Shown here: positions 1 through 38,341 of the stretch, one piece after another
How positions within the stretch are numbered: position 1 is the stretch's first letter
Layout of the letters: the number at the start of each line of letters is the position of its first letter
Source of the DNA: a virus
Direction: 5' to 3' (one strand)
Length of the DNA stretch: 38,341 nucleotides
Virus record (IMG/VR): IMGVR_UViG_3300043431_000133
Location: 1 to 38,341 of that record
Notes under the pieces: generated by a model
What the model was told of the DNA's origin: nothing
What the model saw: only the letters and a program-made list of their open reading frames with translations
Database searches by the model: none
Made by a program: the position numbers and the translations under genes

Positions 1-126
1 CGGTTTGCAGATGGCGAGGCGACGCACGAGGAGCTGGCTGCTGCCTGGGATGCTGCCTGTGCTGCCAGGGATGCTGCCAGGGCTGCTGCCAGGGCTGCTG
101 CCAGGGCTGCTGCCTGGGATGCTGCC
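1..126. repeat. Terminal direct repeat (matches 38108..38233)
   Basis: The first 126 bases are identical to 38108..38233, and divergence begins at base 127 (a here, t at 38234). The repeat begins in unique coding sequence before the repeats, so it shows that the contig closes on itself rather than being chance repeat similarity. It may equally reflect an assembler overlap on a circularly permuted or concatemeric phage genome. Confidence 0.92.
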
Positions 127-234
127 AGGGCTGCTGCCTGGGATGCTGCCGGGGATGCTGCCGGGGATGCTGCCGGGGATGCTCAAAAAACAAAATTTCT
201 CGAAATCGTAGACCGGCTGAAGCAACAACTCTAA
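1..234 (+). CDS. Alanine-rich repeat phage protein, C-terminal part (continues from 37832)
   Basis: Read in frame 1 this is the end of the gene that begins at 37832 on the other side of the circular junction. It has no start here. About 60 codons of Ala-rich tetrapeptides (AAAR, WDAA, GDAA) are followed by a short unique tail, QKTKFLEIVDRLKQQL, ending in TAA at 232-234. Phage proteins with an N-terminal globular part, Ala-rich WDAA/YAADAA-type repeats and a charged C-terminal helix are common in tailed phages; their function is unknown. The ATG-led reading frame in another phase (from base 5, LPGM repeats) is a shadow of these repeats. Confidence 0.8.
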   Translation, partial: RFADGEATHEELAAAWDAACAARDAARAAARAAARAAAWDAARAAAWDAAGDAAGDAAGDAQKTKFLEIVDRLKQQL

Positions 235-250
235 CAAAGGCAGATCAGTC

Positions 251-373
251 ATGACCATCAGCGACCTCTACGACCGCAAACACTACGGCATCGCATGGCG
301 AGTTACGCCTTGGCTGCCTGTGATTGTTGCAATGCGGCAGAAATACCTTTGCTTACTGAGGGCTCGAAAATGA
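251..373 (+). CDS. Small hypothetical protein (40 aa)
   Basis: ATG at 251, 16 bases after the stop of the Ala-rich repeat gene, with a weak AGG-containing ribosome site. The product begins MTISDLYDRKHYGIAWRVTP and ends in a basic stretch. Its TGA (371-373) overlaps the ATG of the next gene (370) in the ATGA arrangement typical of translational coupling. I do not recognise a family. Support comes from coupling and position only. Confidence 0.5.
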   Translation: MTISDLYDRKHYGIAWRVTPWLPVIVAMRQKYLCLLRARK

Positions 374-579
374 CACCGCAAGACGTTGCCGACACTTGCT
401 ACGGCCTGGCCTGGCTCGCTGAGAGCGACGGGCATCCAGATAGAGCCGCATCACTGCGCGTGGTAGCAGCGACGCACCTTGAGCTTTACAGGCTTACGTG
501 CGAGTACATGACTGCGCTAGATGCATCGATTGCAAATACAGAAACCCTGCTAAACGAGGGGGAGCGGCCATGCCACTAA
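370..579 (+). CDS. Hypothetical early protein (69 aa)
   Basis: Starts at ATG 370 (MTPQDVADTCYGLAWLAES), overlapping the previous stop by four bases. It is a predicted all-helical soluble protein with no membrane segment or recognisable motif. An upstream in-frame start at 295 exists, but the ATGA coupling at 370 favours the shorter form. Its end overlaps the next gene by 10 bases. Function unknown. Confidence 0.6.
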   Translation: MTPQDVADTCYGLAWLAESDGHPDRAASLRVVAATHLELYRLTCEYMTALDASIANTETLLNEGERPCH

Positions 580-710
580 TCCGCCCCATATACCGCGCTG
601 GCGACTTCCAGGGCTTCAGCCTGCTTCTTGGTGGCGAGTGGAGCCCGGCGCAGCCCTATCAAGTCCTTATGCTAGCGTGGATTGAAACGAGAGGAGAGCG
701 AAATGGTTAA
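570..710 (+). CDS. Small hypothetical protein (46 aa)
   Basis: ATG at 570 follows a GAGGGGGAGCGG ribosome site and overlaps the end of the upstream gene. The product starts MPLIRPIYRAGDFQGF and has no recognised domain. The TAA at 708-710 overlaps the start of the next gene at 703, so it belongs to the same coupled chain. Function unknown. Confidence 0.5.
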   Translation: MPLIRPIYRAGDFQGFSLLLGGEWSPAQPYQVLMLAWIETRGERNG

Positions 711-978
711 GCGATACGACTTACAGCCGATCTACTCAGGACTAGGAATCATTATTAACAACGAAGGGAATGGAGTGCTGTACACAGATTACGTATTGCT
801 AGAGCAAGAGAACGCCCGCTTACGTGAGGCGCTTACTGAGCTACGAAATGTGCTCACAGATCACCCGGCCTACGCCTCATTAAGTGAGGAGGAGGAACTC
901 CGCATAGGAGGCGATACTGCAACATTTTCCTATTGCGCCAGAATTGCCTTACAAGCCCTGCAAGTGAAGCCACGATGA
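703..978 (+). CDS. Hypothetical early protein (91 aa)
   Basis: ATG at 703 with a strong GAGGAGAG site seven bases upstream. The N-terminal part (MVKRYDLQPIYSG) resembles a short beta region. Residues about 34-60 form a heptad-like helix (LLEQENARLREALTELRN), as in many small phage proteins with a C-terminal coiled coil. Its TGA (976-978) overlaps the next ATG (975). No function can be assigned. Confidence 0.65.
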   Translation: MVKRYDLQPIYSGLGIIINNEGNGVLYTDYVLLEQENARLREALTELRNVLTDHPAYASLSEEEELRIGGDTATFSYCARIALQALQVKPR

Positions 979-1121
979 AAAAACCACGACCAGAAAATTA
1001 CGGTGGAACCATTCTCCTAGCGGTTTTGAAGAGCGTCCGAAATTGGACAGCGCAGTCTACCGCCATTCTTGCCTATACGCCAAGTACGCGCTATGTGGGG
1101 TTGCAGACCGACAAACGATAA
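975..1121 (+). CDS. Small hypothetical protein (48 aa)
   Basis: ATG at 975 in an ATGA overlap with the preceding stop; the product starts MKKPRPENYGGTILLAVLK. It is basic, with one weakly hydrophobic stretch. It is the last gene of the first coupled cluster; the non-coding stretch to 1493 follows. The family is unknown, and the start rests on coupling. Confidence 0.45.
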   Translation: MKKPRPENYGGTILLAVLKSVRNWTAQSTAILAYTPSTRYVGLQTDKR

Positions 1122-1493
1122 TGCTATAAAACAAACGCCCCAATTAAGGGGCGCTGGTCCAGCTCGTCAAAGCTGTGTACCGGAGTTGATGGAGAAGCGG
1201 ATCATCCGGCGTTGCGCGCATTCTGCCCACGCCCACCTTCCCCGTCAATATCCGTACCTACTTCATCGAGTCAGGCCCGTCTGACGCACGATAGCTAGGG
1301 GGTCGAAACATGCCCGCCCGTCACCAAAGTGTTATTCCGGGTAAAGCTGTCCCAATTGTTCCCCGGTCGTGTATGGAACCCACCTAAGACGTGGGCTGGA
1401 AAGACCTCCAGAGGGGACCCTAGTACCATTGCCGTGTATGTACCGGATGGGAAAGGGGTCTAGTAATGCCGGAAGACTTAGGATTGCAATAAA
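1122..1493. other. Gene-poor stretch with hairpin and remnant-like frames
   Basis: No convincing gene in 372 bases. A perfect 6-bp hairpin, CGCCCC-aattaa-GGGGCG (1136-1153), lies just after the upstream operon segment but lacks a T tract, so it is at best a weak terminator or RNA-processing site. A GTG-led frame at 1329-1463 (44 codons, beginning MLFRVKLSQLFPG) and a protein-like frame without a start, ending at the TAG in 1285-1300 (…IRTYFIESGPSDAR), look like possible small or decayed genes. Neither has a ribosome site. Confidence 0.35.
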
Positions 1494-2201
1494 ATGACCG
1501 AAAAAGTAACGATTGGTAACGCCGAGCTTTACCACGGCGACTGCATGGAGATATTGCCAACACTGCCAAAGGTGGACGCGGTTGTTACCGATCCGCCGTA
1601 TGGGATTGGCGAGGCTGCAGGAAAGAATAAAAGCCGAGGCAAGCTGGCAATCGCTAAAGACTTTGGCAATGATTCTTGGGACGATAAGCCAATATCTGAC
1701 GATCTTATTTTCACGGTTAGAGCTGCAGCGACATGGTGTGCGCTATTTGGTGGAAACTATTATTCACTTCCCCCGACTAGCTGCTGGTTGGTTTGGGATA
1801 AATTGAACGGCGACTCGGATTTTGCAGATTGTGAATTGGCGTGGACTAATTTCCCGAAGGCGGTTCGTAGAATCCGATTCATGTGGAATGGGATGCTTAG
1901 GGACAACGGAGAGACCCGTGGCGACCATCCGACGCAAAAGCCTATAGGTGTTATGGAGTGGGTAATCAACCACGTTCCTAAGCCATGCGGAACGGTATTA
2001 GACCCATTTATGGGTTCCGGCACTACCGGCGTTGCCTGCATGAACCTAGGCCGCAAGTTCATCGGCATTGAGATAGAGGAGCGTTATTTCCAAATTGCGT
2101 GCGAAAGAATCGAGATGGCACAGCGGCAACAGCGTCTATTCGCAGACCCGCCGCAGTTAGCCAATCCCAGCACCAAAACCGCGCTGTTGCCAGGTATGTA
2201 G
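1494..2201 (+). CDS. DNA (N4/N6) methyltransferase, DPPY type
   Basis: A 235-aa SAM-dependent DNA methyltransferase of the N6-adenine/N4-cytosine class. The catalytic DPPY motif is at residues 33-36, after AVVT. HPTQKP is at 145-150, and the SAM-binding DPFMGSGTTG motif is at 170-179. The order, catalytic motif before SAM motif, is that of the beta class. It probably methylates phage DNA to evade host restriction; no partner restriction enzyme is present. A weak AGGA site precedes ATG 1494. Its last 45 bases overlap the 3' end of the convergent HNH gene. Two remnants of similar genes lie just downstream (2676-2750 and 3325-3374). Confidence 0.93.
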   Translation: MTEKVTIGNAELYHGDCMEILPTLPKVDAVVTDPPYGIGEAAGKNKSRGKLAIAKDFGNDSWDDKPISDDLIFTVRAAATWCALFGGNYYSLPPTSCWLVWDKLNGDSDFADCELAWTNFPKAVRRIRFMWNGMLRDNGETRGDHPTQKPIGVMEWVINHVPKPCGTVLDPFMGSGTTGVACMNLGRKFIGIEIEERYFQIACERIEMAQRQQRLFADPPQLANPSTKTALLPGM

Positions 2202-2654
2202 GCGATGACAATTAGCGCAAAGCAAGCGGAGGTTTTCAGCGTTGGCGGCCCAGTCCTTGAATCGCCGCGTCCAAGTGTAGTGCCCATCCTTGGGGCGAAT
2301 CTTTTTCGCGGGGTCTATGTGATCTATATCAATGGCGCGGTGATCTGCAAATCCACACTTAGAGCACTTGCCCCCGAGCGCGGCTATCAATTCAAGTTTG
2401 CGTTTCCAGTGGCTCGCTTTCTTATGGACCGAATAGCCGTTGTTGTTCCAGTAGGTTTTCTGACAATGCGGAGTACAAAAACGCGTTTTTGCTTTCTTTC
2501 CGCACCCTTTGCACTTCCCTGTGTTCGGCCATCGATGGGCCAAGTAGCAGGACTGGCTGCAAAACTTTCCGGTTCCATTTTTGAGTCTGTAAGCGTGCAT
2601 CTTCGACGGCTTCTTACAGTGCTCGCATGTGATCTCAACGCGCTCGGTTCTCAT
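2157..2654 (-). CDS. HNH homing-type endonuclease with zinc ribbons
   Basis: A 165-aa minus-strand gene inside an otherwise rightward operon. Paired cysteines occur in sequence: CEHC, CSQSC, CKGCG, CTPHC, then CSKC and CANC. The last two flank an HNH core with IDIDHIDP and ENLRLLCANCHRLH, supplying the H, N and H positions. Free-standing HNH genes are mobile and often inserted next to or inside phage genes. Here the 3' end overlaps the methyltransferase end, and the sequence just upstream of its start (2676-2750) encodes a second methyltransferase C-terminus. That suggests insertion near a duplicated methyltransferase end. Confidence 0.9.
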   Translation of the reverse strand: MRTERVEITCEHCKKPSKMHAYRLKNGTGKFCSQSCYLAHRWPNTGKCKGCGKKAKTRFCTPHCQKTYWNNNGYSVHKKASHWKRKLELIAALGGKCSKCGFADHRAIDIDHIDPAKKIRPKDGHYTWTRRFKDWAANAENLRLLCANCHRLHTWQQRGFGAGIG

Positions 2655-2675
2655 TGCCTAAGTTTATCAGAACTA

Positions 2676-2750
2676 GCAAGCCGCAAGTACTTCGACATCG
2701 CCTGTCAAAGAATAGAGCAAGCACAAAAGCAAGTTAGGATGTTTGAATGA
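2676..2750 (+). pseudogene. Methyltransferase C-terminal fragment
   Basis: Read to the TGA at 2748-2750, this frame encodes SRKYFDIACQRIEQAQ then KQVRMFE. It aligns with the end of the intact methyltransferase (ERYFQIACERIEMAQRQQRLF). No catalytic or SAM motif precedes it; the upstream sequence is the start of the reversed HNH gene. I read it as the orphan 3' end of a second methyltransferase copy whose body was lost or replaced when the HNH segment arrived. Confidence 0.75.
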
Positions 2751-2805
2751 CTGCGGTAAGTACTGATTCCCAACTCTCGATCTTTGTTTAATCTAGGGCA
2801 AATTG
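2728..2805. repeat. 78-bp direct repeat, copy 1 (copy 2 at 3352..3429)
   Basis: Aligns without gaps to 3352..3429 with 70 of 78 bases identical by my count. It covers the last codons of the methyltransferase fragment and the following spacer, including the run tctttgtttaatctag, which is the same in both copies. Each copy ends shortly before the ribosome site of the next gene (2823 and 3448), so the repeat may carry a promoter or simply mark an ancestral tandem duplication. Confidence 0.9.
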
Positions 2806-2822
2806 CGCCCGGAGGGGGGAAT

Positions 2823-3269
2823 ATGCCGTTACTACATAAAGTGGATTGCGAGTGCAACGACTGCAACTGGAAAAGAAATGCTGAGCAAGAAGAATCAGAA
2901 CTGGAGCGCAGCCTTGATGAGAGGCTGGCGAGAATTAACGAGCTAGATAGTGAACTTAGGTCACTGAAATATGACGTGTCGTATATTCGACGATCTCTTG
3001 CTAGTTATCGAAACAAGCGAAAGGCGGAAGCAAAAAAAGCCGCAGACCCATTGCGAGGTGAAAAGGAAGCAGCTAAAGAGCAGTTGCTAGTAGCTCGTCG
3101 AGAAAGGTGGGAGAGGGTTCTTGCCATGCGAGAATCCGGGATGTCATTCCCGCTAATTGGTGAGGCGCTAGGCGTTAGTTCAACAATGGCGAAGTCGATT
3201 CATTCCAGGGCTGAGATGATCAAAGCATTTGAGGCTAGGTTCGGAGTTGCTTTTGTAAAGCAGCCATAG
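2823..3269 (+). CDS. Coiled-coil protein with C-terminal helix-turn-helix
   Basis: 148 aa from ATG 2823, chosen because of the strong GGAGGGGGGAA site; an upstream in-frame start (2784) adds 13 unlikely residues. The N-terminus has clustered Cys/His (HKVDCECNDCNW). Residues about 20-95 form a long charged coiled coil. The C-terminus (ERVLAMRESGMSFPLIGEALGVSST…) reads as a DNA-binding helix-turn-helix of the sigma-region-4/resolvase type. It is probably a small DNA-binding regulator; the exact family is not recognised. It lies between the two copies of the 78-bp repeat. Confidence 0.75.
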   Translation: MPLLHKVDCECNDCNWKRNAEQEESELERSLDERLARINELDSELRSLKYDVSYIRRSLASYRNKRKAEAKKAADPLRGEKEAAKEQLLVARRERWERVLAMRESGMSFPLIGEALGVSSTMAKSIHSRAEMIKAFEARFGVAFVKQP

Positions 3270-3324
3270 CGCACGTGTGGTTTATGCGTATTGAGAACCA
3301 GCGGGGAGAGGGGAGAATTGAAGA

Positions 3325-3374
3325 ATGGAAAAAGTAACGATAGGTAACGCGAGCAAGTTAGGATGTTTGACTAA
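3325..3374 (+). pseudogene. Collapsed methyltransferase gene scar
   Basis: This 50-bp sequence begins ATGGAAAAAGTAACGATAGG, encoding MEKVTIGNA. That matches the start of the intact methyltransferase (MTEKVTIGNA). Directly afterwards, in another frame, it encodes EQVRMFD and TAA, matching the KQVRMFE end of the fragment at 2676-2750. A whole methyltransferase gene thus appears reduced to its first nine and last seven codons by an internal deletion that broke the frame. The remaining ribosome site (GGGGAGAATTGAAG) could still start a 21-codon peptide ending at 3390. Confidence 0.75.
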
Positions 3375-3429
3375 CTGCGGAAAGTACTGACTCCAAACTC
3401 TCTATCTTTGTTTAATCTAGTGCGAATTG
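3352..3429. repeat. 78-bp direct repeat, copy 2
   Basis: The partner of 2728..2805 (70 of 78 identical, no gaps). It begins at the deletion joint of the methyltransferase scar and ends just before the ribosome site of the RNA ligase gene. The pair brackets the gene at 2823-3269 and could recombine to delete it. Confidence 0.9.
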
Positions 3430-3447
3430 TGGACGGAGGAAAATTGT

Positions 3448-3999
3448 ATGTTTGAGTTTAAAGAATTCCCAAAGATCGCACGACTTAATCGCGAAGTTAT
3501 TGTGACCGAGAAACTAGACGGCACTAATGCGTGCGTGATCGTTAGCGATGACGGCGCGCAGGTCGCAGCGCAATCTCGCTCAAGGTTAATCACGCCAAGC
3601 GATGACAATTACGGTTTTGCAAAATGGGTGCAGGCGAATGCGCAGGAATTGCTGCGGCTTGGTCCTGGCCATCACTTTGGCGAATGGTGGGGGCAAGCGA
3701 TCCAACGCAATTATGGGCTAACTGAAAAGCGCTTCTCGCTGTTCAATACAAGCCGATGGGGGAACGATGAAACGCGCCCGACGTGCTGCCATGTGGTGCC
3801 GGTTATTGTTCGCGGAGCGCCTATAGATTCGTTTGCTGTGGTGGGGAAGGCCATTGAGGAACTAAAGACCATCGGAAGCTTTGCGGCTCCTGGTTTTATG
3901 AAGCCTGAGGGCGTCGTCGCATTCCATGTGCAAGGCAATCTCATGTTCAAAGCGACGCTTGAGAAGGACGAGGAATGGAAAGGGAAAAGCAAAGCCTAG
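3448..3999 (+). CDS. RNA ligase (Rnl2-like nucleotidyltransferase)
   Basis: 183 aa from ATG 3448, preceded by GGAGGA at 3435-3440. All core motifs of the ATP-dependent RNA ligase fold are visible. Motif I is EKLDGTNA, with the adenylated lysine at residue 22. Then come FGEWWG, RFSLFNT, motif IV PEGVVAFH, and motif V FKATLEKDEEW. Such enzymes seal 3'-OH/5'-phosphate RNA nicks, in T4 as part of tRNA repair after host anticodon nuclease attack. The protein is much shorter than T4 Rnl2 (334 aa) and lacks its C-terminal domain. No polynucleotide kinase is found in the window. Confidence 0.88.
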   Translation: MFEFKEFPKIARLNREVIVTEKLDGTNACVIVSDDGAQVAAQSRSRLITPSDDNYGFAKWVQANAQELLRLGPGHHFGEWWGQAIQRNYGLTEKRFSLFNTSRWGNDETRPTCCHVVPVIVRGAPIDSFAVVGKAIEELKTIGSFAAPGFMKPEGVVAFHVQGNLMFKATLEKDEEWKGKSKA

Positions 4000-4046
4000 G
4001 TATTGTCCCCAATAGCGCCTAACGTGAGAGCGTGGAGAATTGAAGT

Positions 4047-4340
4047 ATGAGCAGACAAGAACTTGAGAAAAAGCGCGACGAACTTAACCTGCGGATCGCT
4101 GACCTTGATGACCAATTGCAAGCGGTCCTGGTCTCGCTTTTATCGCTAGATGCAATTGTGCCGATTGGCGGAATTATTGAATGGAAGAAAGGCAAAACAT
4201 ATTTGCGCGGTCGGGTTGCCGCTTATGAGGATTGGGTTGGGCATGTTGCTTACAATGTTATTTCAATCCGTAAGGACGGAAGCCCCGGCAGTTCAACGAG
4301 GGTGTATCCGTATCACAAGCCTGTAGCGATTACAGAGTAA
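4047..4340 (+). CDS. Hypothetical coiled-coil/SH3-like small protein
   Basis: 97 aa from ATG 4047 behind GGAGAATTGAAG, the same ribosome-site sequence as in front of the methyltransferase scar. Residues 1-30 form a coiled coil (ELEKKRDELNLRIADLDDQL). The rest is beta-rich (GGIIEWKKGKTYLRGRVAAY…). Small phage proteins with this arrangement are usual in early operons; the function is unknown. Confidence 0.7.
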   Translation: MSRQELEKKRDELNLRIADLDDQLQAVLVSLLSLDAIVPIGGIIEWKKGKTYLRGRVAAYEDWVGHVAYNVISIRKDGSPGSSTRVYPYHKPVAITE

Positions 4341-4375
4341 CCATGAGCAACACAACAGCATAGGAGGGTTTAGAT

Positions 4376-4537
4376 ATGCGTACCGGGGCATGCTATTGGA
4401 GATTTAAAGGCGAAATGCCTTGGCGATACGGGTATTGCACAGAGGCCGGGGCCGGGCTTTATCGAATGGGCGCGTACAACGGCGACACATGCGGCGGGGT
4501 TTTAGTTGATCGAATTGACGTAGAGGTTAAGTACTAG
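4376..4537 (+). CDS. Small hypothetical protein (53 aa)
   Basis: ATG 4376 preceded by a clear TAGGAGGG site. The product MRTGACYWRFKGEMPWRYGY… is rich in Gly, Tyr and Cys and ends VDRIDVEVKY. There is no membrane segment and no recognised family. Its stop (4535-4537) abuts the next ATG at 4538. A six-codon ATG frame at 4343-4363 precedes it and may act as a leader. Confidence 0.6.
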   Translation: MRTGACYWRFKGEMPWRYGYCTEAGAGLYRMGAYNGDTCGGVLVDRIDVEVKY

Positions 4538-4645
4538 ATGCGTCGGCTGGCTATGTGGTTAGTGTGGAATGTGCCTTGCGGGCGGTTAGCTCCAAAATTA
4601 TTAGCGTATGCGCTGAGAACAAAGGCCAAGAGGATTGAGCCATGA
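4538..4645 (+). CDS. Very small basic protein (35 aa)
   Basis: ATG 4538 starts directly after the previous stop. Its TGA (4643-4645) overlaps the ATG of the helicase-loader-like gene at 4642. The product is hydrophobic then basic (MRRLAMWLVWNVPCGRLAPK…) and could be membrane-associated. It may serve mainly to couple translation. Function unknown. Confidence 0.4.
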   Translation: MRRLAMWLVWNVPCGRLAPKLLAYALRTKAKRIEP

Positions 4646-5067
4646 GCAAACTAAAAGGCACTCCCAAATCCAAAACCTGCCCGCCTGACTTTAAGGTCGA
4701 AGTCTCCATGCGTGTCTGGGCTGCGCAGAACGTCCCAGGCGTGGACATCGACTTTGAGACGGACGCTTTCAAGGACTATGAATTCCCTCGCTCCCATAGC
4801 TCTTGGGTTGCCACCTGGCGCAATTGGATGCGTGAGGCATACCGCAGGCAGTCTCGATACATGCCACCAAAGCACACGCCTAGCGTAATCGTGGCCGACG
4901 CCGAAATGGAAAAGCTCAAGAGCCTTCGTAGCGCGTGGAGCGTTCCATCTTTCCGCGATCCGATGCAAGGCGAAACAGTGAGCGAGTATCGTCGTGCGAT
5001 GAGTTCGGCGAGTGATGAGGCGAAGGCATCGAGAGCACAGCCTAGGCTGTTTGTAGTAGGTAAATGA
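4642..5067 (+). CDS. DnaT/phage primosome-like helicase-loader domain protein
   Basis: 141 aa. Residues about 15-70 (FKVEVSMRVWAAQNVPGVDI … SWVATWRNWMREAYRR) match the pattern of the C-terminal domain of phage replication proteins and DnaT: F..s..vr.WA……F.dy…..W.atwrnWmr.A. That domain recruits or contacts the replicative helicase. In those proteins it usually follows a winged-helix domain; here it stands alone. No helicase or polymerase gene is present, so this phage probably captures the host replisome. Assignment is by remembered pattern. Confidence 0.6.
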   Translation: MSKLKGTPKSKTCPPDFKVEVSMRVWAAQNVPGVDIDFETDAFKDYEFPRSHSSWVATWRNWMREAYRRQSRYMPPKHTPSVIVADAEMEKLKSLRSAWSVPSFRDPMQGETVSEYRRAMSSASDEAKASRAQPRLFVVGK

Positions 5068-5076
5068 GGTTTTAGC

Positions 5077-5844
5077 ATGAGCGATTACGATAAAGGCTGC
5101 AATGGCGAATTGCCGGTTGAGTCGCTGACTCCCGAGAAGATCGCGGTAATTCAGCGAGAGCGTGACGGCGCGGTAGATGATTTAATAAAAGCAGAACGCC
5201 GCGTCGCGGAGCTTGGGCGAGAAGCAACAGAAGCGCACAAATACTTAGATGCAGAGAAAGTGCCGAGGGTGGTCACTCAATATGATGGAAGTCTACTTAC
5301 GCTGTCGCTTCTGGGTCGATTGGAGTGGGCGTCGAGTAATCACGCTGATCAATTGAAATCTCCACCGACTGACAAAGTTTATTCGGTGCCCGCACTACCG
5401 ATCAATGCGGACGATGAGGCGATTGTCGATGCTGCCGTCGATGCCGCAATGGCTAAACAATCTCTACCGACTAAAGGGCGTATGAGTGAGCTAACTCCCG
5501 CCGCGATGCTAGCCGGTCTTGTGGATAGCGCCTACCGTGACGGGTATGGCGACGGTCCCGGCGACGGCGACATTACGGTCAACACTGAGTCGCACATCGC
5601 GGTGCTGCGTGACTACATCGAATCCCAAGCCGCCAAGATCGCGGAGCTTGAGCAGAAATTAGCAGATGCAGAAAACGTGCGCGCTGTTGACGCGCAAACG
5701 ATCGAAGATTTAATGCGGTCACCTCCACCGACTGACGACGCGCAAGTCGCTGAGTGCGGTTGCCCGTATGTCACACGGAATGGCGTGCGTGTTGTGCATC
5801 ACTGCTACTGCAAGTCGATAGCATTCTCCACCGCCGAACGGTGA
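5077..5844 (+). CDS. Hypothetical protein with coiled coils (255 aa)
   Basis: ATG 5077 nine bases after the previous stop. It has an N-terminal heptad-rich segment (IQRERDGAVDDLIKAERRVA), a low-complexity middle containing GYGDGPGDGD, a second coiled coil (IESQAAKIAELEQKLADAEN), and a Cys/His-rich end (ECGCPYVT … HHCYCKS) that may bind metal. The motif SPPPTDD/KSPPTDK occurs twice. The frame stays open for 41 further codons after its TGA (see 5857-5970). Function unknown. Confidence 0.75.
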   Translation: MSDYDKGCNGELPVESLTPEKIAVIQRERDGAVDDLIKAERRVAELGREATEAHKYLDAEKVPRVVTQYDGSLLTLSLLGRLEWASSNHADQLKSPPTDKVYSVPALPINADDEAIVDAAVDAAMAKQSLPTKGRMSELTPAAMLAGLVDSAYRDGYGDGPGDGDITVNTESHIAVLRDYIESQAAKIAELEQKLADAENVRAVDAQTIEDLMRSPPPTDDAQVAECGCPYVTRNGVRVVHHCYCKSIAFSTAER

Positions 5845-5856
5845 TCGAGTTTTGAT

Positions 5857-5970
5857 GTGGGCGATTCGACAATTGCTAGATGCGCTCCCGCAAAGCCGTG
5901 GCTCTGGATCGTCTACGCAGACGGTAGTGACAACAAAGCAGAAGCAAGTAAGCATTGGCCTAAAAGATGA
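5857..5970 (+). CDS. Small hypothetical protein (37 aa), GTG start
   Basis: In the same frame as the preceding gene, immediately after its TGA. The sequence from GTG 5857 reads as a sensible peptide (GDSTIARCAPAKPWLWIVYA, then DGSDNKAEASKHWPKR). Its TGA overlaps an ATG at 5967. It may be an independent small gene or an opal-readthrough extension of the 255-aa protein. No good ribosome site is seen. Confidence 0.4.
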   Translation: MGDSTIARCAPAKPWLWIVYADGSDNKAEASKHWPKR

Positions 5971-6041
5971 TAATCCGTTTGTGCTTCCGTTTAGTTTGCA
6001 AAGGTCCGCGTGTATATATCAGAGGTACTTCTGCCCGCTAG
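5967..6041 (+). CDS. Tiny basic peptide (24 aa)
   Basis: ATG 5967 overlaps the previous TGA (ATGA). The peptide is Arg-rich (MIIRLCFRLVCKGPRVYIRG…). Only the coupling supports it. A further 13-codon GTG frame (6045-6086) bridges to the next ATG at 6079, continuing the overlap pattern. Confidence 0.3.
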   Translation: MIIRLCFRLVCKGPRVYIRGTSAR

Positions 6042-6078
6042 AAGTGTCTCCGAACAAGCGCGCATCGACCAGAATCAC

Positions 6079-6321
6079 ATGGTGAATAATTACTACAACG
6101 GTCTACGCATTAAGCGTGTAGGCGTTGGACTGAACACGATATTGTTTAAGGTGATGCGCGGCAACAGATGCATCCATACAGCAATCGGTGCGAATGAGGC
6201 GAGAAGGTGGATTGATGACCAGATACAGACCGGACAACACACAAAAAAGCATCGTTGCGGAGTTGCGCAAGCGTCATTACACGGTGGAGATAATCGGCCA
6301 GCCTGTCGACCTGATCGTTAG
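6079..6321 (+). CDS. Hypothetical protein (80 aa) overlapping nuclease gene
   Basis: From ATG 6079 the first 47 residues look like a real protein (NGLRIKRVGVGLNTILFKVM … GANEARRWIDDQ). The last third overlaps the start of the nuclease gene by 107 bases and looks like its shadow. The long overlap is unusual in this otherwise tidy operon, so the true end may have been lost through a mutated stop. Function unknown. Confidence 0.5.
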   Translation: MVNNYYNGLRIKRVGVGLNTILFKVMRGNRCIHTAIGANEARRWIDDQIQTGQHTKKHRCGVAQASLHGGDNRPACRPDR

Positions 6322-6520
6322 GCATCCGACTTGGCGGCCTAACTTTTGGGTGATGGCGGAATGCAAAACAGCAAACAGAGCCGATGGGACATACAAGCCA
6401 CGAAAGGATCAGGCCGACCAAACGAACTACTGCATCGCGCACATCATACCAATGTGGACGACGTTAGAAGCGGCGCTAGAATATCTTGAGAAAGCGAAAG
6501 AGATTATCGGGTATGACTAA
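6215..6520 (+). CDS. VRR-NUC/PD-(D/E)xK-like nuclease
   Basis: 101 aa from ATG 6215, with AAGGTGG seven bases upstream. The pattern ELRKRHYTVEIIGQPVDLIV, then FWVMAECKTA, gives the D…ExK signature of PD-(D/E)xK nucleases, with Asp in PVDLIV and Glu/Lys in ECK. Length and layout fit small phage VRR-NUC or Holliday-junction-resolvase-like enzymes. It likely processes branched replication or recombination DNA. The family choice is inferred. Confidence 0.72.
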   Translation: MTRYRPDNTQKSIVAELRKRHYTVEIIGQPVDLIVRHPTWRPNFWVMAECKTANRADGTYKPRKDQADQTNYCIAHIIPMWTTLEAALEYLEKAKEIIGYD

Positions 6521-6701
6521 CAAATCGGAATACATGCGCAGCCCTGCCAGCGAAGCGCAACAGACTAGCAAAACATCATCGCTTCGCCGTCGTGCGAACG
6601 AGGAATACAAGCGCAAGATGCTACGCGATGAGATAGCGCGCTTGTTCGGCCCAACGAATCGCGAGCTTGTGAAGAAGTATTTGAGGTCTGAACACTTGTA
6701 G
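6513..6701 (+). CDS. Small basic protein (62 aa), end of early operon
   Basis: ATG 6513 overlaps the nuclease stop by eight bases. The product is helical and basic (SSLRRRANEEYKRKMLRDEI … FGPTNRELVKKYL). This is a plausible small nucleic-acid-binding or adaptor protein, with no recognised family. It is the last gene before the terminator at 6749-6777. Confidence 0.6.
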   Translation: MTNKSEYMRSPASEAQQTSKTSSLRRRANEEYKRKMLRDEIARLFGPTNRELVKKYLRSEHL

Positions 6702-6748
6702 TTAACGGGGCGATCGGCGGGACTTTCCCTCCCTGCTGCAATTACCGA

Positions 6749-6777
6749 GCCGCTATAGAAATGTAGCGGTTTTTTTT
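6749..6777 (+). terminator. Intrinsic terminator of the first rightward operon
   Basis: CCGCTA-tagaaatg-TAGCGG followed by a run of eight T. Placed 48 bases after the stop of the last early gene, it is a textbook Rho-independent terminator for rightward transcription. Confidence 0.88.
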
Positions 6778-6780
6778 GGA

Positions 6781-6856
6781 TGGCGCGGCGCGCGGGAGTC
6801 CAACCCACAACCAGTATCCGTAAGCGCTTACGGTACTGGCAAGAGCTCATCGCCGC
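6781..6856 (-). ncRNA. tRNA-like element (76 nt, CCA end, no normal D/anticodon arms)
   Basis: Read on the minus strand from 6856 to 6781 it is exactly 76 nt and ends in CCA. Bases 1-6 (GCGGCG) pair with 67-72 (CGCCGC) as an acceptor stem; position 7 against 66 is A-G. Bases 49-53 (GTGGG) and 61-65 (CCCGC) form a 5-bp T stem with the 7-nt loop TTGGACT, in the correct tRNA positions. C56 is replaced by G. Instead of D and anticodon arms, bases 18-46 form one long hairpin with a single bulge. It is not a normal tRNA. It could be a tRNA-like RNA, a tRNA relic, or an attachment-site relic of a tRNA 3' end. Expression is unproven. Confidence 0.5.
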
Positions 6857-7135
6857 ATAAACTAGAGAATCGGAGCTACTTTAGTTACGGCCTTCAACAG
6901 ACCGGCAATTTCGCCCCTATCCCGTGTGGTGGCCGTTCTAATCGGCTTGTAGGACGAAGCTCAGAGCATAGCCACCGCCTAGCGAACGAATAATTAAGCC
7001 CTGTCGTTGGCGCTTCCATCAGCGCCGCACCACACGCCGCCTATTATCCACACCACCGCAATAAAAGCATCCGTATAAGCGCGTATTCCATCCCATGGCA
7101 AGTGGCGTAGAGTTGCGAAAACACCGGAGCACACC
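6857..7135. promoter_or_regulatory. Intergenic region with perfect DnaA box; candidate origin
   Basis: No gene in 279 bases. TTATCCACA, the consensus DnaA box, lies at 7044-7052. A hairpin GGCGC-ttccatca-GCGCC is at about 7009-7026. The complementary words GTGTGGTG (about 6923) and CACCACAC (about 7028) could pair across the region. Together with the tRNA-like palindrome on its left, this is the best origin candidate in the window, and promoter elements for the second rightward operon should lie here too. I see no iteron array. Confidence 0.45.
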
Positions 7136-7444
7136 ATGGCCATCGACATTAAAACAGTTCGCAAATATCTCAAGGCTCAAAACATCAGCGAACACGATGC
7201 GTGCAGTGATGAGCTGGTTCTGAATAGTGATCAGGCACCCGATCTTTTTGAGTACCTTGATACATACGAAAACTCTAAGAAGTTTAGCGCGGAAGCTGCG
7301 ACGAATGTTGCGTACCTGATTAGGTCAATAATCCTCAAAGCCTACGGCCATCAAGCAGACGACTGGAAATACCACGAGCTAGCACGTGAGCGCGAAGGCG
7401 TGTTTAAAGAGATGAAAGATAATCCAGACCCGGAGACTCGTTAA
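7136..7444 (+). CDS. Hypothetical protein (102 aa), first gene of second rightward operon
   Basis: ATG 7136 preceded by CACCGGAGCACACC (GGAG site). It is an acidic, helical protein: MAIDIKTVRKYLKAQNISE … LFEYLDTYENSKKFSAEAA. No domain is recognised. The next gene starts at the base after its stop (7445). As the first gene after the intergenic region it is probably expressed with the recombination genes. Confidence 0.7.
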   Translation: MAIDIKTVRKYLKAQNISEHDACSDELVLNSDQAPDLFEYLDTYENSKKFSAEAATNVAYLIRSIILKAYGHQADDWKYHELAREREGVFKEMKDNPDPETR

Positions 7445-7702
7445 ATGAGCATCGAGCAACCAGACGAACTAGCAGACCGCGAGCACGACTTAATGCGAGC
7501 GCTACACATGCCGATGAGCGCGGAGGCGCAGAAGGTGGCAATGTTTGACGAGATGGTGTCGATGCTGGATAAATGCGCAACGACATACGCTGAGTTTTCG
7601 GGGTATTTCTACATTACCGGGAAATCCAACATGGAAACGGCGGCGAGAATAGCATGCGAAGCAAGCTCCGAGCTTGTAGACAGAGCCAGGGCCATCAAAT
7701 GA
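7445..7702 (+). CDS. Hypothetical helical protein (85 aa)
   Basis: ATG 7445 directly follows the previous stop. The sequence (PDELADREHDLMRALHMPMS … METAARIACEASSELVDRAR) is strongly helical and acidic. Its TGA overlaps the following ATG (7699). No family recognised. Confidence 0.65.
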   Translation: MSIEQPDELADREHDLMRALHMPMSAEAQKVAMFDEMVSMLDKCATTYAEFSGYFYITGKSNMETAARIACEASSELVDRARAIK

Positions 7703-7821
7703 TCTTCTGGGCGCTCACTGACTGGCTAAAGCTCAAGTGCAAACAGCTTGTGTGTAAGCACGACTATTGGACTATTAACGGCGTTAAGTGTTGTTACAAG
7801 TGCGACAAGGGGCGATCATGA
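7699..7821 (+). CDS. Small zinc-ribbon-like protein (40 aa)
   Basis: ATG 7699 in ATGA overlap with the upstream stop. Cysteines in the order C…VCKHDYW…CCYKC suggest one small metal-binding site, as in many phage zinc-knuckle micro-proteins. Its TGA overlaps the next ATG at 7818. Confidence 0.55.
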   Translation: MIFWALTDWLKLKCKQLVCKHDYWTINGVKCCYKCDKGRS

Positions 7822-7946
7822 TTGATTTCATTTTGATGGCGTTCGTATTCGTGTGCATGTTTCTGTTGCTTGGGTGGCTTAATACTAAGCTTGAAAAGTT
7901 CGAGAAGTATTGCGATAGGTACAAGGTGAAGCCGCATGATGAGTAA
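7818..7946 (+). CDS. Small membrane protein (42 aa)
   Basis: ATG 7818 in ATGA overlap. Residues 3-21 (DFILMAFVFVCMFLLLGWL) form one transmembrane segment, followed by a charged cytoplasmic-type tail (NTKLEKFEKYCDRYKVKP). Its stop overlaps the next start. Possible roles include superinfection exclusion or membrane anchoring; nothing specific is visible. Confidence 0.6.
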   Translation: MIDFILMAFVFVCMFLLLGWLNTKLEKFEKYCDRYKVKPHDE

Positions 7947-8229
7947 ACCAAAGCCTAGCCAATTCGGGTGGCTGCCTATCGTATCTAGCGGCTTCGGCTA
8001 CGATCCGTTTGCAGTTCGTGATTCAGTCCGAATGTTCTATGAGCGATGGCACACACAAGGCGGGGAATCCGCCCGTGACCACTGCGGAATTATGAAGCGA
8101 GCACACGACATGCCCGACCTCAGAACATACGAATTCAAGGCGCTGGGGGATAGAGCGTTATCGAGATTGCGGAACATTCGAGGATCGATGAAAACAAATG
8201 TTGTTCAATTCACGAGGGCAAAGCGATGA
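7936..8229 (+). CDS. Hypothetical protein (97 aa)
   Basis: Starts at ATG 7936 or the adjacent ATG 7939. The product is soluble and basic at the end (GFGYDPFAVRDSVRMFYERW … SMKTNVVQFTRAKR). Its end overlaps the next gene by four bases (8226). No family recognised. Confidence 0.65.
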   Translation: MMSKPKPSQFGWLPIVSSGFGYDPFAVRDSVRMFYERWHTQGGESARDHCGIMKRAHDMPDLRTYEFKALGDRALSRLRNIRGSMKTNVVQFTRAKR

Positions 8230-8465
8230 GCAAGCAAACACAAGCCGAAGCCTACTTGATGGAGGGTCACTCACTCACACAAGAGCAGGCGCGCGCAATG
8301 TGGAACTACTGGAGGCTCGCGGTATGCATCAACCGCATGCGGGAGTATCCACGCCTTATCGGAGTAATAACCGAATTAGTCGGCGACTCAAGGCACGCAC
8401 AGTATTACATACCGAAAAAAGAAATCGCGCGCATACGTAAAAGCCGAACTAGTAAAGCGGCGTAG
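8226..8465 (+). CDS. Winged-helix (HTH_39-like) phage regulator
   Basis: 79 aa. The segment SLTQEQARAMWNYWRLAVCI then NRMREYPRLIGVITE fits the small phage helix-turn-helix family whose members read …LTq.eAl..fgi.RLa..I..LR..G..I…, ending with a short beta strand (QYYIP) and a basic tail. These are probably DNA-binding regulators or adaptors. An ATGA overlap with the preceding gene supports the start at 8226. Confidence 0.62.
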   Translation: MSKQTQAEAYLMEGHSLTQEQARAMWNYWRLAVCINRMREYPRLIGVITELVGDSRHAQYYIPKKEIARIRKSRTSKAA

Positions 8466-8483
8466 TGAGTGGATAATTGCGAT

Positions 8484-8711
8484 ATGACGAAGTACGAAAA
8501 AGTGATGCAGAACCTACGCGAATCGCTCGCGCACGCTACGCCTGAGGAAGAAGCGCAACCGTCGTACTGCATGGTGCGTAGGGATGAGCTAGAGGCGTTG
8601 ATTCTAGTTGCTGAAAAAACAGATGGATTTTTATGTGCAGTTGACACGGCAAAAGCAATGTATGGCCTTGCATTTTCGATAGGTGAACTAGAGAACTGCG
8701 CAGATGAGTAG
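8484..8711 (+). CDS. Hypothetical acidic protein (75 aa)
   Basis: ATG 8484 (MTKYEKVMQNLRESLAH…); a GTG at 8469 in the same frame is an alternative, and neither has a strong ribosome site. The protein is acidic and helical (EEAQPSYCMVRRDELEALIL). It precedes the recombination genes. A short frame at 8704 that overlaps the ERF gene is probably a leader or a shadow. Confidence 0.55.
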   Translation: MTKYEKVMQNLRESLAHATPEEEAQPSYCMVRRDELEALILVAEKTDGFLCAVDTAKAMYGLAFSIGELENCADE

Positions 8712-8743
8712 CTGGCAACAATTAGTTAACAATGAGGTGATGA

Positions 8744-9367
8744 ATGAGCGAACAAACAGAAAGCATTGGGAAGCTGGCAATGGCCTTGGCAAAGGCGCAA
8801 GCCAAAATTCTTGGCGCAGTGAAGGACTCGAAGAATCCGTTTTTCAAAAGCAGCTACGCCGATCTTGCCAGCGTGATCGAGTCGATCCGGCTTCCGCTAG
8901 CTGAAAACGAGCTGGCGTATATCCAAACCACCGACGTTGACGATACCGGCGTTACCGGCGTTACCGTCGTTACCACGCTTGCCCATTCGTCAGGTGAGTG
9001 GATTCGCGGTCGATTAAAGATGCTTCCAAAGGACATGAGCCCGCAAGGTTTTGGCTCTGCCATCACGTACGCTCGACGCTATGCGCTCGCCGCGATTGTT
9101 GGCGTAGCTCAGGTGGATGACGATGGCAATGCCGCCAGTCAGCCGGATAAGCGCACAGACCCGCGCCCGGATGGGTGGGATAAGCAAGATACCAAAGCTG
9201 TAAACGAAGCGACTAAACGCATCCTAGACGCTGTGAACAATGGCCACGATGTTGTTGAGGTGTGGAACGAATACAAAGACGACCACGCCTTTGCGACGGC
9301 TGTGTTCTCTGGGCTTCCAAAACAGGTTAAAGACTTTATTCGCGACGAGGTTAAAAAGGCATCATGA
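8744..9367 (+). CDS. erf: ERF-family single-strand annealing protein
   Basis: 207 aa from ATG 8744 with GAGGTGATGA upstream. The N-terminal domain shows the ERF signature: IGKLAMALAKAQ, then NPFFKSSYADLASV, SGEWIRGRLKM, and PQGFGSAITYARRYALAAIV. ERF proteins form rings that anneal complementary single strands during phage recombination and genome circularisation. The charged linker and C-terminal helices (VEVWNEYKDDHAF…) are typical in length. It overlaps the SSB-like gene by four bases, and an exonuclease follows, forming a recombination module. Confidence 0.92.
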   Translation: MSEQTESIGKLAMALAKAQAKILGAVKDSKNPFFKSSYADLASVIESIRLPLAENELAYIQTTDVDDTGVTGVTVVTTLAHSSGEWIRGRLKMLPKDMSPQGFGSAITYARRYALAAIVGVAQVDDDGNAASQPDKRTDPRPDGWDKQDTKAVNEATKRILDAVNNGHDVVEVWNEYKDDHAFATAVFSGLPKQVKDFIRDEVKKAS

Positions 9368-9648
9368 GCTTTCAGCATAGAGACGGTAGCGGCTCGCTAT
9401 TCCGAAACGACAAGCAGGGTGTAGAGAAGCGCCCCGACTGGCGCGGTGACATCATACTAGGCGGGGTTCTGTACGAGGTGAGCGGGTGGGATAAGCCTAC
9501 CCGCAACGGCGATTCGTTCATCAGCATGAGCGGAAAGGTTAAGACCATCGGCTCGAAGGTGCCAACGGGCGGAAAGAATGATCCGAGACCGGCGACACAG
9601 CAAGGCCCAATTGAAAACGAAGATTTTAACGACAAAATCCCATGGTGA
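9364..9648 (+). CDS. Single-stranded DNA-binding-like protein
   Basis: 94 aa in ATGA overlap with erf. It is beta-rich (GDIILGGVLYEVSGWDKPTR … GDSFISMSGKVKTIGSKV), with a Pro/Gly-rich linker and an acidic tail ending NEDFNDKIPW. That tail resembles the DDDIPF tip by which bacterial SSB recruits partner proteins. Together with its place between erf and an exonuclease, this points to a compact SSB-like protein. It is shorter than E. coli SSB, and the OB fold is inferred. Confidence 0.6.
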   Translation: MSFQHRDGSGSLFRNDKQGVEKRPDWRGDIILGGVLYEVSGWDKPTRNGDSFISMSGKVKTIGSKVPTGGKNDPRPATQQGPIENEDFNDKIPW

Positions 9649-9651
9649 CCT

Positions 9652-10332
9652 ATGATCAACATATTTATCGACATCGAAACGCTGCCAACATCTAACCAGG
9701 CCATAAAGGATCGCTTGACCGCAAATGTCACGGCACCTGGAAACTACAAAAAGCCAGAATCCATTGCAGAATGGATGGCGACCGAAGGTGAGAAAGCAAA
9801 GCAAGATGCCATCAATAAAACCGCATTAGACGGCACGTGGGGCGAGTTACTTATGATTGGCCTTGCGGTCAACGATGGACCAGTTCAGTTGCTTACGCGC
9901 AGCGGTAATGAGGGGCAATTGCTGTTTAGCTTTGGCGGACTGCTTGACGATCTTTGCAAGAAAGAAACCGCAATAGGTGGTTGGCAATCTAGCGCAACGT
10001 GGATCGGGCACAATCTGATTGATTTCGACCTGCGTTTTTTGTGGCAACGCAGCAAAGTTTGGACTTCTCGATTGCCGTTTAAGCTTCCAGTAGGAAAACC
10101 TAACTACAATTCGGGTCCGTTCGTTTTCGACACGATGAAAGAGTGGTCCGGGTATGGCGGGCGCATCAAGCAAACCGACCTTGAGCTGGCTTTTGGCATT
10201 GCTAGAAGTGACGAAATTACAGGCGCAAACGTTGCGCAAATGTATGCAGACGGGAAGATTGACGTGATCGAGAATCACTGCCGCCAGGATGTTGAGAATC
10301 TGCGCGCGATCTATCGACGGATGACAACATGA
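9652..10332 (+). CDS. PolB-type 3'-5' exonuclease (DEDD)
   Basis: 226 aa. Exo I motif FIDIET has D7 and E9; Exo II is GHNLIDFDLRFL (residues 119-130); Exo III is HCRQDVENL with D213. These four acidic positions coordinate two metals in DnaQ-superfamily exonucleases. The overall pattern resembles the stand-alone PolB-related exonucleases of phages and bacteria. At Exo III the residue three before D213+1 is His209 (H-x3-D), where Tyr is usual in the PolB type. It follows the SSB-like gene by three bases, so it probably prepares ends for ERF annealing. Confidence 0.85.
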   Translation: MINIFIDIETLPTSNQAIKDRLTANVTAPGNYKKPESIAEWMATEGEKAKQDAINKTALDGTWGELLMIGLAVNDGPVQLLTRSGNEGQLLFSFGGLLDDLCKKETAIGGWQSSATWIGHNLIDFDLRFLWQRSKVWTSRLPFKLPVGKPNYNSGPFVFDTMKEWSGYGGRIKQTDLELAFGIARSDEITGANVAQMYADGKIDVIENHCRQDVENLRAIYRRMTT

Positions 10333-10649
10333 CCGACAAAACCGAATCCCAACTACTATCCGACCTCATGGACCTAGTGCGTGAGCAAGATCGGGTGACT
10401 ACGTTGCTGGCGAAAAAGACGGTGGAGCGATTGAATAAAGAAATCGCCGTGCTTCAGAACCCGGCCACCGCGGTTGGTGGAAGCGGGGCAGAATCAGAGG
10501 GGCCTATTTCTATCGGAGTAAAGCCGGAGGGCTTCAAGGACTTCGTAGACGAAGACAAAGAGCGGGCGGACTTTGAGGTGTGGTTTAACTCATTTCCTAA
10601 CTATCCTGGCGCATGGGCGGCATGGCTAGAGCGTGCGCGTCGTGGCTAA
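10329..10649 (+). CDS. Hypothetical protein (106 aa)
   Basis: ATG 10329 in ATGA overlap with the exonuclease stop. It has a helical N-terminus (SQLLSDLMDLVREQDRVTTL), a flexible Gly/Ser/Glu middle, and a C-terminus with repeated aromatics (FEVWFNSFPNYPGAWAAWLE). Proteins with this Trp-rich end are frequent next to phage recombination genes. No function known. Confidence 0.65.
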   Translation: MTDKTESQLLSDLMDLVREQDRVTTLLAKKTVERLNKEIAVLQNPATAVGGSGAESEGPISIGVKPEGFKDFVDEDKERADFEVWFNSFPNYPGAWAAWLERARRG

Positions 10650-10968
10650 GCAGATTACACAGGATCGAATGGAGGACGCCATTGCGTACCTATCTGAAAC
10701 CGACGAAGCGGCGGCAGAAGCGAAAACCGATGTTGAGCGAGAAGACTATCGCGCGGATGCAATCAAGGATGCCGTGTTCCTTAGATCAGGTGGTAATGTG
10801 GCTGAACGAAACGCAATCGCAAATACTCACCCTGAGCACCAAAGCGCTAAAGACAAATACTTTGCAGCACTTCAGCGATACGAAACAATGCGGAACAAGC
10901 GAGCAACCGAATCAATCGTGGTGGAAGCATGGCGAAGCGTAAATTCAAACCGCAGGCAAGGACAATGA
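10642..10968 (+). CDS. Conserved phage recombination-operon protein (108 aa)
   Basis: GTG 10642 (MAKQITQDRMEDAIAYLSET) is preferred; GTG 10633 adds three residues. The helical pattern AIAYLSETDEAAAEAK … YRADAIKDAVFL … AERNAIANTHPEH … YETMRNKRATESIVVEAWRS matches a family of unknown function that travels with ERF/SSB/exonuclease genes in Gram-negative phages. The last part (VEAWRSVNSNRRQGQ) is the most typical. The stop overlaps the next ATG. Confidence 0.7.
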   Translation: MAKQITQDRMEDAIAYLSETDEAAAEAKTDVEREDYRADAIKDAVFLRSGGNVAERNAIANTHPEHQSAKDKYFAALQRYETMRNKRATESIVVEAWRSVNSNRRQGQ

Positions 10969-11078
10969 TTAACTGCCCCTTCAACTGCGGTCCGCTCATG
11001 TTTCACAAGCAAGTGTGGGGACGTGTGCAGCATTGGTATTGCCCGGTGTGTGTGTCTGTGGTGTTAATTCCAGTATGA
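10965..11078 (+). CDS. Tiny zinc-ribbon protein (37 aa)
   Basis: ATG 10965 overlaps the previous TGA, and its own TGA overlaps the next ATG at 11075. Two cysteine pairs (CPFNCG and YCPVC) separated by about 17 residues form a minimal zinc ribbon. It may act as a small adaptor in the recombination operon. Confidence 0.6.
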   Translation: MINCPFNCGPLMFHKQVWGRVQHWYCPVCVSVVLIPV

Positions 11079-11377
11079 GCAAGATCACAGAAAGCGCTAG
11101 GGGCGAGTGCTGTGCTGTTCGGTTGCCAGAAGTCTGCAATCACAACATCGAAACAGTTGTCTGCGGGCATTACAGGTTAAGCGGGTATTGTGGCACCGGA
11201 ATAAAACCGCCCGACTGGATGGCTGCTTATGTGTGTTCTGCTTGTCACGATGTTATCGATGGGCGTGTTGAGGTTCACTGGTTAAGCCGTGATGCGATTC
11301 GACTGTATCACGCAGAAGGCGTTCTACGCACTCAAGCAAAGCTTATTGAGAAAGGGCTATTGGAGGTAGTGAAGTGA
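11075..11377 (+). CDS. YbcO-like nuclease (DUF1364)
   Basis: 100 aa. The sequence MSKITESARGECCAVRLPEV, then CNHNIETVVCGHYRLSGYCG, and YVCSACHDVIDGR closely follows the DUF1364/YbcO family of lambdoid phages, a His-Me-finger-like metal-dependent nuclease. The conserved H of CGHYRL and the CSACHD segment are present; the usual AH is replaced by GH. It lies in the recombination operon, as in lambda-like phages, where such nucleases act on branched or recombination DNA. Start and stop are coupled to both neighbours. Confidence 0.82.
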   Translation: MSKITESARGECCAVRLPEVCNHNIETVVCGHYRLSGYCGTGIKPPDWMAAYVCSACHDVIDGRVEVHWLSRDAIRLYHAEGVLRTQAKLIEKGLLEVVK

Positions 11378-11577
11378 AGCGTGGGTATTATCCAGAGCCG
11401 CACCATATCGATGCGGATACTTCGATCTTGCTCTACTCATGGGAGTGGCCGCAATATATCCGCAACTACGAGGTTCCACCGCTTCACTGGAACCGATACA
11501 CAAGAGAAGGGCGAGCCTTACTGCGGAAGGCTGGAATGACAGTAAAAGAAGCTTGGTTGCATCCGGAGACGTTATGA
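11374..11577 (+). CDS. Hypothetical protein (67 aa), GTG start
   Basis: GTG 11374 overlaps the YbcO-like stop. The product MKRGYYPEPHHIDADTSILL … YIRNYEVPPLHWNRYTREGR is rich in aromatics and His. Its stop overlaps the ATG at 11574. Not recognised. Confidence 0.55.
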   Translation: MKRGYYPEPHHIDADTSILLYSWEWPQYIRNYEVPPLHWNRYTREGRALLRKAGMTVKEAWLHPETL

Positions 11578-11810
11578 AACGATTTAAGACGTGGAAGCGG
11601 TGGGCGTACGTAACCAAGGGCGGCATGTCGGTTGGCCTTTTCCAAGATACAAAGTGGGACGTACATTGCCGTGTGCTTCTTGAATCCGACTATCGAAAAG
11701 TCATGGCCGTCTACAATGCGGCGATGAAGTACAGCGCGCTACCATCGGGCGCGATCTGCAACAAAGAACACATTGCGCTTGAGAGAGCTTGCGAGAGGGC
11801 GAGAAAGTGA
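11574..11810 (+). CDS. Hypothetical protein (78 aa)
   Basis: ATG 11574 in ATGA overlap (MKRFKTWKRWAYVTKGGMSV…). The first half is basic and aromatic, the second helical (ALERACERARK). It is coupled to the GTG start at 11807. Not recognised; the longer upstream open frame is a shadow of the neighbour. Confidence 0.6.
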   Translation: MKRFKTWKRWAYVTKGGMSVGLFQDTKWDVHCRVLLESDYRKVMAVYNAAMKYSALPSGAICNKEHIALERACERARK

Positions 11811-12034
11811 GCGAGTGCAAGCATGGTGAGCTAGCGCGTAGCTGTTGGCATTGCGAAAAAGATTCACGAATAGCAGAGCTTGAAGCAGAAAACGAAAAGC
11901 TTAAGGAGATGGTTGCGCGCTATGCGGATATAGCGGCAAGGGAACAAAGCGATAGGGCTTTGGCCGAGGAGTTCTTTAGGGGCGTTATTGACACGCTAAC
12001 CGCAACTAAGTCGTCTATTCTGCCTGAGTTTTAG
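11807..12034 (+). CDS. Small Cys/His coiled-coil protein (75 aa)
   Basis: GTG 11807 overlaps the preceding TGA. The N-terminus is a compact metal-binding motif (ECKHGELARSCWHCEKD), followed by a coiled coil (RIAELEAENEKLKEMVARYA). This CxHG…CWHC-plus-coiled-coil arrangement is common in phage early operons. Its end overlaps the convergent o-spanin gene by 20 bases, and no terminator separates the two transcription units. Confidence 0.68.
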   Translation: MSECKHGELARSCWHCEKDSRIAELEAENEKLKEMVARYADIAAREQSDRALAEEFFRGVIDTLTATKSSILPEF

Positions 12035-12314
12035 GCTGCAACGCGCGAATAGATTCAAGCTTACCCTCAAGACATTTCGAGTACGATTCCTGATATGCCA
12101 ACGCCACTAGAATTAAATCACCGCCTGTTAGTCCGTTGCGAAGCGTTGGAGGCCGACCTAAACAGGGCGCTAGGATGCGCGAATCAATTGGAACGAGCCG
12201 CTCTACTTCAACACGAACAATTTCCGGCTTCACCTTTACCACTGGTGCTGTTGAACAGGCTTGCAATGACAAAGCTATACTTACGGCTAATAACTGAGTC
12301 ATTCGACCGAGCAT
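12015..12314 (-). CDS. Outer-membrane spanin lipoprotein (Rz1-like)
   Basis: 99 aa. A short signal sequence ends in the lipobox LQAC (Cys20) after MLGRMTQLLAVSIALS, so the mature protein is an outer-membrane lipoprotein with a Val/Pro-rich periplasmic part (VVKVKPEIVRVEVERLVP). It starts inside the end of the i-spanin gene in another frame, the usual Rz/Rz1 overlap. ATG 12302 is an alternative start but would lose the only positive charge. With the i-spanin it fuses inner and outer membranes at lysis. Confidence 0.85.
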   Translation of the reverse strand: MLGRMTQLLAVSIALSLQACSTAPVVKVKPEIVRVEVERLVPIDSRILAPCLGRPPTLRNGLTGGDLILVALAYQESYSKCLEGKLESIRALQPKTQAE

Positions 12315-12682
12315 GGCACCACCTCACGATTGAACCTAGCGCAAGCGTCGTCGGAGAGTGATTGCTCGAAGTGCTTTCTAATTTCCTCAAGGCTCTTTTG
12401 ATTCTGTTCGGCTTCTTGCTGTTGCCGGTCAACCTGATCTTGCGCATCTTTCTCGCGCTGTTGTCGTGCTGCTACCTGCTCTTGTTCGGCTTGCTGCTTG
12501 TATTTCTCGACGGCCTCTTTCGCCTCAGCGATATCCTTATCAGCTTGCGCAAGACATGATGCGTTAGCCTCTTGTGCGCCGCGTTCTTCTGCTTTGTTGA
12601 TTTGAGCGCGATACCAGAACAAAACGCCTAGTACCAGAACGGCCCCGGCGGCGTATTTCCAGTATTTGAGAAGCATAAGCAT
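12299..12682 (-). CDS. Inner-membrane spanin (Rz-like)
   Basis: 127 aa. One N-terminal transmembrane segment (YAAGAVLVLGVLFWY) is followed by a long Gln/Glu/Lys/Ala-rich periplasmic coiled coil (VEKYKQQAEQEQVAARQQRE…) and a Cys-containing end. This is the standard i-spanin layout. It overlaps the o-spanin downstream and touches the upstream gene through TAATG. The organisation implies a Gram-negative host. Confidence 0.87.
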   Translation of the reverse strand: MLMLLKYWKYAAGAVLVLGVLFWYRAQINKAEERGAQEANASCLAQADKDIAEAKEAVEKYKQQAEQEQVAARQQREKDAQDQVDRQQQEAEQNQKSLEEIRKHFEQSLSDDACARFNREVVPCSVE

Positions 12683-12897
12683 TAGAAGAAGTCCCCGTTC
12701 ATCTCTTTGTGAATGAACTTGCTCGCAATGTAAACGGCTGTGTCAATCTTTCCTTCACTAGTAGCCACCCACATCTTGCCGTCCTTTCCATATCCAAGAA
12801 CTAGCACGTAGTCGAGCTTATCTATTGCGCCGGTCAAAACATCGTTTGGCGGGATAGGTAGCTTCGTGATGCAATTCAGCTTAACAACGTTACTCAC
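12682..12897 (-). CDS. Conserved hypothetical lysis-cassette protein (71 aa)
   Basis: The product MSNVVKLNCITKLPIPPNDV … VLVLGYGKDGKMWVATSEG belongs to a recognisable small phage family of unknown function. It is found in Gram-negative phages and prophages, often within or near lysis genes. It has no membrane segment. It overlaps the holin-like gene by eight bases and touches the i-spanin start. Confidence 0.7.
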   Translation of the reverse strand: MSNVVKLNCITKLPIPPNDVLTGAIDKLDYVLVLGYGKDGKMWVATSEGKIDTAVYIASKFIHKEMNGDFF

Positions 12898-13108
12898 TTC
12901 CCTTCTCCGTCAGCGATTGAGCCGTGAAGAATCGCGTAACAATCACGCCAAGGCCAACAGACATGTTTGCAAGCGCAACGAAGTTTGCCGGTAGGTATTG
13001 TTCAATGGCCTGCTTCGCTTCTGGAAGCTGCATGTAACCAAGTACAACAACAGAAAGGCCGAGCCAGTTTGTTTTGCTCTTGAGCGAGCCTTTAACGATT
13101 GGGGTCAT
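12890..13108 (-). CDS. Holin-like membrane protein (72 aa)
   Basis: Two hydrophobic segments (WLGLSVVVLGYMQL and FVALANMSVGLGVIVTRFF) are separated by a short loop, with a basic N-terminus (KGSLKSKTN) and a charged C-terminus. Size, layout and position directly after the endolysin in the leftward operon fit a small class II-type holin. It overlaps the endolysin by four bases. Other holin candidates are upstream at 13516, 13661 and 14068. Confidence 0.65.
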   Translation of the reverse strand: MTPIVKGSLKSKTNWLGLSVVVLGYMQLPEAKQAIEQYLPANFVALANMSVGLGVIVTRFFTAQSLTEKGSE

Positions 13109-13515
13109 GGTTTAATGTAACTCCGCCAGTTCCTCATCTGAAAATGGGCGGCTTCCAGAAACGGCGATCCAGGTGCGCCGAACCATTCTAGTCCCGCCTT
13201 CATTCCGATGTCGCCGACTTGCTGCCATATTGGGTGAACGTTTCGCGCATCGAATTCCCATAGCGGTTTCCCGCCAACCAGCGGCACAACATCCAAAGCC
13301 ATGCCGTAGTTGTGAGCGCTAGAGCCTGGCTTTGCCTTTGTTACGATAGGCCCAGGAACATCGCGCCCTTTAGCGTATAGCGCCGCCTGTTCTTCGAGTG
13401 AGCGAAGCGTGCAGGTTACTAGCAAGTCGATCCCCGCCGCCTTACACGTCGCTGTAAAGTTGTAGGCGAGTGGCCTGATACGCTCGTCAAGGTCTTGCAG
13501 GGATCGGCTAGCCAT
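13105..13515 (-). CDS. Endolysin, L-alanyl-D-glutamate peptidase (M15/VanY type)
   Basis: 136 aa. The M15 signature is complete: SSAHNYGMALDV supplies zinc ligands His68 and Asp75, and FLEAAHFQ supplies catalytic Glu121 and zinc ligand His124. The early YxFxxxCxxxGIDLLVTCTLRS region matches T5-type endolysins. It cleaves the peptide stem of peptidoglycan. There is no signal peptide, so a holin must release it. Overlaps with both neighbours place it in the lysis cassette. Confidence 0.92.
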   Translation of the reverse strand: MASRSLQDLDERIRPLAYNFTATCKAAGIDLLVTCTLRSLEEQAALYAKGRDVPGPIVTKAKPGSSAHNYGMALDVVPLVGGKPLWEFDARNVHPIWQQVGDIGMKAGLEWFGAPGSPFLEAAHFQMRNWRSYIKP

Positions 13516-13674
13516 TTAGAAAAACCAAGCGCCAAGAATTACGCCAACAACCAAAGCAGCTACAACAACCCAGACTTTCGTTGGTTGCTTGCCTGCTTCT
13601 TTTGCTTTCTCGCCGACCTCTTGGGCCTTCTGTTTCGCTCGATTGATAATGATGTCGTCGTCATCGGATGCCAT
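13516..13674 (-). CDS. Small tail-anchored membrane protein (52 aa)
   Basis: ATG 13674 to TAA 13516. An acidic start (MASDDDDIIINRAKQKAQEV) and an amphipathic basic helix are followed by one C-terminal transmembrane segment (VWVVVAALVVGVILGAWFF). Its start lies inside the end of the upstream gene, and its stop abuts the endolysin start. It could be a pinholin-, antiholin- or release-type accessory lysis protein; no specific family is recognised. Confidence 0.65.
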   Translation of the reverse strand: MASDDDDIIINRAKQKAQEVGEKAKEAGKQPTKVWVVVAALVVGVILGAWFF

Positions 13675-14071
13675 ATAGTTTCTCCTGTACTTCTAATTTG
13701 CCCTTTAGTTCCTTGACGTGATTATCAAGGAGGGTAAACGCTGTAGTCTTTTCTCTGTTGTCCGCTATCACTCGCGTCTCAGTCATTTGTATTTGCTGAA
13801 ACAGTTCGGCGCGGTCAACTTGCATTTTTTGCTCTAGCTCTGAGCGTATTTTGTTTGCCTGCACATATGCCGGAATTGAAAAGCCAAACGATATGCCTGC
13901 TAGAATTCCACACAACACAATCCAAGGCATCGGCTTATTGACGCTGTTGTCATTTTCGCTGTTTTGCTTCACTACAGCGCTCGTGCTTCCGCCCGGCTTC
14001 GCATCGACATTCGCCTCAAGCGCATAAGGGTCGAAGTCGGATGCAAGCGGTCTTGTATGTTTGCCGCTCAT
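13661..14071 (-). CDS. Single-pass membrane protein with coiled coil (136 aa)
   Basis: A soluble N-terminal 45 residues (DFDPYALEANVDAKPGGSTS) precedes one transmembrane segment (MPWIVLCGILAGISFGFSI). The C-terminal coiled coil (KIRSELEQKMQVDRAELFQQ…) would be periplasmic or cytoplasmic depending on orientation. It lies in the lysis cassette and overlaps both neighbours. Role not known. Confidence 0.65.
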   Translation of the reverse strand: MSGKHTRPLASDFDPYALEANVDAKPGGSTSAVVKQNSENDNSVNKPMPWIVLCGILAGISFGFSIPAYVQANKIRSELEQKMQVDRAELFQQIQMTETRVIADNREKTTAFTLLDNHVKELKGKLEVQEKLYGIR

Positions 14072-14433
14072 GGTTGGCTCTTTCCGAAATGATCAAGCGC
14101 CCAAGCTATGAACCCCGCAAGTGTCACGATAATACCAGCGACGGCAGTTAGTGCGATCCAAATGCCTTTCACAAAGTTTTTATCGCCGCGAAGCGTATCG
14201 ACATTTGAAGTGACAACACTAACGCGCTCATCAATGCTTTTATAGATGTTGCCAATATCTTTTTGAACACCTTCGTTGATAACCTGCTGATGATCCATAA
14301 AAGCGCGAACATAGCCCATATGCTCCGCTTGCTTCTCGCGCCAAGCCTCAACGCTTTTTGCCGATTCTTTTAATTCGTCAGCAAGCCGCTTAGCTTCGTG
14401 CTCGAATGGGTTTTTTGTTATTGGCTCACTCAT
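14068..14433 (-). CDS. Holin-like/membrane protein with N-terminal coiled coil (121 aa)
   Basis: The long amphipathic N-terminus (FEHEAKRLADELKESAKSVE …) is followed by one transmembrane segment near the end (GIWIALTAVAGIIVTLAGFI) and a short tail. This resembles the class of phage proteins with a C-terminal membrane anchor sometimes annotated as holins (XhlA-like). It is the first gene of the lysis cassette. Its ATGAGTGAGCCAATAACA start is echoed at 14676. Confidence 0.65.
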   Translation of the reverse strand: MSEPITKNPFEHEAKRLADELKESAKSVEAWREKQAEHMGYVRAFMDHQQVINEGVQKDIGNIYKSIDERVSVVTSNVDTLRGDKNFVKGIWIALTAVAGIIVTLAGFIAWALDHFGKSQP

Positions 14434-14730
14434 GGGCTATTTCACCGGGCTTGGTTTCGCTCATTAGTTCGTGACCAGAAAATTAAGCGCCCAATCAGCC
14501 GTCGGGGTCAATCTCGATGTCAGCGTCATCCACCTCTGCTGAAGTCGGAATCCGCAAGCACCGTTCGATACCGGCTTCGAAATGCAGACTTTAACTGTTT
14601 AGCTGTTATCAAATTGTTCTCCTGCTACGGCTTTTATGCATGCCGTGTCGCCTGGATCTGTTATTGGTTCACTCATGCGTGCTGCTCAAGTAGGCTTAGT
14701 CGCTGGTCCTTCACTCATTGGCTGCGCTCA
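14434..14730 (-). other. Gap with chained micro-frames and a frameshifted mini-gene
   Basis: Between the tailspike end and the lysis genes no standard gene exists, but minus-strand frames overlap start to stop. 14676-14599 has 25 codons and begins MSEPITDPGDTACIKAVAGE; a TTG frame runs 14612-14526 behind AGGAGAACAA; then come 14529-14464 and 14464-14426. Shifting the TTG frame by +1 near its 11th codon yields a coherent acidic end to the TGA at 14495 (EAGIERCLRIPTSAEVDDAD…). I read this as a small gene with a one-base frameshift, or a programmed one. Confidence 0.35.
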
Positions 14731-16815
14731 TTATGCTAGGGTTGCCGTGCCGCCAAGCATGCGCCACTGACCTTCCGTGAAATACAACAAGGCGTCGTCG
14801 TCAACGTCATTGAATGTGATCGTTGTGCCCTTCGCGAGATTCGTCGGGGTTAGCGTTCCGTCGCCGCCATCCGTCTTCATAATGAGCAACTTCATTTGCC
14901 CCTCGCCGCCATCTGCTAGCGTTAGAGCATCGGCGGCAGTAGTCACGATGTGAGTTGTTCCTGCGGCAATATCTATCGCGCCCGCACCTGTGCGCGTTTG
15001 CACGCTTGGGCTGATATTGCGGATTAGCGATCCGGCCACGCCAGACAAGAAGCCCACAATGTTAGCGGTTGTGAAATCCGTACCTGCGCTCTTGCCGTTA
15101 ATGTTCTCAAGCACACGCGGAGCCACGTTGTTGTAACGGATGCCATACTCCCCGCCAGGGATTGATGTGCGCTGATGGAATGAAACGTTTTTGGTGATGG
15201 ACCCGGTAGCGCCGGATTCGTGCTGAATTCCTGCCGATGCAGACGCGCCGAAGTCTGTTATCTGCCCGCTTACCTCAACATCTGCGCCAGTGTTGTAAAA
15301 TGCCGCCGCTGTTGTCGTGTCTGTGTTGATTCTAAAAACAGACTTCGCGCCACTATTTTGTATCGCGGGATTAGTCGATGTGCAGTTGTTTACCGTTGCG
15401 TCGATCTCTGCTTTTGCAGCGTTGTTAACGCCACGGCAAGCAAGGTCTGCGCCAACAAATTTAGCCTTAACAAGACCGGTTGCTTCTGCGCGAATGTTCA
15501 GCACGGCTAGCGCTGTGGTAGTGGTTACGCCCTTAGCGTAAACTTCAAGGTCAATATCCTCCACCGCGCCAGAAGAATCGCCGATCTCAATAACGCCATA
15601 GCTACCGCTTCCGGTGCAGTCGCCAGAATCGACAGAGCCTTTAACGTCTACCGCTCTAGCGATTTTCAAGTTAACGTCACCACCGTTTTCAAGGCGCGGC
15701 ATGTTTAGTCGCACTTTCGTGTTAGTGGTTCCTGCATATCCAGTGATTACTAAGTTCCCGCCAGGATTATCTTTGTACAATCCACCGTTCACATACAGGC
15801 CGCTGCAATAAATATAGCCATTGTCCGGTTCGGCATCGAATCCAATCTCTGCCGCAGCTAAACCGTTAGCGCCAGAGAATTCGCAATCGTCAAGATAGAG
15901 ATTCTTGTAGGCAATTGCTGACCCGCCATTCCGGTAAGCGTTTTTAGCAGTACAGCGAATCAATCTGCAATCAGTTGGATAGGATGCGGCTGTGGCTGGG
16001 GTGCTAGTTGTGAACGTAACTCCGTCAATTACCGCGTTGGGGAAATGGCTGTCATGGAAGCGCAAGCGCTTGCAAATATCCGCGATGTACAAGCTATAAG
16101 CCCCAGCTTCGCCGGGGATTGTGCGTCCAGCGCGATTAGCATCTAACGTTAAATCATATATGTCACCGTCCTGACAATTAGTGAAGTACATCATGCCGTA
16201 GCCGCCAACCACGCCCGCGCCATCGAGCACTTTAATGGTCATGCCGCGAGCAAATACTTTAAAATTCGTCTTGCCGGTGAAAAGTAACCCGCTTAAATTG
16301 TCGGCGTTGATTCTGTACGTGTCGCCATCACCGTAAAGCACAAATCCACTTGCGCCAACCGATGCAATCCAATTAAGTATTGCCTGGGTGTCGTCAACTA
16401 CGCCGCCGCCGACTGCCCATCGCTTTATGTGCCCAGGCTTATACGCATAATTAACCGGCGTCACACTAGCCGCTATCTCTGCGGCGGTGCGCGGATAAAG
16501 AATCGCACCTAGCTCAGCTTGCGATAGCAGAATCGAATTAACCGGATCAATCGTATCTACAAGAACTTCACTGCCGCTTGAATAGTCGTAACGACTGCAC
16601 TTATAAGTGATGGATGAGTCAAGCCAAATGACTTGCCACTCTCCGTTTGCATTTGCGGATACAGGCTGCGTGATTGGCGTTGTCAGCGCCGAGGTCGTGT
16701 AAACGGGCGTGGCGGTTGTTGTGTTTGTGAGATAGAAATAGAGTCGCTCCGATGCGCGCAGAGCGCCGCTGGTGCTGAATGCGAGCGCTTTAGGAAGATG
16801 GAATAGTTGGCTCAT
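14731..16815 (-). CDS. Tailspike / receptor-binding protein with beta-helix
   Basis: 694 aa from ATG 16815, which overlaps the previous stop in ATGA fashion; an upstream in-frame start is a shadow. Residues about 5-110 are a phage-head-binding domain (FSTSGALRASERLYFYLTNT, then TTPITQPVSANANGEWQV). The GGGVVDDTQAILNWIAS segment is the usual entry to a right-handed pectate-lyase-type beta-helix. Repeated Gly/Asn/Asp turns and short strands (NLYLDDCEFSGANGLAAAEI…) follow, and a small C-terminal beta domain ends GQWRMLGGTATLA. It probably binds or cleaves host surface polysaccharide. Confidence 0.87.
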   Translation of the reverse strand: MSQLFHLPKALAFSTSGALRASERLYFYLTNTTTATPVYTTSALTTPITQPVSANANGEWQVIWLDSSITYKCSRYDYSSGSEVLVDTIDPVNSILLSQAELGAILYPRTAAEIAASVTPVNYAYKPGHIKRWAVGGGVVDDTQAILNWIASVGASGFVLYGDGDTYRINADNLSGLLFTGKTNFKVFARGMTIKVLDGAGVVGGYGMMYFTNCQDGDIYDLTLDANRAGRTIPGEAGAYSLYIADICKRLRFHDSHFPNAVIDGVTFTTSTPATAASYPTDCRLIRCTAKNAYRNGGSAIAYKNLYLDDCEFSGANGLAAAEIGFDAEPDNGYIYCSGLYVNGGLYKDNPGGNLVITGYAGTTNTKVRLNMPRLENGGDVNLKIARAVDVKGSVDSGDCTGSGSYGVIEIGDSSGAVEDIDLEVYAKGVTTTTALAVLNIRAEATGLVKAKFVGADLACRGVNNAAKAEIDATVNNCTSTNPAIQNSGAKSVFRINTDTTTAAAFYNTGADVEVSGQITDFGASASAGIQHESGATGSITKNVSFHQRTSIPGGEYGIRYNNVAPRVLENINGKSAGTDFTTANIVGFLSGVAGSLIRNISPSVQTRTGAGAIDIAAGTTHIVTTAADALTLADGGEGQMKLLIMKTDGGDGTLTPTNLAKGTTITFNDVDDDALLYFTEGQWRMLGGTATLA

Positions 16816-17936
16816 AGCGGATAAGAAATAAGACAGCCCTCTGGCAGACCTTTTGTTCCTGAGCTTGTGAAATTTGATCCTGCTGTGCCTAGCCCGAACG
16901 AAATTGTGCCGCTCAGGCTTACGGTCGCCCATCCAAATGAGTTAGCTCCGTTATCCTTTAGCATGCAGGGTACATATCTGAGCGTCGCGGTTAATGTCTG
17001 TAATGCAGATGGCAATCCGGTCATTGTCATGTCGGTTGTGTTGGATGTGCCTTGAATTGATGTCTGAACATATAAAAAAGCTAAGTTCTCTATTTTTCTA
17101 TAGGTTACGATTCCAGTTGTTGAAGCGGTCATTCCGGTTAGCGTTCCAGTAAATGAGCCTTTGTATTCTTCCGCGCCGTCCGCCCATATGTTTAAAGCAT
17201 TATGTTTAAGGCGAAGGCGATTTCCAAAACACAAAGAAACGCTTCCGCTAATGCCATTTCTATAAAGCGTAACTCCACTAGCTGGGGTTACCGTGATGAT
17301 TCCAGTTGACCCGTTTTCTATCTCAACGATAGCCCCCACGGGGAACACACTTTGTGGAATGGTGACTGTCTTTGTAACTGATCCGGGGTAATAAATGGTC
17401 TTTCCAATATCGCCAACAACCAACGTGTAATCGACTGATTGTGAATTAATCGTCGTTCCACCGATCAGCACATCTGAATCCGGGAAGGTGATTTGTCTAT
17501 TTGCGGTGAGCGTAGCGGGAGACAGTGTTTGCGTGTACGAGCCGGTCTTGATCTTTACAGAGCTAGAGAGAATTAGATCGCGCCAACGCTGTAGCGGCGA
17601 AACACTACCCAAATCTGAAGTGCCGTCAGTCAAAGGAACGAGACTATTCAAGAATGACGGGTTTGACGGCAGATTGTCCTCATCGTAAATCGTTGCGCCT
17701 GCCTCTGTCTTCAATACTTGCCTGTGATTCGTTGCGCTAGCGGGATTGATATGGATTGCTGGGAGAACGCCGGAACCGTTCGCTTCAATTGGCTGCGCAT
17801 GCGGAGTCGTGAACGCACCATCTTGATACGAAACAAACGTCGTTGTTGTTCCGGCTTGATACAAGTACAGCTTTGCATTGGCAACGACTTGCCCGGCACT
17901 ATCGGTAGCGAGTTGTTTTGCGAGGGAAAGGAGCAT
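16812..17936 (-). CDS. Tail fibre / second receptor-binding protein
   Basis: 374 aa. The N-terminus (LATDSAGQVVANAKLYLYQA, then TTPHAQPIEANGSGVLPAIH) is a head-binding domain related to that of the tailspike downstream. A beta-rich shaft with repeated TGTLTG/ITV turns follows. The C-terminal domain ends FTSSGTKGLPEGCLISYPL, a common phage tail-fibre tip type. It couples to the tailspike gene by a four-base overlap and to the ejection-protein gene by one base. Confidence 0.82.
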   Translation of the reverse strand: MLLSLAKQLATDSAGQVVANAKLYLYQAGTTTTFVSYQDGAFTTPHAQPIEANGSGVLPAIHINPASATNHRQVLKTEAGATIYDEDNLPSNPSFLNSLVPLTDGTSDLGSVSPLQRWRDLILSSSVKIKTGSYTQTLSPATLTANRQITFPDSDVLIGGTTINSQSVDYTLVVGDIGKTIYYPGSVTKTVTIPQSVFPVGAIVEIENGSTGIITVTPASGVTLYRNGISGSVSLCFGNRLRLKHNALNIWADGAEEYKGSFTGTLTGMTASTTGIVTYRKIENLAFLYVQTSIQGTSNTTDMTMTGLPSALQTLTATLRYVPCMLKDNGANSFGWATVSLSGTISFGLGTAGSNFTSSGTKGLPEGCLISYPL

Positions 17937-19762
17937 TAGCGCTTTTTCTCCATCTTCTTTTCATGGGGCAGCTTAATAAGCGCATTGGGCGTGAAATTGT
18001 AGCCACCGGAAAGCGCATTTTGGAATCCGTACTCGCCCGCCGCAAACTTTCGTCCGGCTTTTGTGTAGGCCATTAAGCCCATACCGCCAATAGCCGGTGT
18101 TGCAATCAATGGATGCGTTGCGGCTCCGGCTACCATGCCGCCAACGTTTGCCAAGCGCGCGCCTGTCATGGGTGTAATCGTTGCGAAGGCCTCCTCGCCA
18201 GCTTCCGACATATCGCGGCCCAATCCGCCGCCAAATGCATATTGAGACTTTCCGATAGCTTTCGATGAGCTGGATTTTACGGCTTGATGCAAATCGTATG
18301 GCGAGAACTCCTTGCCACCACGATAAACAGCATCCTCAACTACCTTGTAGTGCGCGTACTTTGAATCGACTTCTTTGAGCAGCTTAAGCTGCTGCGCCCA
18401 CTTCTTTCCTGACAGCTGCGATTCAAGTACTTCGCCTATTTTTGATTCCGCATTGGAGTAAATGAGCCTTTTTGCCTGCGCCTCAAGAGATTGATCCTTG
18501 ATAGAGTGAATGTGTTTTCGCAGTTCGCTACGCACCGATAAAAGGTCGTCGGTTGTCTGCATCTTTCTGCCAAGGATATTACCGAGCCAACTCGCCGCCT
18601 GTTTTCTTGTTGCGGGAGATGCATCTATCGCTCGATTTGATACTACTTTGCCAATTGCAACGTTCAACGGAACATCGGCCCCTTGGTTCATAATGACCGG
18701 CATTCCTTTGCTGGTACGCAATGGAATCTTTTTTATCGGATCATAGGCAGGCTCGAACGAATCGTAAACAGATTCAAGCGTTCTCGCGATGTCTCCCGTT
18801 TTTTGTACTTGTTGCCCGGGCGGAACCGCGTCCAAGATCGCCGCCTCGCGCCATTGATTTTTTGCTGCGTCGCTACCCTGCCGAACGATCGGTCCGGCGA
18901 TCGGCAGCGTCTCCCACCCTTCTTCTACTTGAGCGAACTTGCCCCTAGGGTTCATTTGCTTCGGCGTAAGGTCAACTCCTTTTGCGCGTAGCATCTTTGC
19001 GTTCTCGGTGATGCCGACGGGTGATTTTAGGAAATTCCTGGTTGCGCCCGTTGCCGCGCTGGCGATCGTGCCACCGAGAATTGATCCGGCGATCTGCCCG
19101 CCAATTCCCATGTCATTTTCCCTTGCAACCGATCCGCCAATCGCAGAACCAACCGCAGACGATACCTGCCCCTTCGATGAGCCCATCGCCTGACCAAATT
19201 TTGCAACGCGCGGTAATGCCTTTCCGGCAACCGACGAAACGGCACGCCCTGCCGCCATGCCGGTTGGAATGGCGGCAATGTTCCGCACAAGATCGCTCGT
19301 GAAGCGCTCCCCAGCATCGCGGTCTTCAAGCAGCGGATCGCCGAAGCCATGCAGCGCACGGCTAACCGGCATATAGGTCTTCTCGCCGGTGATCGCATGG
19401 GTAAACCCGGCGCGTGGGAGATCGGCTATATCGGCCGCTAATGCGGGCAGACCAAGCACTCCCTGCACTGCGTTTCTTCCATGACGGCCAATATCGCGAA
19501 CAGCTTCTCGCGTGCCTTGGCTCGTTAAAATGTCGCGCCAGCTTGGTTTGCGTTCTTCTTGGTATGCGGATAACTCCGACTCTAGTTGAGCACGAGTTTT
19601 GCCGCTGACCGGATCGACTTCACCAGGATCGCGGGCGTTAGCTTGTGGTTGATTGAATGTACCGCGCTCTAAATCAGCAATAGTCTCGTTCAATTGATCT
19701 TCGTTGTCGAAGTCGATCTCGGCTTCCCTGCCGTCTTTGAGCGTGATGGACGCGGTGGGCAT
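17936..19762 (-). CDS. Ejection (internal virion) protein, gp16-like position
   Basis: 608 aa. It contains Gly/Ala-rich hydrophobic stretches (IGGQIAGSILGGTIASAATG and LANVGGMVAGAATHPLIATP) suited to membrane insertion, a helical middle with a SVRSELRKHIHSIKDQS region, and a Lys-rich end. By P22 synteny it is the third ejected protein (gp16 role), released into the host envelope to help DNA transfer. Sequence similarity to P22 gp16 itself is not evident to me. There is no lytic transglycosylase motif. Confidence 0.72.
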   Translation of the reverse strand: MPTASITLKDGREAEIDFDNEDQLNETIADLERGTFNQPQANARDPGEVDPVSGKTRAQLESELSAYQEERKPSWRDILTSQGTREAVRDIGRHGRNAVQGVLGLPALAADIADLPRAGFTHAITGEKTYMPVSRALHGFGDPLLEDRDAGERFTSDLVRNIAAIPTGMAAGRAVSSVAGKALPRVAKFGQAMGSSKGQVSSAVGSAIGGSVARENDMGIGGQIAGSILGGTIASAATGATRNFLKSPVGITENAKMLRAKGVDLTPKQMNPRGKFAQVEEGWETLPIAGPIVRQGSDAAKNQWREAAILDAVPPGQQVQKTGDIARTLESVYDSFEPAYDPIKKIPLRTSKGMPVIMNQGADVPLNVAIGKVVSNRAIDASPATRKQAASWLGNILGRKMQTTDDLLSVRSELRKHIHSIKDQSLEAQAKRLIYSNAESKIGEVLESQLSGKKWAQQLKLLKEVDSKYAHYKVVEDAVYRGGKEFSPYDLHQAVKSSSSKAIGKSQYAFGGGLGRDMSEAGEEAFATITPMTGARLANVGGMVAGAATHPLIATPAIGGMGLMAYTKAGRKFAAGEYGFQNALSGGYNFTPNALIKLPHEKKMEKKR

Positions 19763-20931
19763 TATTTGATTCTCACGCGCGTTCCGTTCGGCGTGGTGAA
19801 TTCTCGCGGAGCGGTATTTCTTGGTTCCGCTTGTCGCTGCCCCGGATTACTTTGGTAGTAACCAGGAACGCCGGCGGAATTTCCGCTGGCAACATTTTCA
19901 TATGCTGCCCTCAAGTCAGCGATAAATGTTCTAAGCTCTGCAATTGAATTCCTTCTTGCAAGATCATCCATATTGATGGATGGGATTTGAAGTTGCTGCA
20001 GTCGCTGCTCAAGATCGGATTGCGAACCAATTCCAGGAACCCGGGTTAAGCGCGTAAGTTGAGACAGGATGTTTCCTGCCTTCTGCTCGTGCGCTCCGTA
20101 GTTCTCTCCAAGCTGGCTAACTCGCCCAGCAATGGGGCCGCTGCCAAATGTTAACGACTTACCGATCTGCTCTATCTCGTCTAGGTTTCTCTCTACGCTA
20201 GACACATCGGCGAGCCTAAACTGCGCGTCCCGCATCGCTTTCTCATTGCCGGAGGACATCTTTGGAGCCTTTGGGGCACCCCACGGCTCACCCTGGTCTT
20301 GCGGGTCGTTTACATTGATTCGCATAACCTGAACTGATCCGTCCGGTAATACTTGCTCCTTAAATTGATAGTTCGGTTTTGCTTGCGGCGTGACCGGCCT
20401 CTCATACGGCCTTGCGCCCGGAACAACTTGCCGCGTCCCCCGTGAACCCATCCGCGCCACCACATTCTTGCCGTCAATGTTCATGGGCTCTGGGCTGCCG
20501 GTAAAGGTTTCCTCTTCAGGAGCTTTAGGCACCTCACCTTGCGCAGTCAAAATCTGCTGCATGATTGGGTCGATAGACTCTGGCGTGATTTGATCGCGTG
20601 TGATGCCGATCTGCTGAACAATTGGGAGCCCAGCATAGTAATCAGCGAGCTGCGCGAATGCCTGCGGATTGTCTTTGACTTGATGTAAGCGCATCACCCC
20701 AGCAGTGATGACTTTGCGTGCTTCATCCTGGTCGTATTTAGCTGCCGTGGCGGCGCGCTGCTTTGCTTGCGCTTGCGTCTCGGCAATCTGCGCTTCTTTC
20801 ATGCGCGTATCGAGATTGAACAGCTCATTGCGCTGACGTTGCTGCTCAGGATATTCAGCTGCCGCACGGCGGCGATCATGAATGTCATTGCCTAAGTTGT
20901 AGCCTGCGAGTAGTGCGTTTTGGTATGGCAT
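19762..20931 (-). CDS. Ejection protein, gp20-like position
   Basis: 389 aa from ATG 20931, which overlaps the previous stop (TAATG); an upstream start seven codons earlier is less likely. It is strongly helical, with long Gln/Ala/Arg-rich stretches (IAETQAQAKQRAATAAKYDQ) and a C-terminal helical bundle (LEQRLQQLQIPSINMDDLAR … ELRTFIADLRAAYENV). It sits second in the three-gene ejection block. Role assigned by position and composition. Confidence 0.7.
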   Translation of the reverse strand: MPYQNALLAGYNLGNDIHDRRRAAAEYPEQQRQRNELFNLDTRMKEAQIAETQAQAKQRAATAAKYDQDEARKVITAGVMRLHQVKDNPQAFAQLADYYAGLPIVQQIGITRDQITPESIDPIMQQILTAQGEVPKAPEEETFTGSPEPMNIDGKNVVARMGSRGTRQVVPGARPYERPVTPQAKPNYQFKEQVLPDGSVQVMRINVNDPQDQGEPWGAPKAPKMSSGNEKAMRDAQFRLADVSSVERNLDEIEQIGKSLTFGSGPIAGRVSQLGENYGAHEQKAGNILSQLTRLTRVPGIGSQSDLEQRLQQLQIPSINMDDLARRNSIAELRTFIADLRAAYENVASGNSAGVPGYYQSNPGQRQAEPRNTAPREFTTPNGTRVRIK

Positions 20932-21839
20932 TAGTACCTCGGTCCGCGCCATCGAATGGGATTAAAACTGCCGTTCCGCCTGACTCCCTGGAACAGCGGA
21001 TTGCGATTGGCCATGCGTGACGCGCCAATCCCGGCCAGCGTTCCGACTGCATCGCCCCAGGCGTTGTATTGCCCTTGAATACCGGATGCGCGGGCATCGC
21101 CAGCGGCAAGAATGTTCCTTGACTGTCCGGCAGCAAGGTTTTGATTGATGCCGGTGGTTTGATTGGCGGCATTCGCGCCCGCATTGGCGGTCTGCGCCGT
21201 GCCGCCTTGTCCTAGATCGGCAAGACCTGCTTGGCGATTCCAGTAGTTACCGAATTCGCGCGATGCTAAATTCGATTGCAGTTCACTTAAGGCGCGTAAT
21301 GCATTACCAGAGAATGCCCCACCTCTAGCGGAAAGGGTGTTCTCAAGCCCGCGTTCTTGCTCGTCACGGTTCCACTGATAGCTTGGGTCAGTGAAGAAGC
21401 CGGACATATCTGGCGCACCGCCAGGCGTTCCCGCGACCGCACCATCGAATGGGTTTTGTCTGCTGCCCTCAAACTGTCCGTACCTATCCCAATGCTCGCG
21501 CAAACCGGCTTCGTCGTTTCCGTAAATCGCCGCAAGGTCGGGATTCTGCATTGCGTATCGGTTCGCATTGAATTCCCCTTGATATCCGGGGGTCGCAATG
21601 CCGGAGATTCTAGCGAGATTATTGATCGCGCCATAACCGATGCCGCGATACGGAGCGAAGTCAGTCCGCGTTTGCTGGTACTGCCTTTGCTGTTGCTCGC
21701 GGTCCGCATTCGCAATGCGCTCTTGTACTGCGTTGGCATCGGTCGCCGCTTGCTGCTGCGCTTTAGCGGCTTTGCTCGCGCCTTTCGCTGCAATTACCCC
21801 ACCCGCGACCGTTCCTACAACTGCAAGTGCTAGTGGCAT
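20931..21839 (-). CDS. DNA transfer/ejection protein, gp7-like
   Basis: 302 aa. It has a hydrophobic Gly-rich N-terminus (LALAVVGTVAGGVIAAKGAS) and a coiled coil. The typical pattern of podovirus injection proteins follows: TDFAPYRGIGYGAINNL, then FFTDPSYQWNRDEQERGLEN, SARGGAFSGNALRALSEL, and NARAS/QYNAWGDAVGTLAG-type helices. A short insert (LREHWDRYGQFEGSRQNPF) resembles the YGxxEGR motif of some secreted-protein repeats. It is the first ejection protein of the block. Confidence 0.82.
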   Translation of the reverse strand: MPLALAVVGTVAGGVIAAKGASKAAKAQQQAATDANAVQERIANADREQQQRQYQQTRTDFAPYRGIGYGAINNLARISGIATPGYQGEFNANRYAMQNPDLAAIYGNDEAGLREHWDRYGQFEGSRQNPFDGAVAGTPGGAPDMSGFFTDPSYQWNRDEQERGLENTLSARGGAFSGNALRALSELQSNLASREFGNYWNRQAGLADLGQGGTAQTANAGANAANQTTGINQNLAAGQSRNILAAGDARASGIQGQYNAWGDAVGTLAGIGASRMANRNPLFQGVRRNGSFNPIRWRGPRY

Positions 21840-22267
21840 AAGCTCACCTTGTCGATCTTGTATCTCATCAATGGATAAAACTCACCACAGATAGGCCATT
21901 CGCCCGCGTCGCCGTCATACATGAACCCGGCGCGCATGGCGGCAAATAAGGCCGGTTTGTTAAGCGTTGGAATATAGGTCACTACTTCGCTTGCGCCATG
22001 CGTGAACATATATTGCAACGCCTCTTTACAGGCCTCGACGACATTGGTTTTCTTGTCTGGGAGAAACTGAGTGTGTAATTCATAAAGACCGTCGCCGCGA
22101 TCCAAAAACACGAATCCACCGTCATCGAACGCTAGAAACACGTTGCCTTCATCATTCAGTATTTGAGTCGTATCGAAAGGCTCGGTCATCGGCCCGCATA
22201 TCCATTTGTACACATCGGGATGATTTGAGATTGAGTTCAAAAATTTAGCATCGCGACTTACGCGCAT
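21830..22267 (-). CDS. GNAT-like protein, P22 gp14 equivalent
   Basis: 145 aa. A GNAT-like fold is suggested by FLAFDDGGFVFLDRGDGLYE, THGASEVVTYIPTLNKPALF and AAMRAGFMYDGDAGEWP, the last resembling the acetyltransferase AR.GF pattern. P22 gp14 holds the same position between the needle and gp7 and belongs, as I recall, to the same family of virion-assembly proteins of unknown activity. It overlaps both neighbours by about 10 bases. Confidence 0.68.
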   Translation of the reverse strand: MRVSRDAKFLNSISNHPDVYKWICGPMTEPFDTTQILNDEGNVFLAFDDGGFVFLDRGDGLYELHTQFLPDKKTNVVEACKEALQYMFTHGASEVVTYIPTLNKPALFAAMRAGFMYDGDAGEWPICGEFYPLMRYKIDKVSLCH

Positions 22268-22497
22268 ATTGCTCTGTCCTGCACCCGCCGCCAGTTCGTA
22301 CCATCGCTAAACGCAACTGTCTTGCCGCCGGTTTCATCGCGGACGTACACCGCCGATCCCTCGAAATTAGCTGCGGGCGGCAAGCTCGCCACCGTATAAG
22401 AAAACAGCTCCCACGGGCCAGTCGGCCTTGTTTGCTGGCACCAGCGAGAGAACTCAGGCGTGTCGGTAGGGATTTGCGCGGGCGGCCGAAGACTCAT
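22258..22497 (-). CDS. Small tail-region protein at the needle position (79 aa)
   Basis: The product has a Pro-rich start, then SRWCQQTRPTGPWELFSYTV and the beta motif GSAVYVRDETGGKTVAFSDG, ending TNWRRVQDRAICA. The motif YVxDExGGxxxAFSDGxxWRRVxDR is recurrent in small or C-terminal phage tail domains. P22 has its tail needle (gp26, 233 aa, coiled coil) here. This protein is far too short and lacks heptads, so head closure must be arranged differently or the needle lies elsewhere. Confidence 0.65.
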   Translation of the reverse strand: MSLRPPAQIPTDTPEFSRWCQQTRPTGPWELFSYTVASLPPAANFEGSAVYVRDETGGKTVAFSDGTNWRRVQDRAICA

Positions 22498-23900
22498 AAC
22501 CGACCGCCAGTGACTTCAAGCAAGGTATCGGTAACGTTCACTTTCACGGCGTCCGATACGGACATCTTGTACACGCGCGCTTTGCCTTTAGCGGCCGACC
22601 CAAGCCGATTCCAAACAACCGGGTGCCTGTATTCACCCATGCGCCCCAGCGAGCGCTGCGGCAACGAGGTCCAGGTGCGGCCACTATCATCGGAATACTC
22701 AAGCATGATCTGCGGGTCAACTACCGCGACCGCGCCGCCAACACCCGTCTCGACAATAACCTCAAGGCGATGATGGAAGGCCCGCTCACTCTCCGTGTAG
22801 ATGGGCTGATAAGTCCACTCGGCAATCTGTATCGACGATGCCTCCGCGTAAACGGCTGCATCAATAATGCCAAGGCGCGTGTCGATCCTATTACCTACGT
22901 AGTAGCGATCGTAAGCGAGCGCGCTATTGATCCAGATTGATCCGTCGTAGCCATACGATTTTTCTTCGTGCCACAATCCTGTGGCGGCGTCGTAGACGAA
23001 CGTGCCTTCATCGAAGGACAGCTTGTAAAACAAATGCCCCTCATAACTTCTAACGGACGCTTTTGCCGTTGAGATCGTCATGTCATGCAGACGCTGCTCA
23101 ATCGCATGCGTACTCACGCGCACCGGCGTGATGCCGTTCAATCTTCGCACCGTGAAGTCGCTGGCGAGCCAAAAAACGGAATTATCGAGCTTGGCGATGC
23201 TTCGCCCGTTCAAGCATCCAAGCTCAAAGAATCCGTTGATTGCGCGCTCGAATGGAAAGCCAGAAATACCGGTGTTCTCCCATAGCTCTCCGGTCTCCGT
23301 GCCGAGCAAAAGAAGCTGCCGATGATCGGCTTTCATTCCAACAAGATCGTCCGGCGAGCCTTCAGCCGTGAAGAAATTCAACGCACTGAATGATGTTGCG
23401 GTCCCAACGTCCGCGCCAAATACACGACCGGAACTAGGCTCTCGAAACAGCATCCAGTTATCAAGGAACTCAACATCAGCCGCACCGCGACTAGTGAAGT
23501 CCGCGTCTGATATCTGTCCGAATGTTGCCGTGCTTGGTGTGTAGTAATACGCATTGGGCGTATTAACGACCACCACAGTATCGACGTTATGATCCATGTC
23601 GATAGACTGCTGCGTCGGCGTCCCAATGCTGCCCACGAGCGTTGCAACATTCGAGCTGTCGATCCAATACAGATTTGTGCCATATACCGCAAAGAGCTTT
23701 CCGAGCCCCGCGTGTAGGCCGTAATTGGCTACGCTTGTGCCAACCGTGGCGGCCTGCGTAATGCCAGCCGATCGGTACAGTATCGACGGCGTATTCGCAT
23801 CCGGCGGTAATTGCTCGATGAAGCAATTAACCAATCGCGAAGTCGATGACGGAATACTGCGAAGATTGTAGGAATGCAGCGGAAGACGAATGCTAGGCAT
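22494..23900 (-). CDS. Packaged-DNA stabilisation protein, P22 gp10-like
   Basis: 468 aa of beta-propeller-like sequence. It begins with the typical RLVNCFIEQLPPDANTPSIL segment, in which podovirus gp10-like proteins carry N-x-[YF]-x-E. FAVYGTNLYWIDSS and similar blades follow, then GELWENTGISGFPFERAING and AKLDNSVFWLASDFTVRRLNG. The C-terminus (IMLEYSDDSGRTWTSLPQRS … MGEYRHPVVWNRLGSAAKGK) is very characteristic. In P22 it forms a hexameric tail-hub ring between gp4 and the needle. Confidence 0.9.
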   Translation of the reverse strand: MPSIRLPLHSYNLRSIPSSTSRLVNCFIEQLPPDANTPSILYRSAGITQAATVGTSVANYGLHAGLGKLFAVYGTNLYWIDSSNVATLVGSIGTPTQQSIDMDHNVDTVVVVNTPNAYYYTPSTATFGQISDADFTSRGAADVEFLDNWMLFREPSSGRVFGADVGTATSFSALNFFTAEGSPDDLVGMKADHRQLLLLGTETGELWENTGISGFPFERAINGFFELGCLNGRSIAKLDNSVFWLASDFTVRRLNGITPVRVSTHAIEQRLHDMTISTAKASVRSYEGHLFYKLSFDEGTFVYDAATGLWHEEKSYGYDGSIWINSALAYDRYYVGNRIDTRLGIIDAAVYAEASSIQIAEWTYQPIYTESERAFHHRLEVIVETGVGGAVAVVDPQIMLEYSDDSGRTWTSLPQRSLGRMGEYRHPVVWNRLGSAAKGKARVYKMSVSDAVKVNVTDTLLEVTGGRL

Positions 23901-24300
23901 CGTTTAAGATATTCCCGCGATTTCGCTGTCCCTCACCTAGCGGTAATCCGAGCTTGCAGTTAACCCTGTTCGCAATCACGGCCTTTCTCAGTAGGCGGGC
24001 CATGCCCTCTTGATAGCCATCGGCAATGTCAGGCGTGATTTCGCGGCCGTAGTCAGTGGCGAGTTTTACGCAAAGCGCATACTTAATGGCTTGCCGATCT
24101 TCCCAGGGAATTAAGAGCGTACCCGTTCCTGACGATTGAGGAGCGAAGCCAACATCAACGCCATCGCCAGCAAGCTCGCCCATCATCTCGTTGAACGTCA
24201 CGAGGCCATCGGCACCTTGCTCGGGGGACGCCTCTTGCCCTTCCGATAAGACGCCAATCTTTCTAAGCGCGTCCCCTATGAATTCAGCGTAGGTCGTCAT
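23893..24300 (-). CDS. Head-closure/tail accessory factor, P22 gp4-like
   Basis: 135 aa, helical, beginning TYAEFIGDALRKIGVLSEGQ and including PEQGADGLVTFNEMMGELAG, both typical of the gp4/adaptor family that docks onto the portal ring. It is shorter than P22 gp4 (166 aa). It overlaps the gp10-like gene by eight bases and the upstream gene by four, as expected for the P22 order portal-scaffold-coat-gp4-gp10. Confidence 0.85.
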   Translation of the reverse strand: MTTYAEFIGDALRKIGVLSEGQEASPEQGADGLVTFNEMMGELAGDGVDVGFAPQSSGTGTLLIPWEDRQAIKYALCVKLATDYGREITPDIADGYQEGMARLLRKAVIANRVNCKLGLPLGEGQRNRGNILNDA

Positions 24301-24803
24301 CGCGGCACGAAGTCAAAAAGCACGTCAAATCCGATATTCCCGACCGAAGCGACGGCCCCTTGAACAATGCGAATCCCAGTCCCATACCTTACTGGCACTC
24401 TATAGCCACGACATAAATCAATCGGCGTATACGTGCCCGCATTAGTTTCCTCACTAAAGACAGAGCATTGCGCCAACACCGCGCCCGCCGTCGCGCCGCC
24501 TGTAGGGGTAAGCCTGGCGGTAACGCGAGTCAAATCTATCGGCTGCTCATGATCGAAGGCAGAAATAGTGCAGGCCGTGAGACTTGTCCCGCTCGCCGTT
24601 GCCGCTGTCCCACCCGTTCCAACGGCCGTTGTTCGCGTTAAAAACAAATCAACCGCAACCACGCCGGTCACCGCTACCGCGCCGGAAACAATAGGCACGC
24701 ACTGAACGATGTTTAGCGTTTGTCCATTGTTCACATTAAAAAGATCGAAGTAGACAAGGCTCGCGCCGACTGCCTGAGCAGGGACAAATAATTTGTAAAG
24801 CAT
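24297..24803 (-). CDS. Virion-associated beta protein of unknown role (168 aa)
   Basis: ATG 24803 is chosen because TTGGAGCG lies in front and a terminator hairpin lies just upstream; the longer open frame runs through that hairpin. The product is beta-rich and Thr/Ala/Gly-rich (GTGGTAATASGTSLTACTIS), with a jelly-roll look. Its place between coat-proximal genes and gp4 suggests a capsid-associated or decoration-type protein. Confidence 0.62.
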   Translation of the reverse strand: MLYKLFVPAQAVGASLVYFDLFNVNNGQTLNIVQCVPIVSGAVAVTGVVAVDLFLTRTTAVGTGGTAATASGTSLTACTISAFDHEQPIDLTRVTARLTPTGGATAGAVLAQCSVFSEETNAGTYTPIDLCRGYRVPVRYGTGIRIVQGAVASVGNIGFDVLFDFVPR

Positions 24804-24812
24804 GATCGCTCC

Positions 24813-24843
24813 AAAAAATAAGGGCCGGTGACAGTCCCGGCCC
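24813..24843 (-). terminator. Intrinsic terminator inside the late operon
   Basis: On the minus strand GGGCCGG-gactgtca-CCGGCCC is followed by TTATTTTTT. It sits 17 bases after the coat-proximal 163-aa gene and ends 10 bases before the next start. It would cut transcription after the capsid genes, giving higher capsid than tail expression unless antitermination by the Q-like protein overrides it. Confidence 0.82.
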
Positions 24844-24859
24844 AAGTGATAAGAAACAA

Positions 24860-25351
24860 TCAGCTCGTTGCGAACGGAGTCGCCAATGTACCGGCACCAT
24901 GACATACGCCATGGATAACCCATTGCGTTGTTGAGATTGCCGTTACAACATAGCGCTCACCAAGCAAGCCGCCCTTCGTTGCCCCATCGGCGGACAAGGC
25001 CACAATGGTTGTGCCATCAGCCTCGAAGTAATCGCCAGACTGGGCGACCGTCACATCGCCCATGATGATGCCGCCAACGAGAAAAACCGTTGCGGCGCTG
25101 GTAATCACTTTGTACGCATTTGAAGTCACGGCAACCGTTGCCAGGAATTCAAATCGCATCCCTTCAATCGGGGTCGGCAGCGTATAAACCACACCGGCCG
25201 CGCGATCCAAGAGGCACAAAGAACCAGATTCTTCAGGCAATAGAGTTCTAGTCGCCCCCACGCTCTGAATAACTTGCTGGTGAAGCCCTGGCGCAGCGCA
25301 TCCCGTAGGATTGCCGTTGCCCAATCGTTCAAGATTTGCAGAAATAGCCAT
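24860..25351 (-). CDS. Coat-proximal head protein, probable decoration (163 aa)
   Basis: ATG 25351 with GAGGAG nine bases upstream, directly after the coat gene. It is beta-rich, with GSLCLLDRAAGVVYTLPTPI, then SNAYKVITSAATVFLVGG and ISTTQWVIHGVCHGAGTLA. Small beta proteins encoded next to the coat gene and preceding an internal terminator are often capsid decoration proteins. The function is inferred from position. Confidence 0.6.
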   Translation of the reverse strand: MAISANLERLGNGNPTGCAAPGLHQQVIQSVGATRTLLPEESGSLCLLDRAAGVVYTLPTPIEGMRFEFLATVAVTSNAYKVITSAATVFLVGGIIMGDVTVAQSGDYFEADGTTIVALSADGATKGGLLGERYVVTAISTTQWVIHGVCHGAGTLATPFATS

Positions 25352-25366
25352 GTTTATTTACTCCTC

Positions 25367-26584
25367 TTAACCAGCCGCGCCAATCATGCGGCACGCCCAC
25401 TCTGAGCGTAATGCAGACAGGCCATACAGAATATCGACGCGCATCAGTAATTCATCATTACGAATATCCGATGCCATCCATACCCGCAACGATAAATTGT
25501 CTTGCATTGTTCGCACGCACTTCTGCGCATCATCCATCAGCGGCAAGGCTGCCGTGGTGAATTGAAACGCCTCTTTGTGGTACATCAATTGCTGGACGTA
25601 GTTCGTCGACGCTGACCCAACGAATGTAATGTCATCATTGTCGGTCGGTTGACCGGAACAGTTTTGACGCGCATCGGTCGTATCCCAGATAACAGCCGGC
25701 GTAAAGACAAGGTTAGTTGTCGTACATCCTGCGGAGCACACGAATTGCTTTAAGTGCGCGTATGCTACTTTAGTTTCTGGGTGGACTTCATACGTGCCCT
25801 CGATGGTAAACACCATTCCCGCCACCGGCGCGGCCGTGAAGCCATCGACAGTCAGGGAGGTAATACCGCTCGTAAGAGTGCCCGCGTTGATCTCACCGGC
25901 AACGTCTGCGGAATTCGGCATGGTCCACATGCGGTCATTCTCATAGAAGTCAGCCATGCCGGTGCGCGCGATCAATCCTTCTCTGTATTGCTCAGAGATG
26001 TCTTTCGACGGATTGGTTAGCGCCTTAAGACCATTCGCCAGCTTTCCCATTGCAACGGATTCCATTTGTACAAAACGGTTCCCATCTTTTGGCGCAAGAT
26101 TTTGATTAAGCCGGGCGCGAGCCGCGCCAATCGGATCAAGATCAGTGATCGCCGTACCTGCCGTGCCAACTACATTGGCGGCGGCCTTGGTCCAGTACGC
26201 AATAGCATCCGCCTCGATACCCGAGATCAAGCCCTTTACCGCCGGGGTAATGTAGTTCTTGCTCAGATTGTCGAAACGCCCAGGATTATCGACAGACTGA
26301 ATTAACTCTTGCGAGTTAAAGCGCATGTCAACGTGGTCCTGAGTTGCAACCGTAATGGTCTGAGTTGCCTCGTTCTGGTCCTGAACATCCATCACGCGCG
26401 ATCCTTGGGTGCGCTTGTATACGTTCGGTTTCTTCACGCGAAGCGTTGAGCCGTGATGGGCTCCGGTGGCATCGAAAGACTCATCATACTGACGGTCTAC
26501 CGTGCCGATTGCTTGCAGCGCCTCGTGTGCGACACGCTGCGCTTCTTTTGCCACCAAGTCAGTGACTGCAAAAGCATTAGCCAT
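25367..26584 (-). CDS. Major capsid protein, P22 coat (gp5) type
   Basis: 405 aa with the P22 coat pattern: MANAFAVTDLVAKEAQRVAH, then GSTLRVKKPNVYKRTQGSRV, SQELIQSVDNPGRFDN, FVQMESVAMGKLANGLKAL, GMADFYENDRMWTM, and the C-terminal SLRVWMASDIRNDELLMRVD then ILYGLSALRSEWACRM. This is an HK97-fold coat with an inserted domain in the middle. A strong GGAGATAATC site precedes the start, and the scaffold gene is immediately upstream. Confidence 0.95.
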   Translation of the reverse strand: MANAFAVTDLVAKEAQRVAHEALQAIGTVDRQYDESFDATGAHHGSTLRVKKPNVYKRTQGSRVMDVQDQNEATQTITVATQDHVDMRFNSQELIQSVDNPGRFDNLSKNYITPAVKGLISGIEADAIAYWTKAAANVVGTAGTAITDLDPIGAARARLNQNLAPKDGNRFVQMESVAMGKLANGLKALTNPSKDISEQYREGLIARTGMADFYENDRMWTMPNSADVAGEINAGTLTSGITSLTVDGFTAAPVAGMVFTIEGTYEVHPETKVAYAHLKQFVCSAGCTTTNLVFTPAVIWDTTDARQNCSGQPTDNDDITFVGSASTNYVQQLMYHKEAFQFTTAALPLMDDAQKCVRTMQDNLSLRVWMASDIRNDELLMRVDILYGLSALRSEWACRMIGAAG

Positions 26585-26586
26585 GA

Positions 26587-27339
26587 TTATCTCCTAGCTG
26601 CAATTTGTTGCCTCCGTCGCTTGTTAAATTCAGCCTGAGAAAGAGCCGGATCATTCCAGGCTTTTGACGGCGCGGAATCATTCGCTTCAATCTTTGGCGA
26701 CGGCGGAGGAGCCTTACTAATAACAACCGGAGGCGCAACTACAGGCTTAATTTTTTCAGCCTCAAGCTTCGCCTCAATTCGTCCGATTTCGCGCGCCTGT
26801 TGAAACGGAGAAAGCTGTGCAATCTGCATAGCTTTCTCCTCATTCTCGGCTAGGTAGTAGGTGATCTCGGGCGCAATCTCGCTCTCCAAAATGACTTCCG
26901 CCATTTCTGTAGTGCAAGCCCAGCTTCCAATCCGTGCGCCTTCAATTACCTTCTCGCTGTAATCAGGATGTGTCTTGATAAATTCCTCTTGACGGGTGAG
27001 GAAAGTTCTTTGCTTTTCCTCGGTCGTCGCCTTCTGTCGCTCGGCGGCCAAGACTTCCCTGGCTTTTCGTGCGGCGACTTCTTCGATGAATTTATCCTCA
27101 TCAAACCCAACATCTTCCCGCGTAAGAGGCTTCAGCGTCTCGCTCGCTGGTGTTTTCGATTCAGGTTGAACCTGTCTATCTCTTTCGCGTAGCTCCCAGG
27201 TCAGCCGATCAATTCGCTTTTGCATCTTTGCAAGCGAGTCTTCATCGACTTTATTCGGGGGCTGTGCTTTAACTTCCGGCGTCTCAACTACAGGGGTCTC
27301 GACAACGGGCGTCTCTACCGAAGATTCAGTATCAGTCAT
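26587..27339 (-). CDS. Scaffolding protein
   Basis: 250 aa, highly charged and helical. The N-terminus has VETPVVETPVVETP repeats, the middle is coiled coil (KMQKRIDRLTWELRERDRQV, then ARKAREVLAAERQKATTEEK), and the very basic C-terminus (QAEFNKRRRQQIAARR) is like the P22 gp8 coat-binding end. It lies directly upstream of the coat gene with two bases between, as in P22. Role strongly implied by position and composition. Confidence 0.87.
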   Translation of the reverse strand: MTDTESSVETPVVETPVVETPEVKAQPPNKVDEDSLAKMQKRIDRLTWELRERDRQVQPESKTPASETLKPLTREDVGFDEDKFIEEVAARKAREVLAAERQKATTEEKQRTFLTRQEEFIKTHPDYSEKVIEGARIGSWACTTEMAEVILESEIAPEITYYLAENEEKAMQIAQLSPFQQAREIGRIEAKLEAEKIKPVVAPPVVISKAPPPSPKIEANDSAPSKAWNDPALSQAEFNKRRRQQIAARR

Positions 27340-27405
27340 ACATCACCATTTACATGTGGAAAAACGCCACAAGTCGTTTAGGCATGGCCAACCGGGCCAA
27401 GACGG

Positions 27406-28068
27406 TTATTCGCTCGCAATCATCAACAGCATGGCCATGAAGTCTTCCTCCTCGGCCATGCGATCGAACTCTCTTTGTAACCGCTCAAGATTGGCGCGGC
27501 TCTGCTTTAACTGGGCGGACTTAAGCGCTTCCGATACTTTATCGGAGACCTCGCCTATCGGCACCGTGCTTTGGTAGCGCTTAACAAGCCCCTTCAGTCG
27601 CTCAATATCCTGTCGCTCAGCGTCCTTTTTCTCTTGAGACTGGATGAGCAGCGCGATCTCGCGATCAACCTTATCGGCGATCCGCTCGCGCTCATCTTCA
27701 ATTTCGTCAAGCTCCTGCTGACGCATGCGGCGACGCTGGTTGTGATACTCGAAGTCGAAGAAGAATCCGCCGCCACCAGACTCTGACTGCGCAGAACCAA
27801 GGCTGACGACAATCGCAACATTAGATCCCGGCGCGACTTCCGTTCCGCTCGTCGGGACCTGACTAATGACCAGCCCAGCTGCGACGACTGCGCTATATGC
27901 CGTCGTAACAGAGACCGTTAAGCCTTCGCCCTCAATCTCCGTCGTGGCGCTAGCTTCGCTCTGGCCGATGACATCGGGAACAATGACGCCAACATCGTCA
28001 AATAGGAAAGAATCGACATTGAACGCGTCCGTTGAGAATGCATCAGAGTGAAACGCACCGAGGGCCAC
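27406..28068 (-). CDS. PASTA-domain structural protein with coiled coil
   Basis: 220 aa. Residues about 30-92 match a PASTA repeat (VPDVIGQSEASATTEIEGEG … GLVISQVPTSGTEVAPGSNV), a fold usually found in penicillin-binding proteins and serine/threonine kinases that bind muropeptides. After a Gly-rich linker comes an acidic/basic coiled coil (RRRMRQQELDEIEDERERIA …). It sits between portal and scaffold with three other accessory genes and is likely virion-associated, possibly contacting cell wall. A 66-base gap with a small hairpin separates it from the scaffold gene. Confidence 0.72.
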   Translation of the reverse strand: MALGAFHSDAFSTDAFNVDSFLFDDVGVIVPDVIGQSEASATTEIEGEGLTVSVTTAYSAVVAAGLVISQVPTSGTEVAPGSNVAIVVSLGSAQSESGGGGFFFDFEYHNQRRRMRQQELDEIEDERERIADKVDREIALLIQSQEKKDAERQDIERLKGLVKRYQSTVPIGEVSDKVSEALKSAQLKQSRANLERLQREFDRMAEEEDFMAMLLMIASE

Positions 28069-29463
28069 TTAGCCCCTCCACTTATCGCCGACTGCTCCGG
28101 TTCCGAGAATAGTTGTCGCGTTCATTGATTCCGCATTGGCGTCTACTTGGTTTGCGACTGTGAACGTAAGCTGATCCGTTTTTGCCTTGATGGCCGCAAT
28201 TTCTGTGTCGAGGAAATCGTCAATCGTATTCACAGACGCCTGCGTCGCGAGACTCGTCAGTGCGCCGGCATCGGGTAACAAGTCAGTTACCGCTTTAATT
28301 GCGGCGATCTCGGTATCAAGGAAGTTATCAACCGCATCAAGCGCGGCGGCAGTGGCGAGCCCGCTTTGTAGCTCTGTCGTGAGATCGGCAGCAGCAGCGG
28401 CAGCGGTCATGACGTTCGCAGCCATTGCGCCAACGCTTGCATCCATGCGGCCAGAGACGAGTGCGGCAGGAATACGGCCGTCTAAGGTCGTTCCGGTGTC
28501 AACGAGAATCGCGTCGATGTCGGTCTTGCATTGCTCGCCGAACGTTCCGGCGGTTGTGTGCCCGGCGGTGGCCTCGTCCCAAACAGCATCGGCGACTTCC
28601 GCAGCCGTGGGAGCGCTTGCGCCCGGAATCGTTCCGAATGGCCAGATGATGAATACAGATGTGTTGTCAGGGCTGGTTATCCAGTTTGTGTTTACAGAGG
28701 CGGCCTTAGTCGCGCCAACGTAATCACTGATGAACCTGGCTTGACCTACACCTGTTCCCGCCGTTATTTGGATGTAGGTGTTGTTGTAGAAATCATCAGT
28801 CGCATTTGCCGACGCATCAAGCGTGATCGTCCCGGGAGCCCCAGCTTGCGCCGTGTTACTGCGAATAACCGCGAGGTTGTCTACGTCGGTGTAGCCGGTC
28901 CCGTCGAAGTAGGCTTCGCAGTTGTCCGCTGCGGACGTATCCGATGAAATTGCGCCGACGTTGCAGTCCATTCTGCCGCCGACCAATGCGGCCGGTATGC
29001 GCCCGTCAAGCGTTGTGCCTGTATCAACCAAGATTGCCGCGGTATCGACTTTCACCGCCGCCACGTCCGCCGATACCGACGCGCCGGCAGGAGCGCCAAC
29101 CCGCGTATACACAGAGTTAACAAACCCTTCTAACTGGATATAACAGCCGATCACCACCATGCCGGTGACGGTTCCGTGAACCAGCACGCCAGGAGCGCCA
29201 GTGGCGCACGCGGCATCCGGTAAATCCAGGCGGTAGAAGCCGTTACCAATATGAAGAAACCCGCCGTCCGTGTGGGCGGTGGTCAATGCGGCAAGAGTGG
29301 CTTCCGTGATGTCCGTTGACGCAGCACCCTCGCGCCGATACTCCAAATCAATGCCGGCCGTGTTGAACACAACACCGGTTTCTGGCGTGCCGTCGGTCGA
29401 ATCCACAATACGGATTGTGACGCTAACGTCCGTTGTGCCAGGGAGTATTTGATAGGTGATCAT
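28069..29463 (-). CDS. Repeat-containing structural protein (464 aa)
   Basis: The N-terminal 120 residues form a beta domain (VSVTIRIVDSTDGTPETGVV … FYRLDLPDAACATGAPGVLV) of the kind found in phage head fibres. Two copies of an AILVDTGTTLDGRIPAALV-type segment follow, at about residues 140-170 and 315-345. C-terminal repeats VDNFLDTEIAAIKAVTD/IDDFLDTEIAAIKAKTD look like a trimeric helical fibre. It belongs to a family of phage structural proteins of unknown exact role. Confidence 0.68.
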   Translation of the reverse strand: MITYQILPGTTDVSVTIRIVDSTDGTPETGVVFNTAGIDLEYRREGAASTDITEATLAALTTAHTDGGFLHIGNGFYRLDLPDAACATGAPGVLVHGTVTGMVVIGCYIQLEGFVNSVYTRVGAPAGASVSADVAAVKVDTAAILVDTGTTLDGRIPAALVGGRMDCNVGAISSDTSAADNCEAYFDGTGYTDVDNLAVIRSNTAQAGAPGTITLDASANATDDFYNNTYIQITAGTGVGQARFISDYVGATKAASVNTNWITSPDNTSVFIIWPFGTIPGASAPTAAEVADAVWDEATAGHTTAGTFGEQCKTDIDAILVDTGTTLDGRIPAALVSGRMDASVGAMAANVMTAAAAAADLTTELQSGLATAAALDAVDNFLDTEIAAIKAVTDLLPDAGALTSLATQASVNTIDDFLDTEIAAIKAKTDQLTFTVANQVDANAESMNATTILGTGAVGDKWRG

Positions 29464-30135
29464 TTATCCGCCGTGGTAATTCATCATCTGCCGAAGGATC
29501 GATCCTCCACCCCCGCCTGCGCTTTCAATGAAACTAATTCCCGCCCCGGTCCACTGACCTACACCGGTCCACGTGAACGCCGTATTTCGCGTACCAGCCG
29601 CATCGGTGCGTGATTGGTTGTAGTTGTTGTTCGCATCACTATCTTCAGTCCATCCTGTCCCGGGAAGTCCGGTTTGGCTGACGTAGCCGTGGTAGTGCGC
29701 GAAGCAGTGAGCGGTAGCACTGTTCACTAAATCACCGGCATCGGGCGACACAAAGGTGTCGCCGACTGCCTGCGTGTAGTCCTCTTCGGTAATTTCGCCG
29801 GTGTCGGCGTGGATACCCCAGACATCAATCTCGCAGTAAGGCCGGGATGCGCCGAAGGTCGCTGTTACCGTATGGCTCGCTCCAGGAGAACCGATCTTCA
29901 CCCACCCCATTTCTTGGTGGATATCGTTGTTGAACGTGTTCGAGAAAACGCCCTTCTCAGTAAAGCTGCCGGAGCTTTTGTTATCCGAAAACGTGATCGT
30001 TGACGCCGCGCCTTCGTGACTACAGGCGACAACAATGTGCGTGTAGCCGGTCGAGTCAAACGTCAGCGCAAGTGAAGCAGCCGGTGTTCCTGAGGTGTCC
30101 TGATTGACGCCGAAATAGGTACGCGTGTATGCCAC
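29464..30135 (-). CDS. Beta-sandwich structural protein (223 aa)
   Basis: It starts MAYTRTYFGVNQDTSGTPAA and continues with alternating strands and Gly/Ser/Thr turns (THIVVACSHEGAASTITFSD). The C-terminus is a Gly-rich hinge and short tail (SAGGGGGSILRQMMNYHGG). Phage proteins of this type look like head or tail surface jelly-rolls. It touches the neighbouring genes at both ends. Role inferred from the cassette. Confidence 0.62.
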   Translation of the reverse strand: MAYTRTYFGVNQDTSGTPAASLALTFDSTGYTHIVVACSHEGAASTITFSDNKSSGSFTEKGVFSNTFNNDIHQEMGWVKIGSPGASHTVTATFGASRPYCEIDVWGIHADTGEITEEDYTQAVGDTFVSPDAGDLVNSATAHCFAHYHGYVSQTGLPGTGWTEDSDANNNYNQSRTDAAGTRNTAFTWTGVGQWTGAGISFIESAGGGGGSILRQMMNYHGG

Positions 30136-30791
30136 TAGAGCGCGCCCACCGAAACCGAATGAAAACCAAAATTAGCCAACGTCACACCAGGCCGAGCAAA
30201 GCACATGATTCCAGCCATTGAATTACCCGCATAAAGCGATGTGCTTTTCGTTGCGACGGTGGATCCGTTCCATTTAACAGCGATTGTGTTGCCGACCATC
30301 TCAGCGCGGAATACATCGCCGTCCTGTGGAGTGGCACCGATGCTTCCGCCAGTCGTGAACGAGTCCACTGTGACGTCGTTCAGGGCACCATTCCAATGGA
30401 CTAGCTGTAGGGACGAGCTGCGGTGTTCGCAGAGCACTTCCAATAGATCAAGATCGCCATTCGACCCGGCGGCGCGAACGATCAGTTGCGCTTCGTGCGA
30501 AGCGCCGCCGTCATAGCCAGCGCTTGACCGGTAAATAACGGCTTCGACGTAGTGATCAGCGGACCCCGTGTCCCAAACGATTAAGCTGTCGTCGTAGTCG
30601 TTGACCGATATCGTCGTGCCGATGCAATGCCCGTCAAGAGCGCGCATATCCCCCCAGTCTCCAAAGAAACTGGCACCGCCTAGTCCACCTGTCGGGGCGT
30701 ACGGGTTTTGGTTGCTGGCAAAACTATCAATGAACAAGAAAGGATCGACGACATAGCGTCTTCTTCCTGGCGCGTGAACATTCGACGGCAT
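30135..30791 (-). CDS. Concanavalin/LamG-like structural protein (218 aa)
   Basis: A jelly-roll pattern (FFGDWGDMRALDGHCIGTTI, DHYVEAVIYRSSAGYDGGAS, HEAQLIVRAAGSNGDLDLLE, FRAEMVGNTIAVKWNGSTVA) resembles laminin-G/concanavalin-like lectin domains. Such domains on phage heads can bind glycans. It directly follows the portal gene with a one-base overlap, in a four-gene cassette that the P22 order lacks. Confidence 0.62.
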   Translation of the reverse strand: MPSNVHAPGRRRYVVDPFLFIDSFASNQNPYAPTGGLGGASFFGDWGDMRALDGHCIGTTISVNDYDDSLIVWDTGSADHYVEAVIYRSSAGYDGGASHEAQLIVRAAGSNGDLDLLEVLCEHRSSSLQLVHWNGALNDVTVDSFTTGGSIGATPQDGDVFRAEMVGNTIAVKWNGSTVATKSTSLYAGNSMAGIMCFARPGVTLANFGFHSVSVGAL

Positions 30792-33097
30792 TACTGAATC
30801 GTGCTGACTAACTCGCCGTTAATCCGCTCGGCGCTCACGTTCTTCTTTGAACCGTCGTCGTACTCGATCTGTCCTTGATACTTACCGCCCACCCGCTTGG
30901 CGCGAACGCTCTTCGCTTTTGGCTTCGGCTTATTAAGCTCCCTGGTCTTGCTAACGACGACATCGGCAGCGCTTGATAAGAACTCTTGCGTCTCGGATTC
31001 AACGCGCTTCACGAGTTCGTCGATCTGTGAGATAGCGGACTCGGCATGCTGTTTCACTTGCTCTGCCTGCTTGCATTCCATATCGACTTGCAGCTCTTTC
31101 ACGTCGATGTTGGTCGCCATGCTCTGCAATTCGGCTTTCTTTTCAGCGACCAGCTTCTCAAACTGAGCCTGCATCGTCTTGAAGTTCGCCTCCTCGGTCT
31201 TCAGGTTTGCCAACGCCACCTGCACTTCGGACTTAGCCGACTTCGCGGTAGCAGTTTCCTTCTGCGCCTCGATCGCGGCTTGTTCAACCAGCTTGCCCTG
31301 CTCTTGCAGCATCTGGCCCTGCTGCTCCACTTGCGCCATTGCGGCCTGTACTTCAGGCGGAAGCTTTTTGTCGGCATTCAAGTGCTGTTGGATTTGCGGC
31401 GGTAGCATTAGCCGCCGACGCTCGGCGATCTCATCTGCGTAAGGAACATCGAGTGATTTGTAAACGAGATCGGCCGATGTGGCCATTAGCCCCTCATCAT
31501 TCGCAGCCATCTGCGTAAGAATCTCGGCGGCTTCCTGCCTGCGTGTCGCGAAGCTCGGCCCCTGTGTGACAGTAAGATCGAATTTACCGCGACTCAAATC
31601 ATTAAGCACTTTGCCGCTCGCGTCCGGCTGATTCACCGTGACGTATTTCTCGGATAGATCGGACCCAAGAATACGAAGATGCCTTTGCGTATCGAATATC
31701 TTCGGCACTAAATCATCAAGAATCTTGCCGGTTTGCTGAGCGGCCTTGGCCATGTTATCGGCATAATTGAACGTAACAATTTGCCCCTGCGCTTCCCGGC
31801 TACGGATCGCAACGCCAGACGTTTCATTGCTACGATTGCCGAGCGATGCATCATAAATGCCAGTGACCGCCTTGATCTCCTCAGAAGCAAGCCGGACTTC
31901 CTCGATCAGCGCAATTGGTACGTCAGCCCCGCCAATTCTAATTGGCGGCCCCGGCGCTTGTGGGTCATGATTGTAGATCATGAGCGGCGAGTTCTCTGCG
32001 GTCGCCATAGCCCATTCTTTTTCTAGTCCAAGCGCCTGATGGGCAGTAGCCCACACCTGCGACAACGGAGCCCGCGCAATTGATTCAATGACCGATGTAC
32101 GGCTGCCGTTGTAAGAGCGCTGCGGGTCTTTTGCGAAGCGCGTGAGACCGAACCAATACGTCTTGCCGTTGATTACAACGCGCTCACCATAGACGCGAAC
32201 CCAGGGAAAGAGCGACCCAGCCCACTTCGCGGGCTTGGTGAGTTCGGCTTTACCGGAATAGATCGCTGAATAGATATCGTGACACGTCGTCTCCCGCTCT
32301 TTCACGACTTGCAATCCGCGTCTCAATACCTCACCAAGCTCACTCGAATCGACGGTCTTGCCATCGTTCAGTAAAAGCAGCTTCTTTTTGACCGGGACTT
32401 TGTACCAGTGCTCCGCAATACGGATGCGGTCATCGTCCTCCCATTCCTCGTCGTCCTCATCGTCAGTCTCAAAATCCACTTGCTCGGCATCCGGCCAGCT
32501 TGCCTTGTACAGCTCCTTGTCGATCTTGTCTGTATTGACCCAATAACCAGCATCCGCACCGGTCATGTCAATTGCTGCGGGATCGCAGTAGACGGTTAGC
32601 GGATTCTTGATACCGCGAATGAAGATATCCTGATCGAACGCAGTGTCGGACGAGTACTCGGTCACGATGCGCCATGCGGCATATCCGCCGGTCACCTGAT
32701 ATTCGGCGGCGCTGTCCATCACCGATTCAAAATCACTGACCGATGCGATATTGCGCAGGATGCCTTCGCGAGTCTCCGCTAAATCCTTGTCACTATCTTC
32801 TGTGGGCCGCAGCTTCCATGCGGGGCGATTCTGTCGCATCTCGTTAACGATGCGCTTAACCGTTGGACGTATTTTATTGAACTCATACTTTGGCCGATCC
32901 GCGCCGCGCGCCGACGTAAGCGCCACGTCCCACTGCTTACCGGGACAATGCGTGAATTCCATGTCATCCGTGAACGCATCGCGGTTCTCCCTATCTGCTT
33001 CAACGCATTTCTTGTAGCGCTTACGCACGAGGGCAATCCTGCCCTTTACGTCTTTAAGCGTGTCTTCGGAATGCGGCATAGAACTTACTTGCGTCAA
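30791..33097 (-). CDS. Portal protein, P22 gp1 type
   Basis: 768 aa. Hallmarks of the P22-like portal family are visible: KYEFNKIRPTVKRIVNEMRQ with NRPAWKLRP, AWRIVTEYSSDTAFDQDIFI, DPAAIDMTGADAGYWV, and AVTGIYDASLGNRSNETSG, which ends the wing/clip core. Residues about 570-720 are a long coiled coil (VEQQGQMLQEQGKLVEQAAI…), compatible with the helical barrel. The end is basic. M1 or M7 may be the true start; either overlaps the terminase gene. Confidence 0.93.
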   Translation of the reverse strand: MTQVSSMPHSEDTLKDVKGRIALVRKRYKKCVEADRENRDAFTDDMEFTHCPGKQWDVALTSARGADRPKYEFNKIRPTVKRIVNEMRQNRPAWKLRPTEDSDKDLAETREGILRNIASVSDFESVMDSAAEYQVTGGYAAWRIVTEYSSDTAFDQDIFIRGIKNPLTVYCDPAAIDMTGADAGYWVNTDKIDKELYKASWPDAEQVDFETDDEDDEEWEDDDRIRIAEHWYKVPVKKKLLLLNDGKTVDSSELGEVLRRGLQVVKERETTCHDIYSAIYSGKAELTKPAKWAGSLFPWVRVYGERVVINGKTYWFGLTRFAKDPQRSYNGSRTSVIESIARAPLSQVWATAHQALGLEKEWAMATAENSPLMIYNHDPQAPGPPIRIGGADVPIALIEEVRLASEEIKAVTGIYDASLGNRSNETSGVAIRSREAQGQIVTFNYADNMAKAAQQTGKILDDLVPKIFDTQRHLRILGSDLSEKYVTVNQPDASGKVLNDLSRGKFDLTVTQGPSFATRRQEAAEILTQMAANDEGLMATSADLVYKSLDVPYADEIAERRRLMLPPQIQQHLNADKKLPPEVQAAMAQVEQQGQMLQEQGKLVEQAAIEAQKETATAKSAKSEVQVALANLKTEEANFKTMQAQFEKLVAEKKAELQSMATNIDVKELQVDMECKQAEQVKQHAESAISQIDELVKRVESETQEFLSSAADVVVSKTRELNKPKPKAKSVRAKRVGGKYQGQIEYDDGSKKNVSAERINGELVSTIQ

Positions 33098-34331
33098 TTG
33101 TCTTGTCGTTACTGAGTTGATCGGCTATCAAGGATAAATACCTGAAGCCATCCGAGCCGTGCGACTCGTCGTCATGCTTCGGTGTCGAGCCCTGCCCCTT
33201 AGAATCCACGCGACGGCGATAGCGGCCCAATCTATTGAGCAGATCGGCCGCATTATCCTTGTCGATATACACTCGCGGAAATACTTCACGGGCCTTGCGT
33301 ATGCCCTGCTCGATCTCAACGTTATCGACAATCTCAGTGTCCCAACCTAGCTTCTGAAACTGCTCTTCGGCGCTCGCACCAAGCGGATTACTCGCTGACG
33401 TCAGCGTCTTCGCGCGACCATCATGCGGCAACCATAGCTTGCCAAAGCTGAGCCTTAGCTCGCGGAGCTCTTGGCTGTAGCTTGGGATGTCCCTCGCTCG
33501 ATCCTCGATGTAGCGAATCACCCGCACTTGCGACGCAACGGACTGCACCAAGAGCAATGCCATGTAATCGTTGTAGCCGAGGTCGCACACCACATGGACC
33601 TTGAGCATGGGATCGTACGGTACCGCTGTTAAGCGGCCAGAAGAACGTAGCGCCGATACTTCCTTGAAGTAGATCGCACCAACTACCGCAGGGCGCGGAT
33701 GCCCCTCGTAGATATGCATGTAGCTGTTGTTATCCTTAGCGCGCATTTGCTCGCGCCTCGCAGTGAGCACTTGCGAGCACCAGGGATTATCCTGCCAATT
33801 CATCTTGGTGATGATTGAATCCGGCGGCGTATTGAGAACAAATTCCCTGTAGACAAAATCAGTATCCATCTCTGGATTGAAGCTAACCCATATCTCGGAG
33901 CCCGGCGAGCGAATCGTGGGCTCCAATATCTCCCAGCTTCGCGCGGTAATCGTCTGCGCTTCCTCAACCCAACATATCGTGATGCCCTCAAAGCTCTTGA
34001 TGCTGGTTTCGGTCTGGCCGCTCAGTCCGTGAAAGCTGATCTTTGTCCCGTTCTTTCCATAGATGTAGTTCTGCTGAACATCATAGAAGTCCTGCATGCC
34101 AAGCAGCTTGATTTGATCGACTAGAGTCTGATAGCACGATTCCGCTATCGACTTCTGTACTTCGCGAGTACAGAGAATGCGCTCGCACTTTGCACGACCG
34201 CGTACAAGCAGCATCCGCGCGATCGACCAAGACTTTGCTGAGTCTCGCCCGCCATACAGCACCTTAAAGCGCGCGGGCGGTACAAGCGTATCGCTAGCTT
34301 TCTTTGGGAGGTCTATCGTGAGTTGCGTCAA
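33054..34331 (-). CDS. Terminase large subunit
   Basis: 425 aa of the PBSX/Terminase_3 type. Walker A is GGRDSAKS (residues 27-34), unusual in having Asp-Ser-Ala where GGRGSGKS is common. Walker B with catalytic Glu is ITICWVEEA (117-125). NWQDNPWCS, YMHIYEGHP and VHVVCDLGYNDYMALLL (first nuclease Asp) follow. It packages DNA into the prohead. It overlaps the small subunit by 38 bases and the portal by 44. Confidence 0.93.
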   Translation of the reverse strand: MTQLTIDLPKKASDTLVPPARFKVLYGGRDSAKSWSIARMLLVRGRAKCERILCTREVQKSIAESCYQTLVDQIKLLGMQDFYDVQQNYIYGKNGTKISFHGLSGQTETSIKSFEGITICWVEEAQTITARSWEILEPTIRSPGSEIWVSFNPEMDTDFVYREFVLNTPPDSIITKMNWQDNPWCSQVLTARREQMRAKDNNSYMHIYEGHPRPAVVGAIYFKEVSALRSSGRLTAVPYDPMLKVHVVCDLGYNDYMALLLVQSVASQVRVIRYIEDRARDIPSYSQELRELRLSFGKLWLPHDGRAKTLTSASNPLGASAEEQFQKLGWDTEIVDNVEIEQGIRKAREVFPRVYIDKDNAADLLNRLGRYRRRVDSKGQGSTPKHDDESHGSDGFRYLSLIADQLSNDKTIDASKFYAAFRRHA

Positions 34332-34593
34332 TGGCTCGAATCACTAGCTCTTTAATACTGATCGGATCGCTATCATCATCGCCGACAATCGGCTGCGGTG
34401 CTTTGCCCTCAACACGATCAAGTAACTCTTTGAAGCAGCCTAGATCGCCATTCTCGGCTCCGACTAAGATAGACTCAGCAATGCGCGCAGCTCGCGCAGG
34501 GTCTTGCACGAGCTTACGGCGAATAGCATCGCTAATAATGCGAGTACGCTTCGTTGCGTTCTGATTGCCTGGTTGCGCGCCAGTAGTTGCCAC
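34294..34593 (-). CDS. Terminase small subunit
   Basis: 99 aa beginning TTGAQPGNQNATKRTRIISD, the GxPGNxNA-type N-terminus shared by many small terminases and related phage proteins. A helical part (ARIAESILVGAENGDLGCFK, then ELLDRVEGKAPQP) and an acidic tail follow. Its position and 38-base overlap with the large subunit support the role of DNA recognition during packaging initiation. Confidence 0.83.
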   Translation of the reverse strand: MATTGAQPGNQNATKRTRIISDAIRRKLVQDPARAARIAESILVGAENGDLGCFKELLDRVEGKAPQPIVGDDDSDPISIKELVIRAIDATHDRPPKES

Positions 34594-34609
34594 TTGATTC
34601 GAATCCTAA

Positions 34610-34918
34610 CTAGACTGATCGGTCTAATGTTTGCTGCGATGCAGCATGCAGGGAAACCGCATCAATTAAGCAAAACCCATCATGCCTTGCTACTCGCTTA
34701 ATCTCCTCAGCCGCTACCTTAATATCCGGCTCGCCATACCCATCAACCGAATACTGCTTGGCATCCTTCGATAATCTGATGGAAAGAGCTCCACATGCCT
34801 TCCTTTTTATGTGGCCGCCTTTATCGAACAAAGCATCGGCACGCCAAATTGGTTGATTCTCTTTTACATCAAAAGAACGAGTGACCCTAATGGCTTTACT
34901 GTAGCTCTTGAACGTCAC
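34610..34918 (-). CDS. Hypothetical protein before terminase (102 aa)
   Basis: Soluble mixed alpha/beta protein (YSKAIRVTRSFDVKENQPIW … ALSIRLSKDAKQYSVDGYG). It overlaps its upstream neighbour by four bases and is followed by the small terminase after 16 bases. No recognised motif. It is probably a late-operon accessory protein. Confidence 0.6.
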   Translation of the reverse strand: MTFKSYSKAIRVTRSFDVKENQPIWRADALFDKGGHIKRKACGALSIRLSKDAKQYSVDGYGEPDIKVAAEEIKRVARHDGFCLIDAVSLHAASQQTLDRSV

Positions 34919-35265
34919 GTGATACCCACTAAATTCCGCACATCGTAGCGGTAAGTACCGCGATATTGCGTCGATAATCCATTATCGCGCTCTACTGTGA
35001 GCACCTTGCCCTCGCTGTCCTGGTTGTTATCCACAATCGCGTTGTTGGCTGCTGTGAGCGTAATGTTCACGGAGCTTGCGGCTGAGACGCTGGTCCAGCC
35101 CAGAATTTGCGTGTCGTTCGCGCCGTCGATGCGGTAGCGGATACTTGTAGGCGTGCTAGCGACCCAATCCTCAGCCGAGTCGTCCCAGAATTTCACAGTC
35201 ACTGTGAACGCCGATCCTTCGGAGATTTCCTTGCGCGTGAGGCGATCATGAAACGAGATGCGCAT
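34915..35265 (-). CDS. Ig-like small structural protein (116 aa)
   Basis: ATG 35265 is preferred over a TTG at 35289; both overlap the upstream gene. The sequence MRISFHDRLTRKEISEGSAF, then TVTVKFWDDSAEDWVASTPT and VNITLTAANNAIVDN, forms an Ig/Fn3-like beta sandwich ending in YRGTYRYDVRNLVGIT. It lies beside the lone head-binding-domain gene, so the two may form a small appendage; this is inference. Confidence 0.6.
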   Translation of the reverse strand: MRISFHDRLTRKEISEGSAFTVTVKFWDDSAEDWVASTPTSIRYRIDGANDTQILGWTSVSAASSVNITLTAANNAIVDNNQDSEGKVLTVERDNGLSTQYRGTYRYDVRNLVGIT

Positions 35266-35536
35266 TTTTTGCAGGTCCCCACGGATCAAATATCGCGATA
35301 GCTATATCAGCGGAATCATTGATGCTTACCGAAACTGGCCTGCCGTCCGAGAAAAAAATCTCGGGCACATTGCCGTGTTCATCGCATAAAACGGGGCAAA
35401 CATGCGCAACAGTACAGGCAGCGTCCGCGAAAACTGACACTTTGTCTGTAGTTCCCGGCTCAAAAAATCTAAGCCGAGCATACCCGAGCAGCTCATGCCT
35501 AGCCGCAAAATCATTAAGCACCCGCCGCTTCTGCAC
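35246..35536 (-). CDS. Free-standing tail-fibre head-binding domain (96 aa)
   Basis: The GTG-started product contains LLGYARLRFFEPGTTDKVSV, FADAACTVAHVCPVLCDEHG and NVPEIFFSDGRPVSVSIN. This is the layout found at the start of both receptor-binding proteins of this phage (a strand then .YLY..GTTT..V..D.A.TTP…P…A…G..P.I). The domain is complete but no fibre shaft follows. The reading frame continues upstream through a TGA (35537-35539) to ATG 35590, so an N-terminal extension may have been lost or be reached by readthrough. Confidence 0.7.
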   Translation of the reverse strand: MQKRRVLNDFAARHELLGYARLRFFEPGTTDKVSVFADAACTVAHVCPVLCDEHGNVPEIFFSDGRPVSVSINDSADIAIAIFDPWGPAKNAHLVS

Positions 35537-35590
35537 TCATTGGTCGCGGAGATAGCGCGCAACTAAGTCGCTCAGGTCAGAAAATTTCAT
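35537..35590 (-). CDS. 17-codon leader in frame with the head-binding domain
   Basis: ATG 35590 encodes MKFSDLSDLVARYLRDQ and stops at TGA, directly followed in the same frame by the GTG of the next gene. No good ribosome site is seen for either. It may be a leader peptide, or the true N-terminus of the downstream protein interrupted by one opal codon. Confidence 0.35.
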   Translation of the reverse strand: MKFSDLSDLVARYLRDQ

Positions 35591-35663
35591 TTTGCGATGA
35601 TTGTGTCGAGTGACGAAAATCCTATGTTAGCGGTAATCTAACAAAACGGTTCGGGGATTACAA

Positions 35664-36023
35664 CTAATAGCCGATCTCAATTTTTACCGCATACTCCGCG
35701 CGCTCTAATCTCGCGTAGTAATTTTGGCAACTTACGCCAAGCCGTTTGACCTTTTCCCGCGCCGATCCGCCCTTGAGGTAATGCAACAAGATCATATCGC
35801 GGGAGGCGCGCTCGGTAACGTAGAGCTTATTAACGGCCCGCTCTACAAGCTCGCACTGTACGGGGATTGTCGTTCGCCCGCCGGTTGCGCGGCCGGTAAT
35901 TGCGCTATCCCACACGGATTGCTTTGGCCAGGTAGGCAACTCGCCACGGTTGAGGCTAGCCCAATGCGCTAGGGCCGCGCGGGTGGATGCCAGGATACTA
36001 TCGCGAGTACGCGCTAAGCTCAT
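35664..36023 (-). CDS. Antitermination Q-like regulator (119 aa)
   Basis: The C-terminal half (CELVERAVNKLYVTERASRD, LLHYLKGGSAREKVKRLGVS, CQNYYARLERAEYAV) fits the small phage antiterminator-Q/RinA-like family, with a sigma-region-4-type helix-turn-helix. It is the last gene before the late operon and is followed by a 73-base spacer (35591-35663) containing an inverted repeat (GTTAG…CTAAC). Its likely role is switching on late transcription. Confidence 0.72.
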   Translation of the reverse strand: MSLARTRDSILASTRAALAHWASLNRGELPTWPKQSVWDSAITGRATGGRTTIPVQCELVERAVNKLYVTERASRDMILLHYLKGGSAREKVKRLGVSCQNYYARLERAEYAVKIEIGY

Positions 36024-36336
36024 TTATTGCACTGCACAAACTGTAAACCTTTAGGGAGTCGGGATATCTAGTGCGTTACGTAGCTCGTTTGCTACCGTGG
36101 ATATAGATTGCGCCTTTGCTGGGCTGGCGTATATGAGGCGATTGCTGAATCAGGCATGAGGCGAAACCTTAACGCCCCTAGCGGTTTTATATACAGTGGT
36201 TCCACGTGGAGCTTTTTAGGTGGCGGCGGGCTTGGTCAGCGGCCTAGCTGCGCCCGCGCCGTGCGCAACTGCTCACATTGTTGCGGAGCCTACGCGATGG
36301 GCGGATTATCCCCGACGTTTCGCGAAAACGTCAACA
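36024..36336 (-). other. Gap with interrupted micro-frames
   Basis: No intact gene is recognised in 313 bases. A single minus-strand frame from ATG 36337 (overlapping the previous stop as TAATG) reads 15 codons to TAG. It then continues sensibly (APQQCEQLRTARAQLGR) to TGA, and then through a Pro-rich stretch (PSPPPPKKLHVEPLYIKPL…) to a TAG near 36092. From ATG 36157 a frameshift would give a coherent end (RLIYASPAKAQSISTVANEL…) at the TAA at 36051. These look like decayed or frameshifted small genes ahead of the antiterminator. Confidence 0.35.
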
Positions 36337-36564
36337 TTATTGAAGCACAACATCACTATCGAGTACCGGCTTATGCTCAATAATAGAGATGACCGCACCA
36401 TCAATCGTGCCTTGCCACCCTGCCTGAGTTTGAGCGGCGGCCCACACATCATCCACCGAAACGCCAGCGAAGAAATCATTGACCAGCCTGCGGTGAGCCC
36501 GATCAACAGACATCAGTAAGCAATCCGGGCGCGCGCTCACATAAACAGCCACCACCTTGCTCAT
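36337..36564 (-). CDS. Hypothetical protein (75 aa)
   Basis: MSKVVAVYVSARPDCLLMSV … VNDFFAGVSVDDVWAAAQTQ. It is a mixed alpha/beta small protein, not recognised. Its ATG overlaps the stop of the upstream 48-aa gene (ATGA), and the longer open frame in another phase is a shadow. It is part of the leftward coupled chain. Confidence 0.62.
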   Translation of the reverse strand: MSKVVAVYVSARPDCLLMSVDRAHRRLVNDFFAGVSVDDVWAAAQTQAGWQGTIDGAVISIIEHKPVLDSDVVLQ

Positions 36565-36707
36565 TGCCTTTGCCTCTCTTTGATGATCTTGCGCCAGTGC
36601 GATTGCGAGTAGCCAAGGGGTAAATATGCTTTGTACGGCTCAAAGCGCTGAGTTGCGGCTATCCAGGTAACGCCGTAAACCCACTCGCCTGATGCGCGCT
36701 TACTCAT
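36561..36707 (-). CDS. Small basic protein (48 aa)
   Basis: ATG 36707 behind GGGGAAGTGAAGG. The product (SGEWVYGVTWIAATQRFEPY, then KAYLPLGYSQSHWRKIIKER) recalls the YGVxWxxxxxRFxAY strand pattern of AP2/NUMOD-type DNA-binding modules, though it is too short to be sure. Start and stop overlap both neighbours. Confidence 0.55.
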   Translation of the reverse strand: MSKRASGEWVYGVTWIAATQRFEPYKAYLPLGYSQSHWRKIIKERQRQ

Positions 36708-36843
36708 ACCTTCACTTCCCCTTTCTTAGCCCTTCTGGCCAATCCGCCCAAGCGCCCAAGCTCGCGATAATCAACATCGCGGCGTTTAGTTGGTCCAGTT
36801 TTGAGCCCGCCCTTTTTACCGGCGCGGGCTTTTTTGCTGAGTG

Positions 36844-36847
<4 letters not shown>
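36704..36847 (-). CDS. Small Lys/Gly-rich protein (47 aa), GTG start
   Basis: GTG 36847 overlaps the TGA of the Gly-Tyr gene (GTGA) and has GGTGGG upstream. The product is extremely basic, with two Gly-Gly patches (SKKARAGKKGGLKTGPTKRR … ELGRLGGLARRAKKGEVK). It is a plausible small nucleic-acid-binding protein. Its stop overlaps the next ATG. A terminator-shaped hairpin for the opposite strand is embedded in its first codons. Confidence 0.58.
36804..36836 (+). terminator. Rightward terminator-like hairpin inside a leftward gene
   Basis: AGCCCGC-(13 nt)-GCGGGCT followed by TTTTTT on the plus strand. It points opposite to the surrounding genes and would stop antisense transcription entering the coupled operon or the control region. 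The minus-strand version has no T tract. Confidence 0.6.
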
Positions 36848-37112
<265 letters not shown>

Positions 37113-37128
<16 letters not shown>

Positions 37129-37433
37129 TTTGCACCCACCACATCAATTGTAGAAATTAACGCACGCAGGGGCGCGCGCACCGTGCCGACCTTATCCAGC
37201 TTGGTCGAGCTAAGCGGGCCAAGCACAAGCTCGCCTAGGCCCTTAGTTGTGCCCCAAATACGCAGATTATGGGCATTTTGGATAAGCACAAAATCGCCTT
37301 CGATGCTTACCTTTCCGACATACACAAAGCCGCGATCTAGCACGACAATCTTGATGTCGCCTTTTGTATCTGGCACCGCATCGGCTCGGATGTATTTCAC
37401 TTCGTCAATCGTTATCGTTTCTGGTTTGCTCAT
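37113..37433 (-). CDS. Conserved phage protein, first gene of leftward operon (106 aa)
   Basis: ATG 37433 is chosen because of the CAGGAGATACCAA site; the longer open frame reaches into the operator region. MSKPETITIDEVKYIRADAV … IKIVVLDRGFVYVGKVSIEG … LRIWGTTKGLGELVLGPLSS … APLRALISTIDVVGAKW is a well-conserved small protein of Gram-negative phages and prophages with no known function. Its place next to the divergent promoters suggests immediate-early expression. Confidence 0.78.
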
Positions 37434-37589
37434 TTGGTATCTCCTGGTTAGTTTCGACTCACGGCAATACTGCCGAAAGCGCAAGCATATCACAATTTCG
37501 GAATGTACCTACAGAAAGTGCTTGCGCTATTGCTTGCGCTTCGCTTATATTCTCTCCCACTGAATCGCAACACACACCGGAGAGATGAC
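37434..37589. promoter_or_regulatory. Divergent control region with operator repeats
   Basis: The word GCTTGCGCT occurs at 37520-37528 and 37532-37540, and as its complement AGCGCAAGC at 37478-37486. A rightward promoter is plausible: TTGCGC (37522-37527), 18-bp spacer, TATATT (37546-37551). Its -35 and spacer are covered by the two direct copies. The third copy and a hairpin CGGCA-atac-TGCCG (37463-37476) lie before the leftward gene. This looks like a Cro/CI-type operator, but no cognate repressor gene is recognised. Confidence 0.6.
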
Positions 37590-37808
37590 ATGCAGACCAT
37601 GAGCACACACGAGTTAGCCCCGATGGCAGCACGTCAGTTTGGCGCTGACTACCGGACCACCAACGGCGTTACCTGCGTTGGCAACGGTGTCACACAGCAA
37701 GAGCTTGACGAGATGATCGCCGAGCTGGTCGCCGAGGGCAACAAGCCATCAGCAATCGACTTTAAGGCGCTCGCCTTGCTGCAAACAGAGGGTCACGGCA
37801 ATGTCTAA
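37590..37808 (+). CDS. Hypothetical early protein (72 aa)
   Basis: ATG 37590 (or 37599) follows CCGGAGAGATGAC. The product STHELAPMAARQFGADYRTT … VTQQELDEMIAELVAEGNKP is small and acidic, with a helical second half. It is the first rightward gene after the promoter, so a regulator is possible, but no helix-turn-helix is clear. Its stop overlaps a nine-codon frame (37801-37830). Confidence 0.62.
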   Translation: MQTMSTHELAPMAARQFGADYRTTNGVTCVGNGVTQQELDEMIAELVAEGNKPSAIDFKALALLQTEGHGNV

Positions 37809-37830
37809 AATCTACGTATGGAGCAATTGA
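37801..37830 (+). CDS. Nine-codon leader peptide (MSKIYVWSN)
   Basis: ATG 37801 overlaps the preceding stop, and TGA 37828-37830 lies one base before the ATG of the Ala-rich gene. It probably couples translation; too short to assign. Confidence 0.25.
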   Translation: MSKIYVWSN

Positions 37831-37831
37831 A

Positions 37832-38341
37832 ATGAAATTCACAACACTAAATAAAATCCGCGAATGTGCCCCTTGCTCGGATGGCTGGGCAAAGCTACTC
37901 GCACACCTTGGCAAAACATCGGCAGACGATGAGCCGCTGCCGTTTTCGGTCATCGTCGCATCAAATGGCCTAGATGATGCGCTGTGGGCCATGAGATCCG
38001 CACCAGAATATGATCGTGAGTGGAGATTGTACGCGGTTTGGTGCGCTCGCCAAGTGCAACACCTTATGACTGATCCACACAGCATTGCGGCGCTCGATGT
38101 CGCTATGCGGTTTGCAGATGGCGAGGCGACGCACGAGGAGCTGGCTGCTGCCTGGGATGCTGCCTGTGCTGCCAGGGATGCTGCCAGGGCTGCTGCCAGG
38201 GCTGCTGCCAGGGCTGCTGCCTGGGATGCTGCCTGTGCTGCCGGGGATACTGCTGCCTGGGATGCTGCCTGGGCTGCCAGGGATGCTGCCAGGGCTGCTG
38301 CCAGGGCTGCTGCCAGGGCTGCTGCCTGGGATGCTGCCAGG
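37832..38341 (+). CDS. Alanine-rich repeat phage protein, N-terminal part
   Basis: ATG 37832 starts MKFTTLNKIRECAPCSDGWA. A globular region follows (DDALWAMRSAPEYDREWRLY, then AVWCARQVQHLMTDP and IAALDVAMRFADGEATHEEL). From about residue 108 the chain is Ala-rich tetrapeptides (AAAR, WDAA, RDAA) to the window end. It continues at 1-234 by circular closure. The family is widespread in tailed phages (LWxxR…A…CAR/C…L…A…G…); function unknown. Confidence 0.82.
   Translation, partial: MKFTTLNKIRECAPCSDGWAKLLAHLGKTSADDEPLPFSVIVASNGLDDALWAMRSAPEYDREWRLYAVWCARQVQHLMTDPHSIAALDVAMRFADGEATHEELAAAWDAACAARDAARAAARAAARAAAWDAACAAGDTAAWDAAWAARDAARAAARAAARAAAWDAAR
38108..38341. repeat. Terminal overlap and 105-bp-period coding repeats
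   Basis: 38108-38233 equals 1-126. Within this block a 65-bp-plus segment starting at 38168 recurs at 38273, a spacing of 105 bases (35 codons), and 38273-38341 equals 61-129. The two ends therefore describe alleles, or assembly versions, that differ by one 105-bp unit. The basic unit is the 12-bp GCTGCTGCCAGG and its variants. Confidence 0.88.

Follow-up and report, generated by a model that had tools for sequence, protein, structure and literature searches.

A tRNA-like element of a P22-like phage, tentatively read as a decayed attachment-type tRNA 3' half

A 76-nt element on the minus strand of a P22-like phage contains a tRNA-like 3' half with its parts in the correct order and register. 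We tentatively read this element as the decayed 3' half of a tRNA-Arg(ACG)-like gene of the attachment-site type, and infer that it is homologous to tRNA-Arg(ACG), once served as an attachment site and now lacks function. Among the roles proposed in a preliminary description of this DNA, the evidence most favors that of a tRNA-derived attachment-site relic, because the sequence runs from an Arg(ACG)-like anticodon loop to CCA and because tRNA halves adjoin integrase genes in two relatives.

Genomic setting and architecture of the element

The window, that is, the whole stretch of 38,341 bases analyzed here, is an IMG/VR record of a P22-like podovirus with a P22-type portal and coat and Terminase_3. 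Lysis and late genes are encoded on the minus strand, and early genes, including ERF, an RNA ligase, a YbcO-type nuclease and a probable SSB, on the plus strand. The RNA ligase gene of the early region (PF09414; 3427-3999) is 56% identical to its counterpart in a relative, L106. No tRNA genes were found in the record by ARAGORN. A 12/24-base tandem repeat of one kind (GCTGCCTGGGATGCTGCC) makes up both record ends (36-183 and 38143-38341), which would fit a circular contig as well as one broken at the repeat with a segment missing. The hexamer CCGTAC is present in about 40 copies at 36869-37106, giving Pro-Tyr repeats in one frame. The tRNA-like element sits in a 434-nt gap (6702-7135) with two rightward gene groups on either side. 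The features of this gap are as follows.

6747-6779, plus strand: intrinsic terminator serving the upstream rightward genes, immediately next to the CCA end of the element
6781-6856, minus strand: whole tRNA-like element, 76 nt, from sequence and fold
6850-6856, minus strand: acceptor 5' strand GCGGCGA, six of seven positions paired, the seventh an A.G mismatch
6811-6839, minus strand: 12-bp hairpin with one bulged A, the stem part CAGTA/TACTG lying at the anticodon-stem position
6817-6823, minus strand: UUACGGA, which matches the consensus anticodon loop of tRNA-Arg(ACG) and occupies the 3' end of a 17-nt loop; the same motif is found in tRNA-Arg(ACG) genes
6792-6808, minus strand: T arm GTGGG-TTGGACT-CCCGC, with G for C at tRNA position 56 (window 6801)
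6781-6791, minus strand: acceptor 3' strand GCGCCGC, discriminator G73 and encoded CCA, from sequence and fold
6781-6838, minus strand: tRNA 3'-half unit, comprising the enlarged-loop anticodon arm, 3-nt variable loop, T arm, acceptor 3' strand and CCA

The minus strand from 6856 to 6781 reads GCGGCGA / TGAGCTCTTG / CCAGTACCGTAAGCGCTTACGGATACTGG / TT / GTGGG-TTGGACT-CCCGC / GCGCCGC / G / CCA. The acceptor stem has 6 of the 7 bp of a tRNA gene and is followed by an encoded CCA. Where a tRNA gene has a 7-nt anticodon loop on a 5-bp stem, the 5-bp stem CAGTA/TACTG closes a 17-nt loop, CCGTAAGCGC-TTACGGA, the last seven letters of which make a perfect anticodon loop (U33, anticodon ACG, G37, A38). 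The long hairpin arises because the first 10 loop letters are largely complementary to this anticodon loop. A short variable loop (GTT) leads into a 5-bp T arm with one G.U pair in its stem and the loop UUGGACU, which departs from the tRNA pattern UUCRANN at position 56 only. The length, coordinates, CCA, 6-bp acceptor stem, T arm and fold given in the preliminary description were all reproduced, as was the early terminator adjoining the element. The hairpin it had called near-perfect is real and has 12 bp, but contains the bulged A; an anticodon arm carrying a loop of 17 nt is a closer description of it than a replacement of both the D and anticodon arms.

The element folds with a minimum free energy of -35.9 kcal/mol (z -2.3), and equally good folds were obtained in 8 of 200 shuffles. 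The plus strand reaches -28.3 kcal/mol; the minus strand folds better partly because the T-stem G.U pair turns into A.C on the plus strand. A larger structured RNA across 6781-7135 was considered and rejected (z -0.4). No recognized tRNA cloverleaf was returned at the element by ARAGORN, by Rfam at gathering score or by RF00005, and ARAGORN relaxed to an 80% threshold, a check named beforehand, still did not return it. Identity as tRNA-Sec was dismissed, as its Rfam score of 13.6 bits lies far under the gathering score of 47. A tag reading frame with a recognized fold, as in tmRNA, was not found at the element.

Resemblance to tRNA-Arg(ACG)

The best local match of the element among 187 collected tRNAs was Arg(ACG), with a score of 39, while shuffled elements, scored against the first 79 of the 187, reached at most 32. 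The best match of the T arm in the full collection was likewise Arg(ACG). A motif composed from the element after the fact, TACGGAT followed after 1-6 nt by GGTTGTGGGTTSGACTCC, had three matches in IMG/VR, all three in tRNA-Arg(ACG) genes; this supports a probable tRNA-Arg(ACG) identity of the element, short of proof. The BLAST match to Arg(ACG) is by itself weak (E = 7). Like tRNA-Arg(ACG) genes, the element has TACGGAT at the anticodon loop and GGTTGTGGGTT.GACTCC in the variable loop and T arm, and it shares the GCGCCA end of the best-matching gene. Unlike them, it has no D arm, a 17-nt anticodon loop, C56G and another acceptor sequence, and it goes unrecognized by ARAGORN and RF00005.

Upstream of GGTTGTGGG, the Arg(ACG) alignment is not significant by shuffling (13%). 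The sequence 5' of the 3' half has no clear tRNA similarity, which is what a fragment that never included the 5' half would show. For the interior 41 nt, tRNA-likeness stayed within the level of shuffled sequence, and the 5' half of the element weakly resembles Arg(ACG) (shuffle p 0.007-0.037). Alignment of the whole 76 nt to tRNA-Arg(ACG) was set aside: it gave a global score of 49 against a shuffle mean of -1, yet tRNA-Gly scored 50 and the interior alone was not significant. Identity as tRNA-Gly(UCC), considered through the GCGGCG/CGCCGC common to phage tRNA-Gly genes that had been selected by acceptor pattern, was also rejected, since the U73 discriminator and the anticodon region differ. 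A degenerate tRNA-Gly-like sequence missed by ARAGORN lies in L139 (9536-9610); its acceptor and T arm are intact, and GACGCGGATTCCTCCGCGTC forms a long anticodon hairpin, possibly a second rebuilt anticodon arm.

No relatives carrying the element were found. The two genes flanking it have no relatives in IMG/VR, the hairpin core (17-mer) is absent from other IMG/VR contigs, and a DNA search of the intergenic region against 33 related records gave only chance-sized matches of 13-25 bases.

Chance expectation and tRNA halves beside integrases

The frequency of the layout by chance was estimated in 4000 simulated second-order Markov genomes. CCA, T arm and acceptor occurred together in 95 strand scans. 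A layout with at least 6 of 7 acceptor pairs and any inner part was present in ~2% of the genomes; requiring a 6-bp Watson-Crick run in the acceptor left 6 of the 4000, and requiring an inner hairpin of 10 bp or longer as well left no genome. Pure chance is an unlikely origin of the element. Because GCGGCG is abundant in the genome, chance alone would place a 6-nt pairing partner of the acceptor 3' strand in the permitted positions ~0.06 times; it is therefore mainly the co-occurrence of T arm, CCA and hairpin that is unexpected.

Of 6000 simulated genomes, 5 gave a match to a half-tRNA descriptor defined by an anticodon stem of 5 bp, a loop of 7-20 nt with YTNNNR plus one base at its end, a variable loop of 3-6 nt, a T arm and CCA. 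Applied to ~2.4 Mb of related phage DNA, from partly overlapping loci, the descriptor returned only the element and tRNA-derived sequence; the matches elsewhere were a tRNA-Asn half in L108, tRNA-Gln genes in L149 and L150 and a tRNA region in L193 and L194. Two relatives have integrase genes followed by tRNA 3' halves.

L095, 1091-2200: integrase gene, then a Met-like tRNA 3' half; probable attP site
L108, 17455-18498: integrase-like gene, then a tRNA-Asn 3' half; probable attP site

In L095, a clear tyrosine integrase (PF00589, 2.4e-30) has the tRNA 3' half directly after it, and the Met-like identity of this half is our reading of its sequence. The terminase of the L108 phage is 70% identical to that of the window. 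Its tRNA-Asn half is att-like and lies ~60 nt after the integrase-like gene, which has Pfam matches near the cut-off to the N-terminal and central integrase domains; the half holds another place in the gene order than the element. Together, the two halves beside integrases indicate that this phage group carries tRNA 3' halves as probable attachment sites. The core of such an attP site, a tRNA 3' half from the anticodon arm and loop to CCA, is present in the element in degenerate form, with the enlarged loop and G56.

Neither integrase (PF00589) nor resolvase (PF00239) domains were found in the record, which may be incomplete. Among the matches to the pattern of acceptor 3' end and T loop in genome_contigs there were no bacterial tRNAs, and the element thus has no known attB partner. 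A further record, L228 (CP031730.1, 'Stenotrophomonas rhizophila plasmid'), carries sigB/rsbW and a tRNA cluster that appear Bacillus-like, and is possibly mislabeled or contaminated.

Competing explanations and significance

Phage integration is a widespread source of partial tRNA genes (PMC9897764). In the case proposed here, a tyrosine integrase would have recombined inside a host tRNA gene, with the 3'-half copy carried by the phage restoring the split gene. The integrase would since have been lost in the phage lineage, or would lie outside the record. Insertion into the anticodon loop of ~10 nt that complement it (CCGTAAGCGC) would have produced the long hairpin, and drift of the fragment would have changed C56 to G. 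As in the 3'-half fragments of phage att sites, the anticodon arm of the element is followed by the variable loop, T arm, acceptor 3' strand and CCA, and the sequence preceding it on the 5' side is not of tRNA type. The element differs from those fragments in its record without an integrase, its enlarged anticodon loop, G56, its complementary acceptor 5' strand and the lack of a known host tRNA with the same end. Decay is favored by G56, by the rebuilt anticodon loop and by the absence of the element elsewhere. The attachment-site reading is weakened by the missing integrase, by the lack of a matching bacterial tRNA and by the presence of the acceptor 5' strand. On this reading, the 76-nt length and that strand (a chance of about 6%) have to be coincidental; otherwise, the strand is a remnant of a whole tRNA.

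Decay of a full-length, Arg-ACG-like phage tRNA gene, with the two acceptor strands and some of the D arm (AGCTC, TTG) surviving, is a rather unlikely alternative, in which the D-arm 3' strand would have been lost and the anticodon loop would have gained a palindromic insertion. It accounts for the complete 6-bp acceptor stem at the right distance, the total of 76 nt and the weak Arg(ACG) similarity of the 5' half. Single tRNA genes are also known in ~40 kb phages such as L236, the 40-kb Bordetella phage vB_BaM-IFTN6, in which we observed an unannotated tRNA-Arg(TCT) at 3001-3077. The interior 41 nt, however, do not exceed shuffled sequence in tRNA-likeness, the acceptor partner alone is a chance event of about 6%, and the acceptor sequence is unlike those of the tRNA-Arg genes seen. 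Because the layout descriptors were post hoc and many windows were read at the first stage, a chance composite of an unrelated hairpin adjoining a T-arm-like stem-loop and CCA keeps a low but real probability. The basic layout in ~2% of simulated genomes and the lack of any homologue agree with such a composite; against it stand the full combination in 0 of 4000 simulated genomes, the combined anticodon-loop and T-arm motif otherwise seen only in tRNA-Arg(ACG), and the restriction of the half-tRNA descriptor elsewhere in related loci to tRNA-derived sequence. It is very improbable that the perfect 16-bp palindrome CCGTAAGCGCTTACGG acts at the DNA level, as an operator or initiator site between the rightward operons, with the tRNA likeness incidental. 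The position in the 434-nt intergenic gap just past a terminator would suit such a site, and the palindrome resembles LacI-family operators, but it is unique in the window, is accompanied by no iterons or arm-type repeats, has outer arms offset by the bulge and leaves the T arm and CCA unexplained. An operator or iteron array was rejected, as the window holds a single site only.

It is improbable that the minus strand yields a functional noncoding RNA of tRNA-like form, in which an acceptor/T-arm minihelix and CCA would be combined with a long helix standing in for the anticodon arm, and which might bind EF-Tu, tRNA-processing enzymes or another host factor. Every stem is intact apart from one mismatch, the fold is stable and better on the minus strand, the bulged helix fits a single-stranded structure better than a symmetric operator, and the phage also encodes an RNA ligase. 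On the other side, there is no conservation, ARAGORN and Rfam are negative, and no minus-strand promoter rises above shuffles: the sole promoter-like match on that strand lies within the element, and the count in the region is close to shuffle expectation. A convincing terminator for a minus-strand transcript of the element was not found. G56 breaks the universal G19-C56 contact of tRNA structure. The preliminary description had taken this base to argue against a simple copy of a host tRNA end, which is right as far as it goes; it also counts against a working tRNA-like RNA and fits decay. In our own comparison, the element has no G3.U70 for AlaRS and no D-loop homology to tmRNA. A small RNA that copies the acceptor/T-arm half of tRNA, with a rigid helix for the anticodon arm, would be a free-standing analogue of the tmRNA tRNA-like domain and could engage host tRNA enzymes, EF-Tu or the ribosome, a possibility we consider quite improbable. 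The tmRNA domain, like the element, has an acceptor, a T arm and a long helix for the anticodon arm without a D stem. The element differs in having no mRNA-like domain, no G3.U70, a discriminator G instead of A and no homology, and the likeness is one of shape only. The proposed tRNA-mimic role gained no positive evidence, with no relative, no minus-strand promoter above shuffles and negative ARAGORN and Rfam searches, and nor did a packaging or origin structure. A decoy for anticodon nucleases is disfavored because the ACG loop is buried by pairing inside the hairpin.

Most likely, the element belongs to a known kind, the partial tRNA genes that arise from integration; its palindromic anticodon loop is unusual. 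A processed RNA ending in CCA, if one existed, would add to its importance. If the element is a decayed attachment-type half, it would be a minor fossil trace of lysogeny in a P22-like phage in which no integrase is detectable, and an example of an anticodon arm rebuilt by palindromic insertion, of value for annotation although no surprise.
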